Shown: piece by piece, positions 1 through 64,000 of the stretch
How the letters are laid out: each line of letters opens with the position of its first letter
How positions within the stretch are numbered: position 1 is the first letter of the stretch
Assembly: GCF_004571065.1 (NCBI RefSeq)
Contig: NZ_SPQN01000004.1
Location: forward strand, 1-64,000
Direction: 5' to 3'
DNA length: 64,000 bases
Origin: Geodermatophilus sp. DF01-2
GTDB lineage: Bacteria > Actinomycetota > Actinomycetes > Mycobacteriales > Geodermatophilaceae
The notes under the pieces: model-generated
Database searches by the model: none
Seen by the model: only the letters and a program-made list of their open reading frames with translations
What the model was told of the DNA's origin: nothing
Program-made: the position numbers and the translations under genes

Positions 1-141
1 CGCCTCCCGGCGGGGGACGGCGCGGGGGACGGCGCGGGAGACCGCGCGGCGCCCGGCCGGCGGCAGCGCCGCGCGCAGCAGCGACCTGAGCACCCGGGGC
101 AGCGAGAGGCCGGCCATGGCGGCACGGTACGGGGCCGCCAT
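1..141 (-). CDS. Partial hypothetical protein, cut by the left edge
   Basis: An open frame runs leftwards from ATG at 141 (or the in-frame ATG at 117) to the edge of the window without a stop. The visible N-terminus begins MAAPYRAAMAGLSLPRVLRS and is rich in Ala, Arg and Pro. I recognise no domain. A palindrome lies about 23 bp upstream of the first ATG, which would suit a promoter region shared with the gene that starts at 281. No clear Shine-Dalgarno sequence is visible, so the gene itself is uncertain. Confidence 0.3.
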   Translation of the reverse strand, partial: MAAPYRAAMAGLSLPRVLRSLLRAALPPAGRRAVSRAVPRAVPRREA

Positions 142-163
142 GGCCGGCCGCGGCCGCAGCTCA

Positions 164-181
164 TGTGTCACCTGTGACACA
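164..181. promoter_or_regulatory. Palindromic operator candidate
   Basis: TGTGTCACCTGTGACACA is an 8-bp perfect inverted repeat around a 2-bp centre, placed between two divergent small genes. Its size and symmetry fit a dimeric helix-turn-helix repressor site. The regulator cannot be named from the sequence. Both the leftward gene (starting at 141) and the rightward gene (starting at 281) could be controlled from it. Confidence 0.4.
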
Positions 182-280
182 CAGGCACCAAATCGTCACG
201 AAAAGGGTTGGACCTGCCGATGAGAGGGCACCATGTCCCCACGGGGCGGACGCGATCCTCCCCGGGAGAGGGGGGTCACC

Positions 281-478
281 ATGACCTCGGCCGAGCCGCT
301 TCCTCCTGCCGCACCACGGGGGCGTGAGGTGAAGGCGAGCGTCCTCGCCGCCTTCCAGCTCGTGGAGGACGCACGCTACTTCGGCAGCGACCGCCGCGAC
401 CGACGAGGTCGCCGACGGTCGGTCGCCGAGCGCACCGTCGCCTACCGCAAGCTGGCCCGCGACCTGCGCGTCGGCTGA
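281..478 (+). CDS. Small basic hypothetical protein (65 aa)
   Basis: I chose the ATG at 281 over an upstream ATG at 233 because a strong purine-rich ribosome site (GGGAGAGGGGG, 264-274) sits just before it. The product starts MTSAEPLPPAAP and has a central VLAAFQLVEDARYFGSD segment followed by a strongly basic RRDRRGRRR stretch. I do not recognise a family. The composition suggests a soluble, possibly nucleic-acid-binding protein, but no function is claimed. The divergent upstream region carries the palindrome at 164-181. Confidence 0.45.
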   Translation: MTSAEPLPPAAPRGREVKASVLAAFQLVEDARYFGSDRRDRRGRRRSVAERTVAYRKLARDLRVG

Positions 479-520
479 GGCCCCCTCCCGGGCACCCGGC
501 CGGCCCTCGCCTGGCCTCGC

Positions 521-1120
521 TCAGAGCTCCTGGGCCAGGTCCGCGCGCATCACCGCGTCGTCCGGCAGCGGAGTGGTCAGCCGGCAGTGGTCGCCGAAGA
601 CCTCGCGCATCGGGGCGAAGGCCGATCGCTCCACCTGCCGCTGCGGGTCCCACAGCCCCGAGCGCATGACCGACTTGGCGCACTGGAAGTAGGCCCGCGT
701 CACGGTCACGACGAGGACGGATCGGGGCGCGCGGCCGAACTCGGTCAGGTCGGCGTGCAGCTCGACCGGGTCGGCCAGCTCCGCGGTGCCGAAGACCCGC
801 AGCGTCTCCTCGATGCCCGGCACCAGGAACAGCAGCGCCACGCGGGGGTTGGCGGCCACGTTGCGGAGGCTGTCCACCCGGTTGTTGCCCGGCCGGTCGG
901 GCAGGGCCAGCCGGTGCTCGTCGAGGACGTGCACGAACCCCGGGTCGCCGCCGCGGGGAGAGACGTCCGGCCAACCCTCGGCGTCCGCCGTCGCGAGCGT
1001 CGCGAACGGGGCGAGCCCGACGAAGGCCCGGCAGTGGCGGTCGAGATGGTCGATCACCTTGTCCAGCACCAGTCCGGAGGGTGCCCGGTAGCGCGCCAGG
1101 ACGTCGGGAGCGGTGTCCAT
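521..1120 (-). CDS. PPOX-class FMN-dependent flavoprotein (MSMEG_1061-like)
   Basis: This 199-residue protein looks like a pyridoxamine 5'-phosphate-oxidase-fold flavoprotein of the MSMEG_1061 type. The split beta-barrel FMN site is suggested by FATLATADAEGWPDVSPRGG (about residues 39-58), the LPDRPGNNRVDSLRNVAANP segment typical of this subgroup, and the LLFLVPG strand. The substrate is unknown. Relatives use FMN or F420 to reduce or oxidise diverse small molecules in the cytosol. The gene is monocistronic and diverges from the thioesterase gene with only 44 bp between starts, so the two promoters must overlap. Confidence 0.8.
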   Translation of the reverse strand: MDTAPDVLARYRAPSGLVLDKVIDHLDRHCRAFVGLAPFATLATADAEGWPDVSPRGGDPGFVHVLDEHRLALPDRPGNNRVDSLRNVAANPRVALLFLVPGIEETLRVFGTAELADPVELHADLTEFGRAPRSVLVVTVTRAYFQCAKSVMRSGLWDPQRQVERSAFAPMREVFGDHCRLTTPLPDDAVMRADLAQEL

Positions 1121-1164
1121 GGGGGCACCGTAGCCCGGCTACGGACTGGCTACGGTGATCGTCC

Positions 1165-1554
1165 GTGACTGCACGGTGGAGCTCCCCGGTCCGGTACGTC
1201 GAGTGCGACCAGCAGGGCGTCGTCTTCAACGCGCACTACCTGACGTGGGCGGACGAGGCCTCCAACGCCTGGTGGACCACGCACGGCCTGCCGTGGGACG
1301 AGCTGGTGGCCAGCGGCGTCGACCCGGTGGTCAAGGCCAGCTCGCTGGAGTGGTCGTCGTCGGCGCGCTTCGGTGACTCCGTCACCGTGGACGCCGAGAC
1401 CGAGAAGGTCGGCCGCACCAGCGTGACGGTGCGGTTCACCGTCCGCGTGGGCGAGCGGGTCTGCTGCGTCGTCCGAAACACCTACGTCTGCATCACCGAG
1501 GCGGGCAAGGCGCCGTGGCCCGACGGCGTCCGGGCCCGGCTCACCGGGGGCTGA
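1165..1554 (+). CDS. Acyl-CoA thioesterase, hotdog fold (YbgC/4HBT type)
   Basis: The 129-residue product has the single hotdog domain of the 4-hydroxybenzoyl-CoA thioesterase/YbgC family. The N-terminal segment [20 protein letters not shown] carries the conserved Asp and the Asn-x-x-Tyr pattern of the active-site loop. Members hydrolyse acyl-CoA or acyl-ACP thioesters in the cytosol; the acyl substrate cannot be read from sequence. The start is GTG. The 3' end overlaps the convergent cobQ gene by 14 bp. Confidence 0.85.
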
Positions 1555-3076
1555 CCGCACCCCCGGGCGGGAGCACCGGCAGCCCGCCGGGGACGCCGTC
1601 CTCGACCAGCCGCCACAGCGCGTCGGTGTCCGCGTGCTCGGCGACGAGGTCGCCGAGGGCGTCCAGCCGACCCTCCCGGACGGCGGCGAAGTCGGTGTCC
1701 GGCGCCGCGACGAACCGCCGGCCGGCCACGCGGGCGACCTCGGCGAGGAACGCCCGCCGGAAGCCGTCGTTCTCCAGCGCGCCGTGCCAGGTCGTGCCCC
1801 ACACCGACCCGGCGCGGGCGCCGTCGAGGAACGGCTCGGCGGAGTCGTCCACGGTGACCACGCCGTGGTGGATCTCGTAGCCGCGGACCGGTTGGCCCAG
1901 TGCCGTCCCGACCGGGCGGCCCAGCGTCTTCTCCCGCGCGAACCGGACGTCGGCGGGCAGCAGCCCGAGGCCGGACACGGTGCCGGCCCGTGACTCGACG
2001 TCGTCGGTGATCGCGCGGGCGAGCATCTGGTGCCCGCCGCAGATGCCCAGCACCGGCCGCCCCTCGGCGGCCCGGCGCGCGACGGCGTCGGCCAGGCCGG
2101 TGGCCCGCAGCCAGCCGAGGTCGGCGACCGTCGCGCGGGTGCCGGGCAGGACCACGAGATCGGCGTCGGCCAGCTCCTCGGGCGTCGTGGCGTAGCGGAC
2201 CAGCACCCCCGGCTCGGCCGCCAGGGCGTCCACGTCGGTGGAGTTGGAGAGCCGGGGCAGCCGGGCGACGGCGACCCGCAGCACGTCCGCACCGTGCGGC
2301 GGACCGGCGGCGGCGCGCGGGGCCCCGAGGCCGAGCGAGTCCTCGACGTCCAGGTCCAGGCCGGCCAGCCAGGGCAGCACGCCCAGGGTCGGCCGGCCGG
2401 TCAGCCCGGTCAGCGCGTCCAGCCCGGGGCGCAGCAGCCGGACGTCGCCGCGGAACTTGTTCACCAGGAACCCGGCGACCAGCCGTTGGTCGGCCGGTGG
2501 CATGAGCGCGACCGTGCCGTAGAGCGCCGGGAAGACGCCGCCGCGGTCGATGTCGCCGACGACGACCACCGGCAGCTGCGCCGCGGTGGCCAGCCCCATG
2601 TTGGCGATGTCGTCGGCGCGCAGGTTGATCTCGGTGGGGGAGCCGGCGCCCTCGCACACCACCACGTCGAACCGGGCCCGCAGGTCGGCCAGACACGCCA
2701 GCACCTGTTCCAGCAGCGCCGCCTTCATCGGCCGGTAGGACAGCGCGGTCACGTCCGTGACCGGCCGGCCGAGGACGACGACCTGGCTCGAGTCCTCCCC
2801 GCCCGGCTTGAGCAGCACCGGGTTCATCGCCGCCTCCGGCTGGACGCGGGCGGCGGCGGCCTGCACGACCTGGGCCCGGCCGATCTCGGCGCCGTCGGGG
2901 GTGACCATCGAGTTGTTGCTCATGTTCTGCGCCTTGAACGGCGCCACGGAGACCCCCTGGCGCACCAGCCAGCGGCAGATGCCGGCGGTGACCACCGACT
3001 TGCCGGCGTCCGACGTCGTCCCGGCGACGAGCAGGGCGCCGCCGGAGGCCGGGCGCCGGGTAACGGTCCCGCTCAT
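1541..3076 (-). CDS. cobQ: Cobyric acid synthase CobQ
   Basis: CobQ amidates four carboxyl groups (b, d, e, g) of adenosylcobyrinic acid a,c-diamide using glutamine and ATP. The 511-residue protein has an N-terminal dethiobiotin-synthetase-like P-loop domain ([10 protein letters not shown], residues about 18-27, then [10 protein letters not shown]) and a C-terminal class I amidotransferase domain. The latter has the nucleophile Cys in LGICGGHQ and a His pair in YEIHHGVV. It is full length for the family. The gene starts within the 4-bp overlap with the acyltransferase stop, so the two are probably co-translated. It belongs to the cobalamin set spread over the next 24 kb. Confidence 0.97.
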
Positions 3077-3741
3077 GCCGCCGGCTGACCCCAGCCGGCC
3101 TTCTCCTGTCCGGACAGCTCGGCGATCGCCTCCATGACCTGGTCGGTGACCGCCCGCCGGGCCCGGCCGTTGACGGCCATGCCGCGGTGCTCGGGGAAGG
3201 TCAGCGGCTTGCCGAAGGCGACCGACACCTTGTGCGGCCGGGGCCAGCGGGTGTCGACCGGCTGCACCTTCTCCGTGCCGGCCACGGCGACGGGGACGAC
3301 GGGGCAGTCGGCGGTGAGCGCGAGCCAGGCGACCCCGGTCTTCCCGCGGGCCAGCCGCCCGTCCCGCGAGCGGGTGCCCTCCGGGTAGATGCCGAACCCC
3401 TCACCCCGGTGCAGCACCCCGAGCGCGGTGTCGAGGGCCTCCTGCGCGGCCCGGGACGTCTGTCGCTGCACCGGCATGGCCCCGAGCGCGGTGAACAGCG
3501 TCCGGGTGAGCCAGCCTCCGAACCCGGGTCCGGTGAAGTACTCGGCCTTGGCGAGGTAGTGCACGCGGCGCGGGGCCGACAGCGGGATCACCATGCTGTC
3601 GATGAACGACAGGTGGTTGCTGGCCAGGATCACCGGGCCGGTGGGCGGGACGTTCTCCTGCCCCGTCACGTGCGTGCGCAGCGCGACGTGGAACAACGGG
3701 CGCAGCAGGAACCGGACGACCAGGTAGAGCACGCCGCGCAT
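3073..3741 (-). CDS. 1-acyl-sn-glycerol-3-phosphate acyltransferase (PlsC family)
   Basis: This membrane-associated enzyme transfers an acyl chain to lysophosphatidate or a similar acceptor. The HX4D catalytic motif appears as NHLSFID (about residues 42-48) and the substrate-binding block as [10 protein letters not shown] (about 117-126). The N-terminal [13 protein letters not shown] stretch is a likely membrane anchor. The length of 222 residues is normal. It lies upstream of cobQ with a 4-bp overlap, a link that looks positional rather than metabolic. An alternative is a glycolipid or ornithine-lipid acyltransferase of the same fold. Confidence 0.88.
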
Positions 3742-3835
3742 CCCCTCTCGGCTCGGGGACCGCCGGCGGCCGCCGGCGACAGCGGCATTCTCCCGTGCGC
3801 CCCGGGGCCGGTGGGCTCCCGGGGCCCACGCGCGG

Positions 3836-4576
3836 TCAGTGCGGGTGCGGGCGGGGCGGGCAGACGTCGCGGAGGAGTGCCTGGATGTCTCCCGGCAGGC
3901 CGGCGTGCCCCGCCGCCGACTCGACGATGGCCACGGCGACGTCGCGGACCTTGCGGTGGGAGTTGCTCGAGATGTGCGCCAGCAGGTCGAAGGCCACCTG
4001 TTCCCCGCAACCGGCGAGCAGCATCAGGATGCCCTTGGCCTGCTCGATCGCGGCTCGGCTGCTCATGGCGGTGCGCAGCTGGGCCACCTCGGTCTCCAGC
4101 GCCCGCACCCGATCGTCCTCCGTCTCGGGCGTTCCCGGCCGCGTCGCGGCGGGCCGGGGCTCCGGCGGCACCTCGACCAGCACGCCCTCGAGGGCGTCGA
4201 CCGCCCCGGCCGCGTCGACCACCGGTTCGCCGACGAGGACGGCGGGACGCTCGACGCCGCCACGGCTGCCCAGCCGTACCCGCAGCGCGAAGGAGCGGCC
4301 GGCGGTGCAGGCGCCGCCGATGGCGTCGAGGACCCTCGGCCGGTCGGCCGGGTGCAGCGAGCGGACCAGCAGCTCGGTGCACGGGTGGCCGCCGGCGTGG
4401 GCCACGTCGAGCAGCACGGACATCTCCGGCGACCACGTCCACGCGCCACTGCGCCGGTCGTAGCGGTACCGGCCGACCAACCGCCGCGCGGCGGGGACGG
4501 GCCGTGCCGGCTGCGGGGCCGGCCGGCCACCGGGAACGGTGCTGCGGGCGAGGGTGGGCGACGGGGTCGCGGTCAT
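3836..4576 (-). CDS. PAS-like sensor with ANTAR RNA-binding domain
   Basis: ANTAR domains bind paired hairpins in nascent mRNA and cause antitermination. The C-terminal third holds the ANTAR signature: AAIEQAKGILMLLAGCGEQV followed by FDLLAHISSNSHRKVRDVA. The N-terminal half (VGRYRYDRRSGAWTWSPEM, then HPADRPRVLDAI) resembles a PAS fold. A short coiled-coil-like linker (DDRVRALETEVAQLRTAM) joins them. I placed the start at the ATG at 4576, giving 246 residues, because the frame upstream is Arg/Pro-rich and shows no PAS sequence. Such proteins are common in Geodermatophilaceae and Frankia; the ligand is unknown. Confidence 0.85.
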   Translation of the reverse strand: MTATPSPTLARSTVPGGRPAPQPARPVPAARRLVGRYRYDRRSGAWTWSPEMSVLLDVAHAGGHPCTELLVRSLHPADRPRVLDAIGGACTAGRSFALRVRLGSRGGVERPAVLVGEPVVDAAGAVDALEGVLVEVPPEPRPAATRPGTPETEDDRVRALETEVAQLRTAMSSRAAIEQAKGILMLLAGCGEQVAFDLLAHISSNSHRKVRDVAVAIVESAAGHAGLPGDIQALLRDVCPPRPHPH

Positions 4577-4796
4577 GTCGACTCCACGGGGTGCCGCCGG
4601 GGCCGGGCCCGGCCGGAGCGCCACCGGCCGTGTGTTCGACCGCCGCGGTACGCCCGTGACCCGAGGCCACCGGCCACTCCGTTCCTCGGACCGTACGGCG
4701 TCCGGAGCCGACGCGCACACCCGTCCGCGATGGTCCGCGCGCACTCCGGCGTGTCCTCCGCCGCGTCCCCGGCGGGTCGTGGATGCGGCGGCCCGG

Positions 4797-5753
4797 TCAG
4801 GGCCGGGGACGGCCGCGGGTGGCCGCGGCGAGGACGGCGGCCGCCGTCCACACCGCGCGGGAGAGCCGCACGGCACGGGGGACGTCGGGGGCCGTCGGTG
4901 CCCGCCCGCTGCCCAGCGCGGGCCGCTCCTCCACCCGGCCGCCGTAGACGTTGCGGCCCCCCAGCCGCAGATCCAGGGCCCCGGCCAGCGCGGCCTCGCA
5001 GCGGCCGGCGTTGGGGGAGGGGTGGGCGGCGCCGTCCCGCCGCCACGTCTCCCACGCGTCCCGCGCCGAGCCCCCGGCCAGCGGTGCGGTGACCACGGTG
5101 AGCGCGGCGGTCAGCCGGGCCGGCAGCCAGTTGGCGACGTCGTCCGTGCGCGCGGCCGCCCAGCCGAAGCGCGCGTACCGGGGCGAGCGGTGGCCCACCA
5201 TCGCGTCGAGGGTGTTGACCGCTCGGTACCCGAGGAGACCGGGCAGGCCGGCGAGCGCCCCCCACACCAGCGGGGCGACGGCGGCGTCGGAGGTGTTCTC
5301 CGCCAGTGACTCGACGGTCGCCCGGGCGAGCTCGGCCTCGCCGAGCCCCGACGGGTCGCGGCCGGCCAGGGTGGGCAGGAGAGCGCGGGCGGCGGGGAGG
5401 TCGCCGGCGTCGAGGGTCCGCGCCATCGCCGTTCCCGCCCGGCCCAGCGAGGTGCCGCCGAGCACCGCCCAGGCGACGGCGGCGGTGACCAGGGTGCGGG
5501 CGACCGGCCGGCCGCGGGTGGCCCGGTCGAGCGCGGCACCCAGGCCGGTGGCCGCCCCGGTCAGCAGACCGGCGTGCAGGGCCCCGGCGGCCTGGGAATC
5601 GCGCCAGAGCCGGCGCTCCAGGGCTGCGGCCGCCCGCCCGAAGCCGGCGACCGGGTGCCACCGCCGCGGATCGGCCAGCAGCAGGTCGGCCGCGGCGCCC
5701 AGAGCCAGTCCCGCGGCGGTCGGGAGGTCACGCGGGGGCAGCACGCGGCACAT
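4797..5753 (-). CDS. cobD: Adenosylcobinamide-phosphate synthase CobD/CbiB
   Basis: CobD (CbiB in the anaerobic naming) attaches the aminopropanol (phosphate) arm to cobyric acid. This multi-pass membrane protein of 318 residues shows the family hallmark LADPRRWHPVAGFGRA near the N-terminus and VESLAENTSDAAVAPLVWGA centrally, then NTLDAMVGHRSPRYARFGWA. The gene reads away from def, 35 bp apart. It is one of several cob genes scattered singly or in pairs here rather than in one operon. Confidence 0.95.
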   Translation of the reverse strand: MCRVLPPRDLPTAAGLALGAAADLLLADPRRWHPVAGFGRAAAALERRLWRDSQAAGALHAGLLTGAATGLGAALDRATRGRPVARTLVTAAVAWAVLGGTSLGRAGTAMARTLDAGDLPAARALLPTLAGRDPSGLGEAELARATVESLAENTSDAAVAPLVWGALAGLPGLLGYRAVNTLDAMVGHRSPRYARFGWAAARTDDVANWLPARLTAALTVVTAPLAGGSARDAWETWRRDGAAHPSPNAGRCEAALAGALDLRLGGRNVYGGRVEERPALGSGRAPTAPDVPRAVRLSRAVWTAAAVLAAATRGRPRP

Positions 5754-5788
5754 CGTGCCAACCGGCGCCGTCCCTAGGATCGGGGGTC

Positions 5789-6346
5789 ATGCGCCTGCCC
5801 GGCCGCTACAGCGGCGTCGCCCGGCCGATCGTCACCTACGGCAGCGACCCCGTGCTGCACCGGCCGTGCGCGCCGGTGACCGAGTTCGGCAAGGACCTCC
5901 GCCGGCTGGTCCTCGACATGTTCGCCAGCATGGAGGCCGCCGACGGCGTGGGCCTGGCCGCCAACCAGATCGGCGTCGACGCCCGCGTCTTCGTCGTCGA
6001 CTGCCCCGACGCGGACGGCCAGGACGTCGTCGGCTACGTGGTCAACCCGGAGCTCACCGTGCTCGAGGGGCGCGCGGGCGAGCCGGCCGAGGAGGTCACC
6101 GACGAGGGCTGTCTCTCGGTGCCCGGCCCCTACGCCGAGCTGCCGCGGGCGTTCCGCGCCCGGGTGGACGGCGTCGACGCGGCGGGCGCGCCGGTGTCGA
6201 TCGAGGCCACCGGGATGGCGGCCCGCTGCCTCCAGCACGAGGTCGACCACCTGAACGGGACCGTCTACGTCGACCGGCTGCCCGAGGAGCTGCGGGCGAG
6301 GCTGCTGGCCGAGGCCGCGGGGCCGGCGGGGGAGTTGCCCGCGTGA
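5789..6346 (+). CDS. def: Peptide deformylase
   Basis: Def removes the N-formyl group from nascent proteins using a divalent metal. All three family motifs are present: GVGLAANQIG, EGCLSVP (metal-binding Cys) and QHEVDHLNG (metal-binding His pair and catalytic Glu). The length of 185 residues is normal. The stop codon overlaps GTG at 6343, an in-frame alternative start of cobL, and the intergenic mini-ORF follows. Def is not a cobalamin gene, so its place before cobL seems fortuitous or translational. Confidence 0.96.
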   Translation: MRLPGRYSGVARPIVTYGSDPVLHRPCAPVTEFGKDLRRLVLDMFASMEAADGVGLAANQIGVDARVFVVDCPDADGQDVVGYVVNPELTVLEGRAGEPAEEVTDEGCLSVPGPYAELPRAFRARVDGVDAAGAPVSIEATGMAARCLQHEVDHLNGTVYVDRLPEELRARLLAEAAGPAGELPA

Positions 6347-6355
6347 CGACAGCGA

Positions 6356-6427
6356 GTGAGCATCGCAGCGAGCTCTGCGAGCGAGGAGCGGAGCGAGCGC
6401 GGAGTCGCGCCCAAGGGCACAGCGTGA
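6356..6427 (+). CDS. Bridging mini-ORF before cobL (type 1 leader repeat)
   Basis: GTG at 6356 opens a 23-residue peptide beginning MSIAASSASEERSERG. Its TGA overlaps the GTG start of cobL in a GTGA tetranucleotide. The DNA belongs to a dispersed repeat (GTGAGCATCGCAGCGAG followed by GAGCGAGGAGCGGAGCGAG) also found before cobIJ and three times before folP. The GAGGAG inside it could serve as a ribosome site. The alternative is that cobL starts at GTG 6343 and reads through the repeat in frame as an N-terminal extension. I cannot decide between these from sequence. Confidence 0.45.
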   Translation: MSIAASSASEERSERGVAPKGTA

Positions 6428-7632
6428 GCACGCCCGTGGTGGTCGTCGGCGTCGGCGCGGACGGCTGGGACGGGCTCTCGCCCCGGGCCCGCCGGGCCGT
6501 CGAGGACGCCGACGTGCTGCGCGGCAGCCCCCGCCAGCTGGCCCTCGTGCCGGACGCCGTCCCGGCCGAGCGGGTGCCCTGGCCCTCGCCGATGGCGCCG
6601 GCGATGGCCGGGTTGCTCGACGCGCACCCGGGCCGACGGGTCGTCGTCCTGGCCAGCGGCGACCCGATGCTCTCCGGCGTCGGCACCTCGCTGGTCCGCC
6701 TGCACGGCCCGGGCGCGGTCGAGGTGGTCCCGCACCCGTCGTCGGTGGCGCTGGCGTGCGCCCGGCTGGGCTGGGCGGTGGAGGAGACGACGGTCGTGTC
6801 CGTGGTGGGCCGCCCGGTCGAGCTGGTCGCGCCGCACGCGACGCCGGGGCGCCGGCTGCTGGTCCTCGGCTCGGACGGCGGCACCCCTGTGCAGGTGGCC
6901 CGGCTGCTGGCCGGGCACGGCTACGGCGCCAGCCGGCTCGTCGCGCTGGCTCAGTTGGGCGGTCCGGCCGAGCGGCAGGTCACCGGCCCCGCCGCCGGCT
7001 GGCCGCACGCCGAGACCGACCCGCTGGTGATCACCGCCGTCGAGGTGGTCGCCGACCCCGGCACCGTGCCCCTGCCGACCGTGCCCGGCCTGCCCGACGA
7101 CGTCTACCGGCACGACGGGCAGCTGACCAAGCGCGACGTCCGCGCCGTCACCCTGGCCCGGCTGGCCCCGCTGCCCGGGCAGTTGCTGTGGGACGTCGGC
7201 GCCGGGGCGGGCTCGATCGGCATCGAGTGGATGCGGGTGCACCCCTCCTGCCGGGCGGTCGCGGTGGAGTCCGACGCCGCGCGGGCGCAGCGCATCGGCG
7301 GGAACGCCGCGCGGCTCGGCGTCCCCGGGCTGCAGGTGGTGGAGGGGCGCGCGCCGGCGGCACTTCCCGGGCTGCCCGCGCCGGACGCGGTCTTCATCGG
7401 CGGCGGGCTCACCAGCGAAGGGCTGCTGGAGACCTGCTGGGACGCGCTGCGGGCCGGCGGCCGGTTGGTCGCGAACGCGGTGACGGTCGAGGGAGAGGCG
7501 GTGCTGGCCGCGTGGCGGAGCCGGGTCGGCGGGGAGCTGGTGCGCCTGGCCGTGCAGCGGGCCGAGCCGGTCGGCGGCCTCACCGGCTGGCGGCCGGCCA
7601 TGCCCGTGACGATCTGGAGCGTGTCGAGGTGA
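6424..7632 (+). CDS. cobL: Precorrin-6Y C5,15-methyltransferase (decarboxylating), CbiE-CbiT fusion
   Basis: CobL methylates precorrin-6B at C5 and C15 and decarboxylates the C12 acetate, giving precorrin-8. The N-terminal half is a CbiE-type tetrapyrrole methylase (VVVVGVGADGWDGL at the start, ASGDPMLSGVG about residues 77-87). The C-terminal half is a CbiT-type Rossmann methyltransferase (LLWDVGAGAGSIGIEWM, about 254-270). I prefer the GTG at 6424, where the conserved CbiE N-terminus begins; an in-frame GTG at 6343 would add 27 residues encoded by a dispersed repeat. About 402 residues, full length. Confidence 0.95.
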   Translation: MSTPVVVVGVGADGWDGLSPRARRAVEDADVLRGSPRQLALVPDAVPAERVPWPSPMAPAMAGLLDAHPGRRVVVLASGDPMLSGVGTSLVRLHGPGAVEVVPHPSSVALACARLGWAVEETTVVSVVGRPVELVAPHATPGRRLLVLGSDGGTPVQVARLLAGHGYGASRLVALAQLGGPAERQVTGPAAGWPHAETDPLVITAVEVVADPGTVPLPTVPGLPDDVYRHDGQLTKRDVRAVTLARLAPLPGQLLWDVGAGAGSIGIEWMRVHPSCRAVAVESDAARAQRIGGNAARLGVPGLQVVEGRAPAALPGLPAPDAVFIGGGLTSEGLLETCWDALRAGGRLVANAVTVEGEAVLAAWRSRVGGELVRLAVQRAEPVGGLTGWRPAMPVTIWSVSR

Positions 7633-7646
7633 TCGTGACCGTGGTC

Positions 7647-7777
7647 GCGAGGAGTGGGGCCCGGAGGGTCCCCGACGAGTGGCCGGATGGGCTCCGCGCA
7701 CGCGGGGGACGGCACCTGGCCGCGGTGTCGTCCGGTAGGACGACCGGGTGATCGCGGTGTCGCCCGGTAGGGCGACA
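7647..7777 (+). repeat. Dispersed hairpin-ended repeat (type 3), cobL-cobM spacer
   Basis: This spacer holds GAGGAGTGGGGCCCGGAGGG followed by GGGGACGGCACCTGGCCGCG. Two adjacent hairpins follow: GTCGTCCGGTAGGACGAC (7727-7744) and TGTCGCCCGGTAGGGCGACA (7758-7777). The arms differ by compensating changes (TCC/GGA versus CCC/GGG), so the pairing is conserved. Related copies lie at 20053-20151 (inside cobG), 28314-28413 (reverse orientation) and 58032-58129. Confidence 0.85.
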
Positions 7778-7785
7778 GTGACACG

Positions 7786-8526
7786 GTGACCGTCTACTTC
7801 GTCGGGGCCGGGCCCGGGGCCGCGGACCTGGTCACGCTGCGTGCGGCCCGGATCATCGCGACCGCGCCGGTCTGCCTCTATGCCGGCGCCCTCGTGCCCC
7901 GCGAGCTGCTCGGCACCACTCCGGCCGGCGCGCGGCTGGTCGACACCGCCGATCTCGACCTCGACCAGATCACCGCCGAGCTGGTCACCGCCCACGAGGC
8001 CGGCCTCGACGTCGCCCGGCTGCACTCCGGCGACCCGTCGATCTGGAGCGCCATGGCCGAGCAGATGCGCCGGCTGGACGCGGCCGGGGTTCCCTACGAG
8101 GTGGTGCCCGGGGTGCCGGCGTTCGCGGCGGCGGCCGCAGCGCTCAAGCGGGAGCTCACCGTGCCCGGGGTGGGGCAGACCGTCGTCCTCACCCGGACGT
8201 CCGCCCGGTCCACCCCGATGCCGCCGGGCGAGCAGCTGGCCGCCTACGCCGCCACGGGGGCGACGCTGGTGCTGCACCTGGCCGTCCAGCGGATCGCCGA
8301 GCTCGCCCCGCAGCTGGCCGAGCACTACGGCGACGACGGCCCGGTCGCCGTCGTCGCCCGCGCCAGCCGGGACGACGAGCTGGTGCTGCGCGGCACGCTG
8401 GCCGACATCGCCGACCAGGTCGAGGCCGCCGGGGTCCGGCGGACGGCCGTGGTGATCGTGGGCCCGGTGCTCACCGCCGCGCAGTTCCCCGACAGCCACC
8501 TCTACTCCACGATGCGGAGTCGCTAG
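7786..8526 (+). CDS. cobM: Precorrin-4 C11-methyltransferase CobM
   Basis: CobM transfers a methyl group from SAM to C11 of precorrin-4. The start VYFVGAGPGAADLVTLRAAR is the glycine-rich segment of the SUMT-like methylase fold. HSGDPSIWSAMAEQMRRLDA and YEVVPGVPAFAAAAAALKRE are the CobM/CbiF-specific blocks. At 246 residues it is full length. It is co-directional with cobL, separated by the type 3 repeat, and converges on cbiD across a large nested hairpin. Confidence 0.96.
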   Translation: MTVYFVGAGPGAADLVTLRAARIIATAPVCLYAGALVPRELLGTTPAGARLVDTADLDLDQITAELVTAHEAGLDVARLHSGDPSIWSAMAEQMRRLDAAGVPYEVVPGVPAFAAAAAALKRELTVPGVGQTVVLTRTSARSTPMPPGEQLAAYAATGATLVLHLAVQRIAELAPQLAEHYGDDGPVAVVARASRDDELVLRGTLADIADQVEAAGVRRTAVVIVGPVLTAAQFPDSHLYSTMRSR

Positions 8527-8531
8527 ATGAA

Positions 8532-8641
8532 GGACCCCGCTGCTCCCCTGGAAGGACCCCCTCCTCCCCACCCCTCGCGCGCTCGGGGCGGTCCCCGGGA
8601 GGGGGCCGGACGGGCTCGCGGCGGGCCCCTGCAGCGGGGCC
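8532..8641. terminator. Nested hairpin repeat (type 2) between convergent cobM and cbiD
   Basis: An outer stem pairs GGACCCCGCTGC (8532-8543) with GCAGCGGGGCC (8631-8641). An inner copy pairs GGACCCCCTCC (8554-8564) with GGAGGGGGCC (8598-8607). The conserved loop CCCTCGCGCGCTCGGGG lies between the inner arms. There is no U-tract. A position between converging gene ends suggests a bidirectional terminator or an mRNA 3'-end block. At least seven relatives occur in the window with different, self-complementary arms. Confidence 0.75.
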
Positions 8642-8643
8642 GT

Positions 8644-9759
8644 TCAGGCGCGGCCGACGACGGTGCCGCCGCGGTCGATCACCACGACGTCGACCTCCAC
8701 CGGCGCCCCGCGGAGCACGCCGAGTGCGGTCTTCCGGGCGCCGGCCGCGACCAGGTCGCCCAGCGGCAGCCCGGCCGCCTGGCACTGCTGCAGCGCGTCG
8801 AGCGCGGTGTTGGCGCCACGCACGCCCTCGACCAGTTCTGGCGACCCGCCGGCGTCCCGGACCATCGCGGCCAGCGACTCCGTCGACACCTGCGAGCGGC
8901 CGGAGTGCAGGTCGAGGTGGCCGTCGGCGAGCTTGGCGAGCTTGCCGATGCCGCCGGCGACGGTCAGTCGGGGCACCGGGTGGCGGCGCAGGTACTTCAG
9001 CACCGCTCCGGCGAAGTCGCCCATGTCGAGCAGCGCGTCCTCGGGCAGGCCGTGCAGCTCGGTCACGACCCGCTCGCTGGTCGAGCCGGTGCACCCCGCG
9101 ACGTGCGCGTGCCCGGCCGCGCGGGCGACGTCGATGCCGCGGCGGATCGAGTCGATCCACGAGGAGCACGAATAGGGGACGACGACGCCGGTCGTGCCGA
9201 GGATGGACAGCCCGCCGAGGATGCCCAGCCGCGGGTTCCAGGTCTTCCGCGCCAGCTCCTCGCCGTGCTCGACCGACACCTCGACGACGACGTCCCCCGT
9301 GCCGCCGTGCCGGGCCGCGACCGCAGCGACGTGCTCCCGGATGAACTGCCGCGGCATCGGGTTGATCGCCGGCTCGCCCACCGCCAGCGGCAGCCCCGGC
9401 TTGGTGACCGTGCCGACTCCCGGACCCGCCCGGAACACCACGCCGGACCCGGGGTCGCCGTGGGTCACCCGCGCCGACACCAGCGCGCCGTGGGTGACGT
9501 CGGGGTCGTCGCCGGCGTCCTTGACGATCCCGACGGTGGCCTCGGTGCCCGGCGAGAGCGACTCGCGGACCAGCGCGAAGGTCGGGTGCCTGTCGTTCGG
9601 CAGGTCGATCCGCACCGGGTCGGGGAACTCGCCGGTGAGCAGCCCGGTGTAGGCCGCGGTGGTCGCGGCGGTCGCACAGGCGCCGGTCGTCCAGCCGTAG
9701 CGCAGCCCCGTCCCCTGCTCCCGGGAAGGCCCGCGCTGCGTCACGCGATCAGCATGCAC
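8644..9759 (-). CDS. cbiD: Cobalt-precorrin-5B C1-methyltransferase CbiD
   Basis: CbiD methylates C1 of the corrin ring and is best known from the anaerobic pathway. The signature LRYGWTTGACATAATTAAY lies near the N-terminus. TGDVVVEVSVEHGEELARKT and a SCSSWIDSIRRGIDVARAAG block are also typical. The annotated start at 9759 gives 371 residues and leaves only 11 bp to the divergent cobK start. An internal GTG a few codons in (about 9744) would leave more room. Its co-occurrence with CobG, an oxygen-dependent enzyme, points to a mixed pathway. Confidence 0.94.
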   Translation of the reverse strand: MHADRVTQRGPSREQGTGLRYGWTTGACATAATTAAYTGLLTGEFPDPVRIDLPNDRHPTFALVRESLSPGTEATVGIVKDAGDDPDVTHGALVSARVTHGDPGSGVVFRAGPGVGTVTKPGLPLAVGEPAINPMPRQFIREHVAAVAARHGGTGDVVVEVSVEHGEELARKTWNPRLGILGGLSILGTTGVVVPYSCSSWIDSIRRGIDVARAAGHAHVAGCTGSTSERVVTELHGLPEDALLDMGDFAGAVLKYLRRHPVPRLTVAGGIGKLAKLADGHLDLHSGRSQVSTESLAAMVRDAGGSPELVEGVRGANTALDALQQCQAAGLPLGDLVAAGARKTALGVLRGAPVEVDVVVIDRGGTVVGRA

Positions 9760-9770
9760 GGGCGGTGGCG

Positions 9771-10502
9771 ATGACCGGCCGGGTGCTGGTCCTCGGCGGG
9801 ACGGCGGAGGCCCGACGACTCGCGGAGCGGCTGGTCGCCGAGGGCGTCGACGTGCTCAGCTCCCTGGCCGGCCGGGTCGTCGACCCGGTGCTGCCTCCCG
9901 GGAAGCTGCGGGTCGGCGGCTTCGGCGGCGCCACGGGCCTCGCGACGGCGCTGGACGGCGTGGCGGCGCTGGTCGACGCCACCCACCCGTTCGCCGCCAC
10001 CATGACCGCGCACGCCGCCGCGGCGGCCGCGGCCACCGGCACGCCCCTGCTACGCCTCCAGCGCCCCGGCTGGACGGCGCGGCCCGGCGACGACTGGCGC
10101 TGGGTGGATTCCCTGGAGCAGGCCGCGACGGCGGTGACCGGGTTCGGGTCGGTCTTCCTGACCACCGGCCGGCAGGGGCTGGCCGCGTTCGCCGGCCTGA
10201 CCGGCCGCTGCCTGGTGCGCTCGGTGGACCCGCCGTCCCCGCCGCTGCCGGCGCAGGCAACCGTGCTGCTCGCGCGGGGGCCGTTCACGGTCCAGGACGA
10301 GCTCGCGGTGCTGCGCGAGCACGACGTCGAGGTCCTCGTCACCAAGGACAGCGGCGGGCCGATGACCGCGGCCAAGCTGACCGCGGCCCGGCAGCTCGGT
10401 GTCCCGGTGGTGCTGGTCCGCCGGCCCCCGCTTCCCGACGGCCTGCCGGTCGTCGCGACGGTCGACGAGGCGCAGGACTGGGTGGCCGCCCGGGTCCTGT
10501 GA
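9771..10502 (+). CDS. cobK: Precorrin-6A reductase CobK
   Basis: CobK reduces precorrin-6A to precorrin-6B (dihydro-precorrin-6) with NADPH. The N-terminal RVLVLGGTAEARRLAERL is the nucleotide-binding start shared by CobK/CbiJ, and LVDATHPFAATMTAHAAAAA and VLVTKDSGGPMTAAKLTAAR are family blocks. I chose ATG 9771, which follows a GGCGGTGG purine stretch, over GTG 9765. The 243-residue length is typical. Divergent from cbiD with almost no intergenic space. Confidence 0.94.
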   Translation: MTGRVLVLGGTAEARRLAERLVAEGVDVLSSLAGRVVDPVLPPGKLRVGGFGGATGLATALDGVAALVDATHPFAATMTAHAAAAAAATGTPLLRLQRPGWTARPGDDWRWVDSLEQAATAVTGFGSVFLTTGRQGLAAFAGLTGRCLVRSVDPPSPPLPAQATVLLARGPFTVQDELAVLREHDVEVLVTKDSGGPMTAAKLTAARQLGVPVVLVRRPPLPDGLPVVATVDEAQDWVAARVL

Positions 10503-10582
10503 TCGCGCCCATATGAGGTGACGCCGCCGGGCCGCGGCACGCAGGCTGCTCCGGCCACCCCCGCACCAGGAGGCCGAGGCCC

Positions 10583-11074
10583 GTGCGCCCGATCACCGAG
10601 CAGCAGCTGCGCCGCTCGTTCGTGAACTGCTCCCGCGGCGAGGCCGACGCCATGACGCTGCCGCGCACGTTCGCCGCGACGCCGTGCGACGAGCTGGTCG
10701 TCCTCGGCTGGCGGGACCCCGAGGCGCCGCTGCGCGGCTACCTGGTGGTGGAGCGCGACGGGCAGCCGGTCGGCGTCGCCGTCCGCGCCGCGGACACCCG
10801 TATGTCCTCGGCCACTCCGGCGATGTGCCCGCTCTGCCAGACGGCGCAGTCGGGCAGCGACGTCTCGCTGTTCACGGCCCGCCGGAAGGGCGACGCCGGC
10901 CGCGACGGCAACACGGTCGGCACCTACATCTGCGCCGACCTGGCCTGCGCCATCCGGGCGCGCACCGAGATCCCACCGTGGCTGCGCGAGCGCGACCCGG
11001 ACGAGGTCGCCGCCGAGCGCACCGCCGAGCTGGAGCAGCGGGTGCGCGGCTTCCTGGACGCCGTCCTGCGCTGA
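10583..11074 (+). CDS. FBP-type treble-clef zinc-finger protein (EF-G-binding family)
   Basis: The protein matches the actinobacterial FBP family whose C-terminal treble-clef zinc finger resembles that of EF-G-binding (fusidic-acid-resistance) proteins. The zinc ligands are visible as MCPLCQTAQSG (about residues 76-86) and YICADLACAIRAR (about 115-127). The N-terminal domain begins ITEQQLRRSFVNCSRGEADA. Start GTG follows a good AGGAGG (10569-10574). The likely role is ribosome- or elongation-factor-related, but this is inferred from family naming. It stands alone, followed by hairpin repeats. Confidence 0.8.
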   Translation: MRPITEQQLRRSFVNCSRGEADAMTLPRTFAATPCDELVVLGWRDPEAPLRGYLVVERDGQPVGVAVRAADTRMSSATPAMCPLCQTAQSGSDVSLFTARRKGDAGRDGNTVGTYICADLACAIRARTEIPPWLRERDPDEVAAERTAELEQRVRGFLDAVLR

Positions 11075-11092
11075 CCCGACCGGCCCCGTCCC

Positions 11093-11149
11093 GGCCGCCT
11101 CCCGGGGCCCGCCGCGAGCTTGCGAGGGGCGGGGAGGAGGCGGTCCTTC
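11093..11149. terminator. Hairpin repeat (type 2) after the FBP gene
   Basis: GGCCGCCTCC (11093-11102) pairs with GGAGGCGGTCC (11136-11146) around the conserved loop CCGCCGAGC-like core (here GCCGCGAGCTTGCGAGGGGC). It ends with the family edge GGTCCTTC. It lies just after a stop codon and is the probable terminator of the FBP gene. Confidence 0.7.
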
Positions 11150-11256
11150 TGCCGACCCTGCGAGGGGCGGGGAGGACGGCGGCTTCCCTGCAGGAGCCCG
11201 CCGCGAGCTCGCGAGTGGTGGGGGCAGGGGGTCCCTTCTCAGGTGACGGGCGCGTG
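11150..11256. repeat. Partial second copies of the type 2 hairpin repeat
   Basis: Immediately downstream there are two incomplete pieces of the same repeat: TGCGAGGGGCGGGGAGGACGG and then CCCGCCGCGAGCTCGCGAGT with a GGGGGTCCCTTCTCAG edge. They look like a decayed or partly duplicated array. I see no gene in this stretch, which runs up to the flavodoxin-like gene. Confidence 0.55.
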
Positions 11257-11299
11257 ACAGGACGTGTGACGGGCGGCCGGGTCGGGCACGGCGTAGATC

Positions 11300-11911
11300 A
11301 TGACCGAGACCGTGTCCCTCCGTGCCCTTGCCCTCGTGTGCAGCCTGAAGCCCTCACCCGCCCCGTCCAGCAGCGAGAAGATGGCCCGGGAGGTGCTCGA
11401 CGCGCTCGGCGGACACGGGGTCACCGGTGAGGTCGTCCGCGTGGTGGACCACGACGTGAAGCCCGGGGTCGAGGTCGACATGGGCGAGGACGACGAGTGG
11501 CCGGCGATCCGGGAGAAGATGATGGCCGCCGACATCCTGGTCGTGGCCACCCCGACCTGGGTCGGGCACATGAGCAGCGTCGCCCAGCGGGTGCTCGAGC
11601 GGCTGGACGGCGAGCTGTCGGAGACCGACGACACCGGCCGGCCGCTGCTCAGCGGCAAGGTCGCCGCCGTGGCCGTCGTCGGTAACGAGGACGGCGCGCA
11701 CAAGATCACCGCCGATCTCATGCAGGCCCTGGACGACGTCGGCTTCACCATCCCGGCGCAGGCCGCCACGTACTGGAACGACCACGCGATGGGCGGCACC
11801 GACTACCTCGACCTGGAGAAGACCCCGGAGGCGGTCGCCTCGACGACGGCCACGCTCGCGGCCAACACCGCGCACCTGGCCCGTCTGCTCAAGGCCAACC
11901 CCTACAACTGA
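11300..11911 (+). CDS. Flavodoxin-like / NADPH-dependent FMN reductase family protein
   Basis: The 203-residue protein has the flavodoxin fold. ALALVCSLKPSPAPSSSEKM (about residues 9-28) is the phosphate-binding loop region, ADILVVATPTWVGHMSSVAQ (about 76-95) is the second FMN-contacting loop and VAAVAVVGNEDGAHKITADL (about 120-139) the third. It is probably an FMN-dependent quinone or azo-type reductase in the cytosol; the substrate is not evident. The gene is single and converges on the MFS transporter gene, separated by a type 2 hairpin. Confidence 0.8.
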   Translation: MTETVSLRALALVCSLKPSPAPSSSEKMAREVLDALGGHGVTGEVVRVVDHDVKPGVEVDMGEDDEWPAIREKMMAADILVVATPTWVGHMSSVAQRVLERLDGELSETDDTGRPLLSGKVAAVAVVGNEDGAHKITADLMQALDDVGFTIPAQAATYWNDHAMGGTDYLDLEKTPEAVASTTATLAANTAHLARLLKANPYN

Positions 11912-11918
11912 CCCTGGC

Positions 11919-11979
11919 GGCCCCCTGCCGGCCCCGCCGCGAGCTGGCGGACGGTGGGGGGCAGGGGGGTCCTTCTTCA
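11919..11979. terminator. Hairpin repeat (type 2) that carries the MFS stop codon
   Basis: GGCCCCCTGCC (11919-11929) pairs with GGCAGGGGGGTCC (11960-11972). Read on the minus strand the element begins CTGAAGAAGGACC, and the TGA in it is the stop codon of the MFS gene. The arm sequence (CCCCTGCC) differs from the other copies but remains self-complementary. A bidirectional terminator between convergent genes is likely. Confidence 0.75.
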
Positions 11980-13239
11980 GGCCGCGATCGGCTCCGGCTG
12001 CTCCGCCGAGGCGGCCCGGCGCTCGGCGCGGCGTCGCCGCAGCAGCCCGGCCACCGCCACCAGGGCGAGGGCTACCACCACCACGCCGTACACCCCGGCG
12101 GTCGGCCGCAGCCCCACCTCGCCGGAGGCCAGCCCGGCGGCGATGGACGGGACGCTGAAGGCCAGGTAACCGACGACGAAGACGCTGGAGAGCAGCCCAC
12201 CGCGCTCGCCCGGGGCCACTCCGCGGGTGACGGTGGCGATCGCGCCGAGGAAGGCCGCGCCGAAGCCGAACCCGGAGACGACCGCCGCCGCGTAGAGCAG
12301 CGGGCTGCTCCCGGTGGCCAGCGCACCGAGAGTGCCGAGGACGCCGGTGGCGAACACCAGGCAGCCGGTGAGCATGGCGACGTGCGGATCGGTCCGCCAC
12401 AGGCTCACCGACCCGACCGCGCCGGTCAGGTTCATCGCGACCAGCAGCAGGCTGGCGACGAGGTGGTCCTCGATGCCGAACACGGCGCCGGCCAGGGACG
12501 GGCCGAGCGACAGGTAGAAGCCGCCCAGCGCCCACAGCGCGACCAGGCAGGGCAGCGCGACGAGGAACGCGCCGCGCTGGGCGGCGGGCACGTGTACCCG
12601 CGGCCGCAGCGAGGCCAGCGCGCCGGGCACCTTGGGGGAGGACTCCGGCAGCAGCACCGGTACCAGGACGGCGGAGACGGCGAACAGCACCGCCGTCGTC
12701 CCGAAGACCCAGGTGGTGGGCGCCGGCACGAACTCCAGCGCCAGGCCGGCCCCGACCGCGCCGAGGGCCAGCCCCAGTCCCGGCGAGGCGCTGTTGAGCA
12801 GGGCACCCTTGGGCCGGTCGCTGCGCTGCAGGTCGAGCAGGGTGGCGCCGAGCGCGCCGGTGAGGGTGCCGACCGACAGGCCCTGGACGACGCGGGCGGT
12901 CAGCAGCCACCCGACCCCGTCGGCGGCGAAGAACAGCAGGCTGGCGACCGCCTGCAGCAGCAGACCGGCGACCAGCACCGGACGCCGGCCCACGTGGTCG
13001 GACAGCGCGCCGACCACCAGGAGCGCGGCGAGCAGCGCGAAGGCGTAGATCCCGAAGACCGTCGTCAGCACGCCGGCGGAGAAGTCGAACCGTTCCTGGT
13101 AGACGCGGTAGAGCGGCGAGGGGACGCCGGAGGCGGCCAGCACCAGGACGAGCAGCGCGCCCGCCGTCCAGAAGGAGACGGCGCGGGAGACGCGGCGGAC
13201 GGGCACGCACCTGGGCAAGCCCGCCGGCCGCGCTCGCAT
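11977..13239 (-). CDS. MFS transporter
   Basis: A major facilitator superfamily permease of about 420 residues with around twelve hydrophobic segments. The first helix is SFWTAGALLVLVLAASGVPS. The loop between helices 2 and 3 has the family motif GALSDHVGRRPVLVAG. The start at 13239 is a choice; a GTG about 12 codons later (VRRVSRAVSF) is also possible. It lies 26 bp downstream of the mftD-like gene and is probably in one transcript with it, so it may export or import a compound linked to that enzyme. The substrate is unknown. Confidence 0.85.
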   Translation of the reverse strand: MRARPAGLPRCVPVRRVSRAVSFWTAGALLVLVLAASGVPSPLYRVYQERFDFSAGVLTTVFGIYAFALLAALLVVGALSDHVGRRPVLVAGLLLQAVASLLFFAADGVGWLLTARVVQGLSVGTLTGALGATLLDLQRSDRPKGALLNSASPGLGLALGAVGAGLALEFVPAPTTWVFGTTAVLFAVSAVLVPVLLPESSPKVPGALASLRPRVHVPAAQRGAFLVALPCLVALWALGGFYLSLGPSLAGAVFGIEDHLVASLLLVAMNLTGAVGSVSLWRTDPHVAMLTGCLVFATGVLGTLGALATGSSPLLYAAAVVSGFGFGAAFLGAIATVTRGVAPGERGGLLSSVFVVGYLAFSVPSIAAGLASGEVGLRPTAGVYGVVVVALALVAVAGLLRRRRAERRAASAEQPEPIAA

Positions 13240-13265
13240 TCCCGCCGCCCGGCAGGTCGCGCCGC

Positions 13266-14435
13266 TCAGCTGCGGGTGAAGTTCGGGGGCAGGACGACGT
13301 CCTCGCGGCTCAGGTCGTGCACCGAGGCCTTGCCGAGCCCCATCAGCGCCTCGTCGATCCCTTGCCGGATGATCGAGAGCACGTTCTGCACGCCGCGCTC
13401 CCCGTTGGCCGCCATGCCCCACAGGTAGGCCCGGCCGATCATCACCGCCCTGGCCCCGAGCGCCATCGCCTTGACCACGTCGGCGCCGCGGCGGACGCCG
13501 CCGTCCATGACCACCTCGACCTGGTCGCCCACCGCGTCGATCACCCCGGGCAGCGAGCGGATCGCGCCCGGCGTGCTGTCGAGGTTGTTGCCGCCGTGGG
13601 TGGAGACGGAGATGGCGGTGACGCCGGCGTCGACGGCGCGGCGGGCGTCGTCGGGGCGGGTGACGCCCTTGAGCAGAAACGGCCCGCCCCACTGCTCGCG
13701 CAGCCAGGCGACGTCCTCCCAGGTCGGCAGCGGGCTGCCCATCCACTGGCCGTATGCCCCGAAGAAGTTCGGCGGCTCCTCGCCACCGAGCGCCAGGTTG
13801 GGGACGGTGAGTTCGGGGATCGATCCGGAGCGCAGGTAGGTGGCCAGCCAGCGCGGCTTGAGGGTCACCTCGGGCGCGAACTTCAGCGCGTTCTTCAGGT
13901 CGATCTTCTCGGGGATCGGTGGGCTGCCCCAGTCCCGGCGGGAGGCGAACGACCAGTCCAGCGTCATGATCAGCCCTTTGGCACCGGCGGCGCGGGCCCG
14001 CTCGGCTCGGGCGAGGATGGTCTCGCGGTCGCCGACCCAGTACATCTGGAAGAACAGCTTCTGCTGGGCTGCGCCGACCTCCTCGACCGGCTTGCTGGCG
14101 AACGAGGACAGGCCCATCGCGACGTCCTCGGCGGCGGAGGCGCGGGCCACCGCGACCTCGCCGTCGGGGTGCACCGCCTGCACGCCGGTGGGGGAGATGA
14201 GCACCGGCATGGACACCTCCTGACCCATCACCGTGGTGGCCAGCTCGCGCTTGCCCGGCAGGTCGGCGACGTGCGGGCGCCAGGTGATCTCGTCGAAGGC
14301 GGCGACGTTGTCGCTCGCGGTCAGCCCCTTCTCGGTGCCGGCGACCAGCGCCAGGTAGACCGACTTCGGCAGCCGCTTCCTGGCGCGGTGCTGGGCCTCC
14401 TCGACGGTCTCGAACCAGTCCCTGGTGCTCGCCAT
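13266..14435 (-). CDS. mftD: MftD-like FMN enzyme (pre-mycofactocin synthase family)
   Basis: The protein belongs to the FMN-dependent alpha-hydroxy-acid dehydrogenase fold and resembles MftD, which oxidises the AHDP intermediate to premycofactocin. The segments ASTRDWFETVEEAQHRARKR, PTGVQAVHPDGEVAVARASA and FFGAYGQWMGSPLPTWEDVA are MftD-like. The active-site block is STHGGNNLD: the catalytic His is kept, but the substrate-carboxylate Arg of lactate oxidases (HGGRQLD) is replaced by Asn, as in MftD. ATG 14435 is chosen because GGGAGGG precedes it (389 aa). No mftA, B, C, E or F gene is near. Confidence 0.8.
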   Translation of the reverse strand: MASTRDWFETVEEAQHRARKRLPKSVYLALVAGTEKGLTASDNVAAFDEITWRPHVADLPGKRELATTVMGQEVSMPVLISPTGVQAVHPDGEVAVARASAAEDVAMGLSSFASKPVEEVGAAQQKLFFQMYWVGDRETILARAERARAAGAKGLIMTLDWSFASRRDWGSPPIPEKIDLKNALKFAPEVTLKPRWLATYLRSGSIPELTVPNLALGGEEPPNFFGAYGQWMGSPLPTWEDVAWLREQWGGPFLLKGVTRPDDARRAVDAGVTAISVSTHGGNNLDSTPGAIRSLPGVIDAVGDQVEVVMDGGVRRGADVVKAMALGARAVMIGRAYLWGMAANGERGVQNVLSIIRQGIDEALMGLGKASVHDLSREDVVLPPNFTRS

Positions 14436-14510
14436 GAGCCCTCCCGCGATCGCCCGGTCCTCCTCGGCGCCGTCCCGGGTCGGGGTGACGGGCGCCACTC
14501 GCGGCTCATC

Positions 14511-14526
14511 GTGCCAGCCGTGGCAC
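14511..14526. promoter_or_regulatory. Inverted repeat upstream of mftD
   Basis: GTGCCAGCCGTGGCAC is a perfect 6-bp inverted repeat with a 4-bp spacer, 76 bp upstream of the mftD start. It could be an operator for a TetR- or GntR-type repressor. The rest of the 381-bp gap between mftD and the AlbA-type gene shows no gene; GC content falls as the AlbA gene is approached. Confidence 0.35.
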
Positions 14527-14793
14527 TGAGTGTCACGCCGTTGGCAAGGCCGGTTGTGGCTGGCCTGCCCCCTCCTCGGCCGACCCTCCTCGGCACCCTG
14601 AGACCCATGGAGATCCAGGAAAGGGGCCTGGCAGAGGAGAGCCTCTTTCCCGACCGGCGTCCGGGAGGTGCGGGGCCGTGGACTGCGCCGGTGTGGTCAA
14701 CCCGGGTTCGGGGCGAGCCGGGACTGCGCAGCACTCTGGCGCAACATTCGGGAATCTTTGCGCTCGATTGCGGGGTCGGCTGCTCTGCGGGCT

Positions 14794-14816
14794 CAACATA
14801 CGACTATGTTGGCGTT
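14794..14816 (+). promoter_or_regulatory. Promoter with palindrome over the -10 box, leaderless gene
   Basis: CAACATACGACTATGTTG (14794-14811) is a perfect 7-bp inverted repeat with a 4-bp centre. Its right arm contains TATGTT (14805-14810), a good TAnnnT -10 hexamer. Transcription would begin about 7 nt on, at or next to the GTG at 14817, so the mRNA would be leaderless. No ribosome site precedes the GTG, in agreement. A repressor bound to the palindrome would cover the -10 box. Confidence 0.55.
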
Positions 14817-16496
14817 GTGGTCCTGAACCCATCGGAGCTCTTCTCCGTGTCCGCTGTGTCTGCGGGGGAGCTGTGGGCTGCCGTCGGCAGGGTCGAGCAC
14901 GAGCGTCTCGACTTCAAAGCCCGTGTGCCGAAGGGCCTGTCCGACACCTTCGCCGCGATGGCCATGACCTCGGGCGGCATCGTGGTCATCGGAATCGATG
15001 ACGAGCGGCAGGTCGTCGGTGCGCCGCTCGACCAGGACGTCTACGACGGCGTGATGACGGCGGGACATGACGTCGAGGTCTCCGTCCGTACGCACGAGCT
15101 CCTCGTGGATGGCATCCCGGTGGTCCTCATCGAGGTGCCCGCGGTGGCGGGGCGCCTCGTCACCACTCCCAATGGCCGCGTCCTTCGTCGCGTCGGTTCC
15201 TCGAATCAGCCTCTCAGGGGCGATGCGCTCGCTCGCTTCGTTCGGGCCATCACTCTTCACCCTCGCGAGGATGACCCCGTACCAGACGTCACGGCGGTGG
15301 ACGTCGATCTCGATGCTCTGAACGAGTTGCTGTCGGCACAGAAGCGCCCGCGCGCCACACGGCGCACTGCGCTCAAGTCCATGGCTGATCTGGGCTTGGC
15401 AGTTCAACGGGACGGCTCCTTGGTCCCCACCGTTGCGGGGGTCGTCCTGGCCACGACAGTCCCCGATGCGCACATCAGAGGGGCACGCGTCCAGTTCGTC
15501 GAGCGGCAGGACGCAGCGTCACGGACCGGCGCATCAAAGTCCAGGAGGACGTTGAGTGCTCCACTTCCGCGGCTGGTGGACGACTTGGTCGCACTCATCG
15601 AGGCATCGGGGCAGCGACACGAGGCTGTTGTCGGTCTCCGGCGAGAAGTCGTGCCGGCGTATCCCCGTGAGGTGCTTCGCGAGGCCCTCCTCAACGCTCT
15701 GGCGCACCGGGATTATCAGCTATCGGGTGGCACGGTCGATGTCACGCTCTTCACCGACCGCCTCGAGGTCCGGAGTCCCGGAGGTCTGGCCGGACACGTC
15801 ACCCTGGACAACTTGCGAAATGAGCACTTCTCCCGGAACGGGAGGTTGATGGGAGCCCTCAAGAGCCTCGATCTCGTCGATGAGTTCGGTGAGGGTGTCG
15901 ACCGCATGTACGAGGGCATGGCAGGTCGGCTGCTACCTGAACCCGCGTGGATGGCCACCGATGCATCCGTCACCGTCGTGCTTCGCAGCGAATCTCCTGT
16001 CAGCATCGACGATCAGGTGTGGTTGTCCATGCTGAGCGCGACTCCCATGACCGCCGATGAGCGCCGTGTGCTGGTGCAGGCCCGGCATGAAGGGCGCGTC
16101 ACGCGGCGTAGCGTCCGGGCACTCCTCGGATCAGATGTCGATGTCTCGGCCCTGCTTCGTGGCATGTTCTACAAGGCGCTGCTCGTTCAGGTGGGTGAGC
16201 GCGGCGGGACGTACTACGAGTTGAGTCGCGAGGTCGTTGCTCGCGTCGGCTCCTACGGGATCGCGGCGCAGGCTCGCCGACGGGAGCAGCTGCTGGAACT
16301 CGTCCGGACGCGAGGGCGCCTCTCGGTGGCCGATGCGGCCGTCGAGCTTCGCATACCCAAGGAGGTCGTTCGGGGACTTCTGGCAGATCTCACGTCAGAG
16401 GGGCTGGTCCAGGCCGTCGGTAATACGAGGGCACGTGTCTACACCCCCGTCGAAGGTCCTGCGTCCGCCCGTCCGGGGAAGCGTCGGGGCGTGTAG
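14817..16496 (+). CDS. AlbA_2 (Schlafen-like) ATP-binding protein with helix-turn-helix C-terminus
   Basis: The 559-residue protein resembles the COG2865 family: an N-terminal AlbA_2 domain (ERLDFKARVPKGLSDTFAAM then GGIVVIGIDDE) and a GHKL-ATPase-like region (VLREALLNALAHRDYQLSGG, then FTDRLEVRSPGGL). The C-terminal winged-helix region includes REQLLELVRTRGRLSVADAA. Such proteins are seen as regulators or in defence islands. Codon use is unlike its neighbours (many T-ending and A-ending codons), suggesting horizontal gain. The start GTG is leaderless (see the promoter). Its end overlaps the convergent cobIJ gene by 58 bp. Confidence 0.8.
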   Translation: MVLNPSELFSVSAVSAGELWAAVGRVEHERLDFKARVPKGLSDTFAAMAMTSGGIVVIGIDDERQVVGAPLDQDVYDGVMTAGHDVEVSVRTHELLVDGIPVVLIEVPAVAGRLVTTPNGRVLRRVGSSNQPLRGDALARFVRAITLHPREDDPVPDVTAVDVDLDALNELLSAQKRPRATRRTALKSMADLGLAVQRDGSLVPTVAGVVLATTVPDAHIRGARVQFVERQDAASRTGASKSRRTLSAPLPRLVDDLVALIEASGQRHEAVVGLRREVVPAYPREVLREALLNALAHRDYQLSGGTVDVTLFTDRLEVRSPGGLAGHVTLDNLRNEHFSRNGRLMGALKSLDLVDEFGEGVDRMYEGMAGRLLPEPAWMATDASVTVVLRSESPVSIDDQVWLSMLSATPMTADERRVLVQARHEGRVTRRSVRALLGSDVDVSALLRGMFYKALLVQVGERGGTYYELSREVVARVGSYGIAAQARRREQLLELVRTRGRLSVADAAVELRIPKEVVRGLLADLTSEGLVQAVGNTRARVYTPVEGPASARPGKRRGV

Positions 16497-17965
16497 ACGG
16501 CATCGGTGCTGCCGACCCGGGTCTGCGAGGACCCGACGATCACGCAGCAGCGCATGTCGACGGTCTCCGGGTCGAGCTCGCCGAGGGTGGTCACCCGCAC
16601 GCGCTCCTCGGGGCCGCCGACGTCACGGCCGACGACGACGACCGTCTCGGGCTTGCGGATTTCGAGCAGGACCTGCTGGGCCTCGGCGAGCTGGTGCGGG
16701 CGCGTCTTCGACCGGGGGTTGTAGAGGGCGAGCACCAGGTCGGCCGCCGAGGCGTGGCGCAGCCGCTCGACGATGACACTCCAAGGCTTGAGGACGTCGG
16801 AGAGGCTGATCACCGCGAAGTCGTGGCCCAGCGGCGCACCCACCCGCGCCGCGACCGCCTGGGCGGCCGTGAGCCCGGGCAGCACCCGCACCGGGACGTC
16901 GGCGAACTCCGGCCGCTCGGCCACCTCGAGCACTGCGGCCGCCATCGCGAAGACGCCGGGGTCGCCGCTGGACACGACCGCGACCCGCCGTCCGGACCGG
17001 GCGAGGGTAAGGGCGTGCGCGGCGCGCTCGGCCTCCACCCGGTTGTCGCTCGGGTACCGGGTCTGCCGGGGGTTGGCCGGCACCCGCTCGAGATAGGGGC
17101 CGTAGCCGACCAGGTCGTCGGCGGCGGCCAGCGCCTCGGCGGCCTCCGGTGTCGTCCACGACCGCCGGCCCGGCCCGAGCCCCACGACGACGACCTCGCC
17201 GTCGTGCGCTGCGGCCTGGCCGGGCTGCTCGAGACCCGGGATCGGCGCGGTCAGCGGGCTGGGCAGCAGGGCGAGCGAGAAGTAGGGGACCGTGGCCGGG
17301 TCGACGTCGGCCAACGGCGCGACCCGCTGCCGGCCGGTACTGGCCCGTTCCACGTACAGCGCTCGGTCGAGCACTCCGGCCGCCTCGAACGCCTCCCGGA
17401 CGGCCGGGAACGTGCGGCCCAGCTTCAGCACCGCCGCGGCGTCGGTGGTGGCCAGCCGCGCGGCGAGGGCGTCGGCGCCCAGGGTGCCGGGCAGTACGGT
17501 GAGCACCTCGTCGCGCTCGACCAGCGGCCGGCCGACCGCCGCGGCGGCCCCGCTCACGCTGGTCACCCCGGGCACCACCTCGGTCGGGTAGCGGTGCGCC
17601 AGCCGCTTGTGCATGTGCATGTACGAGCCGTAGAAGAACGGGTCCCCCTCGGCGAGGACGGCGACGTCCCGGCCGGCGTCGAGGTGCGCGGCCAGCCGGG
17701 CCGCGGCCGCCTCGTAGAAGTCGTCGATGGCGCCCTGGTAGCCGCCCGGGTGGTCGGTCGCCTCGGTGGTGACCGGGTAGACCAGCAGCTCCTCGACCTG
17801 GCCCTCCCGCAGGTACGGCGCGGCCACGGCGCGCGCCACCGATCGGCCGTGCTGGGCGGCGTGGAAGGCGACGACGTCGGCGGCGGCGATCAGCCGGGCG
17901 GCCTTGACGGTGACCAACTCGGGGTCGCCGGGACCGAGCCCGACGCCGTAGAGACGGCCGGTCAT
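16439..17965 (-). CDS. cobIJ: CobI-CobJ fusion: precorrin-2 C20- and precorrin-3B C17-methyltransferase
   Basis: A 508-residue fusion of two SUMT-fold methylases. CobI (about residues 1-240) starts RLYGVGLGPGDPELVTVKAA and has LAEGDPFFYGSYMHMHKRL. CobJ (about 252-508) starts EVVVVGLGPGRRSW and has VVSSGDPGVFAMAAAVLEVA and LALYNPRSKTRPHQLAEA. CobI makes precorrin-3A; CobJ contracts the ring to precorrin-4 after CobG. ATG 17965 is preferred; a GTG at 18043, overlapping the cobH stop, is open in frame and would add 26 repeat-encoded residues. The last 15 or so residues exceed the usual CobJ end and overlap the AlbA-type gene. Confidence 0.95.
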   Translation of the reverse strand: MTGRLYGVGLGPGDPELVTVKAARLIAAADVVAFHAAQHGRSVARAVAAPYLREGQVEELLVYPVTTEATDHPGGYQGAIDDFYEAAAARLAAHLDAGRDVAVLAEGDPFFYGSYMHMHKRLAHRYPTEVVPGVTSVSGAAAAVGRPLVERDEVLTVLPGTLGADALAARLATTDAAAVLKLGRTFPAVREAFEAAGVLDRALYVERASTGRQRVAPLADVDPATVPYFSLALLPSPLTAPIPGLEQPGQAAAHDGEVVVVGLGPGRRSWTTPEAAEALAAADDLVGYGPYLERVPANPRQTRYPSDNRVEAERAAHALTLARSGRRVAVVSSGDPGVFAMAAAVLEVAERPEFADVPVRVLPGLTAAQAVAARVGAPLGHDFAVISLSDVLKPWSVIVERLRHASAADLVLALYNPRSKTRPHQLAEAQQVLLEIRKPETVVVVGRDVGGPEERVRVTTLGELDPETVDMRCCVIVGSSQTRVGSTDAVYTPRRFPGRADAGPSTGV

Positions 17966-18027
17966 TCGATGCCCCCCGCTCCCGCGGGACGCTCCGCTCC
18001 TCGCTCGTTCCTCGCTGCGATGCTCAC
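17962..18027 (-). CDS. Bridging mini-ORF before cobIJ (type 1 leader repeat)
   Basis: GTG at 18027 opens a 21-residue peptide (MSIAARNERGAERPAGAGG, then IE) whose TGA overlaps the cobIJ ATG in an ATGA. The first 13 codons match the folP leader copies exactly at the protein level. The element holds GAGGAGCGGAG, which could act as a ribosome site. The in-frame extension of cobIJ from GTG 18043 is the competing reading. Confidence 0.45.
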   Translation of the reverse strand: MSIAARNERGAERPAGAGGIE

Positions 18028-18039
18028 GCCCCTGTCCGC

Positions 18040-18675
18040 TCACTCGACGTCGCTCGCGATCGCGTTGACCGCCGCCGCGGTGATGGCGCTCCCGCCGCGC
18101 CGGCCGCGCACCACCAGAAACTCCAGGTCCGAGGCGGCCAGCGCCTCCTTGGACTCCACCGCGCCGACGAAGCCGACCGGGATGCCGAGCACGGCGGCCG
18201 GGCGGGGTGCGCCGGCGGCGACCGTCTCCAGCAGGTGGAACAGCGCGGTGGGCGCATTGCCGATGGCCACCACTGCGCCGTCGAGCCGGTCGCGCCAGAG
18301 CTCGAGCGCCGCCGCGGTGCGAGTGGTGCCCAGCTCCCGGGCCAGCTCGGGCGTGCGCGGGTCGTTCAGCGTGCACACGACGTCGTTGTCCCTGGGCAGC
18401 CGCCGGCGGGTGATGCCCGCGGCCACCATCTGCGCGTCGCACAGCACCGGGGCGCCGGCGTCCAGCGCCTCGCGGGCCCGCACCACGACGTCGGGCGAGT
18501 ACGCCAGGTCCTCCACCAGGTCGACCTGGCCGCAGGCGTGGACCATCCGCACCGCGACGTGGGCGACGTCCTCGGGCAGTCCGCGCAGGTCGGCCTCGGC
18601 GCGGATGGTGGCGAACGACCGTCGGTAGATCGCCGCGCCGTCCTTCTCGTACTCGTACTCGTACTCGTATCTCAC
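18040..18675 (-). CDS. cobH: Precorrin-8X methylmutase CobH
   Basis: CobH moves the C11 methyl group to C12, giving hydrogenobyrinic acid. The catalytic His is in [12 protein letters not shown] (His 46), and the family blocks [20 protein letters not shown] and TALFHLLE are present. The protein has 211 residues. The N-terminus [17 protein letters not shown] is longer than usual by a (Tyr-Glu) run made by a hexanucleotide repeat. The stop overlaps GTG at 18043, an alternative cobIJ start, so cobH and cobIJ are surely one transcript. Confidence 0.95.
18646..18669 (-). repeat. Hexanucleotide microsatellite in the cobH start
   Basis: Four perfect tandem copies of TACGAG (coding strand) encode Tyr-Glu four times directly after the second codon. 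Length change by whole units would keep the frame. The first unit fits the usual CobH N-terminus (a Tyr just before the K/RDGAAIY block); the others look added by slippage. Confidence 0.85.
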
Positions 18676-18800
18676 GGGCCAGGTCTTTTCCTCGACGGGG
18701 AACGCGATGCCCCTGAGTCGCCGGTCACCGCGTCCGCGAGGCTACTTCGCCGTGCCTGCGCGTTCGCGGGTGATCTCGGGTGCCGGCGGGACGGGACTGC

Positions 18801-19195
18801 TCACACCAGGAGGTACCTGCTCGTGGCACCGAGTGCGAGGGCCAGGCGGTGCTGCCGCGAGTCGAGCGTGACCAGGGGGACGTCATGTTCGGCGCAGACG
18901 GCAGCGATGAGGGCGTCGTGGACATTGCCGCGCAGGTCCAGCTCGACGCTGCGAGCGAAGACCGTCGCCGTCGCCGTGCGAGTCGTCGGGAGGATGCGTT
19001 CGGCATGCTCGGTCCAGGGCAGCAACAGACTCGCGGCGACTCGCGCCGGCTGCCCGAAGGTCCTGCGCAGTTGGGAGAACGATTCCGCGAGGACGATCGC
19101 TGGGATCACGGCGTCGGCACTCAACTGCCGTCGGGCCACGGCGTGGTGTCGTGGTCGGCGACGAGCGCGGCCACGAGTGCCGACGTGTCGATCAC
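18801..19195 (-). pseudogene. vapC: VapC-type PIN-domain toxin, frameshifted
   Basis: PIN toxins are RNases with four acidic residues. GTG 19195 begins VIDTSALVAALVADHD, which holds the first conserved Asp, but this frame ends after eight more codons. The rest of the domain (AVARRQLSADAVIPAIVLAE, GNVHDALIAAVCAEHDVPLV, then TLDSRQHRLALALGA) continues one base off. A single lost base near 19145 explains it. The first Asp is thus separated from the other active-site acids and the toxin should be dead unless this is a sequencing error. It overlaps vapB by 4 bp (GTGA). Confidence 0.8.
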
Positions 19196-19461
19196 CGTTC
19201 GGCGCGCTCGTGGTCGATCGCCTGTAGCACCTCGTCATTGGTCGCCGGACGTCCGAGTCGGAGGACGGGTAGGCCGTCCGCTCCCCATTCGACCTGCCGC
19301 TCCGGCGCGACCGGAGTCAGCAGCACCCCGTCCGGCGTCTCGCGCACCATCACTTCTCCGGGCGCGGTCACGAGGCGCCGACGCAGCCACTGCGGAAGCA
19401 CCATCCGGCCCTGCTTGTCGACCTGGACCCGGGCAACCGGGCCCATCGATGGTGACGTCAT
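19192..19461 (-). CDS. vapB: VapB-type antitoxin, AbrB/SpoVT fold
   Basis: The 89-residue protein has the swapped-hairpin AbrB DNA-binding motif VARVQVDKQGRMVLPQWLRR (about residues 8-27), followed by VMVRETPDGVLLTPV. Antitoxins of this type bind their PIN toxin with the C-terminus and repress their own promoter. It is intact although its toxin gene is frameshifted, a common end state of a decaying module. It has its own upstream region of about 140 bp from cobG. Confidence 0.85.
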   Translation of the reverse strand: MTSPSMGPVARVQVDKQGRMVLPQWLRRRLVTAPGEVMVRETPDGVLLTPVAPERQVEWGADGLPVLRLGRPATNDEVLQAIDHERAER

Positions 19462-19604
19462 GCCATTGACGGTACGGCTGGGAGCTGTCGCCGGGACAGG
19501 CCACGGTCCTCACGGGGCAGACGCGGGACGTAGCGAATCGACGCGGAGCGGGAGGTGCTCCGCCGGCTCTCGGGTGCCCGAGCAGGAGGACGACGGGCGC
19601 CCGC

Positions 19605-20828
19605 TCAGCGAGCGGCGGTGACCCGGTAACCGTCGAGCGTGGCCAGTACGTCCACCACGTCGCCCCGCGGGCGGCCGCAGCGGCGCTCGCACCCGGCCCA
19701 GTGCTGGCGGGCGCCGTCCGCCGGGAGGGTGCCGGTGGCCACGGCACGGGCGGCGTCGGCCCGGACGTCGGCCAGCGACTTCGCGCAGCCCGGCCGCCCG
19801 GCGCAGGCGGTGACCCGCGTCCAGGGGCTGGCCGCGTCGAGCACCATGCCCGTCCGGTGCAGGACGACCGCGGCGTCGTCGGCGGCGTCCTCGGTCAGGT
19901 CGGGGACGACGACGCTCCGCCACGGCGACAGCTGCACCTCGTCCGCGAGGCGGGCGAGGAGGTCGGCCTGCTCCGCGGTCAGCCGACCCAGCGGGACGAC
20001 AGCGATGAGGGATACCCGACCGTCCGCCTGGGGGAACGTGCCCACCGGGGTCCCGACGAGCGGGGGGCCGGAGGCCTCCCCGAGGAGGGTCGGCAGCGGC
20101 TCGACGCGAGCCGGGGACGGCACCTGGCCGCGGTGTCGTCCGGAGGACGACAGAGCGGTTGCGACACGTCGGGGGCCGTCGTCCAGCTCGGCCAGGCGCC
20201 AGGCGGTGCCGCCCTGGGCGGCGCGCTCGTCCAGGAAGCCGCGGGTCGCGGCCAGGGCGAGGGCCACCGCGGCGTCGGGCGTCGTCCTCAGGCCGCTGTC
20301 GGCGCCGGCGAGGGTGAGCGCCACGCGGTCCGGGCCGAGCGCGCGCAGGCCGACGTCCCCGCCCAGGAGGGCGACGTCGCCGCGGCCGTCGTCGAGGGTG
20401 GCGAGGAACCGGCCGGGCAGCGCGGCGAGCGCGGGCTCGGCGCAGATCCCGGCGTCCAGCGCCCGCGCCCACGGGCGGGCGTCGACGTGCCCGCCGGCGC
20501 GGCCGGTGAGCGTGCTGGCCAGGACGTTGCGCACCCGCTCGTGCGTGGCGCTGGGCAGCAGGCCCGCGCCGGCGAGCCGGTCGCCCAGGTCGGCCTCCGC
20601 GCCGGACGCCAGCCCGCGCAGCTGCACGTTGCCCCGGCTGGTGAGCTCCAGTGCCCCGTCGCCTAGCTCGCGCGCCGCGGCCGCCAGTGCCCGCAGCTGG
20701 TCACCGGTCAGCAGGCCCCCGGGCACCCGCACGCGGGCCAGCGCGCCGTCGGCGGCGGCGTGGGTCTGCAGCGCCCCCGGGCACACGTCGGCGCGGCCGC
20801 GGGCGACGGTGGCGGGGCTGGCGGTCAT
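19605..20828 (-). CDS. cobG: Precorrin-3B synthase CobG with repeat-encoded linker
   Basis: CobG is an oxygen-dependent Fe-S mono-oxygenase of the sulfite/nitrite-reductase family that hydroxylates precorrin-3A at C20. The N-terminal ferredoxin-like half is LARVRVPGGLLTGDQLRALA, then ELTSRGNVQLRGL. The 4Fe-4S cysteines are ACAGRPGCAKS (C-x5-C) and WAGCERRCGRP (C-x3-C). ATG 20828 gives 407 residues. Residues about 226-259 (from LSSSGRHRGQVPSPAR) are encoded by a dispersed repeat otherwise found between genes. It lies between the first and second structural halves, so it may be tolerated as a linker. Confidence 0.93.
   Translation of the reverse strand: MTASPATVARGRADVCPGALQTHAAADGALARVRVPGGLLTGDQLRALAAAARELGDGALELTSRGNVQLRGLASGAEADLGDRLAGAGLLPSATHERVRNVLASTLTGRAGGHVDARPWARALDAGICAEPALAALPGRFLATLDDGRGDVALLGGDVGLRALGPDRVALTLAGADSGLRTTPDAAVALALAATRGFLDERAAQGGTAWRLAELDDGPRRVATALSSSGRHRGQVPSPARVEPLPTLLGEASGPPLVGTPVGTFPQADGRVSLIAVVPLGRLTAEQADLLARLADEVQLSPWRSVVVPDLTEDAADDAAVVLHRTGMVLDAASPWTRVTACAGRPGCAKSLADVRADAARAVATGTLPADGARQHWAGCERRCGRPRGDVVDVLATLDGYRVTAAR
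20053..20151 (+). repeat. Type 3 repeat inserted in the cobG coding sequence
   Basis: This has the same order of blocks as the intergenic copies: GAGGAG-like and GGGGCC-like blocks, then GCCGGGGACGGCACCTGG and the end hairpin GTCGTCCGGAGGACGAC (20135-20151). The loop is GGA, not the GGTA or GGCA of the other copies. That one-base difference keeps the antisense cobG frame open. Its orientation is opposite to cobG. Confidence 0.85.
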
Positions 20829-20952
20829 GGCGGTGGCGAGGGTACGTCCCGCCGTCCCCGGCGCTGACCGGCGGCGGTCGGCCCCGTTGGACGCGCTCCG
20901 ACGACGATCGGGCGGCGGGAAGGCCGGTGCGCCCCCGGTCGTTGTCCGTGGC

Positions 20953-21282
20953 ATGACCCAGCCGTTCGAGCGCGACCTGCACTCGGAGTTCCTCCGTGCG
21001 GACCTCTTCCTCGCGATGGGGCAGCCGATCGAGGCGGCGCGGCTGCTCGAACCGCTCGTCGCGGCCGAGCCGGCCAACGAGGCGGCGCTCGAGCTGCTGT
21101 CCCGCGCCTACTTCGGGTCCGCGCAGCTGGGGAGGGCCGAGGAGGCGCTGAGCCGGCTGGTGGAGATGGCCCCCGCCAACGGCTGGGCGCGGCGGGCGCT
21201 GGCCCGCACGCTGGAGCGGCAGAGCCGGGCCGGCGAGGCGGCGGCGCATCACCGGGTGGCCGACGCCCTGGGCGCCGCCTGA
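20953..21282 (+). CDS. Small tetratricopeptide-repeat protein
   Basis: The 109-residue protein is made of about three TPR helices pairs: FLRADLFLAMGQPIEAARLL, ALELLSRAYFGSAQLGRAEE and RRALARTLERQSRAGEAAAH. TPRs bind other proteins; nothing shows the partner. It has no signal peptide and should be cytosolic. It sits divergently to cobG and just upstream of the cobalamin riboswitch. Equivalent small TPR genes are common next to cob genes in actinobacteria only by impression, so I infer no B12 role. Confidence 0.75.
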   Translation: MTQPFERDLHSEFLRADLFLAMGQPIEAARLLEPLVAAEPANEAALELLSRAYFGSAQLGRAEEALSRLVEMAPANGWARRALARTLERQSRAGEAAAHHRVADALGAA

Positions 21283-21417
21283 CCGGCATGCGGCTGCTCG
21301 GGGGTCCGCAGTAGTCGCACCAGCCGCCCCCCTGGCGGGGTGTCCCCGCCGACCACAGCCCAGCGGCGGACGTGCGTGCGATCCGTGGGTTCGGCCGGCC
21401 GGTACCGTCTCGACGAA

Positions 21418-21509
21418 CACGGCAGTGCAGCGAGGAAGCCGGTGCGAGTCCGGCGCGGTCGCGCCACTGTGAGCCCCTGCGGGGTGAGCCAGACACCGCG
21501 GCTGCCGTG
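21418..21509 (+). ncRNA. Cobalamin riboswitch upstream of cobN
   Basis: The core GAGGAAGCCGGTGCGAGTCC followed by GGCGCGGTCGCGCCACTGTG and AGCCAGACAC is the cobalamin aptamer (GCCACTG is the B12-box core). The closing stem CACGGCAG (21418-21425) pairs perfectly with CTGCCGTG (21502-21509). It should repress cobN, which begins 40 bp downstream, when cobalamin is abundant. The downstream arm runs close to the ribosome site, so translational control is plausible. The 21283-21417 stretch before it holds only its promoter region. Confidence 0.92.
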
Positions 21510-21548
21510 CCCGACGACCCGGGGCGCGGACCCCGAGTGAGGACGCCC

Positions 21549-24500
21549 GTGTTCACGCTGCTGTCGACCAGCGACACCGACCTGCTCTCCGCCCGCGCCG
21601 GCGGCGCCGACTGGCGGCTGGGCAACCCCGCCCGGCTGGACGACGCCGGGATCGCTGCCCTGGTCGACGGCGCGGACCTGGTCGTCGTCCGCATCCTCGG
21701 CGTGCGGCGGCAGTACGAGGAGCTGCTGGCGCCGCTGCTGGCCGGGCCCGCGCCGGTCGTCGTCCTCGGCGGTGAGCAGGTGCCCGACGCGGAGCTGATG
21801 GAGTCGTCCACCGTCCCGATGGGCGTGGCCACCGAAGCGCACGGCTACCTGGCGCAGGGTGGCCCGGACAACCTCGTCCAGCTGCACCGCTTCCTCTCCG
21901 ACACCGTGCTGCTCACCGGCGAGGGCTTCGAGCCGCCGGTGATCGCGCCGGACTGGGGTGTGCTGGACCGCGAGCCGCGGTCCACAACCGGCCCGACCGT
22001 CGCCGTCCTCTACTACCGGGCGCACCACCTGGCCGGGAACACCGCCTTCGTCGAGGAGCTGTGCCGCGCGGTGGAGGACGCCGGCGGCCGCGTGCTGCCG
22101 GTCTTCACGTCGTCGCTGCGCAGCGTGCCCGACGAGCTGCTCGACGTCCTGCGCGGCGCCGACGCGCTGGTCGTCACCGTGCTCGCCGCCGGCGGCTCGC
22201 GGCCGGCCACCGCGCAGGCCGGTGGGGACGACGGCGCGTGGGACGTCGGCGCGCTGGCCTCGCTCGACGTGCCGGTGGTCCAGGGGTTGTGCCTGACCTC
22301 GAGCCGCGCCGACTGGCTGGCGAACGACGACGGGCTCTCCCCGCTCGACGTGGGAAACCAGGTCGCCATCCCGGAGTTCGACGGCCGGCTGATCAGCGTG
22401 CCGTTCTCCTTCAAGGAGACCGACGCCGACGGGCTGACCTCCTACGTGGCCGACCCCGAGCGGGCTGCCCGCGTCGCCGGGACGGCGGTCGCGCACGCCC
22501 GGCTGCGGCACATCCCGCCGGCGCAGCGGCGGGTCGTGGTGATGCTGAGCGCCTACCCGACCAAGCACGCCCGCATCGGCAACGCCGTCGGCCTGGACAC
22601 CCCGGCGTCCGTCGTCCGGCTGCTGGCCGCGATGCACGGCGCCGGCTACGACACCGGCCCGTTCGACGGTCCCGGCGCGCTGCCCGGCGTGGCCGACCTG
22701 GACGGCGACGCGCTGGTGCACGCACTCATCGCCGCCGGCGGGCAGGACGCCGACTGGCTGACCTCCGAGCAGCTGTCGGGCAACCCGGTGCGCATCCCGG
22801 CCGCGCAGTACCGGGCGTACTTCGACACGCTGCCCCAGGATCTGCGCGCGGCGATGGTCGAGCACTGGGGGCAGCCGCCCGGCTCGCTGTTCGTGGACGG
22901 CGACGACGTCGTCTTCGCCGCGCTGCGGGCCGGCAACGTCGTGGTGATGGTGCAGCCGCCGCGCGGATTCGGGGAGAACCCGATCGCGATCTACCACGAC
23001 CCGGACCTGCCGCCGTCCCACCACTACCTGGCCGCCTACTGGTGGCTGCGCTCGGTATTCAATGCGCACGCGCTGGTGCACGTGGGCAAGCACGGCAACC
23101 TGGAGTGGCTGCCCGGCAAGACGGTCGGGATGTCGGCCTCCTGCGGGCCGGACGCCGCGATCGGCGACCTCCCGCTCGTCTACCCGTTCCTGGTCAACGA
23201 CCCCGGCGAGGGCTCGCAGGCCAAGCGGCGGGCGCACGCCACGCTGGTCGACCACATGGTGCCGCCGATGGCCCGCGCCGACAGCTACGGCGACATCGCC
23301 CGGCTGGAACAGCTGCTCGACGAGCACGCCAACGTCGCGGCGATGGACCCGGCCAAGCTGCCCGCCGTCCGGGCGCAGATCTGGACGCTGCTCCAGGCCG
23401 CCAAGCTCGACTCCGACCTGGGGTTGGACGAGCGGCCCGAGGACGAGCACTTCGACGAGATGATCCTGCACGTCGACGGCTGGCTCTGCGAGATCAAGGA
23501 TTCCCAGATCCGCGACGGCCTGCACGTGCTCGGCACGCCACCGGCGGGGCAGAACCGCGTCGACCTGGTGCTGGCGATGCTGCGGGCGCGGCAGATCTGG
23601 GGCGGTTCCGTGGCGCTGCCCGGGCTGCGCGAGTCGCTCGGCCTGGCCGACGGCGCCGACCGGGCGACCACCGACGCGGTCGAGGCGCGGGCGCACGCCC
23701 TCGTGTCGGGGATGGAGGAGCGCGGCTGGACGCCGGACGCCGTCGACGGCGTGGTCGCCTCGGTCATGGGGTCCGGAAACGACCAGGTGGCCGCGGTGCT
23801 GCGGTTCGCCGTCAACGAGGTCGTCCCGCGGCTGGAGCGCACGACCGACGAGCTCGACGCCACCCTGCACGCCCTCGACGGCGGCTACGTGCCGGCCGGC
23901 CCGTCCGGCTCGCCGCTGCGCGGACTGGTCAACGTCCTGCCCACCGGCCGCAACTTCTACTCGGTCGACCCGCGGGCGATCCCGTCCCGGCTGGCGTGGG
24001 AGACCGGGCAGGCGATGGCCGAGTCCCTGGTGGAGCGGTACCGCACCGACACCGGTTCGTGGCCCCGCTCGGTGGGGCTCTCGGTGTGGGGGACCTCGGC
24101 GATGCGCACCTCCGGGGACGACGTCGCCGAGGTGCTGGCGCTGCTCGGCGTACGCCCGGTCTGGGACGACGCCTCGCGGCGGGTGACCGGTCTGGAGCCC
24201 GTGCCGCTGGAGGAGCTGGGCCGGCCGCGGATCGACGTCACGGTGCGGATCTCGGGCTTCTTCCGCGACGCGTTCCCGCACGTGGTGACGATGCTGGACG
24301 ACGCGGTGACGCTGGTGGCGGGGCTGTCCGAGTCGCCGGAGGAGAACTTCGTGAAGGCCCACGTCGACGCCGACGTGGCCGGGCACGGCGACCGGCGGCG
24401 GGCGACGACCCGGGTGTTCGGGTCCAAGCCCGGCGCGTACGGGGCCGGGCTGCTGCCGCTCATCGACTCCCGCGACTGGCGGGGCGACGCCGACCTCGCC

Positions 24501-25157
24501 GAGGTCTACGCGGTCTGGGGCGGCTACGCCTACGGCCGCGGGTTGGACGGCGTGCAGGCCCGCCCGGACATGGAGGCGGCCTACCGGCGGATCGCCGTGG
24601 CGGCCAAGAACGTCGACACCCGCGAGCACGACATCGCCGACTCCGACGACTACTTCCAGTACCACGGCGGCATGGTGGCGACCGTGCGCGCGCTGACCGG
24701 CTCGGCGCCGGCCGCCTACATCGGCGACTCGACCCGGCCGGAGTCGGTGCGCACCCGGTCGCTGACCGAGGAGACCGCCCGGGTGTTCCGGGCCCGGGTG
24801 GTCAACCCGAAGTGGTTGGAGGCGATGCGCCGGCACGGCTACAAGGGCGCCTTCGAGCTCGCCGCCACCGTCGACTACCTGTTCGGTTACGACGCCACGA
24901 CCGGCGTGGTCGCCGACTGGATGTACGAGAAGCTCGCGCAGACCTACGTGCTCGACCCGGAGAACCGGCAGTTCCTCGAGACGTCGAACCCCTGGGCACT
25001 GCACGGCATCGCCGAGCGGCTGCTCGAGGCCGTGGACCGGCGGATGTGGGCCGAGCCGGATCCGGCGCTGCTGGCCGAACTGCAGCAGGCCTACCTCGAC
25101 ACCGAGGGCGACCTCGAGGGTGGCGAGACCCCGGCGCAGCAGGGCGCGGCCGGCTGA
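21549..25157 (+). CDS. cobN: Cobaltochelatase subunit CobN
   Basis: CobN is the large subunit of the ATP-dependent chelatase that inserts cobalt into hydrogenobyrinic acid a,c-diamide. At 1202 residues it has the usual length. Family blocks include HVGKHGNLEWLPGKTVGMSA (around residue 515), YPFLVNDPGEGSQAKRRAHA and GRNFYSVDPRAIPSRLAWET, the C-terminal KVNP-like region being RVVNPKWLEAMRRHGYKGAF. I chose GTG 21549, with GAGGA six bases before it, over the in-frame GTG at 21537. Its partners (CobS/CobT or ChlID-like) are not in the window. It is under the cobalamin riboswitch. Confidence 0.96.
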   Translation: MFTLLSTSDTDLLSARAGGADWRLGNPARLDDAGIAALVDGADLVVVRILGVRRQYEELLAPLLAGPAPVVVLGGEQVPDAELMESSTVPMGVATEAHGYLAQGGPDNLVQLHRFLSDTVLLTGEGFEPPVIAPDWGVLDREPRSTTGPTVAVLYYRAHHLAGNTAFVEELCRAVEDAGGRVLPVFTSSLRSVPDELLDVLRGADALVVTVLAAGGSRPATAQAGGDDGAWDVGALASLDVPVVQGLCLTSSRADWLANDDGLSPLDVGNQVAIPEFDGRLISVPFSFKETDADGLTSYVADPERAARVAGTAVAHARLRHIPPAQRRVVVMLSAYPTKHARIGNAVGLDTPASVVRLLAAMHGAGYDTGPFDGPGALPGVADLDGDALVHALIAAGGQDADWLTSEQLSGNPVRIPAAQYRAYFDTLPQDLRAAMVEHWGQPPGSLFVDGDDVVFAALRAGNVVVMVQPPRGFGENPIAIYHDPDLPPSHHYLAAYWWLRSVFNAHALVHVGKHGNLEWLPGKTVGMSASCGPDAAIGDLPLVYPFLVNDPGEGSQAKRRAHATLVDHMVPPMARADSYGDIARLEQLLDEHANVAAMDPAKLPAVRAQIWTLLQAAKLDSDLGLDERPEDEHFDEMILHVDGWLCEIKDSQIRDGLHVLGTPPAGQNRVDLVLAMLRARQIWGGSVALPGLRESLGLADGADRATTDAVEARAHALVSGMEERGWTPDAVDGVVASVMGSGNDQVAAVLRFAVNEVVPRLERTTDELDATLHALDGGYVPAGPSGSPLRGLVNVLPTGRNFYSVDPRAIPSRLAWETGQAMAESLVERYRTDTGSWPRSVGLSVWGTSAMRTSGDDVAEVLALLGVRPVWDDASRRVTGLEPVPLEELGRPRIDVTVRISGFFRDAFPHVVTMLDDAVTLVAGLSESPEENFVKAHVDADVAGHGDRRRATTRVFGSKPGAYGAGLLPLIDSRDWRGDADLAEVYAVWGGYAYGRGLDGVQARPDMEAAYRRIAVAAKNVDTREHDIADSDDYFQYHGGMVATVRALTGSAPAAYIGDSTRPESVRTRSLTEETARVFRARVVNPKWLEAMRRHGYKGAFELAATVDYLFGYDATTGVVADWMYEKLAQTYVLDPENRQFLETSNPWALHGIAERLLEAVDRRMWAEPDPALLAELQQAYLDTEGDLEGGETPAQQGAAG

Positions 25158-25197
25158 CCGGTGCATCGACCGGCCGGACCTGGGTACTCCTGCCAGC

Positions 25198-25428
25198 ATG
25201 AGCATCCTCGGACGACTGATGGGCACGGCAGAAGGCACCGCGCGCAGCGCGGCCCGCGGCGGGCGGATGGGCCGGGGGATGGCACCCCGGGGACGGGCGG
25301 TGAGCGGCCGGGCCGGCACGGGCCGGGGCTACGGCCGCACGACCTCGGGTCGCGTGGGCCGGGGGCGGCCCACCACCGCGGCGAGCGGCCTCGGCGGTCT
25401 GCTCGGCGGTCTGCTGCGTCGCCGCTGA
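25198..25428 (+). CDS. Small Gly/Arg-rich basic protein (76 aa)
   Basis: ATG 25198 opens a 76-residue protein beginning MSILGRLMGTAEGTARSAAR. It is rich in Gly and Arg, with GRVGRGRPTTAAS resembling an AT-hook core (RGRP), and ends GLGGLLGGLLRRR. It has almost no acidic residues. It may bind nucleic acid or membranes; no family is recognised. The stop codon TGA is the first part of a type 2 hairpin repeat, as with several other genes here, which supports it as a real gene. Confidence 0.5.
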   Translation: MSILGRLMGTAEGTARSAARGGRMGRGMAPRGRAVSGRAGTGRGYGRTTSGRVGRGRPTTAASGLGGLLGGLLRRR

Positions 25429-25495
25429 AGAAGGTAGAAGGACCCCCTTCCTCCCCACCCTTCGCAGGCTCAGGGCGGGCCCCTGGAAGGGGGCC
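25426..25495. terminator. Hairpin repeat (type 2) between convergent genes
   Basis: TGAAGAAGGTAGAAGGACC forms the left edge and includes the stop codon of the 76-residue gene. GGACCCCCTTCC (25440-25451) pairs with GGAAGGGGGCC (25485-25495) around CCCTTCGCAGGCTCAGGGCG. It separates the small basic gene from the convergent cobS and probably terminates both. Confidence 0.75.
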
Positions 25496-25524
25496 GTTCC
25501 AGTCCGTCACAGGTGGCCGTTCCA

Positions 25525-26283
25525 TCACGTCACGGCGGCCGCGGCCACCAGCAGGGTGACCGTGGCCGCCGCCTCCCCGATCGCGCCCATGACGTCGCCG
25601 GTGACGCCGCCCAGCCGGGCGCGCGCCCGCCGGAGGAGGAGTTCGGCCGCGGCCAGGCCGGCGACGCCGCTGGCGACCAGCTGACCGGCGAGCGCCCAGT
25701 TCCCGTGCGCGAAGAGAACGACGAGCACGGCGGTCGCGAGGCCGCACCCGGCCAGCCAGCGCGCGGACACGGTGCCGGCGACCGACTGGCCCAGCGCGGA
25801 GCCCGCGGCCGTCGGGACGCCGGGCAGGCCGGTGCGGGCCATGGCCAGGCGGGCGACGAGGGGCGCCGCCCACAGCGCCGTCCAGCCGTCGCCGGCGGCG
25901 AGCAGGGCGGCTCCGGCCGAGACCTGCAGCAGGACGGTCAGCAGCAGCGTCACCACGCCGAACGGGCCGACGTCCCCCTGGCGCATGACCTGCAGCGCGC
26001 GCTCCCGGCCGCGCAGCGGACCGAGCCCGTCGGCGGTGTCGGCCAACCCGTCCAGGTGCAGGCCGCGGGTCAGCGCCGCCAGCACCGCCACCCAGAGCAC
26101 CGCCCCGGTCAGCGGCGAGATCAGGTGGGCGCCGGCGGCCGCGGCCCCGGCCGCCACCCCGCCGAGGACCAGCCCGACCAGCGGCGCCCACGGCAGCACG
26201 CCGCGGGTGGACGCCGCGGCCCGCTCCGGCACCCGCAGGACGGTGAGCAGCGCGGCGGACTCCAGCGGCCCGGACCACCTCAT
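25525..26283 (-). CDS. cobS: Adenosylcobinamide-GDP ribazoletransferase CobS
   Basis: CobS joins alpha-ribazole (phosphate) to adenosylcobinamide-GDP in the membrane, the last joining step of B12 synthesis. The 252-residue protein is strongly hydrophobic with the conserved acidic block RGLHLDGLADTADGLG (about residues 76-91) and GDVGPFGVVTLLL. ATG 26283 overlaps the cobU stop by 4 bp (ATGA). It is followed by a type 2 hairpin. Confidence 0.95.
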   Translation of the reverse strand: MRWSGPLESAALLTVLRVPERAAASTRGVLPWAPLVGLVLGGVAAGAAAAGAHLISPLTGAVLWVAVLAALTRGLHLDGLADTADGLGPLRGRERALQVMRQGDVGPFGVVTLLLTVLLQVSAGAALLAAGDGWTALWAAPLVARLAMARTGLPGVPTAAGSALGQSVAGTVSARWLAGCGLATAVLVVLFAHGNWALAGQLVASGVAGLAAAELLLRRARARLGGVTGDVMGAIGEAAATVTLLVAAAAVT

Positions 26284-26801
26284 CGCAGTCGCTGCGGCAG
26301 GCCGGCCACCACGAACCACACCTCGTCGGCGGTCCCCGCCAGCCGCTGGTTGACCGCGCCCAGGGTGTCGCGGAACAACCGCCCGGAGCGGGTCTCGGGC
26401 ACCACGCCGAGGCCGACCTCGTCCGACACCGCCACCACGTGCGCGGGCGTCGTCGTCCAGGCCTGGACCAGCGCGTCACAGCGGGCCGCCAGCCGCCCGG
26501 GCGCCCCTGGGTCGTCGGTCCAGGCGCCGGTCTCGTCCATCAACGCGGCCACCCAGGTGGTGATGCTGTCGACCAGCAGCGTGCCCGGCCGCAGCAGGTC
26601 ACTGGGCGCGGTCGTCTCCACCGTCGTCCAGCCGGCCGGGCGCCGGGCTCGGTGCGCGGCCACCCGCTCGGCCCACTCGGTGTCGTCGGGCACCGGCGGA
26701 GAGGTGGCCAGGTAGGTGACCGCGCCGGTGCCGGCCAGGAGCGCCTCGGCGTGCGCGGACTTGCCCGACCGCGAGCCGCCGAGCACGAGGACCCTGCTCA
26801 C
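26280..26801 (-). CDS. cobU: Adenosylcobinamide kinase / guanylyltransferase CobU
   Basis: CobU (CobP) phosphorylates adenosylcobinamide and then forms the GDP derivative used by CobS. The P-loop is LVLGGSRSGKSAHAEALL (residues 5-22). The block DTEWAERVAAHRARRPAGWT contains the His that carries GMP (RVAAHRARRP). VVAVSDEVGLGVVPETRSGR and FRDTLGAVNQRLA are also typical. The 173 residues are normal. It is followed by cobS with an overlap and lies 19 bp below the phosphatase gene, so the three likely form one operon. Confidence 0.96.
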   Translation of the reverse strand: MSRVLVLGGSRSGKSAHAEALLAGTGAVTYLATSPPVPDDTEWAERVAAHRARRPAGWTTVETTAPSDLLRPGTLLVDSITTWVAALMDETGAWTDDPGAPGRLAARCDALVQAWTTTPAHVVAVSDEVGLGVVPETRSGRLFRDTLGAVNQRLAGTADEVWFVVAGLPQRLR

Positions 26802-26820
26802 CGTCTGCCCCCCGGAGCGG

Positions 26821-27372
26821 TCACAGCACCAGCTCGAGCCGCGTCACCGTCCCGTTGTGCGGCGTCACCGCCGGCATCGCGTCCGGTCCGAGCCCGGCGG
26901 CGACCGCCCGCGCGGCCCGGATCGTGTCGCCGTGCGTCACCAGTGCGATCACGTCGGCCGGCGGCTCGCTGCAGAGGTGCTTCAGGTAGGCGCCGACGCG
27001 GGCGTGCAGCTCGGCCAGGCTCTCACCGCCCTGCGCCGCCCAGTGCGGATCGGTCCAGTCGACGACGTCCCACAGCTCGCGCGACGGCCGCCCCTCCAGC
27101 ACGCCGTAGCCCTGCTCCCGGAGGGCGGACGTGGTGGTCACCGCGAGCCCGGTCGCGCGGGCGCAGTGCTCGGCGGTCTGCACCGCACGGCGCAGGTCGC
27201 TGGAGAGGAGGGCGCCGGGCTGCAGCGACGCCAGCTCGCGCGCGGCTCCGGCGGCCTGGGCGTGCCCGAGCTCGGTCAGCGGCACGTGCGCGGTCTGGCC
27301 CTGCATGAGCCCCGCGGCGTTCCACTCGCTCTGCCCGTGGCGGACGAGCAGCAGGGTCAGGGGCCGGGCCAT
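26821..27372 (-). CDS. cobC: Histidine phosphatase, probable alpha-ribazole phosphatase
   Basis: The 183-residue protein has the RHG motif LLLVRHGQSEWNAAG (about residues 6-20) and the second catalytic His in ALVTHGDTIRAA. In this setting, first in the operon with cobU and cobS, a role in removing phosphate from alpha-ribazole 5'-phosphate or from cobalamin 5'-phosphate is likely. The family is broad, so phosphoglycerate-mutase-like or other activities remain possible. It diverges from the Fic-like gene. Confidence 0.78.
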   Translation of the reverse strand: MARPLTLLLVRHGQSEWNAAGLMQGQTAHVPLTELGHAQAAGAARELASLQPGALLSSDLRRAVQTAEHCARATGLAVTTTSALREQGYGVLEGRPSRELWDVVDWTDPHWAAQGGESLAELHARVGAYLKHLCSEPPADVIALVTHGDTIRAARAVAAGLGPDAMPAVTPHNGTVTRLELVL

Positions 27373-27422
27373 GGTGGCAGGCAGCGTAGCCAGCGTGCCG
27401 CCGGTCACCGCGGGCCGCCTCG

Positions 27423-27436
27423 TACGGTCGTCGATG
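27423..27436 (+). promoter_or_regulatory. -10 box for a leaderless bridging mini-ORF
   Basis: TACGGT (27423-27428) fits the TAnnnT -10 consensus and is followed six bases later by ATGGTG at 27434. Transcription starting there would put the mini-ORF start codon at the 5' end of the mRNA. No -35 box is obvious. Confidence 0.35.
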
Positions 27437-27517
27437 GTGAGCGAGCGTGCGAGCTCGCCCGTGCACTCGGCAGCGTTGGTCACCAGACCGACGAGCGTCA
27501 GCGAGGAGGACTCGTGA
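27437..27517 (+). CDS. Bridging mini-ORF (type 4 leader), copy before the Fic-like gene
   Basis: Exactly 26 codons plus stop; the TGA overlaps the GTG start of the next gene (GTGA). The peptide begins (M)SERASSPVHSAALVT and ends RPTSVSEEDS. GAGGAGGA just before the end can serve as the ribosome site of the next gene. An ATG at 27434 offers a start one codon earlier. Three relatives of equal length precede tadA, the helicase gene and the DUF3180 gene. Confidence 0.55.
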   Translation: MSERASSPVHSAALVTRPTSVSEEDS

Positions 27518-28302
27518 GCATCCCCGTGCGCCCCGGCGCCGCCCGTCCGACGGCCCGCCCGGCCGGTGCCGACCCGCTGGCCCCGCTGCTCGACCTCCCC
27601 GGGGTGCGGGACGCCGCCGAGGGCGCCCGCGCCGGGATCGACCGGCTGCTGCGGCACCGGCTGATGCGCAACCGGTCGGCGGAGGTCAGCACCGAGTCGG
27701 CGCTGCACGGCGCCCGTGCGTCCGCGGCCCTCGAGGGCGTCGACGTCCCGCTGGCCGACATGCGCGCGGGGCAGGTCGACGACCCGGTCGTGCAGGGCTC
27801 GCTGCGCACCTCGGTCGCCCTGGGCTCGATGGTGGAGACCTGGTCCAAGGCGCCCGGCCAGGTGCTGGCGAGGCTGCACGTGCTGGCCGCCGCCGACCTC
27901 GTCGACCGCGCCGGCCTCGGCCGCCCGGGCGCGCACGCCGGACCGCGGCTCGGTGGACTGTTCTCCCTGGTCACCGGGGACAGCGCGGTCCCGGCCGTCG
28001 TCCTGGCCGCGGTCGTGCACGGCGAGCTGGCCGCCGTGGCGCCCTTCGGCACCGCCGACGGCATCGTCGCCCGCGCGGCGGCCCGGCTCACCGGAATCGC
28101 CCGCGGGCTGGACCCCAAGGCCGTGTCCGTGCCCGAGGTCGGCTTCGCCGAGCTGGGCCGCGAGGAGTACGCCCGCGCGCTGGCCGGATACGCCTCCGGG
28201 CGACCCGACGGCGTGGCCGCGTGGCTGGTGCACTGCTGCCGCGCCACCGAGCACGGGGCGCTCGAGGGGCTGGCGATCGCCGAGAGCCTGCTGCGCGGCT
28301 GA
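27514..28302 (+). CDS. Degenerate Fic-like protein (Rv3662c-like)
   Basis: The 262-residue protein occupies the place of Rv3662c in the mycobacterial gene order. STESALHGARASAALEG resembles the N-terminal Fic region, and AAVVHGELAAVAPFGTADGI then VARAAARL aligns with the AMP-transferase motif HPFxxGNGRxxR. The catalytic His is Ala here and the Asn-Gly-Arg core is degenerate, though Asp-Gly and a final Arg remain. It is therefore probably not an AMP transferase. It is often labelled oxidoreductase in databases without clear reason. The start GTG is translationally coupled to the mini-ORF before it. Confidence 0.6.
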   Translation: MSIPVRPGAARPTARPAGADPLAPLLDLPGVRDAAEGARAGIDRLLRHRLMRNRSAEVSTESALHGARASAALEGVDVPLADMRAGQVDDPVVQGSLRTSVALGSMVETWSKAPGQVLARLHVLAAADLVDRAGLGRPGAHAGPRLGGLFSLVTGDSAVPAVVLAAVVHGELAAVAPFGTADGIVARAAARLTGIARGLDPKAVSVPEVGFAELGREEYARALAGYASGRPDGVAAWLVHCCRATEHGALEGLAIAESLLRG

Positions 28303-28313
28303 GCGATGACACC

Positions 28314-28413
28314 GTCGTCCTGCCGGACGACACCGCGGCCACGTGCCGTCCCCGGCCGGCGCTGAGCCGTTGCTCGTGTCCCGGTCGGGAGACCCTCGGG
28401 AACGCACTCCTCG
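28314..28413 (-). repeat. Type 3 repeat between the Fic-like and aldo/keto reductase genes
   Basis: On the plus strand it starts with the hairpin GTCGTCCTGCCGGACGAC (28314-28331) followed by CGCGGCCACGTGCCGTCCCC; read on the minus strand it has the same block order as the other three copies. It is the most diverged copy in the distal part. It fills most of the 149-bp gap. Confidence 0.75.
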
Positions 28414-28451
28414 GGACAGCCACTCCGGGCCTGAGCGAGCAGACTGGCGTC

Positions 28452-29416
28452 GTGCGCACTCTCGACGCCGACGCGCTCGGTGCGGTCAGCCGGGTCGGCC
28501 TGGGCACCTGGCAGTTCGGCTCCCGCGAGTGGGGCTACGGCGACGCCTACGCCTCGGGGGAGGCCCGGGCGATCGTCCGGCGGGCCCGCGAGCTGGGCGT
28601 CACCCTCTTCGACACCGCGGAGGTCCACGGCTTCGGCCGCAGCGAGCGGATCCTCGGGGGGCCCTGGGCGAGGAACGGGCGGACGTCGTCGTCGCCACCA
28701 AGGTCTTCCCGGTGGCCCCGTTCCGGCCGGTGGTCCGCAACCGGCTGGCCGGCAGCGCCCGCCGTCTGGGCCTGCAGCGCGTGCCGCTCTACCAGGTGCA
28801 CCAGCCCAACCCGCTGGTGCCGGACTCGGTGACCATGCCCGGGATGCTGCACCTGCTCGACAACGGCCGCATCGGCGCGGTCGGTGTCTCCAACTACTCG
28901 CTCGCGCGGTGGCAGGCGGCCGACGCCGCCCTCGGCCGACCGGTCGTCAGCAACCAGGTGCACTTCTCCCTGGCCGCGCCCGGTGCGCTGGAGGACCTGG
29001 TGCCCTTCGCCGAGCGTGAGGGCCGCATCGTCATGGCCTACAGCCCGCTGGCCCAGGGCCTGCTCGGTGGCCGCTACGGCGTCGACGACCGGCCCGGCGG
29101 CGTCCGCGCGGCCAACCCGCTGTTCGGCACCGAGAACCTGCGCCGCGCCCAGCCGCTGCTCGACGTCCTCCGGGAGGTCGCCGCGATCTACGACGCCGCG
29201 CCCGCCCAGATCGCGCTGGCGTGGCTGATCTCTCTGCCCCGGGTGGTGATCCCCGGCGCGTCGAGCGTCGCGCAGGTCGAGGCCAACGCGGCCGCCGCGG
29301 ACATCACCCTCCGACCGGAGGAGCAGGCGGCGCTCACCGCGGCAGCACGGGCGTTCCGGCCGGTGTCGGCGGTGCGCACCCTGGCGCAGCGGGTGCGGGA
29401 GCGCCTGCCGCTGTGA
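28452..29416 (+). pseudogene. Aldo/keto reductase, frameshifted at a G run
   Basis: Aldo/keto reductases use NADPH to reduce carbonyls in a TIM barrel. GTG 28452 begins RTLDADALGAVSRVGLGTWQ, with the catalytic Asp/Tyr region LFDTAEVHGFGRSERILG: Tyr of the usual DTAxxYG is His here. After a G6 run (28656-28661) this frame turns to nonsense. The remaining barrel (GEERADVVVATKVFPVAPF, GAVGVSNYSLARWQAADAAL, VVIPGASSVAQVEANAAAAD) continues in the -1 frame to 29416. One lost G restores the whole protein (about 320 aa). Confidence 0.8.
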
Positions 29417-29427
29417 GGGGCTGGAAC

Positions 29428-29490
29428 GGCCCCGCTGCAGGGTCCCGCGCCGAGCTTGCGAGGCGTGGGGGGTAGCGGGGTCCTTCTTCA
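29428..29490. terminator. Hairpin repeat (type 2) carrying the HAD stop codon
   Basis: GGCCCCGCTGC (29428-29438) pairs with GGTAGCGGGGTCC (29471-29483) around the conserved loop CGCCGAGCTTGCGAGGCG. On the minus strand the edge CTGAAGAAGGACC contains the TGA stop of the HAD gene. It separates two convergent genes. Confidence 0.8.
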
Positions 29491-30336
29491 GGCACCCCGG
29501 CGGCGCCGGCGTCCGCTCAGCGGCGCCGGTGCCGACGGCACCGCGGCGACCTCCCGCAGCACGCGTCGGCGGGCGTACCAGGTCAGACCCACGACCGCGG
29601 CGCCGACCCCCATCGCGGCACCGGTCATCACCGGCGTGCTCGGGATCGGGAAGCGGGAGCGCATGGTGACCGGCCGGTTGAACCCCAGCACCGGCCAGCC
29701 GTGCTCGGCAGCGGCGCGGCGCAGGGCACGGTCGGGGTTGACGGCGGTCGGGTGCCCGACCACCTCGAGCATCGGCAGGTCGGTGATCGAGTCGCTGTAG
29801 GCGTAGCAGTCGGCCAGGTCGTAGCCGCTCTCGGCCGCCACCTCCCGGACGGCGACCGCCTTGTTCTCCCCGTAGGCGTAGAAGTCGATCTCGCCGGTGT
29901 ACCGGCCCTCGACGGTCACCATGCGGGTGGCGACCACGCGGTCCACGCCGAGCATCTCGCCGATCGGCTCGACCATCTCGGCCCCACTGCTGGAGACGAT
30001 GACGATCTCCCGGCCGGCCGCCCGGTGCTCCTCGATCAGGTCGGCGGCCTCGGCGTAGACCAGCGGTTCGACGATGTCGTGCAGCGTCTCGCGCAGGATG
30101 TCGCGCACCGTGGCGACGTCCCACCCGGTGCACATCTGGGTGATCTGCGCCCGCATGCGCTCCATCTGCTGAGCGTCGGCGCCCGCGAGGGAGAAGACGA
30201 ACTGCGCGTAGGCGCCCTTGAGGACGGCGCGCCGGTTGATCAGCCCGCCCTGGAAGAACGGACGGCCGAAGGCCAGGGTGCTGGACTTGGCGATGACCGT
30301 CTTGTCCAGGTCGAAGAACGCCGCTGCGCGGGTCAC
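29488..30336 (-). CDS. HAD-family phosphatase with C-terminal membrane helix (Rv3661-like)
   Basis: The protein is a SerB-like HAD hydrolase. Motif I is AAFFDLDKTVIAKSSTLAFG (nucleophile Asp 9, acid Asp 11), motif II IVIVSSSGAEMVEPIG and motif IV CYAYSDSITDLPMLEVVGHP. A hydrophobic segment near the C-terminus (MTGAAMGVGAAVVGLTWYA) would anchor it to the membrane, followed by an Arg-rich tail. The substrate is unknown; phosphoserine or a lysophosphatidate-type substrate is possible. It lies divergently next to ssd, as in Mycobacterium. Confidence 0.88.
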   Translation of the reverse strand: MTRAAAFFDLDKTVIAKSSTLAFGRPFFQGGLINRRAVLKGAYAQFVFSLAGADAQQMERMRAQITQMCTGWDVATVRDILRETLHDIVEPLVYAEAADLIEEHRAAGREIVIVSSSGAEMVEPIGEMLGVDRVVATRMVTVEGRYTGEIDFYAYGENKAVAVREVAAESGYDLADCYAYSDSITDLPMLEVVGHPTAVNPDRALRRAAAEHGWPVLGFNRPVTMRSRFPIPSTPVMTGAAMGVGAAVVGLTWYARRRVLREVAAVPSAPAPLSGRRRRRGA

Positions 30337-30386
30337 GGTTCACGACTGTAGGTGGACCGGCCGACAGTGACCTGTCCCACTGCGCC

Positions 30387-30413
30387 GTCCACACCCGTTC
30401 GGGTCATCCACAG
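30387..30413 (+). promoter_or_regulatory. TCCACA direct-repeat pair upstream of ssd
   Basis: GTCCACA at 30387-30393 and ATCCACAG at 30406-30413: the two TCCACA cores are exactly 19 bp apart. Both resemble the high-GC actinobacterial DnaA box (TTGTCCACA) without its first bases. The same pair and spacing occurs at 37083 and, inverted, at 43543. It lies 50-77 bp upstream of the ssd start. Confidence 0.55.
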
Positions 30414-30463
30414 ATCCCGCCCATCCCTCCCGGCACAGCAGTCCACGCGCTGGGCTGACGGGC

Positions 30464-31561
30464 GTGTCCGCTCTCCGGTCCCTCCCCGCCCGCCCGCTCG
30501 TCGCCAGTGCCGACGAGGACCTCCTCGACGACCTGCTGCGGCTGCTGGCCGCGGCAGGGGCCGAGCCGGAGGTCGCCACGGGCGGTCCGGCGCTGCGTCG
30601 CGCCCACCGGGAGGCGCCGCTGGTCCTGCTCGGTGCCGACGTCCTCGGCTCGGCGCCCGTCCAGGTCCTGCCCCGCCGCCCCGGCGTGGTCGTCGTCGCA
30701 CCGGGGGAGCCGCAGGCCGCCGTCTGGGCGGCCGCGGTGGAGCGGGGTGCCGAGCGGGTGGCGGTCCTACCCGCGGAGGAGGGCTGGCTGGTGTCCCGGG
30801 TGGCGTCCGCGCTGCGCCGTCCGGTCGACCGCGGCCGGCTGGTGGCCGTCGGCGGCAGCTGCGGCGGCGCCGGGGTGAGCACGCTGGCGGCGGCGCTGGC
30901 GCTGACCGCCGCGCGGGGCGGGGACGGCGTCCTGCTCGTCGACACCGACGGGTGGGGCGGCGGGCTGGATCTGCTGCTGGGAGCCGAGCGCGAGGAGGGG
31001 CTGCGCTGGCCCGAGCTGGCCGGGCTGCGCGGCCGGGTGGCCGGCGACGCGCTCATGGCCGCGCTCCCGGAGGTCAGCGGTGTCTCCGTGCTCGCCGCCT
31101 CGCGGTCCGCGCCGGGAGAGGTGCCGGTGGAGGCGGTGACCGCAGTGGTCGAGGCCGTGCGGGCGGGCGGGTGGCCGGTGGTCGTCGACCTTCCCCGGAC
31201 AGCGGGCCCGGAGGCCGCCGGGGCGGTGCTGGCCGAGGCCGACCTCGCGGTGCTCGTCGTGCCCGCCCGCCTCCGGGCCGCGTCGGCCGCCCGCCTGCTG
31301 GTCGAGCCGCCTGCCGACGGCCGGCCCACCCCCTGGTCGCCGGCGCAGCTGGTGGTCCGGCCGGTGCCCGGCGGACTGTCCGCCGGCGAGGTCGCCGACG
31401 TCGTCGGCCGGCCGCTGCTGGGCGAGCTGGGGCACGACCGCACCGCAGTGCCCCGCGGTGAGCAGGGCAGGCCGCCGCAGGTGGCGAGCCGCTCACCGCT
31501 GGGCGCACTGGCCCGCAGGCTGCTGACCGAGCTGACCCGGGCCGACGGGGCCGCGGCATGA
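30464..31561 (+). CDS. ssd: Septum-site-determining protein Ssd (CpaE-like)
   Basis: Ssd proteins are MinD/CpaE-like and head actinobacterial Tad loci; in mycobacteria Rv3660c affects septation. The N-terminus (PLVASADEDLLDDLLRLLAA) resembles a degenerate receiver domain. The P-loop region is AVGGSCGGAGVSTLAAALAL, in which the signature lysines of the deviant Walker A box are missing, and a LLVDTDGWGGGLD Walker A' Asp segment follows. ATP hydrolysis is therefore doubtful, as for other Ssd members. The stop overlaps the ATG of the mini-ORF that leads into tadA. Confidence 0.85.
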   Translation: MSALRSLPARPLVASADEDLLDDLLRLLAAAGAEPEVATGGPALRRAHREAPLVLLGADVLGSAPVQVLPRRPGVVVVAPGEPQAAVWAAAVERGAERVAVLPAEEGWLVSRVASALRRPVDRGRLVAVGGSCGGAGVSTLAAALALTAARGGDGVLLVDTDGWGGGLDLLLGAEREEGLRWPELAGLRGRVAGDALMAALPEVSGVSVLAASRSAPGEVPVEAVTAVVEAVRAGGWPVVVDLPRTAGPEAAGAVLAEADLAVLVVPARLRAASAARLLVEPPADGRPTPWSPAQLVVRPVPGGLSAGEVADVVGRPLLGELGHDRTAVPRGEQGRPPQVASRSPLGALARRLLTELTRADGAAA

Positions 31562-31638
31562 GGGAGCTGGCGAGCTCACGCATGGACACAGCGGCGCCGC
31601 GAACGCGGCCGACGAGCGCAAACGGGGAGGGCTCGTGA
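31558..31638 (+). CDS. Bridging mini-ORF (type 4 leader), ssd-tadA relay
   Basis: ATG 31558 overlaps the ssd stop (ATGA). After 26 codons the TGA overlaps the tadA GTG (GTGA), so ribosomes could pass from ssd to tadA without a gap. The peptide is MRELASSRMDTAAPRTRPTS then ANGEGS. It aligns without gaps to the copies before the Fic-like, helicase and DUF3180 genes. GGGGAGG serves as a ribosome site for tadA. Confidence 0.6.
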   Translation: MRELASSRMDTAAPRTRPTSANGEGS

Positions 31639-32774
31639 CCGGGGCTCTCGTCGACCGGGTTCGTGCGCGTCTGGTGCTCGAGCCGGGGGTCCCGACGCGG
31701 GCCGTGGTCGCCGCGCTCGTGCGGGAGGAGTCCGGCGGGCTGCTCGGCGACGACGACGTCCTGCGGGCCGTACGCGACGCGGTGGACGAACTGGCCGGGG
31801 CCGGCCCACTGGAGCCGCTGTTGCGGGAGCCCGGGGTGAGTGACGTCCTGGTCAACGGCCCCGGCGAGGTGTGGGTCGACCGCGGTGGTGGCCTCGAGCG
31901 CACGCCGGTGCGGTTCCCGGACGAGGACGCGGTGCGCCGCCTCGCCGTCCGCCTCGCCGCTGCGGCCGGACGGCGGCTCGACGACGCCGCGCCGTGGGTG
32001 GACGCCGGGCTGCCCGACGGCACCCGGCTCCACGCGGTGCTGCCGCCGGTGTCGGGCGGCGGGACGTGCCTGTCGCTACGGGTGCTGCGCCGGGCGTCGC
32101 TGTCCTTCTCCGACCTGGCCGCGCGCGGTGCGTTCCCCGGGGTGTCCGGCGAGCTGCTGCGCGCGCTGGTCACCCGGCGGCTGGCGTTCCTGGTCACCGG
32201 CGGCACCGGGTCGGGCAAGACGACGCTGCTGTCGGCGCTCCTCGGCCTCGTCCCGCCGGGGGAGCGGCTCGTGCTGTGCGAGGACGCCCCGGAGCTGGTG
32301 CCGGCGCATCCGCACGTCGTCCGGCTGGCCACCCGGCCGGCCAACGTGGAGGGCGTCGGCGAGGTGACGCTGCGCGACCTGGTGCGCCAGGCGCTGCGGA
32401 TGCGGCCGGACCGGCTGGTCGTGGGCGAGGTGCGCGGCGCGGAGGTCACCGACCTGCTCACCGCCCTCAACACCGGGCACGACGGCGGCTGCGGCACGCT
32501 GCACGCCAACCGGCCGGCCGAGGTGCCGGCGCGGCTGGAGGCGCTCGGTGTGGCCGCCGGCCTGGACCGGCCGGCGGTGCACAGCCAGACGGCCGCGGCC
32601 CTGGCGGCGGTGGTGCACCTGCGCCGCACGCCGTCGGGACGGCGGGTCGAGGAGATCGGCGTGGTCCGCCGCGCCGGCGACCTCGTCGTCGTGGAGGCGG
32701 GGTGGCGGGCCGACGGCGGTCCGTGCCCGGCCGCCGAGCGCCTGGCGGAGCTGCTGTCGACGGGGCCCGGGTGA
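31635..32774 (+). CDS. tadA: Tad pilus assembly ATPase TadA/CpaF
   Basis: TadA is the hexameric secretion ATPase that drives Flp-type pilus assembly at the inner face of the membrane. It has the Walker A box LVTGGTGSGKTTLLSALLGL (about residues 188-207), the Asp box LCEDAPELVPAHPHVVRLAT, a Walker B region LRMRPDRLVVGEVRGAEVTD and the His box GHDGGCGTLHANRPAEVPAR. At 379 residues it is the compact actinobacterial form. Start GTG is coupled to the mini-ORF. The stop overlaps tadB by 4 bp. Confidence 0.95.
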   Translation: MTGALVDRVRARLVLEPGVPTRAVVAALVREESGGLLGDDDVLRAVRDAVDELAGAGPLEPLLREPGVSDVLVNGPGEVWVDRGGGLERTPVRFPDEDAVRRLAVRLAAAAGRRLDDAAPWVDAGLPDGTRLHAVLPPVSGGGTCLSLRVLRRASLSFSDLAARGAFPGVSGELLRALVTRRLAFLVTGGTGSGKTTLLSALLGLVPPGERLVLCEDAPELVPAHPHVVRLATRPANVEGVGEVTLRDLVRQALRMRPDRLVVGEVRGAEVTDLLTALNTGHDGGCGTLHANRPAEVPARLEALGVAAGLDRPAVHSQTAAALAAVVHLRRTPSGRRVEEIGVVRRAGDLVVVEAGWRADGGPCPAAERLAELLSTGPG

Positions 32775-33559
32775 CCGGCGGGCTGGTGCTCCTCGCCGCC
32801 GCCCTGCTGTCGTGGCCGGGGCGCTCGGCTCTCCGGCGTGACCGCCGGCGGTCGGTGACCCGGCGAGCGGACGTCCGCACCCGTCCGGCCGCCAGGGTCC
32901 CGCTCCCGGTCCTCGCCGCCGTAGCGACCACCGCGGTCGTCGCCCTGCTCAGCACCCCGCTCGTCGCGGCCCTCGCCGGTGGCTGCGCGGCACTCGCCGC
33001 CCGCACCGAGCAGCGCCGCCGGGCGGATCTCCGGCAGGAGACGCGGCTGGCCGTCCTCGTCGAGGCGCTGGCCGCGCTGGATGCGGAGCTGCGCAGCGGG
33101 CGCTCGCTGGACGAGGCGACCCGGGCCGCTGTCGGCGCCTGCGCCGACGACGACAGCGGCCGGGCGCTGGCCCGAGCGGTGCGGGCACCGGAGGGTGAGC
33201 CGACCGACGACGGCGACGAGGTCGGCCGGGCACTGGGCCGGGTGGCGGCGGCCGCGCGGCTCAGCTCGCGCACCGGCTGCTCACTGGCCGCCGTCGTGGG
33301 AGCGGTGGAGGACGACCTGCGCGCGCGGTCCCGGCGGCGGCTGGAGCTGCGGTCGGCCACCGCCGGGTCGCGGGCGAGCACGGCCCTGCTCGCCGGGCTG
33401 CCGGTGCTGGGGCTGGTGATGGGCGGCGGGGTCGGAGCCGACCCGTGGGGTGTGCTGACGACCACCGCCACCGGGCAGGTGCTGCTCGTCGCCGGCGTCG
33501 CGCTGGAGGTTGCCGGGCTGGCGTGGTCGGCTTGGCTGGTCCGTCGGGCCGTGCGGTGA
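32771..33559 (+). CDS. tadB: Tad pilus inner-membrane protein TadB
   Basis: The 262-residue protein is a type II secretion F-domain platform protein. Hydrophobic segments lie at the N-terminus (LVLLAAALLSWPG and VLAAVATTAVVALL) and C-terminus (LLAGLPVLGLVMGGGVGADP, then VLLVAGVALEVAGLAWSAWL). The cytoplasmic loop holds ALAALDAELRSGRSLDEATR. With TadC it should form the base on which TadA acts. Overlaps tadA by 4 bp. Confidence 0.88.
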   Translation: MTGGLVLLAAALLSWPGRSALRRDRRRSVTRRADVRTRPAARVPLPVLAAVATTAVVALLSTPLVAALAGGCAALAARTEQRRRADLRQETRLAVLVEALAALDAELRSGRSLDEATRAAVGACADDDSGRALARAVRAPEGEPTDDGDEVGRALGRVAAAARLSSRTGCSLAAVVGAVEDDLRARSRRRLELRSATAGSRASTALLAGLPVLGLVMGGGVGADPWGVLTTTATGQVLLVAGVALEVAGLAWSAWLVRRAVR

Positions 33560-33572
33560 CGGGGGCCGCACG

Positions 33573-34295
33573 GTGAGCGCCGCGGGAGCCCTGCTGCTGG
33601 CGGCTGCGCTGCTCTGCTGGCCGGCGTGTCCACCGGTGGCCGCCCGCGCCCGGTGGCTGGTCGACCAGGACGGCCGAGTCCGCTCGGGACCACGGGCGGG
33701 CTCCGCCGACGCGCGCCGACGGTGGCTGCTGGCCGGCGCGGCCGGGCTGGCCGCCGCGCTCCTGGTCGGCGGAGGGACCGGGATCGTGCTGGCCGGCCTG
33801 GTCGCGGTGGGCGGTGACCGACTGCTGCGCCGGAGCGGTCGGGAGGACGCGCGGGTCGGACCGGCTCCGGAGGCGGACCTGCCGGTGGCCTGCGACCTGC
33901 TCGCGGTCTGCCTGGACGCGGGGCTGCCGGTGGGCGGTGCGCTCGGCGCGGTGTCCACGGCCCTGCCCGGCCCGCTCGGACCGGAACTGGCCACGGTGGC
34001 CGGCCTGTACCGGCTGGGCGCCTCGCCTCGCCGGGCGTGGTCCGACGTCCCGGCCGAGCTGGGCGTCCTGGGCCGGGTCCTGGTCCGCGCCGGGGAGTCC
34101 GGCTCCACCGCCGTCCCGGCGCTGCGGTCGCTGGCCGCCGATGCACGTGCCGAGGAGCGCAGCCGCGCCGACGCCGCCGTCCGCCGGGCGGGGGTGTGGG
34201 TGCTGGCCCCGCTGGGCGCCTGCTTCCTGCCGGCCTTCCTCTGCCTGGGCGTGGTACCGCTCGTGCTGGGCATCGCGGCGGACGTCTTCGGTTGA
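33573..34295 (+). CDS. tadC: Tad pilus inner-membrane protein TadC
   Basis: The 240-residue partner of TadB. Its F-domain includes LPVACDLLAVCLDAGLPVGG (about residues 104-123) and LGVLGRVLVRAGESGSTAVP, with a final pair of helices (WVLAPLGACFLPAFLCLGVV). It starts 13 bp after tadB. In mycobacteria the pilin gene follows directly; here metX and metY on the other strand intervene, ended by a hairpin shared with tadC. Confidence 0.87.
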   Translation: MSAAGALLLAAALLCWPACPPVAARARWLVDQDGRVRSGPRAGSADARRRWLLAGAAGLAAALLVGGGTGIVLAGLVAVGGDRLLRRSGREDARVGPAPEADLPVACDLLAVCLDAGLPVGGALGAVSTALPGPLGPELATVAGLYRLGASPRRAWSDVPAELGVLGRVLVRAGESGSTAVPALRSLAADARAEERSRADAAVRRAGVWVLAPLGACFLPAFLCLGVVPLVLGIAADVFG

Positions 34296-34324
34296 GTCCT
34301 GTCGACCCCGCCGTCCTCGACCGA

Positions 34325-34368
34325 CTCGCCGACGATGCGCCGCACAGAGTGCGGGATCAGTCGGCGAG
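34325..34368. terminator. Bidirectional terminator between tadC and metX
   Basis: CTCGCCGAC (34325-34333) pairs perfectly with GTCGGCGAG (34360-34368), with further pairing inside (GCCGCAC with GTGCGGG). It lies at the convergent ends and includes the last codons of metX. There is no U-tract. Confidence 0.6.
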
Positions 34369-35496
34369 CAGCCGGCGCAGCAGGGCGCCGACGGCGTCGA
34401 CCTCGATGAGGAACGCATCGTGCCCGTACGGGGACTCGATGACGTGCAGCGGTACGCCGAGCGCGTCGGCGACCCGCTGCTGCTGGGCGAGGGGGTACAG
34501 CCGGTCGGTGTCGACGCCGGCCACCAGCGCCCGGGCGGTGACCCGGGACAGCGCGGCCTCGACTCCGCCGCGGTCCCGGCCCACGTCCCAGGAGTTCATC
34601 ACCTCGGTCAGCAGCACGTAGCTGCCCGCGTCGAACCGGCGGCCCAGCTTGTCGGCGTGGTGGTCGAGGTAGGAGGCGACGGCGTAGCGGCCGTCGGGCT
34701 GCACCGCCGTGCCGAAACGCGTGTCGAGCTCGACGGCACTGCGGTAGCTGAGGTGGGCGATCCGGCGGGCGATGCCGAGACCGGCGACCGGACCCCGGGA
34801 CGGCAGGTAGTCGCCGCCGGCCCAGGCCGGATCGGTGCGGATGGCCGCCTGTTGCGTGGTCTGGGTGCCGATCTGGTCGGCGCTGGCCACCGCCCCGGAG
34901 GCGAGGAAGAACAGCGACTCGACGCGATCGGGCAAGGCGACCGCCCACTCCAGTGCGCGCATGCCGCCCATCGAGCCACCGGCCACGCAGGCCCAGCTCG
35001 TGACCCCGAGGGCGTCGGCGAGCGCCGCCTCCACCCGGACCTGGTCACCCACCGTCACCTGCGGGAACCGGGACCCCCAGAAGCCGCCGTCGGAGGCGAG
35101 CGACGACGGACCGGTGGTGCCCTGGCAGCCGCCGAGGACATTGGCGCAGACCACGAAGAAGCGGTCGGTGTCCAGCGCTGAGCCCGGCCCGACCAGGCCC
35201 GACCACCAGCCCGGGGTCGGGTGCCCCGGCCCCGCCGGGCCCGTGACGTGGCTGTCCCCGGTCAGTGCGTGCTCGACCAGCACCGCGTTGCGGCCGTCGG
35301 CTGCGAGGGTGCCCCAGGTCTCGTAGGCCACCCGGACCGCGGGCAGCGACCCGCCGCGTTCCAAGCGGAACGGGCCGTCCAGGTCCAGAAAGCGCCGGTC
35401 GCCGACCGGGTCGCCGTCGCGCCAGCCACCGGGGTGCGGCGGGGGCCAGGACAGCGTCGGGGCAGTCCCGACCCCGCCGTCCCGGACCCCGCCCAC
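34357..35496 (-). CDS. metX: Homoserine O-acetyltransferase MetX
   Basis: MetX acetylates homoserine with acetyl-CoA, giving the substrate of MetY. It is an alpha/beta hydrolase fold of 379 residues: NAVLVEHALTGDSHV, the nucleophile elbow VAGGSMGGMRALEWAVALPD, and the late catalytic Asp and His in GVDTDRLYPLAQQQ and SPYGHDAFLIE. GTG 35496 is two bases after the metY stop, so the pair is one operon under the upstream SAM riboswitch. It sits inside the Tad locus. Confidence 0.96.
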   Translation of the reverse strand: MGGVRDGGVGTAPTLSWPPPHPGGWRDGDPVGDRRFLDLDGPFRLERGGSLPAVRVAYETWGTLAADGRNAVLVEHALTGDSHVTGPAGPGHPTPGWWSGLVGPGSALDTDRFFVVCANVLGGCQGTTGPSSLASDGGFWGSRFPQVTVGDQVRVEAALADALGVTSWACVAGGSMGGMRALEWAVALPDRVESLFFLASGAVASADQIGTQTTQQAAIRTDPAWAGGDYLPSRGPVAGLGIARRIAHLSYRSAVELDTRFGTAVQPDGRYAVASYLDHHADKLGRRFDAGSYVLLTEVMNSWDVGRDRGGVEAALSRVTARALVAGVDTDRLYPLAQQQRVADALGVPLHVIESPYGHDAFLIEVDAVGALLRRLLAD

Positions 35497-35498
35497 GC

Positions 35499-36791
35499 TC
35501 AGGCCTCCTTGGCGGCGCGGAAGCCGGCCTCCAGGTCGGCGAGGATGTCCTCGACGCCCTCCAGGCCGACGGCCAGCCGGACCAGCCCGGGGGTGACGCC
35601 GGTGGTCAGCTGCTCCTCCGGGGTCAGCTGGGAGTGCGTCGTCGACGCGGGGTGGATGACCAGCGAGCGGACGTCGCCGATGTTGGCCACGTGGCTGTGC
35701 AGCTCGAGGGCTTCCACGAACCGCTTGCCCGCCTCCATCCCGCCGTGCAGCTCGAAGGTGAGGACCGCACCGGCGCCGCGCGGGGCGTACTTCTGCTGTG
35801 CCGCATGCCACGGCGACGACGGCAGCCCCGGGTAGTTCACCCGCTCCACGGCGTCGTGCGCCTCGAGATACTCGGCCACCCGCTGCGTGTTGGACACGTG
35901 CCGCTCCATGCGCAGCGACAGCGTCTCGATGCCCTGCACGACGAGGAACGCGTTGAACGGGGAGATCGCCGGGCCGAGGTCGCGCAGCAGCTGGACCCGG
36001 GCCTTGAGCGCGAACGCGGGTGCACCGAGGTCGGCGTAGACCACGCCGTGGTAGGTCGGGTCGGGCGCGGTGAAGCCGCGGAACCGGTCACTGCGCCAGT
36101 CGAACCGGCCGCCGTCGACGATGAGCCCCGCGATCGCCGTGCCGTGGCCGCCGAGGTACTTGGTCGCGGAGTGGACGACGACGTCGGCACCGGACTCCAG
36201 CGGGCGGACGAGGTAGGGCGTGGCGACCGTGTTGTCGACGACCAGCGGCACGCCGTTGCGGCGCGCCACCCCGGCCACGGCCTCGATGTCGAGGATGTCG
36301 CCCTTGGGGTTGCCGATCGACTCGCCGAAGAAGGCCTTGGTGTTCTCCCGGACCAGCGACTGCCAGTTCTCCGGGTCGTCGGGGTCCTCCACGAAGGACA
36401 CCGTGACGCCCAGCTTGGGCAGCGAGTGGTGCAGCAGGTTGTACGTGCCGCCGTACAGCGAGGCCGAGGCGACGACGTGGTCGCCGGCCTCCGCCACGTT
36501 GAGCAGCGCCAGCGTCGTCGCCGACTGCCCGCTGGCCACGGCCAGCGCGGCGACGCCGCCCTCCAGCGAGGCGACCCGCTGCTCGAGCGCGTCCTGCGTC
36601 GGGTTCATGATCCGCGTGTAGATGTTGCCCGGCTCGGCCAGCGAGAACAGGTCCGCGGCGTGCTGGGTGTCGCGGAACTGGTAGGCCGTCGTCGCGTAGA
36701 TCGGCAGCGCCCGGGCGCCGGTGGCGGGGTCGGGGCTGGTGCCGGCGTGGATCTGCCGGGTCTCGAAGCTCCAGCTCTGCGGGTCGGTCAT
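35499..36791 (-). CDS. metY: O-acetylhomoserine sulfhydrylase MetY
   Basis: MetY uses PLP to make homocysteine from O-acetylhomoserine and sulfide. The PLP lysine is in VVHSATKYLGGHGTAIAG (about residue 211). SFETRQIHAGTSPDPATGAR at the N-terminus and RIMNPTQDALEQRVASLEGG are typical of the Cys/Met metabolism PLP family. The ATG at 36791 gives 430 residues and has GGGAG upstream. It is the first gene after the SAM riboswitch. Confidence 0.96.
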   Translation of the reverse strand: MTDPQSWSFETRQIHAGTSPDPATGARALPIYATTAYQFRDTQHAADLFSLAEPGNIYTRIMNPTQDALEQRVASLEGGVAALAVASGQSATTLALLNVAEAGDHVVASASLYGGTYNLLHHSLPKLGVTVSFVEDPDDPENWQSLVRENTKAFFGESIGNPKGDILDIEAVAGVARRNGVPLVVDNTVATPYLVRPLESGADVVVHSATKYLGGHGTAIAGLIVDGGRFDWRSDRFRGFTAPDPTYHGVVYADLGAPAFALKARVQLLRDLGPAISPFNAFLVVQGIETLSLRMERHVSNTQRVAEYLEAHDAVERVNYPGLPSSPWHAAQQKYAPRGAGAVLTFELHGGMEAGKRFVEALELHSHVANIGDVRSLVIHPASTTHSQLTPEEQLTTGVTPGLVRLAVGLEGVEDILADLEAGFRAAKEA

Positions 36792-36864
36792 GCGCCGGTC
36801 TCCCTTCGCTCGCGGAGACCCGCGGCGCACGGGAATCCGTCCTTGCCGGTCGGCGGTCGCCGTA

Positions 36865-36955
36865 CGGCCGGCTCTTCCCCTGGAGCACCTCAGACGGAGT
36901 AGAGGTTGCCGCGCAGCCAGCCAGGTGCTTATCGCTGCCTCTCGGGAGCCTTGCC
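36865..36955 (-). ncRNA. SAM riboswitch (SAM-IV-like) of metY-metX
   Basis: Read on the minus strand: GAGAGGCAGCGATAAGCACC, TGGCTGGCTGCGCGGCAACC, then GAGGTGCTCCAGGGGAAGAG. The arrangement of GGCAGCGA, the GGCAACC core and the GGTGCTCC-GGG-GAAGA tail fits the actinobacterial SAM-IV class (a SAM-I relative). A -10-like TAGCAT (36959-36964) just upstream would start transcription near 36952. High SAM should lower metYX expression. The rest of the 404-bp gap to the pilin gene holds the pilin promoter region with the TCCACA pair. Confidence 0.8.
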
Positions 36956-37081
36956 GTGATGCTAACGACTCGGTGGCCGACAGCGGACCGGGGCCATGGG
37001 TCGGCCGCCGGCACCGTGCACGGTCGGATCCGCGGCCGATCGAACACCTGAGCTCCTCGCTCGGGTGCCGGCGCGGCCGGT

Positions 37082-37108
37082 GTCCACAGCCGGCGGCGGC
37101 GTCCACAG
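37082..37108 (+). promoter_or_regulatory. TCCACA direct-repeat pair upstream of the flp-like pilin gene
   Basis: GTCCACAG at 37082-37089 and again at 37101-37108; the cores are exactly 19 bp apart, as upstream of ssd. The spacer is GC only. It lies about 90 bp before the pilin start. The shared element suggests that both halves of the split Tad locus answer to one factor. Confidence 0.55.
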
Positions 37109-37195
37109 ATCGCGTCGGTGCCTGTGGCCGGCCCCCACGCGCCGGGAGGGTCGGACCCACGGCCCGGGAGTCGGGCCCGACACCGAGGAGACACC

Positions 37196-37468
37196 GTGAC
37201 CGTTCCCTGCCAGACCTCTCGCGACGGCGAGTTGCCGTCCGAGGACGGCGACGTCCCGGCCCAGGACGCACCGGCGGCCGGCGGCCTGCGGGTGCGCTGG
37301 GCCCGCGTGCGGGCGACCGGGGAGGCCGGGATGAGCACCGCTGAGTACGCGGTGGGCACCGTGGCGGCCTGCGCCTTCGCCGCGGTCCTCTACCGGGTGG
37401 TCACCGGCGGCTCGGTCGTCGACGCGCTCGGCGCCCTCGTCGCCGACGCGCTCGCCACCCTCTCCTGA
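37196..37468 (+). CDS. DUF4244 / Flp-like pilin (Rv3656c-like)
   Basis: The 90-residue protein should be the major or a minor pilin subunit. After a leader of about 46 residues comes GEAGMSTAEYAVGTVAACAF: a Gly-containing processing site followed by the Glu (position +5-like) and a hydrophobic helix (VAACAFAAVLYRVV), as in Flp pilins cleaved by a prepilin peptidase. GTG 37196 has GAGGAG in front. No prepilin peptidase gene is seen here. Confidence 0.85.
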   Translation: MTVPCQTSRDGELPSEDGDVPAQDAPAAGGLRVRWARVRATGEAGMSTAEYAVGTVAACAFAAVLYRVVTGGSVVDALGALVADALATLS

Positions 37469-37470
37469 CC

Positions 37471-37890
37471 GTGTGGCCAGCCCTCCGTGGAGGTGGTCGG
37501 GCGGCCGGCTCCCGGACCGGTGCCCGTGGCGAGGCCGGCATGGTCACCGCGGAGACCGCGGTGGTGCTACCCGTGCTGCTCCTCGTGCTCGCGGGCGCGG
37601 TGGCGGCGGTGACCGTCGTGGGGGCGCAGCTGCGCTGCGTCGACGCTGCCCGCGAGGGGGCCCGGGCCGCCGCGCGGGGCGAGGACACGGCGGTGGTGAC
37701 CGCCGTCGCCGCTCGGGCCGCGCCCGCGCGGGCGGTGACCACGGTGGCCGCCGACGGGGCCACGGTCACCGTCACCGTCGTGGCCGAGGTGGCACCGCTG
37801 GGCCCGGTGCCCCTCCGGGTGCCGGTCTCGGCGTCCGCCGTGGCCCAGCGCGAGCCGGGCAGTGCGGAGGCCGGAGGAGCGGCCGGGTGA
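37471..37890 (+). CDS. tadE: TadE-family minor pilin
   Basis: The 139-residue protein has a TadE signature: GEAGMVTAETAVVLPVLLLV (about residues 21-40), a type IV pilin-like Glu and helix, then QLRCVDAAREGARAAARGED. It is probably a minor pilin or pseudopilin of the Tad system. It follows the pilin gene by 2 bp and overlaps the next gene by 4 bp. Confidence 0.87.
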   Translation: MWPALRGGGRAAGSRTGARGEAGMVTAETAVVLPVLLLVLAGAVAAVTVVGAQLRCVDAAREGARAAARGEDTAVVTAVAARAAPARAVTTVAADGATVTVTVVAEVAPLGPVPLRVPVSASAVAQREPGSAEAGGAAG

Positions 37891-38279
37891 CGCGCCGGCA
37901 CCGGCTGGCCGGGGAACGGGGGGCGGCCACGGTGTGGGTCGTCGCCCTGTCCGGGGTCCTCGCCGCGATCGGGGTGGCCACGGTCCTCGTCGGGTCGGCG
38001 GTGGTCGGCCGGCACCGGGCCACCGGCGCCGCCGATCTCGCCGCCCTGGCCGCGGCCGAGCACGCCGTCCGCGGCGACCCGCGGGCGTGTGCGGTCGCGG
38101 AGGAGGTGGCCGGCGCCAACGGGGCCCGGCTGACCGGCTGCACGGTCGGCGGCGGGGCGGTCGTCGAGGTCGCCGTCGCGGTGCCGGTCCGGCTCGGCCC
38201 GCTGGGGGTCAGCTCCGCCGAGGCCACGGCGCGCGCCGGCCCGGTGCTGCCGATGGCCCCGTCCCGGGCCCCGCCCTGA
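37887..38279 (+). CDS. TadE-like protein next to helicase (Rv3654c-like)
   Basis: The 130-residue protein starts TRRHRLAGERGAATVWVVAL; the GERGAATV segment and following helix (SGVLAAIGVATVLVGSAVV) match the TadE-like group found beside the DEAD helicase in actinobacterial Tad loci. GADLAALAAAEHAVRGD-like sequence (AADLAALAAAEHAVRG) follows. GTG 37887 overlaps the tadE stop (GTGA). The helicase gene converges on it. Confidence 0.8.
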   Translation: MTRRHRLAGERGAATVWVVALSGVLAAIGVATVLVGSAVVGRHRATGAADLAALAAAEHAVRGDPRACAVAEEVAGANGARLTGCTVGGGAVVEVAVAVPVRLGPLGVSSAEATARAGPVLPMAPSRAPP

Positions 38280-38283
38280 GAAT

Positions 38284-38400
38284 CCATGGCCTGGTCCAGG
38301 CCGCCTCGACGGATGAGAGTCCCGGTGGATTCTCCTCACAGAAGCCATGGCCCCTGCGGGCGCCTCGAACGATGGGAATCGCCGATTTCCATTACAGCGT
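38284..38400. repeat. Imperfect direct repeat between TadE-like and helicase genes
   Basis: Two related blocks: ATCCATGGCCTGGTCCAGGC then CGCCTCGACGGATGAGAG (from 38282), and AGCCATGGCCCCTGCGGGCG then CCTCGAACGATGGGAATC (from 38342). Each has internal complementarity (GGCCTGGTCCAGGCC), and GGGAATCGCCGATTTCC follows. I see no gene. It may be a separate intergenic repeat, followed by a half copy of the type 2 hairpin (38395-38432) whose edge supplies the helicase stop codon. Confidence 0.5.
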
Positions 38401-38429
38401 GCGAAGGGCGGGGAGGACGGGGTCCTCCT

Positions 38430-40949
38430 TCAGAAGACCAGGTCGTCCTCGGCCGCGGGTGGTTCCGCGTCGAGGCCGTCCGCCCGCGACGTCCCCCGGC
38501 GCACCTCGGCGGCCGGCCCTCCCCTCCGGTCGGCGTCCTCCTCGGCGGTCCCGCCGGCCGCCTCGGCGGCGGCCAGTTCGTCGAGGACGACGTCGAGCAG
38601 GCGCACCGCACCGGCCTTGTCCAGCGGGTCGTTGCCGTTGCCGCATTTGGGCGACTGCACGCAGGACGGGCAGCCGCTCTCGCACTCGCAGCTGGCCACC
38701 GTCGCCCGGGTGGCCTGCAGCCAGCGTCGCAGCACGGCGAACCCCCGCTCGGCGAAGCCCGCGCCGCCGGGGTGCCCGTCGTACACGACGATCGTGGCCG
38801 CGCCGGTGTCGGGGTGCAGTGCGGTCGAGACCCCGCCGAGGTCCCAGCGGTCGCAGGTCGCCAGCAGCGGGAGGATGCCGATCGCGGCGTGTTCGGCGGC
38901 GTGCAGGGAGCCGGGCAGCGCGACATCGTCCACCTCGGCGCGGGCCAGGGCACGCTCGTCGAGGGTCAGCCACACCGCGCGGGTGCGCAGCTGCCGGGCC
39001 GGCAGGTCCAGGGGGAACTCGGCCAGGACCTCGCCGGTCCCGAGCCGGCGGCGCTGGTAGGCCACCACCTGGTTGGTCACGTCGACGACCCCGGTGTGTG
39101 CCGTGACCGTGCCCAGTGACCGCGACCGGTCGGTGGCGACGACGGCGAGGTCGGTGACGTCCCGCGCCACCGTCGTCCATTCGGGGCTCTCGGGGTGGAC
39201 CACCGCGACGGCGTCGTCGACGCAGAACTCGTCGACGACGTAGGTCTCGCCCCGGTGGACGTACAGCGCACCGGTGTGCACGGTCGCGTGTGCGGCGTCG
39301 CCGTCGACCGTGCCGAGCAGCCGCCCGGTGTCTCCCTCGACGATGGTCACCGGCGCCAGGCCGCTGCCCCGGATGTCGACGTCCGGCCGGCCCCGCCCGG
39401 CCCAGTACCAGCCGGTGGGACGGCGGCGCAGCAGCCCCTCGGCGACCAGCTCCTCGACCCGCCCTTCCGCAGCCGCGCTGCCGAAGTCGGCCAGGTCCGC
39501 GGGGACCAGGGGGAGCTCCGCGGCCGCGCAGCACAGCTGCGGACCCAGCACGTAGGGGTTCGTCGGATCGGTGACGGTCGCCTCGATCGGCCGCCCGAAC
39601 ACCGCCCGCGGGTGGTGGGCCAGGTAGTGGTCGAGCGGGTCGTCGCGGGCGACGAAGACCACCAGCGACTCCCGTTGCGCCCGTCCCGCGCGGCCGGCCT
39701 GCTGCCACAGCGATGCCAGCGTCCCGGGATAGCCGGCCAGCACGACCGCGTCCAGACCGGCGATGTCGATGCCCAGCTCGAGGGCGTTCGTGGTGGCCAC
39801 GCCGAGCAGTTGCCCGGCGGACAGGGCCTGTTCCAGCTCGCGCCGCTCCTCGGGCAGGTAGCCGCCACGGTAGGAGTCCACCCGGCGGGCCAGGTCGGCG
39901 CGGCCGCGGTCGACCAGGACGTGACGGGCCTGCTCGGCGACCGACTCCGCGCTGCGCCGCGACCGGACGAACGCCAGCGTGCGGGCTCCCCGCTCGACCA
40001 GGTCGGCCAGCAGCGTGGCCGCATCCGCGGCGGCCGACCGGCGCAGCGGAGCGCCGTGCTCCCCGGTGCGCTCGGTCAGCGGCGGCTCCCACAGGGCGAA
40101 CGTCGCGCCCGGCCGGGGCGAGCCGTCGTCGGTCACGGCGACGACCGGGGCGCCGACCAGCCGGGTCGCTGCCGCGGCCGGCTCGGCGACCGTGGCCGAG
40201 GCCAGGAGGAACACCGGCTCGGCGCCGTAGCGGCGGCAGATCCGCCGCAGTCGGCGCAGCACGTGGCCGACGTGGGACCCGAAGACGCCGCGGTAGGCGT
40301 GGCACTCGTCGACGATGACGTAGGTCAGCCGGCGCAGCGTGCTCGACCACCGCTGGTGGGCCGGCAGCACGCCGCGGTGGAGCATGTCGGGGTTGGTGAC
40401 GATCCAGCGCGAGTGCCGCCGGACCCACTCCCGCTCCTCCATGGGCGTGTCGCCGTCGTAGGCGGCCGGGCGCACCGACGGGTCGGCCAACTCCGCCACC
40501 GACGCCAGCTGGTCGCGGGCCAGGGCCTTGGTCGGCGCCAGGTACAGGACGCAGGCCCGTGGGTCCTCGGCCAGCCGGGTCAGCGCCGGTAGCTGGTAGG
40601 CAAGCGACTTGCCCGACGCCGTCCCGGTGGCCACGACGACGTGCGAGCCGTCGCGGGCCAGCTGCGCGGCCTCGACCTGGTGCCGCCACGGCGCACGGAC
40701 GCCGCAGGCCTCGAGTCGTTCGCGCAGCTGCGGGTCCACCCACCCCGGCCACGGCAGGGTGTGGCTCCGCCGCACCGGCATCCGGTGCACGTGGGTGATC
40801 GGCTGTTCCTCCTCGGGGATTCCGGTGAGGACGGCGGCCAGCAGGTCGGCCCCCGGCAGCGGCGCACCGGCGGGGGAGGGCGACCCACCCGGGGGAAGAG
40901 GGTCCGTGCCGGGAGGGGGAGCCGACCGGACCGGGTGGAGCGTGGTCAC
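38430..40949 (-). CDS. DEAD/DEAH-box helicase with C-terminal Cys cluster (MrfA/Rv3649-like)
   Basis: An 839-residue superfamily 2 helicase: Walker A VVATGTASGKSLAYQLPALT (about residues 104-123), DEAH-type box VIVDECHAYRGVFGSHVGHV, motif III LLASATV and motif VI QQAGRAGRAQRESLVVFV. The C-terminal DUF1998-like part holds SCECESGCPSCVQSPKCGNG, the four-Cys metal site of MrfA, a DNA-repair helicase for mitomycin damage. GTG 40949 is coupled to a mini-ORF. The stop TGA lies in a half copy of the type 2 repeat. Confidence 0.92.
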   Translation of the reverse strand: MTTLHPVRSAPPPGTDPLPPGGSPSPAGAPLPGADLLAAVLTGIPEEEQPITHVHRMPVRRSHTLPWPGWVDPQLRERLEACGVRAPWRHQVEAAQLARDGSHVVVATGTASGKSLAYQLPALTRLAEDPRACVLYLAPTKALARDQLASVAELADPSVRPAAYDGDTPMEEREWVRRHSRWIVTNPDMLHRGVLPAHQRWSSTLRRLTYVIVDECHAYRGVFGSHVGHVLRRLRRICRRYGAEPVFLLASATVAEPAAAATRLVGAPVVAVTDDGSPRPGATFALWEPPLTERTGEHGAPLRRSAAADAATLLADLVERGARTLAFVRSRRSAESVAEQARHVLVDRGRADLARRVDSYRGGYLPEERRELEQALSAGQLLGVATTNALELGIDIAGLDAVVLAGYPGTLASLWQQAGRAGRAQRESLVVFVARDDPLDHYLAHHPRAVFGRPIEATVTDPTNPYVLGPQLCCAAAELPLVPADLADFGSAAAEGRVEELVAEGLLRRRPTGWYWAGRGRPDVDIRGSGLAPVTIVEGDTGRLLGTVDGDAAHATVHTGALYVHRGETYVVDEFCVDDAVAVVHPESPEWTTVARDVTDLAVVATDRSRSLGTVTAHTGVVDVTNQVVAYQRRRLGTGEVLAEFPLDLPARQLRTRAVWLTLDERALARAEVDDVALPGSLHAAEHAAIGILPLLATCDRWDLGGVSTALHPDTGAATIVVYDGHPGGAGFAERGFAVLRRWLQATRATVASCECESGCPSCVQSPKCGNGNDPLDKAGAVRLLDVVLDELAAAEAAGGTAEEDADRRGGPAAEVRRGTSRADGLDAEPPAAEDDLVF

Positions 40950-41026
40950 GCAATCTCCTCGCTGGCGCTCGTCGACCGCGCGCCCACGGGTGCTGTGTCT
41001 CTGGGTGACCTCGCGAGCTCGGCCAC
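40946..41026 (-). CDS. Bridging mini-ORF (type 4 leader), copy before the helicase gene
   Basis: GTG 41026 opens 26 codons ending in a TGA that overlaps the helicase GTG (GTGA). The peptide is MAELARSPRDTAPVGARSTS then ASEEIA. It aligns without gaps with the other three copies; Glu 3, Ala 5, Ser 7 and Thr-Ser at 19-20 are shared. GAGGAG near the end is the ribosome site of the helicase. Confidence 0.55.
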   Translation of the reverse strand: MAELARSPRDTAPVGARSTSASEEIA

Positions 41027-41227
41027 CTCCCCACTGTCACACCTCCCGACGACGTCCTGCCGGGCTCGTCCGCGGAAATCCGACGTCCCGTGGGACTACC
41101 GGTACAGGGTGTGATCTCCCTTACACTCACGCGACGCCAGCCGTGCGGGCCCGTACGGCTGGACGCGTACCTCCGCCGACCGGAGCGCAGGTGTGCCCCG
41201 GGGGCAGCCGACCGCTGGGAGGAACAC

Positions 41228-43486
<2,259 letters not shown>

Positions 43487-43542
43487 CCGCACGTCGGGAT
43501 CCTCCGGCCGGCCGAGCTCCGGCCGGGGGCCCGGAGCCGGGT

Positions 43543-43567
43543 TGTGGACGGCGGCCACGGGTGTGGA
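43543..43567 (-). promoter_or_regulatory. TCCACA direct-repeat pair (inverted orientation) upstream of the WXG100-like gene
   Basis: TGTGGA at 43543-43548 and 43562-43567 (TCCACA on the minus strand), again 19 bp apart. On the minus strand the flanks read GTCCACACCCGTGGCCGCC then GTCCACAACC, close to the ssd copy (GTCCACACCCG). The orientation relative to the downstream gene is opposite to the other two pairs. Confidence 0.5.
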
Positions 43568-43658
43568 CGGGTCTCCCGGGATCGAGGGGCGGCGGCCTTA
43601 GCGTCCCGGCCGCGCCGGTCCCACCGCGGGCCCGGTCCAGACGCCGGGAGGTCCTGTC

Positions 43659-43976
43659 GTGTCCGTGACCATCGCCGCCCAGCTCGACGCCATAGAGGTG
43701 TTGGCCGACGAGCTGGCCGGCCTCGCCGCCGAGCTCACCGGCGAGGCCGAGCTGTGCCGGTCCACCGCCGTCTCCCTGGGGACGGCGGTGAGCGGGGAGG
43801 CCGGGGAGCGGGCCGGCACCGCAGGCTCGGGCTGGGCCACCGCCCTCGACCTGCTGGGTCAGCAGACCGGAGCGCTGGCTGCCACACTGTCCGCCGCGGT
43901 CGACTCCTACCGCCTCGCGGACGCAACGCTCGCCGACCGGGTGCTCGCCCGGCGTCACCGCCCGGCCGCCTGGTGA
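43659..43976 (+). CDS. WXG100/ESX-like small helical protein
   Basis: A 105-residue helical protein starting MSVTIAAQLDAIEVLADELA, with GSGWATALDLLGQQTGALAA (about residues 53-72) and a further helix. The Gly-x-Gly-Trp turn between two helices resembles WXG100 proteins exported by ESX systems. It overlaps the DUF1023 gene (GTGA), a pairing like that of an ESX partner with its effector. No ESX secretion genes are in the window. Confidence 0.6.
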   Translation: MSVTIAAQLDAIEVLADELAGLAAELTGEAELCRSTAVSLGTAVSGEAGERAGTAGSGWATALDLLGQQTGALAATLSAAVDSYRLADATLADRVLARRHRPAAW

Positions 43977-45493
43977 GCGCCCCGACGCTGACCGCGGTCG
44001 CCTCGTGGGACATCCCCCTGCTGCGCGGCGCAGTCTGGACCCTCGACGCGGTGGCCGACCGGCTGCCGGCCTGGCGGGCTCGGATGGAGGCCGTCGGGCG
44101 GTCGCTGGGCGACGCCGACTGCTGGTACGGACCGGCCGCGCAGTCGGCCGGTGCCGCGCTCGTCGAGGTCTCCACGGTCGCGACGGCAGTGACCGCGGCA
44201 CTGGCCGAGTCGCTGGAGCACGCGCAGCGCCTGCTGGCCGAGGGAGAGGCAGCGCAGGAGCTCGCCGAGCAGGCCCTCGCGACTGCCGCGGCGGTCCCGG
44301 TCGTCCTCGACGGCGCCGGACGGCTGGCCGGTCCGCTGCCGGTGGGCCCCGTCACCGGTGTCCATGCCGGTGACACCGCTGACGCACTGCGCGCCGAGGG
44401 CTTCGCCACCGACGCGATGGCGGCCGGGCAGCGGGCGGCACTCGCCGCGACCGAGGCGGCGAACGCCCTCACCGGACTGGGTGTCGGTGGAGCACTCGCA
44501 CCAGCGACCTTCGAGGACCTGTCGTGGCTGGTGGCCGTAGCCGGCTCGACCGTATTCCTGCCATGTCCACCGACGGGGGGCGACCCGGCCGCGGTGGCCG
44601 GGTGGTGGGCGACCCTGTCGACGGCCCAGCGGAATGGCGCGATACGCGCTGACCCCAGCCGGGTCGGTGGGCTCGAGGGGCTGCCTGCCTGGGCTCGTGA
44701 CCAGGCGAACCGGTTGACCCTCGGCCGGGTGCTGGCAGACGAGTCCGCGCCCGGGCGCGCGGTCGCCGTCTCGGTGGCGGCGGAGATCGGCAGCGAGGAG
44801 GCGGAGGGCCAGGAGGCGCAGCTCTACCAGTTCCAGCCGGAGGAGGGGCTGGTCGCCGTGGCCGTAGGGGACCTGGACACCGCGGACCACGTGGCGCTGC
44901 TCGTGCCCGGCACCGGCAACGACCCGGTCGAGGACCTGGACGACCTCATGGGTGACGCGGCCGCCGTCGGGGACGCGGCGAGGGCTGCGGCTCCGACGGC
45001 CGCGGTCGCGACGATCGCGTGGATGGGCTACCGGCCACCGTCGAACCTGGCCACGGCACCCAGCCCGCACCATTCCTGGCCCGGCGGCCGGGCGCTGGAC
45101 GCGACGTTGGACGGGCTGGCGTCGGCGCGGGTGGGTACTCCGGGAGGACGTCCGCACACCACCCTCATCGGGCACAGCTACGGCACCCTCGTCATCGATC
45201 GAGCGGCGGACGAACGGGGTCGGCTGGCTGCCCACGACGTGGTCCTGCTCGGCAGTCCGGGGATGGACAACCGAGCTTCCGAGCTCGAGGTCGAGCGTGT
45301 GTACGAGGCCTCGGCGCCGGCCGACCCGATCACCTGGGGCGAGTTCCACGGAGAGCAGACGTGGGAGGACTCCTTCGGTGCCATCGAGCTGCCGACCGAC
45401 CCGGTGATGATGCACTGGGAGTACTACGACGAGTGGTTCCCGACGCGGGCGGCGATCGGCGAGGTGGTGGCCGGCGTGCGGGAGCCGGCGTGA
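43973..45493 (+). CDS. Alpha/beta hydrolase, DUF1023 family, with WXG-like N-terminus
   Basis: The 506-residue protein has two parts. Residues 1 to about 190 are helical (WDIPLLRGAVWTLDAVADRL, DADCWYGPAAQSAGAALVEV) and resemble a WXG100 or LXG presentation domain. The C-terminal DUF1023 domain has the nucleophile elbow HTTLIGHSYGTLVIDRAA (Ser about 402) and VVLLGSPGMDN. Neither part has a signal peptide. A secreted lipase/esterase-like effector is possible, but activity and target are unknown. Confidence 0.8.
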   Translation: MSAPTLTAVASWDIPLLRGAVWTLDAVADRLPAWRARMEAVGRSLGDADCWYGPAAQSAGAALVEVSTVATAVTAALAESLEHAQRLLAEGEAAQELAEQALATAAAVPVVLDGAGRLAGPLPVGPVTGVHAGDTADALRAEGFATDAMAAGQRAALAATEAANALTGLGVGGALAPATFEDLSWLVAVAGSTVFLPCPPTGGDPAAVAGWWATLSTAQRNGAIRADPSRVGGLEGLPAWARDQANRLTLGRVLADESAPGRAVAVSVAAEIGSEEAEGQEAQLYQFQPEEGLVAVAVGDLDTADHVALLVPGTGNDPVEDLDDLMGDAAAVGDAARAAAPTAAVATIAWMGYRPPSNLATAPSPHHSWPGGRALDATLDGLASARVGTPGGRPHTTLIGHSYGTLVIDRAADERGRLAAHDVVLLGSPGMDNRASELEVERVYEASAPADPITWGEFHGEQTWEDSFGAIELPTDPVMMHWEYYDEWFPTRAAIGEVVAGVREPA

Positions 45494-45685
45494 GCTGACG
45501 GGTCCGGGAACACACGGCCGCCCGTGGCCATTGCAGCGGGTGACGGCGCGCCCACGGTGGGTCGCCACCCGGCTCTCGCTCGGCACGGTGGCCTACCGTG
45601 ACGTGGCCGGCGCGTACGGGCAGCAACCGCGTCGTCCGGCGCCGGACCACCGGCGCCTGCACCGAGCACCACCGACAGGAGCACC

Positions 45686-48535
45686 GTGGCACCCACGAAG
45701 ACCGCGAACGACGGCACCCGGACCGCCGGGGGCACCAGCACCCCTGCCCGCCGCCGGACCGCCGCGACCGGCGCCGGCCGCCCGCTGGTCATCGTGGAGT
45801 CCCCGACCAAGGCGAACAAGATCGCCGGATACCTCGGCAACGGCTACGTCGTCGAGGCCAGCGTCGGGCACATCCGCGACCTGCCGCGCAACGCCGCGGA
45901 CGTGCCGGCCGAGCACAAGGGCGCCCCGTGGGCGCGGCTCGGGGTGGACGTCGACAACGCGTTCGAGCCGCTCTACGTCATCAGCCCCGACCGCAAGCAG
46001 CAGGTCAGCCGGCTCAAGCAGCTGATGAAGGACGCCAGCGAGGTCTATCTCGCCACCGATGAGGATCGCGAGGGCGAGGCCATCGCCTGGCACCTGGTGG
46101 ACACGCTCAAGCCGCGCGTGCCGGTGCGCCGCATGGTCTTCCACGAGATCACTCCGGAGGCGATCGCCCGCGCCGTGGCCAACCCGCGGGAGCTGGACGC
46201 CGCGCTGGTCGACGCGCAGGAGACCCGCCGCATCCTCGACCGGCTCTACGGTTACGAGGTCAGCCCCGTGCTGTGGAAGAAGGTGCTGCCCAAGCTCTCG
46301 GCCGGCCGGGTGCAATCGGTGGCCACCCGGATCGTCGTCGAGCGGGAACGGGAGCGGATGGCCTTCCGGTCGGCCGAGTACTGGTCGCTGGAGGGCACCT
46401 TCGCCGTCGGCGAGCAGCGCAGCGCCACCGACGAGGGCGAGCCGACCACCCTGCGCGCGCGGCTGGTCAGCGTGGACGACAGCCGGGTGGCGACCGGCCG
46501 CGACTTCGACTCCGCGACCGGCCGGGTGACCGGCGAGGTGGTGCACCTCGACGAGGCCGGTGCCCGGGGTCTGGCCGCCCGGCTCGAGGGCCGGCAGGTC
46601 ACCGTCAGCCGGGTCGACGAGAAGCCCTACCGGCGGCGTCCCTACGCGCCGTTCACCACCTCGACGCTGCAGATGGAGGCCGGGCGCAAGCTCGGTTGGT
46701 CCTCGGCGCAGGTGATGCGGGTGGCCCAGCGGCTGTACGAGAACGGCCACATCACCTACATGCGGACCGACTCGACGAACCTGTCGAGCGAGGCGATCAA
46801 CGCCGCGCGCACCCAGGCCCGCGAGCTCTACGGCGACGCCTACGTCCCCGCCGAGGCGCGCCGCTACGCCAAGAAGGCCAAGGGTGCCCAGGAGGCGCAC
46901 GAGGCGGTCCGGCCCGCCGGTGACAGCTTCCGCACCCCCGGCCAGCTCGCCGGCCAGCTCGCCCGCGACGAGTTCCGGCTCTACGAGCTGATCTGGCAGC
47001 GCACCATCGCCTCGCAGATGGCCGACGCCGTCGGGCAGAGCGTGAGCATCCGGCTGGCCGGGCGCAGCAGCACCGACGAGGCCGTCGAGTTCACCGCCAG
47101 CGGGCGCACCATCACCTTCCCCGGGTTCCTCCGTGCCTACGTCGAGTCGCGGGACGAGGGGGCTTCGGGCGACGACGACCACGGCAGCGACGACGCCGAG
47201 CGCCGGCTGCCGCGGGTCGAGCGCGGCCAGCAGCTCGACACCCAGGAGCTCGAGGCCAAGGGGCACACGACGACCCCGCCGTCCCGCTACACCGAGCCGA
47301 GCCTGGTCGCGCGGCTGGAGGAACTCGGCATCGGCCGGCCGTCCACGTACGCGTCGATCATGCAGACGATCCAGGACCGCGGGTACGTCTGGAAGAAGGG
47401 CTCCGCACTGGTGCCCTCCTTCGTCGCCTTCGCCGTGGTGAACCTCCTCGAGCAGCACTTCGGCGCGCTGGTGGACTACGACTTCACCGCCTCGCTGGAG
47501 AACGAGCTCGACGAGATCGCGAGCGGCGAGCTGGGCCGGGTCGACTGGCTCACCGAGTTCTACTTCGGCGGCGAGGGCCGGCACGCCGGCGGCATCGCCG
47601 CCTCGGGCGGGCTCAAGCAGGTCATCGGCCAGCAGCTGGAGGAGATCGACGCCCGCGGGGTCAACTCCATCCCGCTGCAGGCCACCGGGCCGGGCGGCGA
47701 GCCGGTCGTCGTCCGGGTCGGGCGCTACGGGCCCTACCTGCAGGTCGGCGGCGAGGACGGTCCCCGCGTCAGCCTCCCCGAGGATCTCCCGCCCGACGAG
47801 CTGACCCAGGCGAAGGTCGAGGAGCTGCTCGCCGCGCCGTCCGGCGACCGCGAGCTGGGCACCGACCCGGAGTCCGGCCTGCCGATCGTGGTCAAGGCCG
47901 GTCGGTACGGGCCGTACGTGACCACCGTGGTGCCCGAGGGCAGCAAGGAGGCCCCGCGGACGGCGAGCCTGTTCTCGTCGATGGCACCCGAGACGGTCAC
48001 CCTCGACGACGCGCTGAAGCTGCTGACCCTGCCGCGCACGGTCGGGACGGCGCCGGACGGTGAGGAGATCCAGGCGCTCAACGGCCGCTACGGGCCCTAC
48101 CTGAAGAAGGGCAGCGACTCGCGGTCGCTGGAGGCCGAGGACCGGCTGTTCACCGTCACCCTCGACGAGGCGCTGGCGATCTTCGCCCAGCCCAAGCAGC
48201 GGGGACGTCGGGCCGCGGCGGCCCCGCTCAAGGAGCTCGGTGCCGACCCGGTCAGCCAGGGCACGGTGACCGTCCGCGAGGGCCGCTTCGGCCCCTACGT
48301 GACCGACGGCGAGACCAACGCCAGCCTGCGCAAGGGCGACGACATCGAGAGCATCACCCTCGATCGCGCCGCCGAGTTGCTGGCCGACCGGCGCGCCAAC
48401 CCGAGCACGAGGAAGAAGAAGGCGACAACCAAGAAGGCCGCGGCCAAGAAGACGACCGCCAAGAAGACCGCCGCGAAGAAGACGACGGCGGCGAAGCAGG
48501 CGGCGTCGGGCAGCGACGCCGTCCCCGCCGGCTGA
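45686..48535 (+). CDS. topA: DNA topoisomerase I
   Basis: TopA relaxes negative supercoils. The 949-residue protein starts with the Toprim domain (PLVIVESPTKANKIAGYLGN, then LATDEDREGEAIAWHLVDTL). The catalytic Tyr is in ITYMRTDSTNLSSEA (about residue 358). Instead of zinc fingers it has several C-terminal repeats with GRYGPY (three or more copies, as in RVGRYGPYLQVGGED) and a Lys/Ala-rich tail (KKATTKKAAAKKTTAKKTAA), as in other actinobacteria. Start GTG follows AGGAG. Confidence 0.97.
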   Translation: MAPTKTANDGTRTAGGTSTPARRRTAATGAGRPLVIVESPTKANKIAGYLGNGYVVEASVGHIRDLPRNAADVPAEHKGAPWARLGVDVDNAFEPLYVISPDRKQQVSRLKQLMKDASEVYLATDEDREGEAIAWHLVDTLKPRVPVRRMVFHEITPEAIARAVANPRELDAALVDAQETRRILDRLYGYEVSPVLWKKVLPKLSAGRVQSVATRIVVERERERMAFRSAEYWSLEGTFAVGEQRSATDEGEPTTLRARLVSVDDSRVATGRDFDSATGRVTGEVVHLDEAGARGLAARLEGRQVTVSRVDEKPYRRRPYAPFTTSTLQMEAGRKLGWSSAQVMRVAQRLYENGHITYMRTDSTNLSSEAINAARTQARELYGDAYVPAEARRYAKKAKGAQEAHEAVRPAGDSFRTPGQLAGQLARDEFRLYELIWQRTIASQMADAVGQSVSIRLAGRSSTDEAVEFTASGRTITFPGFLRAYVESRDEGASGDDDHGSDDAERRLPRVERGQQLDTQELEAKGHTTTPPSRYTEPSLVARLEELGIGRPSTYASIMQTIQDRGYVWKKGSALVPSFVAFAVVNLLEQHFGALVDYDFTASLENELDEIASGELGRVDWLTEFYFGGEGRHAGGIAASGGLKQVIGQQLEEIDARGVNSIPLQATGPGGEPVVVRVGRYGPYLQVGGEDGPRVSLPEDLPPDELTQAKVEELLAAPSGDRELGTDPESGLPIVVKAGRYGPYVTTVVPEGSKEAPRTASLFSSMAPETVTLDDALKLLTLPRTVGTAPDGEEIQALNGRYGPYLKKGSDSRSLEAEDRLFTVTLDEALAIFAQPKQRGRRAAAAPLKELGADPVSQGTVTVREGRFGPYVTDGETNASLRKGDDIESITLDRAAELLADRRANPSTRKKKATTKKAAAKKTTAKKTAAKKTTAAKQAASGSDAVPAG

Positions 48536-48542
48536 GGCCGCC

Positions 48543-49307
48543 GTGCCGAGCGGAGAGCCCGACGCGGACGCCTGGCGGCAACGGCGGACCTCGTTCGGCT
48601 CCGTCGCGGCCGGCTACGCGGCGCACCGGCCGGACTACCCGCCCGACGCCGTCGCCTTCCTGGTGGGGGAGCGCTCGCTCCGCGTCCTCGACCTGGGCGC
48701 CGGCACGGGGCTGCTCACCGGAGTCCTGCTGGCCGCCGGCCACGAGGTGGTCGCCGTCGACCCGGCCGAGCCGATGCTGGCCGAGCTGCGGGTCCGGTAC
48801 CCCGAGGTGACCGCGCAGGTCGGCGACGCCGAGGCGCTCCCGTTGCCCGACGGGAGCGTGGACGCCGCCGTCGCCGGCCAGGCCGCGCACTGGTTCGACC
48901 CGGAGCCCGCCGCCCGGCAGCTGCGGCGGGTGCTGCGTCCCGGCGGCGTGGTCGGCCTGGTGTGGAACACCCGCGACGAGGAGGTCCCCTGGGTCGGCGC
49001 GCTGGGACGGGCCCTGGCAGATGAGGCGCGCGGCCACGAGGCCGACCGGGGCGTGGTGGAGGCGTTCACCCGCGCGCTGGACGCCCGGGTCGAGCACTTC
49101 CGCTCCGGGGTCGTCCAGCGGCTCAGCCCGCAGCAGGTGGTCGCCGGCATCGCCACCCGCAGCTACGTCGCCATGATGGACGACGCCCGGCGGAAGGAGT
49201 TCCTGGGGGAGGTCCGCGCGCTGCTCGCCACCCATCCGGACACCCGGAACCGTGACCTCGTCGACCTGCCCTACCGCACCGACGCCTACCGGCTGACGAC
49301 AGCCTGA
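48543..49307 (+). CDS. Class I SAM-dependent methyltransferase
   Basis: A 254-residue methyltransferase of the ubiE/BioC-like type: motif I VLDLGAGTGLLTGVLLAAGH (about residues 48-67), motif II VVAVDPAEPMLAEL, and AAHWFDPEPAARQLRRVLRP. The N-terminal RTSFGSVAAGYAAHRPDYPP is a common start of this group. The substrate is unknown. It starts 7 bp after topA and may be co-transcribed. The 3' end overlaps the convergent tam-like gene by 22 bp. Confidence 0.85.
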   Translation: MPSGEPDADAWRQRRTSFGSVAAGYAAHRPDYPPDAVAFLVGERSLRVLDLGAGTGLLTGVLLAAGHEVVAVDPAEPMLAELRVRYPEVTAQVGDAEALPLPDGSVDAAVAGQAAHWFDPEPAARQLRRVLRPGGVVGLVWNTRDEEVPWVGALGRALADEARGHEADRGVVEAFTRALDARVEHFRSGVVQRLSPQQVVAGIATRSYVAMMDDARRKEFLGEVRALLATHPDTRNRDLVDLPYRTDAYRLTTA

Positions 49308-50083
49308 CCCACGGCGAACACCCGCCGGAAGGGCAGCAGCGTCGTCCCGTCCGCGCGGCGCGGGTAGGCCGCACGTAGCGCCGCGGCGTACTCGGCCGTC
49401 AGCTCGGCGGCGTCGTCCTCCTCGAGCCGGGCGAGCACCGGGCGCAGCACCGTGCTGTGCACCCAGCCGAGCACCGGGTCCTCGCCGGTGAGCACGTGCA
49501 GGTAGGTGGTCTCCCACGCCTCGACGGTCAGCCCCGCCCCGGTGAGGACCTCCAGGTAGCCGGTCGGGTCGAGCACGGCGTCGTCGGCCGGGGCGGCGTC
49601 GGCCAGCGACGCCGCCCAGCGCGGCGAGCGGCACAGCTCGGCCAGCAGCGCGTGCGTCGGCGCCCGCCAGTTGCCGGGGACCTGCAGCGCCAGCCAGCCC
49701 CCAGGTGCCAGCTGGCCGGCCCACCGGCGCAGCAGCTCGACGTGACCGGGCACCCAGTGCAGGACGGCGTTGGTGACGAGGACGTCGACCGGCCGGTCGG
49801 GCCGCCAGTCGCGCACGTCGCCGGCCGCGAACTCGACCCGACCGGGGACGGCGTGGGCGGCGGCCGCGGCCAGCATGTCCGGCGAGGAGTCGACCCCGGT
49901 GACCCGCGCCCCGGGCCAGCGGGCCGCCAGTGACGCGGTCAGCGCACCCTCCCCGCAGCCCAGGTCCACCACGGTCAGCGGCTCGCGGGCGCCGACGCGG
50001 GCCAGCAGGTCGGTGAACGGCCGCGCCCGCTCGTCGCCGAACCGCAGGTAGCCGGCCGGGTCCCAGGCTCCGGTGGTGTTCAC
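49286..50083 (-). CDS. tam: Trans-aconitate 2-methyltransferase-like protein
   Basis: The 265-residue protein resembles Tam: it starts TTGAWDPAGYLRFGDERARP, with motif I TVVDLGCGEGALTASLAARW and the Tam-typical VLTNAVLHWVPGHVELLRRW (here VLVTNAVLHWVPGHVELL) and LAPGGWLALQVPGNWRAPTH. Tam esterifies trans-aconitate, an inhibitor of aconitase. The name rests on overall likeness; other carboxyl methyltransferases are possible. It diverges from tmk. Confidence 0.82.
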   Translation of the reverse strand: MNTTGAWDPAGYLRFGDERARPFTDLLARVGAREPLTVVDLGCGEGALTASLAARWPGARVTGVDSSPDMLAAAAAHAVPGRVEFAAGDVRDWRPDRPVDVLVTNAVLHWVPGHVELLRRWAGQLAPGGWLALQVPGNWRAPTHALLAELCRSPRWAASLADAAPADDAVLDPTGYLEVLTGAGLTVEAWETTYLHVLTGEDPVLGWVHSTVLRPVLARLEEDDAAELTAEYAAALRAAYPRRADGTTLLPFRRVFAVGQAVVSR

Positions 50084-50187
50084 GTCCCGACCCTAGGGCC
50101 GGGCGCCCCAGGACCGTCGGTCCAGGCCGGTACCGTGGCGGGCGCTCGACCACCCACCGCCGACCCGCCCGGGAGCCCGCGATCCCC

Positions 50188-50865
50188 GTGTCCGCCGACG
50201 GCCCGCCCGCCCTGTCCGTCGAGGCCGCCGGTCGGCCCCGAGGGCTGTTCGTCGCGTTCGAGGGCGGCGAGGGCGCGGGCAAGTCCACCCAGGTCCGGCT
50301 GCTCTGTGACTGGCTGGCGGCGCAAGGACGCCGGGCCCGGGCCACGTGCGAGCCGGGCGGCACCCCCGAGGGCGCCGCCGTCCGGGCCATCGTCCTCGAC
50401 CGGGCGCACACCGGCCTGGCCCCGCGCGCCGAGGCGCTGCTCTACGCCGCCGACCGCGCCCAGCACGCGCACGCCGTCCTGCGCCCGGCGCTGGAGGCCG
50501 GGGAGGTCGTGGTCACCGACCGCTACGTCGACAGCTCGCTGGCCTACCAGGGCGCCGGGCGCGCGATCGGTCTGGACGACGTCGCGGCGATCTCCCGCTG
50601 GGCCACCCAGGGGCTGCGGCCCGACCTCACGGTGCTGCTCGACCTGCCTCCGGAGACCGGCCTGGCCCGCGCCCGCGGACGGGCCGCCGCCGACCGGCTG
50701 GAGTCCGAGTCGATCGAGTTCCACCAGCGGGTCCGCGACACCTTCCGGGCGCTGGCCGCCGCCGCGCCCGAGCGCTACCTCGTCCTGGACGCCACCCGCT
50801 CCGTCGACGAGCTCGCCGCCGACGTCCGCGCCCGGGTCGGCACCCTGCTGGGGGAGCGGGCATGA
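50188..50865 (+). CDS. tmk: Thymidylate kinase
   Basis: Tmk phosphorylates dTMP. The P-loop is LFVAFEGGEGAGKSTQVRLL (about residues 19-38), the DRY motif VVTDRYVDSSLAYQGAGRAI and a LID region ARARGRAAADRLESESIEFH. The 225 residues include an N-terminal extension of about 16. It overlaps holB by 4 bp, an order conserved in actinobacteria (topA ... tmk-holB). Confidence 0.95.
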   Translation: MSADGPPALSVEAAGRPRGLFVAFEGGEGAGKSTQVRLLCDWLAAQGRRARATCEPGGTPEGAAVRAIVLDRAHTGLAPRAEALLYAADRAQHAHAVLRPALEAGEVVVTDRYVDSSLAYQGAGRAIGLDDVAAISRWATQGLRPDLTVLLDLPPETGLARARGRAAADRLESESIEFHQRVRDTFRALAAAAPERYLVLDATRSVDELAADVRARVGTLLGERA

Positions 50866-52022
50866 GCGGGGTCTGGGACCGGGTCATCGGCCAGCCGGCG
50901 GTCGTCGCCGAGCTACGGGCCGCGGTGGCCGACCCGGCCGCGATGACGCACGCCTGGCTGTTCACCGGCCCGCCCGGGTCGGGCCGGTCGGTCGCCGCCC
51001 GGGCCTTCGCCGCGGCGCTGCAGTGCCCGGACGGCGGCGACGGCACCTGCCACGCCTGCCGGACGGTGGTCGCCGGAACCCACGCCGACGTGCAGACCGT
51101 CGTCCCGGAGGGGCTGTCCATCGGCGTGGCCGAGGTGCGCGAGCTGGTGCGCATCGCCGGGCGGGCGCCGTCCCAGGGCCGCTGGCAGGTGGTCCTGGTC
51201 GAGGACGCCGACCGGATGACGGAGCAGGCCTCCAACACCGTGCTGAAAATGCTCGAGGAGCCGCCGGCGCGGACGGTGTTCCTGCTCTGCGCGCCCAGCC
51301 TGCACCCCGACGACGTGCCGGTCACGATCCGCTCGCGGTGCCGGGTGGTCGGCCTGCGCACTCCTCCGGTCGATGCGGTCGCCGACGTGCTGGTCGATCG
51401 CGACGGCATCGACCCGGCGCTGGCCGCCTGGTCGGCCGCGGCCGCCGGCGGTCACGTCGGCCGGGCCCGCCACCTGGCCCGTGACGAGGACGCCCGGATG
51501 GCCCGCAAGGCGGTGCTCGACATCCCGCTGTCACTGGTCTCGCTGGCCGCCTGCCTGAACGCTGCGGACGACCTGGTGGGTGCGGCGAAGGAGGAGTCCG
51601 ACCGGGCGTCGGCCGAGCTCGACGGCGCGGAGACCGAGGCGGTCAAGCAGAGCCTCGGCGTCGGCGCCCGCGGACCCGGTGTGGCCGCGGCCAGCCGCGG
51701 CGCCGGGCAGCTCAAGGAGCTGGAGAAGCGGCAGAAGTCCCGGGCCACCCGGCTGGGCCGCGACTCCCTGGACCGGGCCCTGGTCGACCTCGCCGCCCTG
51801 TACCGCGACGCGCTGGTCATCGCGGCGAGCGGGGGAGAGGCGCCGGCGCTGGCCCATCCCGACCGCCGCGCCGACGCGGAGGAGCTGGCCAGGCGGATCG
51901 GTCCGGAGGGGGCGCTGCGGCGGCTCGACGCCGTCCTGGCCTGCCGGACGGCGCTGGAGCAGAACGTGAAGCCGCAGGTCGCCGTCGAGGCGCTCACCGT
52001 CGCGCTGCGGCTCCCCGCCTGA
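50862..52022 (+). CDS. holB: DNA polymerase III subunit delta'
   Basis: The clamp-loader subunit delta'. It has the AAA+ N-terminus (WDRVIGQPAVVAELRAAVAD; P-loop FTGPPGSGRSVAARAFAAAL with Arg for Lys, as often in delta'), zinc-binding cysteines (ALQCPDGGDGTCHACRTVVA) and the SRC motif (TIRSRCRVVGLRT). The 386-residue length is usual for actinobacteria. ATG 50862 overlaps tmk. Confidence 0.95.
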   Translation: MSGVWDRVIGQPAVVAELRAAVADPAAMTHAWLFTGPPGSGRSVAARAFAAALQCPDGGDGTCHACRTVVAGTHADVQTVVPEGLSIGVAEVRELVRIAGRAPSQGRWQVVLVEDADRMTEQASNTVLKMLEEPPARTVFLLCAPSLHPDDVPVTIRSRCRVVGLRTPPVDAVADVLVDRDGIDPALAAWSAAAAGGHVGRARHLARDEDARMARKAVLDIPLSLVSLAACLNAADDLVGAAKEESDRASAELDGAETEAVKQSLGVGARGPGVAAASRGAGQLKELEKRQKSRATRLGRDSLDRALVDLAALYRDALVIAASGGEAPALAHPDRRADAEELARRIGPEGALRRLDAVLACRTALEQNVKPQVAVEALTVALRLPA

Positions 52023-52026
52023 GGAC

Positions 52027-52079
52027 GGACCCCGTCCTCCCCACCCCTGCGAGCTCGGGGCGGGCCCCTGGACGGGGCC
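52027..52079. terminator. Hairpin repeat (type 2) after holB
   Basis: GGACCCCGTCC (52027-52037) pairs with GGACGGGGCC (52070-52079) around CCCACCCCTGCGAGCTCGGG. A second, weaker hairpin (CTCCTGGC with GCCAAGGAG, about 52083-52119) follows. The copy starts five bases after the holB stop. It probably ends the tmk-holB transcript ahead of the tRNA. Confidence 0.7.
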
Positions 52080-52179
52080 GCCCTCCTGGCCCTCTCGCCC
52101 GCTCGGGGACGCCAAGGAGGGGGCCGGGGGCCTGCGCCTGGCAGGTGGAGCGGTCACGTAAGCTGACTGCCGCACGTTC

Positions 52180-52252
52180 GCCGCCTTAGCTCAGTCGGTA
52201 GAGCATCTCACTCGTAATGAGAAGGTCGTCGGTTCGATTCCGACAGGCGGCT
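52180..52252 (+). tRNA. tRNA-Thr (anticodon CGT)
   Basis: The cloverleaf is complete. The acceptor arm GCCGCCT pairs with AGGCGGC, and the discriminator base is T. The D arm is AGCTCAGTCGGTAGAGC. The anticodon arm TCTCA-CTCGTAA-TGAGA gives anticodon CGT, which reads ACG (Thr). The T arm is GTCGGTTCGATTCCGAC. CCA is not encoded. A hairpin (GCAGCGG 52260-52266 with CCGCTGC 52287-52293) follows and may end the transcript. Confidence 0.97.
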
Positions 52253-52336
52253 CGCATCCGCAGCGGTCGCGTCCAGCAGGACCGGGCCGCTGCGTCATCC
52301 GAGGACGCATGACCAGCGCCCGCCCGATCCAGCAGG

Positions 52337-53088
52337 ATGCCGCCCGTGGACAGAGTCCTGGCCAGCGCGGTCGCGCACCGCCGGCACCCCGTCGCCGCGC
52401 CCGTCTCCGACGACAGCCTCTTCCGGCTGATCTCCCGCCTGGTGCCGCCCGGCGGGAACCGCGTGCTCGACCTCGGCTGCGGCTCCGGCGCGTGGCTGCT
52501 CCGGCTGGTGGAGGAGCACCCCGGGCTCCGGGGTGTCGGTCTCGACACGTCCGCGCCGGCGCTGGCCGCGGCTCGGAGCGAGGCAGGGCGGCGCGGGCTC
52601 ACCGATCGGGTCGAGTTCGTCGGGGGCGACGCGGCGGCGTACGCGGGCAGGCCCTTCGACGTCGTCCTCTGCGTGGGCGCCACCCACGCCTTCGGCGGGC
52701 TCGCCGGGACGCTGCACGCCGTCCGCCGGCACCTGCGTCCCGGTGGCCGGGTGCCGCTCGGCGACGGCTTCTGGGAGACCGGTCCCACCCGGGGGCGCTG
52801 GCCGGACTGGGTGCGGAGCCGGGAGAGCTGCCCGACCTCGCCGGCCTGCTGGCGGTGGTGGCGGCCGCGGGCTTCGAGCCCGGCTACGGGCACCTGAGCA
52901 CGACCGCCGAATGGGACGAGTACGAGTGGTGCTGGACCGGCGCGCTCACCGGATGGGCGCTGACCGAGGCACGGGACGACGACCGGGCGGCCGCTCTGGA
53001 GCTGGCCCGCACCCACCGCCGCCAGTGGCTGAAGGGCTATCGCGGCCAGCTCGGCTTCCTCACCGTCGTCCTGCACGACCTGCGCTGA
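52337..53088 (+). pseudogene. SAM-dependent methyltransferase, frameshifted at a G run
   Basis: The first frame has a class I methyltransferase N-terminus (NRVLDLGCGSGAWLLRLVEE, then FDVVLCVGATHAFGGLAGTL and GGRVPLGDGFWE). After a G5 run (52791-52795) it becomes nonsense. The rest (ELPDLAGLLAVVAAAGFEPG, then HLSTTAEWDEYEWCWTGALT) continues in the -1 frame to 53088. One extra G would join them into a protein of about 250 residues. The start may be ATG 52337 or GTG 52349. It is real decay or a homopolymer undercall. Confidence 0.75.
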
Positions 53089-53090
53089 AC

Positions 53091-53135
53091 ACGCCGACGG
53101 CGGTGTACCCGCGCAGGGTGCACCGCCGTCGGCGT
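53091..53135. terminator. Long perfect hairpin after the methyltransferase gene
   Basis: ACGCCGACGGCGGTG (53091-53105) pairs perfectly over 15 bp with CACCGCCGTCGGCGT (53121-53135). It begins three bases past the stop codon. It is a strong terminator candidate without a U-tract. Confidence 0.75.
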
Positions 53136-53174
53136 CCGTCGTGCGCTCGGCGGCCGCTCGGTGAGGGGCCAGGC

Positions 53175-53234
53175 GGCCACCCTTCCCCCCGCGCCGAGCG
53201 TGCGAGGCGTGGGGGGAAGGGTGGTCCTTCTTCA
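53175..53234. terminator. Hairpin repeat (type 2) carrying the ppa stop codon
   Basis: GGCCACCCTTCCCCCC (53175-53190) pairs with GGGGGGAAGGGTGGTCC (53211-53227), the longest arms of the family, around CGCCGAGCGTGCGAGGCG. On the minus strand the edge CTGAAGAAGGACC holds the TGA of ppa. Confidence 0.8.
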
Positions 53235-53726
53235 GTGGTGCGGTTCGGCCTCCTCGGCCCGCTGGAGGGAGGCGTTGATCTCCGCCTCGGCCTCCGTGCG
53301 GCCGACCCATTCGGCGCCCTCGACCGACTTGCCCGGCTCGAGGTCCTTGTAGGTCTCGAAGAAGTGCTGGATCTCCAGGCGGTCGAACTCCGAGACGTCG
53401 CCGATGTCGGTCAGGTGGGCCATCCGCGGGTCGGTCGCCGGCACGCAGAGGACCTTGTCGTCACCGCCCTTCTCGTCGGTCATGCGGAACATGCCGATGG
53501 CGCGGCAGGTGATGAGGCAGCCGGGGAAGGTCGGCTCCTCGAGGAGGACCAGGGCGTCGAGCGGATCGTCGTCCTGGCCGAGGGTGTTCTCGATGTACCC
53601 GTAGTCGGCCGGGTAGCGGGTGGAGGTGAAGAGCATCCGGTCCAGGCGGATGCGTCCGGTGGTGTGGTCCAGCTCGTACTTGTTCCGCTGGCCCTTCGGG
53701 ATTTCGATCGTCACGTCGAACTGCAC
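53232..53726 (-). CDS. ppa: Soluble inorganic pyrophosphatase
   Basis: Family I pyrophosphatase of 164 residues. The family signature [20 protein letters not shown] (about residues 52-71) contains the metal-binding Asp residues, with [13 protein letters not shown] before it and [16 protein letters not shown] after. It is cytosolic and clears PPi from biosynthesis. It is divergent from dacB, the usual actinobacterial order. Confidence 0.97.
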
Positions 53727-53789
53727 GGGACGTAGTGTGGCGGATCGGACTCCGGGCGCCTGCCGGAGGTCGTTCCGGGGGAGGGCACC

Positions 53790-55199
53790 ATCGCGTCCAG
53801 TGGGTCGACGGTCGTCACGCCGAGGTACTCACGGTTCCGTCGCCGGCTCCTGTCGGGGACCGTCGCGCTGCTGCTCGTGGTGGCCGCCGGCGTCTGGTTC
53901 GTCGTGGCGCCGGGCACGGACGACGCCGCTCCGGAGGTCGCCGCCGCGGAGGCCCGCCTGCCCGACGTGGAGGCGGCCGGGCCGGTGCTGGCGGCGCTGT
54001 CGTCGGAGGCGCCCGCCCCGGACCCCGGCGTGCTCGCCGACGGGCTCGCCCCGCTGCTGGCCGCCCCGGCCCTGGGGTCCGGCGTCGAAGCCCGGGTCGT
54101 CGACGTCGCCTCCGGTGAGGTGCTGCTCGACCAGGGGTCCGACGACCCGTCGACGCCGGCCTCGACCGCCAAGCTGCTCACCGCCGTCGCGGCCCTGACC
54201 ACCCTCGGTCCCGACGCCACCCTCGAGACGAGGGTCGTCGCCGGCGCCACGCCCGGCGAGGTGGTGCTCGTCGGCGGTGGCGACCCGACCCTGTCGCGGA
54301 CCGTTCCCTCGCTGACCTACCCGGGGGCACCCACCGTGGCCGACCTCGCCGCCCAGGTGCGCAGCAGCCTGCCGGTGGGCACCGAGGTCACCCGCGTCGT
54401 CGTCGACGACTCGTTGTTCGAGGGCCCGCGCACCGCGCCCGGCTGGGGGCCGGGCGACGCGCCGTCCACCTACGCGGCGCCGATCACCGCGGCGGCGGTC
54501 GACGGCGCCCGGGTGCGCCCCGGCGAGCTGCCCCGCAGCGGCCAGCCCGGGATCGACGCCGGCACCGCACTGGCCGTCGCGCTCGGCGTCCCCGACGCGC
54601 CCGTCGCCCTGGGCGAGGCGCCGGAGGGTGCGGAGACCCTCGGCACGGTCGAGTCGGCGCCGGTCGCCCGGCTGGTCGAGCAGACCCTGTCCCAGTCGGA
54701 CAACGTGCTGGCCGAGGCGCTGGCCCGCCACGTGGCCCTCGCCGCCGACCTGCCCGCCTCCTTCGCGGGGGCCGCGCAGGCGGTGGCCGAGGCGCTGGAG
54801 GGCGCCGGCCTCGACGTCACCGGGGTGTCCTTGTCCGACGGCAGCGGACTGTCGGCCGACGACCGCGTGCCGGTCTCGCTGCTCACCGAGCTGCTCACCG
54901 GTGCCGCCGACGGCTCGCTGCCCGGAGCCTCGGCCGTCCTCTCCGGCCTCCCCGTCGCCGGCTACGACGGCACGCTGGCCGACCGCGGCGACGAGGACCC
55001 GCAGACCGCGCCGGGCGCGGTCCGCGCCAAGACCGGCACCCTCCTGGGGGTGCACGGCCTGGCCGGCACCGTCGTCACCGCCGACGGTCGGCTGCTGAGC
55101 TTCGCCGTGGTCGCCGACGGCGCACCCGCCAACGGGTTGGCGGCCGAGGAGGCGCTGGACGACGTCGCCGCGGCGCTGGCCGCCTGCGGCTGCAGGTGA
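53790..55199 (+). CDS. dacB: D-alanyl-D-alanine carboxypeptidase (PBP4 family), non-canonical start
   Basis: A class C penicillin-binding protein that trims peptidoglycan outside the membrane. The SxxK motif is [20 protein letters not shown], SxN is [15 protein letters not shown] and KTG is [16 protein letters not shown]. The membrane anchor is [20 protein letters not shown]. The only in-frame GTG (53877) lies in the middle of this anchor, and no ATG, GTG or TTG exists upstream before the stop at 53733. I place the start at ATC 53790, which has GGGGGAGGG six bases upstream (469 aa). A base error in the start is the alternative. Confidence 0.85.
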
Positions 55200-55210
55200 C
55201 CGCCTGGAAC

Positions 55211-55266
55211 GGCCGCCCTTCAGGGGCCCGCGCCGAGCGTGCGAGGCGTGGGGGGAAGGGCGGTCC
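55211..55266. terminator. Hairpin repeat (type 2) between dacB and the metalloprotease
   Basis: GGCCGCCCTTC (55211-55221) pairs with GAAGGGCGGTCC (55255-55266) around CGCCGAGCGTGCGAGGCG. Unlike most copies, it lies between genes reading the same way. If it terminates transcription, the downstream gene needs its own promoter in the 18 bases left, or the hairpin lets some transcripts through. Confidence 0.72.
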
Positions 55267-55284
55267 TTCGTCTACCGTGAGGCG

Positions 55285-56370
55285 ATGAGCAGCCCCGCAC
55301 GGATGGTCGACTGGGACCTCGCCGGACGCACCGCCCGCCGCCTGGTCGGGCCCGGTCCGGAGACGACGCGCGAGGAGGCCGCCGCCGTCGTCCGGGAACT
55401 GCACGCGGCCGCCGCGGCCGCCGTCGCGCACGTCGAGGGGCTCACCGGGCTCACGCCGGTGCCCGGCGGGCCGGCGCCGGAGGTCGCCGTCGTCGACCGG
55501 CCTGGTTGGGTCGACGCCAACACCGCCGGGATGGCTGCCCTCCTCGACCCGCTCGTCGACGCACTGGCCGCCCGGCAGGACTCCCGCCCGGGTCCGCTCG
55601 CCACCGCCATCGGCTCCCGCGCCACCGGTGTGCAGGCCGGCGGCGTGCTGGCGTTCCTCTCCTCCCGCGTGCTCGGCCAGTACGAGGTGTTCGGCACCGG
55701 CGGCCGGCTGCTGCTGGTGGCGCCGAACATCGTCGACGCCGAGCGTCGGATGGGCGTCGACCCCAGCGACTTCCGGCTCTGGGTCTGCCTGCACGAGGTC
55801 ACCCACCAGCTGCAGTTCACCGCCGTGCCCTGGCTCAAGGACCACCTCGAGGCCCAGATCACCGAGTTCGTCGACGCCACCGATCTCGACCCCGACGTGC
55901 TCCGGGACCGGCTGCGCGACGTCCTGCGCGGCGTCGCCGACGCGGTCCGCGGCGCCGACGGCGGCGACGACGCCGGGCTGATGGCGCTGGTCCAGGACCC
56001 CGCGCAGCGCGCCGTCCTCGACCGGGTGACCGCCGTGATGAGCCTGGTCGAGGGGCACGCCGAGTACGTCATGGACGGCGTCGGCCCGGACGTCGTCCCC
56101 TCGGTGAAGACGCTGCGCAAGCGGTTCGCCCAGCGCCGCAAGGGCCGCGGCCCCCTCGACCGGGTGCTGCGCCGGCTGCTGGGCCTGGAGCAGAAGATGA
56201 AGCAGTACGCCGACGGACGGCACTTCGTCGGCGGGGTCGTCGAGCGGGTCGGCATGGAGGGCTTCAACCGGGTGTGGTCGGGCCCCGAGACGCTGCCGCG
56301 GATCGAGGAGCTCACCGACCCGGCCCGCTGGGTCGAGCGGGTGCACGGCCGCCCCGCCATCCCGGCCTGA
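55285..56370 (+). CDS. Zinc-dependent metalloprotease (DUF2342)
   Basis: The 361-residue actinobacterial protein has the zinc motif [20 protein letters not shown] (HExxH at about residues 171-175) and a downstream Glu in [15 protein letters not shown]. Related proteins are annotated as coenzyme F420-associated or zinc-dependent metalloproteases; the substrate is unknown. It has no signal peptide. The position between dacB and tilS is conserved in actinobacteria. Confidence 0.85.
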
Positions 56371-56390
56371 CCGGGCGGGCCGGGGACGGC

Positions 56391-57416
56391 ATGGCCGGCC
56401 CGCCGCGGGCCGTCGCGGTCCTCCGGCACGCGGTGCGCGGCGGGCTGCGGGCGAGCGACCGGCCGGTCCTCGCCGCGTGCAGCGGGGGAGCGGACTCCGT
56501 CGCACTGGCCGCCGCGCTGGCGTTCGAGGCGGCCTCCGCCGGCGTCCGGGTCGCGGGGATCACCGTCGACCACGGGCTGCAGCCCGGGTCCGCGGAGCGG
56601 GCCGAGCGCACCGCGGACCTGCTCCGCGGGCTCGGGCTCGACCCGGTCCTCGTCCGCCGGGTGGCGGTCGGTGCCGACGGCGGCCCGGAGGGCGCCGCCC
56701 GGGCAGCCCGCCACTCCGCCCTGGCGGCTGCGGCGGTGCAGCTCGACGCCCGGGTCGCCCTCGCGCACACCCTCGACGACCAGGCCGAGACGGTGCTCCT
56801 GGGGCTCGGCCGCGGCTCGGGTCCGCGCTCGGTCGCCGGCATGGTGGCCGAGCGGACGGCGGGCGGGGTTCCCTGGTGGCGGCCACTGCTCGGCGTCCGC
56901 CGGGCCACCACCCGCCAGGCGTGTGCCGACCAGGGGTTGCCGGTGTGGGACGACCCCTGGAACAGCGACCCCGCCTACACGCGCGCCCGGCTGCGCGGCG
57001 AGGTGCTGCCGCTGATGGAGGAGGTGCTCGGCGGGGGCGTGGCAGCCGCCCTCGCCCGGACCGCCGACCTGCTCCGGGAGGACCTCGACGCCCTCGACGC
57101 GCTCGCCGCGGCCGAGCTGGGCCGGTTGGCCGGAGCGGACGGCCTGCCGGCCCGGGAGTTGACCGCGCTGCCGGCCGCGGTCCGCCGCCGCGTGCTGCGT
57201 GCCTGGCTGCACGGGGCCGGCGTCCCGGACCTGCAGGCGGTGCACCTGGCCGCCGTCGACGCGCTGCTGACCAGGTGGCGCGGGCAGGGCCGGGTGGACC
57301 TACCCGGCGGTGCGGGGGCCCTCCGGACGTCTGGCAGGCTGATGCTGTCGCCCCCGGAAGCACGGGGCCCCCGTCCCGGGAACGCACCCGACACCCGCGA
57401 GGAGTCCAGCCCGTGA
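56391..57416 (+). CDS. tilS: tRNA(Ile)-lysidine synthase
   Basis: TilS converts the wobble C of tRNA-Ile(CAU) to lysidine. The PP-loop is [20 protein letters not shown] (about residues 25-44). [40 protein letters not shown] and [20 protein letters not shown] are typical. The 341 residues match the short actinobacterial form. GTG of hpt overlaps its stop. Confidence 0.95.
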
Positions 57417-57997
57417 GCGAGTCCGCCAGCGCTCCAGCAGAGCTCGGCAACGACCACGGCTACGGCCCGGACATCGACCACGTGCTGCTCACGGAGGAGC
57501 AGATCCAGGCGAAGATCGCCGAGCTGGCCGAGGAGGTCGCCGCGGACTACGCGGAGCGCGAGGTGCTGCTGGTCGGCGTCCTCAAGGGCGCCGTCCTGTT
57601 CATGAGCGACTTCGCCCGGGCCCTCCGGCTGCCCACCCAGATGGAGTTCATGGCCGTCTCGTCCTACGGCTCGGCCACCAGTTCCTCCGGTGTCGTGCGC
57701 ATCCTCAAGGACCTCGACCGGGACATCAGCGACCGCCACGTGCTGGTGATCGAGGACATCATCGACTCCGGGTTGACCCTCTCCTGGTTGCTCAAGAACC
57801 TCGGCGGCCGCCGCCCGGCCTCCCTCGAGGTCTGCGCGCTGCTGCGCAAGCCCGACGCGGTGAAGGTCGACGTGCCGGTCCGCTACATCGGCTTCGACAT
57901 CCCCAACGAGTTCGTCGTCGGCTACGGGCTGGACTACGCCGAGCGGTACCGCGACCTGCCCTACATCGCGACGCTGCGACCGGAGGTGTATGCCTGA
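57413..57997 (+). CDS. hpt: Hypoxanthine phosphoribosyltransferase
   Basis: Hpt salvages hypoxanthine and guanine using PRPP. The PRPP loop is [20 protein letters not shown] (about residues 105-124). [20 protein letters not shown] and [18 protein letters not shown] are family blocks. GTG 57413 overlaps tilS and has GAGGAG upstream. 194 residues. It is followed by the 314-bp hpt-ftsH gap. Confidence 0.96.
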
Positions 57998-58031
57998 CGT
58001 CCCCTCGGGTGAGCCGCCTTGCTAGGCGTCC

Positions 58032-58129
58032 TGAGGAGCGGGGCCCGGAGGGTCCCCGAGTAAGGACGGAACCGGCTCCGCGCACGTCGGGGACGGCACC
58101 TGGTGGCGGTGTCGCCCGGTAGGGCGACA
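58032..58129 (+). repeat. Type 3 repeat between hpt and ftsH
   Basis: GAGGAGCGGGGCCCGGAGGG then GGGGACGGCACCTGGTGGCG and the end hairpin TGTCGCCCGGTAGGGCGACA (58110-58129). It is the closest relative of the cobL-cobM copy. The remaining 180 bp to ftsH hold its promoter region (no convincing -35/-10 pair) and a possible GGAGGG ribosome site well upstream. Confidence 0.85.
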
Positions 58130-58311
58130 GGAGGCATTGCCAGCCCGTGCCCGGCTGATGCACAGCTGTCGTACAGGCACGCCGGTGTACCGTCGATCGC
58201 AACGACGCTGCACCGTAGCGCCAGGGTGCCCCCGGGCCGCAGGAAGCGTCCCCCGGACGATCAGGAGGGTGGACGGGACAGGCCGGAGCACCGGCCGCCC
58301 GGCATCGGTGT

Positions 58312-60296
<1,985 letters not shown>

Positions 60297-60300
<4 letters not shown>

Positions 60301-60917
60301 GTGAGATCCCGGCCGGAGCGGACGACCAGCTGCTGAGCCGGCCGCGTCGGGAGGTCGACCAGGCGCGTGCGGCGGCCGCCGTCCGTGAGCTGCTGCTCGC
60401 GATCGGCGAGGACCCGGACCGTCCCGGCCTGCAGGACACACCGGAGCGGGTGGCCCGCGCGTACGCCGAGACGTTCGCGGGGCTGTGGCAGGACCCCTCG
60501 GACATCCTTGCGACCACGTTCGACGAGGACCACGACGAGATGGTCCTGGTGAAGGACATCCCGATGTACTCGACCTGCGAGCACCACCTGGTGCCCTTCC
60601 ACGGGGTCGCGCACGTCGGCTACATCCCCGGCGAGGACGGGAAGGTCACCGGGCTGTCCAAGCTGGCCCGGTTGGTCGAGGTCTACGCCCGCCGCCCGCA
60701 GGTCCAGGAGCGGATGACCAGCCAGATCGCCGACGCGCTGGCCGACGTCCTCAAACCCCGCGGCGTGCTCGTGGTCATCGAGGCGGAGCACCTGTGCATG
60801 GCGATGCGCGGCATCCGCAAGCCCGGCTCGACGACGGTCACCTCGGCCGTGCGCGGCATCTTCCGGGACAACCCGGCGACCCGTAGCGAGGCGATGAGCC
60901 TCGTGTTGCGAAGGTGA
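60297..60917 (+). CDS. folE: GTP cyclohydrolase I
   Basis: FolE makes 7,8-dihydroneopterin triphosphate from GTP, the first folate step. Zinc and substrate residues are in [20 protein letters not shown] (about residues 91-110) and [20 protein letters not shown]. The 206 residues are normal. GTG 60297 overlaps ftsH. The stop codon overlaps a 4-codon GTG frame that leads into the tandem leader repeats before folP. Confidence 0.97.
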
Positions 60918-61144
60918 CGGGCGAGTGAGCATCGCAGCGAGGAACGAGCGAGGAGCGGAGCGAGCCCGGAACCGAGCCATGGACGTTGCGAAGGTGACGG
61001 GCGAGTGAGCATCGCAGCGAGGAACGAGCGAGGAGCGGAGCGAGCTCGGAACCGAGCCATGGACGTTGCGAAGGTGACGGGCGAGTGAGCATCGCAGCGA
61101 GGAACGAGCGAGGAGCGGAGCGAGCTCGGAACCGAGTCATGGGC
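60905..61144 (+). repeat. Three tandem 80-bp repeats between folE and folP
   Basis: The unit runs from GTTGCGAAGGTGACGGGCGA through GTGAGCATCGCAGCGAGGAA to CGAGCCATGGAC. The period is exactly 80 bp (60905, 60985, 61065). The first unit starts inside folE, using its last codons, so the array arose by duplication that included the folE tail. Copies differ at only a few bases (CCCGG/CTCGG, GCCATGGA/GTCATGGG), indicating recent amplification. Confidence 0.95.
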
Positions 61145-61156
61145 CCGGGCCGGTGA
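60925..61156 (+). CDS. Three overlapping leader mini-ORFs before folP (type 1)
   Basis: GTG 60925 opens a 27-residue frame (MSIAARNERGAERARNR, AMDVAKVTGE), stop at 61006-61008. GTG 61005 overlaps that stop and opens an identical peptide ending 61088. GTG 61085 overlaps it and opens a 23-residue peptide whose TGA overlaps the folP GTG (61153). The chain begins with a 4-residue frame (MTGE) whose GTG overlaps the folE stop. Each link is a GTGA. Ribosomes could thus step from folE to folP through the whole array. Confidence 0.5.
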
Positions 61157-62010
61157 GGCACCCGCTGCACGATCCGGGACGCTGTGTCGTGATGGGCGTC
61201 CTCAACGTCACGCCCGACTCCTTCTCCGACGGCGGCTGCTTCGCCGACGCGGCGTCGGCCATCGCCCACGGCCTGGCGATGCACACCGCCGGTGCCGACT
61301 ACGTGGACGTGGGCGGTGAGTCCACCCGGCCCGGGGCCGACCGGGTGGACGCCGCCGAGGAGTGCCGGCGGGTGGTGCCGGTGATCCGCGAGCTGGCCGC
61401 CACCGGTGTGCGCGTCAGCGTCGACACCACCCGCGCGGAGGTCGCCGAGGCCGCGCTCGAAGCGGGCGCCGTCCTGGTCAACGACGTGAGCGGCGGCCTG
61501 GCCGACAAGAACATGGCCGAGCTGGTCGGCGAGGCCGGCGTGCCCTGGGTGCTCATGCACTGGCGCGGGCACAGCCGCGAGATGTACGCCGCCGCACAGT
61601 ACGGCGACGTGGTCACCGAGGTCTGCGCCGAGCTCACCGCCCGCGTGGAGGACGTCGTCGCCGCGGGCGTCGCGCCCGAGCAGCTGGTCCTCGACCCCGG
61701 CCTGGGCTTCGCCAAGCGCGCCGAACACAACTGGCGGCTGCTGGCCGGCCTCGACCGGATCGTCGGCCTCGGCCTGCCGGTGCTCGTCGGCGCCTCGCGC
61801 AAGTCCTTCCTCGGCCGCCTGCTGGCCGACCCCGACGGCTCCCTGCGCCCGGCCGAGCAGCGGGACGCCGCGACCCTGGCCACCACCGTGCTGGCCGCCG
61901 AGGCCGGCGCCTGGGGTGTGCGGGTGCACGACGCCGCCGCCTCGGTGGACGCCGTCCGCACCGCCGCCGCCGTCCGGGCGGCCCGCCGCGAGGGAGAGCG
62001 CCGTGGCTGA
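61153..62010 (+). CDS. folP: Dihydropteroate synthase
   Basis: FolP joins p-aminobenzoate to the pterin pyrophosphate and is the sulfonamide target. The N-terminal MGVLNVTPDSFSDGGCFADA (about residues 14-33) and VDVGGESTRPGADRVDAAEE are the pyrophosphate-binding loops; LVLDPGLGFAKRAEHNWRLL and VLVGASRKSFLGRLL are further family motifs. The 285 residues are usual. GTG 61153 overlaps the last mini-ORF. The end overlaps folB by 8 bp. Confidence 0.97.
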   Translation: MRHPLHDPGRCVVMGVLNVTPDSFSDGGCFADAASAIAHGLAMHTAGADYVDVGGESTRPGADRVDAAEECRRVVPVIRELAATGVRVSVDTTRAEVAEAALEAGAVLVNDVSGGLADKNMAELVGEAGVPWVLMHWRGHSREMYAAAQYGDVVTEVCAELTARVEDVVAAGVAPEQLVLDPGLGFAKRAEHNWRLLAGLDRIVGLGLPVLVGASRKSFLGRLLADPDGSLRPAEQRDAATLATTVLAAEAGAWGVRVHDAAASVDAVRTAAAVRAARREGERRG

Positions 62011-62389
62011 CGCCCGCCCGTCCCGCCGCCCCGACCGCATTGCCGTGCGAGGGTTGACCGCGCACGCCTTCCACGGCGTGTACGAGGCCGAGCGACAGCT
62101 GGGCCAGACCTTCCACGTCGACGCCGTCCTCGAGCTCGACACCGCCCCGGCGGCTGCCGGCGACGACCTCGAGCGGACGGTCAACTACGCCGAGCTGGCC
62201 CGGGCGCTGCACAGCGTGCTGACGGGGGAGCCGGTCGGCCTGCTGGAGACCCTCGCGCAGCGGCTGGCCGACGTGTGCCTGGTCGACCCGCTGGTCGACG
62301 CCGTCGAGATCACCGTGCACAAGCCCGAGGCCGACCTCGGCGTCCCCTTCGACGACGTCACTGTCGCGATCCGGCGGGAGCGGACGTGA
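62003..62389 (+). CDS. folB: Dihydroneopterin aldolase
   Basis: FolB cleaves dihydroneopterin to 6-hydroxymethyl-dihydropterin and glycolaldehyde. The 128-residue protein has IAVRGLTAHAFHGVYEAERQ (about residues 13-32), the NYAELA motif in ERTVNYAELARAL, and VEITVHKPEADLGVPFDDV with the conserved Lys. GTG 62003 is chosen because AGGGAGAG precedes it. It overlaps folP and folK. Confidence 0.95.
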   Translation: MADARPSRRPDRIAVRGLTAHAFHGVYEAERQLGQTFHVDAVLELDTAPAAAGDDLERTVNYAELARALHSVLTGEPVGLLETLAQRLADVCLVDPLVDAVEITVHKPEADLGVPFDDVTVAIRRERT

Positions 62390-62892
62390 GTCGGGCGGTT
62401 CTGTCGCTCGGCGCCAACCTGGGGGACCGGGCTGCCACGCTGCGGGCCGCGGTCACCGCGCTCCAGGACGACGGAGTGCTGGTCGCCCGCTCGACGCTGT
62501 ACGAGACGCCGCCGTGGGGACCGGTCGAGCAGCCGCCGTACCTGAACGCGGTCGTCGTCGTGCGCGGTGCTCTCGACGCCGCCGGCTGGCTGGCCCGCGC
62601 GCACGAGCTGGAGCAGGCGGCCGGGCGTACCCGGGAGGTGCGCTGGGGGCCGCGCACCCTCGACGTCGACGTCGTCACGGTCACCGGGGACGACGGGCAG
62701 CCGGTGCTCTCCGAGGACCCCGTCCTCACCCTGCCGCACCCCCGTGCGCACGAGCGGGCCTTCGTCCTGGTGCCGTGGGTCAGCCTCGACCCGACCGCGG
62801 TGCTGCCGGGCCACGGCCGGGTGAGCGACCTGCTCGCCGCACTGCCGCCGGAGGACGTCACGGCCGTCGTCCGCTGGGAGCACCTGAGTTGA
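62386..62892 (+). CDS. folK: HPPK: 2-amino-4-hydroxy-6-hydroxymethyldihydropteridine pyrophosphokinase
   Basis: FolK transfers pyrophosphate from ATP to the pterin, giving the FolP substrate. Family motifs are VLSLGANLGDRAATLRAAVT, STLYETPPWGPVEQPPYLNA and the HPPK signature RWGPRTLDVDVVTV followed by LPHPRAHERAFVLVPW. The 168 residues are normal. GTG 62386 overlaps folB. The stop overlaps the TTG of the mini-ORF. Confidence 0.96.
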   Translation: MSRAVLSLGANLGDRAATLRAAVTALQDDGVLVARSTLYETPPWGPVEQPPYLNAVVVVRGALDAAGWLARAHELEQAAGRTREVRWGPRTLDVDVVTVTGDDGQPVLSEDPVLTLPHPRAHERAFVLVPWVSLDPTAVLPGHGRVSDLLAALPPEDVTAVVRWEHLS

Positions 62893-62969
62893 GCGAGTTC
62901 GCGAGCTCGACCATCGCCACAGCGGACCGTCGAACGTGGCCGACGAGCGTCAACGAGGAGGTCTCGTGA
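62889..62969 (+). CDS. Bridging mini-ORF (type 4 leader), folK-DUF3180 relay
   Basis: TTG 62889 overlaps the folK stop (TTGA); after 26 codons the TGA overlaps GTG 62966 of the DUF3180 gene. The peptide is (M)SEFASSTIATADRRTWPTS then VNEEVS. It is the same length as the other three type 4 copies and keeps Glu 3, Ala 5, Ser 7 and Thr-Ser at 19-20. GAGGAGG is the ribosome site for the next gene. Confidence 0.58.
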   Translation: MSEFASSTIATADRRTWPTSVNEEVS

Positions 62970-63472
62970 GACCGGTGAACCGGCGCGACCTGCTGGTCCT
63001 CGCCGCCGGCCTGGCCGTCGCGTCGTGGCTCGTCGTGCGCGCGGCCTACGGCTCGCTGCCCGAGCTGCGCTGGTGGCTGCCGGTGCCGCTCGGGGTGCTC
63101 GCCGTCGCGGAGTTCCTCGGCGCCCGCACGCTGCGGACCCGGCTGGCCGCCCAGCGGGACCGGCGTCCACCGGCCGAGCGCGGCACCGCGCCGGTCCGGC
63201 CGGTCGAGCCGATGCTGGTCGCCCGGCTGGCCGTCCTGGCCCAGGCCAGCGCCTACGTCGGCGCGGTGTTCGTCGGCATCTGGGTCGGCCTGCTGCTGTA
63301 CGCGGCGCCCTTGGTGTCCCGGCTGCAGGCCGCCGGCGGGGACACCGTCACCGGGGTCGTCGGGGTGGTGTGCTCCGCCGCCCTGGTCGCGGCCGCGCTG
63401 TGGCTCGAGTCGATCTGCCGCATACCGCCGTCGTCGGACGACGAGACGCCGCCCGCCGGCGCCCGGGCGTGA
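62966..63472 (+). CDS. DUF3180 membrane protein (Rv3605c-like)
   Basis: The 168-residue protein has four hydrophobic segments: LLVLAAGLAVASWLVVRAAY, RWWLPVPLGVLAVAEFLGAR, SAYVGAVFVGIWVGLLLYAA and VTGVVGVVCSAALVAAALWL. It follows the folate genes in many actinobacteria. The function is unknown. Start GTG is coupled to the mini-ORF. Confidence 0.85.
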   Translation: MRPVNRRDLLVLAAGLAVASWLVVRAAYGSLPELRWWLPVPLGVLAVAEFLGARTLRTRLAAQRDRRPPAERGTAPVRPVEPMLVARLAVLAQASAYVGAVFVGIWVGLLLYAAPLVSRLQAAGGDTVTGVVGVVCSAALVAAALWLESICRIPPSSDDETPPAGARA

Positions 63473-63578
63473 GCGCGACGGCACCGACGTCCGAGCCTCG
63501 AGGCTGCCAACTGTCGGGACGACGGGGCTGGAGCGTCGATCTCAGCACCGACTTCCCCGCAGTTGTGCCCTCGCTGCG

Positions 63579-64000
63579 TCAGCCGGCGTTGACCGAGCGG
63601 CGCAGGGCGGCGTGCAGGGCCGCGGGGGTGAGGACGCCGAGGTAGCGGTCCCCGTCGAGCACCGGCACCCACCCGGCGTCGGACTGCAGCAGCGTCGCCA
63701 GCGCCGCCCGTAGCGAGGCATCCAGCGGCACGGCGCCGTCGGTCCGGACGGCGGCGGACGCGACCGTCCCCGGGCCGGCGGCCCGGTCGGCGGGCAGCCA
63801 GCCGGCCGGTCGCCCGCCGTCGTCCAGCACCAGCGCCCAACCGGTGCCGGCGCGGTCGAGCGCCGCCCCGGCCTCGGCCAGCCCGTCGGCCAGGCCCACC
63901 ACCGGCGGGTGCACCAGGTCGGCGGGGTCGATCGGGGTCACGGCCAGCCGTTTGAGCCCGCGGTCGACGCCGACGAAGTCGGCCACCCGGTCGTTGACCG
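63579..64000 (-). CDS. Partial ABC transporter ATPase C-terminus with tandem CBS domains
   Basis: The frame is open to the right edge. The visible part starts VNDRVADFVGVDRGLKRLAV, the junction that in OpuA/ProV-type glycine betaine transporters follows the ATPase domain. Two CBS domains follow (AGAALDRAGTGWALVLDDGG, then LRAALATLLQSDAGWVPVLD). In relatives the CBS pair senses ionic strength. The ATPase domain itself lies outside the window. It converges on the DUF3180 gene. Confidence 0.75.
   Translation of the reverse strand, partial: VNDRVADFVGVDRGLKRLAVTPIDPADLVHPPVVGLADGLAEAGAALDRAGTGWALVLDDGGRPAGWLPADRAAGPGTVASAAVRTDGAVPLDASLRAALATLLQSDAGWVPVLDGDRYLGVLTPAALHAALRRSVNAG

Follow-up and report, generated by a model that had tools for sequence, protein, structure and literature searches.

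A MIRU-like interspersed repeat with a putative ribosome-relaying mini-ORF at gene starts of Geodermatophilus

Four mini-ORFs and the repeat to which they belong

The stretch of DNA analyzed here, referred to as the window, comprises positions 1-64000 of contig C144 in a 4.45-Mb draft genome of Geodermatophilus (G000; 199 contigs). It contains four short open reading frames of 81 nucleotides, each made of 26 codons and a TGA stop, and in each the TGA overlaps the GTG start codon of the next gene. The first of them (copy 1; 27437..27517, plus strand) leads into a gene without a Pfam match that starts at 27514; it has no overlap with an upstream gene on the same strand, and is preceded by the hexamer TACGGT (27423..27428, plus strand), a probable -10 box of a once leaderless gene. 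Copy 2 (31558..31638, plus strand) lies between a gene that the first-pass annotation had named ssd (30464-31561, plus strand), the product of which gave only a sub-threshold match to ParA in a Pfam search, and the gene of a T2SSE/TadA-type ATPase (31635..32774, plus strand), which starts in the GTGA of the copy; the copy thereby occupies what used to be an NTGA overlap of the two genes. Copy 3 (40946..41026, minus strand), which belongs to a second subfamily and has GTGG at its left start, precedes the gene of a DEAD helicase with an MrfA Zn-binding domain (from 40949 downward, minus strand). Copy 4 (62889..62969, plus strand) occupies the former NTGA overlap of folK (HPPK) and a DUF3180 gene (62966..63472, plus strand); the latter starts at the GTG of the repeat, and the left TTG opens the mini-ORF. 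At copies 2 and 4 the left start codon overlaps the stop codon of the preceding gene as well, as ATGA at 31558 and TTGA at 62889, respectively. Glu3, Ala5, Ser7, Thr19-Ser20 and Glu24 are common to all four peptides, and the genes behind them were found to be unrelated by Pfam comparison; all of this agrees with the first-pass annotation, to which Ala12 can be added as another residue common to the four. Elsewhere in the window, a SAM-IV riboswitch scored above the gathering score (36834-36949, minus strand), and a partial match to the cobalamin riboswitch was barely above it (21434-21496).

The repeat unit is 77 bp long, extending from a TGA through the G that precedes the next TGA. Copy 4 alone, used as a DNA query, gave 50 matches in its own genome at E ≤ 10; copy 2 was matched at E 9.4e-13 and part of copy 1 at 1.6e-6, the best other places in the genome scored 9.8e-16 and 2.7e-13, and copy 3 was absent among the matches listed. 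Since copy 2, part of copy 1 and other sites of the genome were matched at such low E values, the resemblance of the copies is above chance. A sequence-only profile model (R1), built from 23 repeat units, scored the four copies of the window at E 2.0e-19 to 3.5e-17, all four being in its training set, and gave 92 matches in the whole genome at E ≤ 0.01. These fall into 75 loci, 10 of which are tandem arrays of two to five units; four of the matches are those in the window, and the next ones on the same contig are located beyond it, at 65469 and 113213. The usual period of the arrays is 77 bp, such that each TGA in an array overlaps the start codon of the following unit. Two arrays are found at contig ends (C49 and C135), which is to be expected because repeats break an assembly. 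The four frames are copies of an interspersed 77-bp repeat rather than leader peptides.

All 25 genomes searched within the genus were positive with R1 at E ≤ 0.01, with 5-92 matches each, and 7 of 16 genomes of other families matched weakly (best E 0.0019). Among 298 sampled genomes of the order, 49 of the 51 from the same family were positive at E ≤ 1e-4, as were 30 of the 247 outside it; the genus and order surveys were run with tighter filters or with a small number of candidates from each genome, and their counts are therefore lower bounds. In 80 loci around relatives of TadA (R1, E < 1e-5), the named carriers were three Geodermatophilus, three Blastococcus and one Modestobacter, while the closest named relatives of the TadA gene of the window were those of Geodermatophilus africanus, poikilotrophus and siccatus (93-94% identity). 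Plasmids gave no match to the repeat at E ≤ 0.01. A reading in terms of RNA structure was dropped, as the RNAalifold consensus of 23 copies, at -5.98 kcal/mol, showed little covariation and no convincing common fold.

Placement at start codons and empty sites in relatives

For the analysis of placement, genes were called by length and codon-position G+C rather than by annotation. The right-hand NTG of the repeat was the first codon of a coding frame at 62 of the 68 loci of this genome in which the right end could be assigned; the six exceptions were C104, which is just below the threshold, C135, which is cut by the contig end, and C155, C173, C117 and C53. It is to be noted that repeat and gene are co-oriented at the 62 loci because the placement test scores that orientation. 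Both ends could be assigned at 59 loci; 34 of these coincide with a stop/start overlap, 20 with a start alone, four with a stop alone and one with neither. The corresponding numbers for the 485 NTGA[GC] sites on both strands of the window, several of which are ends of the four copies themselves, were 11, 45, 14 and 415. Selection against harmful insertions would explain the absence of the repeat from genes, but it explains less well the near-absence from plain intergenic spots.

The base that follows the left TGA is G or C depending on the subfamily, and the one that follows the right TGA is part of the gene. Of the 59 terminal copies, 52 have a G or a C in the two positions, and the two bases agree in 43 of these (21 GG and 22 CC, against 5 GC and 4 CG; Fisher p 4e-6). 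This match suggests that the insertion site is probably TGA and one matched base. Inside the repeat, 71 of 81 copies have a base 17 complementary to the X of TGAX, which mainly reflects the two subfamilies; the inverted repeat TGAXC..GX'TCA, tabulated for the left end, likewise rests on the two main subfamilies and is retained here as a tentative idea. The right start codon has a Shine-Dalgarno sequence of at least 4 nt in all 62 copies scored. Upstream of the left start codon, 20 of 62 copies have a ribosome site spanning 5 nt or more, compared with 14% of 223 random sites, and 7 of 62 have a TA[CG]NNT box, compared with 3 of the 223.

At the ssd-tadA junction, where copy 2 is located in the window, the two genes overlap directly as NTGA at 44 of 55 loci. 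The junction is occupied by 77 bp in this genome, by a 65-bp version in G. africanus and by two units in L178; at the other loci the genes overlap in a different way (five at -4), are slightly shifted (6 and 9) or give no clear picture (L136, L182). The folK-DUF3180 junction of copy 4 is a direct overlap at 16 of 25 loci and has a 3-bp shift in L250; the remaining eight, this genome included, are occupied by 77 bp (four times), 74, 35, 32 and 17 bp. At the directly overlapping sites of relatives, DUF3180 starts with TTG or GTG. The helicase junction of copy 3 is without the repeat at 24 of 26 loci by eye, and copy 3 is shared with one of 25 relatives of the genus (L221), again by eye on the junctions listed. 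Most of the orthologous loci listed for copy 1 are also without the repeat, which R1 detects in L132, L137, L144, L145 and L155, and in most of these orthologous loci (among L131-L185) TACCGT or a similar hexamer is found shortly 5' of the GTG. The empty form of this gene looks leaderless in relatives, and the repeat may have made the gene the second cistron of a leaderless transcript; in L132, the left start codon seems to have been lost.

Frame, phase and codon positions of the mini-ORF

Comparison of 55 distinct 77-bp copies with the consensus of their subfamily revealed 184 synonymous and 505 non-synonymous differences. Random placement of the same changes gave an expectation of 175.5 synonymous differences (sd 10.1; p 0.23), i.e., there was no clear excess. 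The middle part alone showed a mild synonymous excess (174 against 152.9 expected, p 0.017), as did the same part in frame 2 (144 against 128.7, p 0.03), and diversity was nearly equal across the three codon positions. In-frame stops were fewer than expected in the copies of this genome (3 of 57, against 8.1 expected; p 0.02) and in 60 copies of other Geodermatophilaceae (1 against 7.1; p 0.005), the latter being the best-scoring listed matches and thus biased towards fresh copies. In the pooled 117 copies, there were 4 stops against 15.8 expected, a number that was reached in none of 500 shuffles. Two of the three own copies with an in-frame stop belong to the same array and have the stop one codon before the overlap (TGATG). 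Frame 1 showed no depletion of stops (39 against 31.9 expected) and frame 2 a weaker one (12 against 22.2, p 0.006); the latter indicates that the null model is imperfect. In the array at G000 C181:15433-15665, the units end in GACTGATGACC, and the stop, placed one codon early, overlaps the next ATG as TGATG.

The first-pass annotation had seen no indels, which is true of the four copies but not of the family, since units of 62, 65, 68, 71, 74, 75, 76 and 78 bp also occur in this genome. Length and stop counts excluded 16 of the 92 places of this genome in which the end of the unit could not be assigned, copy 3 among them. Outside this genome, 106 of 123 matches were scored, leaving out 17 short or secondary tandem matches, and the 13 of these 106 that could not be assigned all belong to one genome, G167. 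Fourteen loci of this genome have a unit other than 77 bp, arrays being counted once, by hand. Eight of them are 3n+2 in length (62, 65 three times, 68, 71, 74 twice). Another five have a length of 3n (75, and 78 four times), and the unit of 76 bp, which is 3n+1, is in the third phase; the 3n+2 bias in these loci alone (8 of 14) is not significant (p 0.06). Among 61 copies from other genomes, a single one departs from 77 bp, with a length of 78 bp (3n), and all five orthologous remnants are 3n+2 (65, 74, 35, 32 and 17 bp), including pieces that are no longer repeat-like. Altogether, 13 of the 20 units that differ from 77 bp are 3n+2 (p 0.004), and a single one is in the third phase. These lengths are most simply read as the outcome of selection that keeps the end of the frame at the overlapping TGA. 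The 3n units (75 and 78 bp) do not stop at the overlap, and would instead join the frame of the mini-ORF to that of the gene.

Units of 78 bp were noted at C128:34225-34305, C66:27536-27616, C53:2227-2307 and C21:1241-1394 of G000, and also in L421. In these units the mini-ORF shares its frame with the start codon that follows, and the fused frames extend, as far as read, to 369 codons at C128 and 322 at C66. In L085 (G000 C179:3969-4008), the left half of the repeat continues, stop-free and in frame, into the coding frame behind it; here the mini-ORF seems to have been taken over as the N-terminal part of the following gene.

In the first-pass annotation, frame-breaking lengths in related copies or equally frequent change at all codon positions were named as signs of a non-coding repeat. 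The present data point both ways, in that stops and the third phase are avoided, whereas the three codon positions change about equally and some lengths do break the frame. On these counts, what is retained is an open, phased relay and not a peptide.

Proposed ribosome relay, its rivals and the likeness to MIRUs

We consider it probable that the four frames belong to a MIRU-like interspersed repeat at gene starts, the mini-ORF of which relays ribosomes to the gene behind it. The repeat would enter the NTGA of a gene start, usually where the TGA is also the stop codon of the upstream gene, and the old start codon with its ribosome site or leaderless promoter would then drive the 26-codon frame. 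The end of the mini-ORF carries GAGGAGG and the GTGA overlap, such that ribosomes finishing the mini-ORF would restart on the gene. Both the translation of the mini-ORF and its coupling to the gene are deduced from this arrangement of sequence elements, and the repeat would be copied by a mobile-element-like process with TGA and one matched base as its target. A translational relay had been among the suggestions of the first-pass annotation, and it is upheld here as the likely course: frame and phase tend to persist, the amino acids do not clearly do so, and the translation itself is presumed.

A plainer view is that the repeat merely carries a ribosome site, with GAGGAGG-GTG providing an independent start of the gene and an inner frame that is incidental. 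This would agree with the absence of a clear preference for synonymous changes, with the strong Shine-Dalgarno sequence at the right start of every one of the 62 copies scored, and with the related copies of G167, described below, which are often without a closed frame. It fits poorly, however, with the depletion of in-frame stops in two sets of copies and with orthologous remnants that stay 3n+2 down to 17, 32 and 35 bp, and we regard it as unlikely. A regulatory leader peptide, e.g., an attenuator responsive to some amino acid or drug, would account for a short frame before genes and for its conserved ends, and the first-pass annotation had indeed spoken of a family of leader peptides. That idea had to be abandoned, as the genes behind the four copies are unrelated, the same repeat is found before dozens of genes, its sites are empty in relatives, and the codons drift without a clear synonymous excess. 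Moreover, there was no convincing common fold, none of the four copies matched Rfam at the gathering threshold, and we found neither codon conservation nor an RNA fold linked to what the downstream gene does; this reading is thus very improbable. Hardly any credence can be given either to a family of functional small proteins, for which the persistence of the open frame would speak, but which is opposed by the absence of a clear synonymous excess, by in-frame losses of one to five codons, and by the lack of a Pfam match for the two mini-ORF peptides tested.

As regards the novelty of the repeat, the first-pass annotation knew of no described family like this one; the kind is, however, already described, namely as the mycobacterial MIRUs with their start-codon insertion and coupled inner ORF. 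As summarized in a passage of a 2025 review (PMC12548453) that cites Supply 1997, MIRUs are apparently mobile, insert at start codons and contain an ORF that is coupled to the gene at -4 nt. A passage of PMC2734929 gives their size as 40-100 bp, with 41 locations in M. tuberculosis, and mentions one locus at which tandem-repeat length correlates with the mRNA level. The Geodermatophilus repeat resembles them in several respects. Its unit is short (77 bp) and present at dozens of places (75 loci), it forms tandem arrays (10 arrays of two to five units), it is inserted at start codons (62 of 68 loci, some of which are empty in relatives), and it has an inner ORF that overlaps the gene, the coupling here being presumed. 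It differs in its host family, the Geodermatophilaceae, in the length of the unit (77 bp, the mycobacterial units before regX3 being mostly 53 bp), and in that no sequence homology was detected in either direction; by eye, the two are alike at their 3' ends only (GAGCG.AGCGA..GGAGGA). No published account of such repeats in Geodermatophilus, Blastococcus or Modestobacter was found in the literature, judged mainly by titles, and the repeat family in this host family appears to be unreported, while the kind of element is known from mycobacteria.

The homology searches employed three sequence-only models, R1, R2 and R3, the last built from ten mycobacterial regX3 units. The genomes compared are presumably those of Mycobacterium, to which they were assigned via a RegX3 that is 94-99% identical to the M. 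tuberculosis sequence. R1 and R2 did not detect the units beside regX3 in these Mycobacterium-like genomes. R3 gave 31-41 matches in each of four of the seven Mycobacterium-like genomes and 4-8 in each of the other three, no match in G000, and none at a repeat among 36 other loci searched; of two genomes of genus g27, one gave a single weak match (E 0.004). The weak R3 matches in non-mycobacterial loci lie away from the repeats (best, L334 660-711, E 0.012). As no homology emerged from the profile searches in either direction, the repeat was named MIRU-like and not MIRU. Its architecture is shared with MIRUs, homology is not shown, and convergence and extreme divergence are both possible.

Comparison can be extended to other systems. 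MITE and REP elements are small, mobile, interspersed repeats with no enzyme of their own; the Geodermatophilus repeat is likewise interspersed and encodes no enzyme, but it differs from them in having no end-to-end pairing in the consensus fold and in its placement, which is at start and stop codons and follows the orientation of the gene. In bicistronic designs, as outlined in PMC12548453, a short ORF also delivers ribosomes to a downstream start, whereas the present repeat is natural, repeated and spread through the genome. A wider reading, which we offer as speculative and doubtful, is that start-codon relay repeats have had more than one origin among actinobacteria and form a class of genome parasites hidden in stop/start overlaps, with TGAX pairing guiding insertion and start codons being rewritten. 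In IS200/IS605-like guided insertion, an inner guide sequence matches the target, and the transposase is of the Y1 type. In the Geodermatophilus repeat, an inner copy complementary to the target TGAX would by analogy make subfamily and target base match, and the rewriting of TTG or ATG to GTG would reset the translation of genes.

To return to the ribosome relay, a frame that is kept together with amino acids that are not clearly kept is the prediction of a pure relay. The concept of MIRUs, in which a mobile repeat enters a start codon and its mini-ORF restores coupling, has so far apparently been based on mycobacteria; a second family with no detectable homology, variable copy number and clear empty sites suggests a general solution and provides a natural test. 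Where such repeats occur, the annotation of gene starts and of small proteins may be a misreading.

Of the 30 positive genomes outside the family, 16 were re-examined. G167 (family f15) had 59 matches at E ≤ 0.001; one to three matches each, some of them weak, were present in three genomes of genus g27 (family f8). Among the 45 copies examined in G167, 32 could be resolved, and in these the frame closes at the right TGA in 17 and the length is 3n+2 in 20. By eye, several copies are without a same-strand coding frame directly behind them and some follow the stop codon of a gene; three sets of copies (9, 8 and 7) showed no clear depletion of stops. This looser pattern implies that the relay rule is a property of the Geodermatophilaceae copies and not of every relative. 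Two arrays of G167, at C4:263831-264068 and C15:100691-100928, consist of related repeats with a period of 80 bp.
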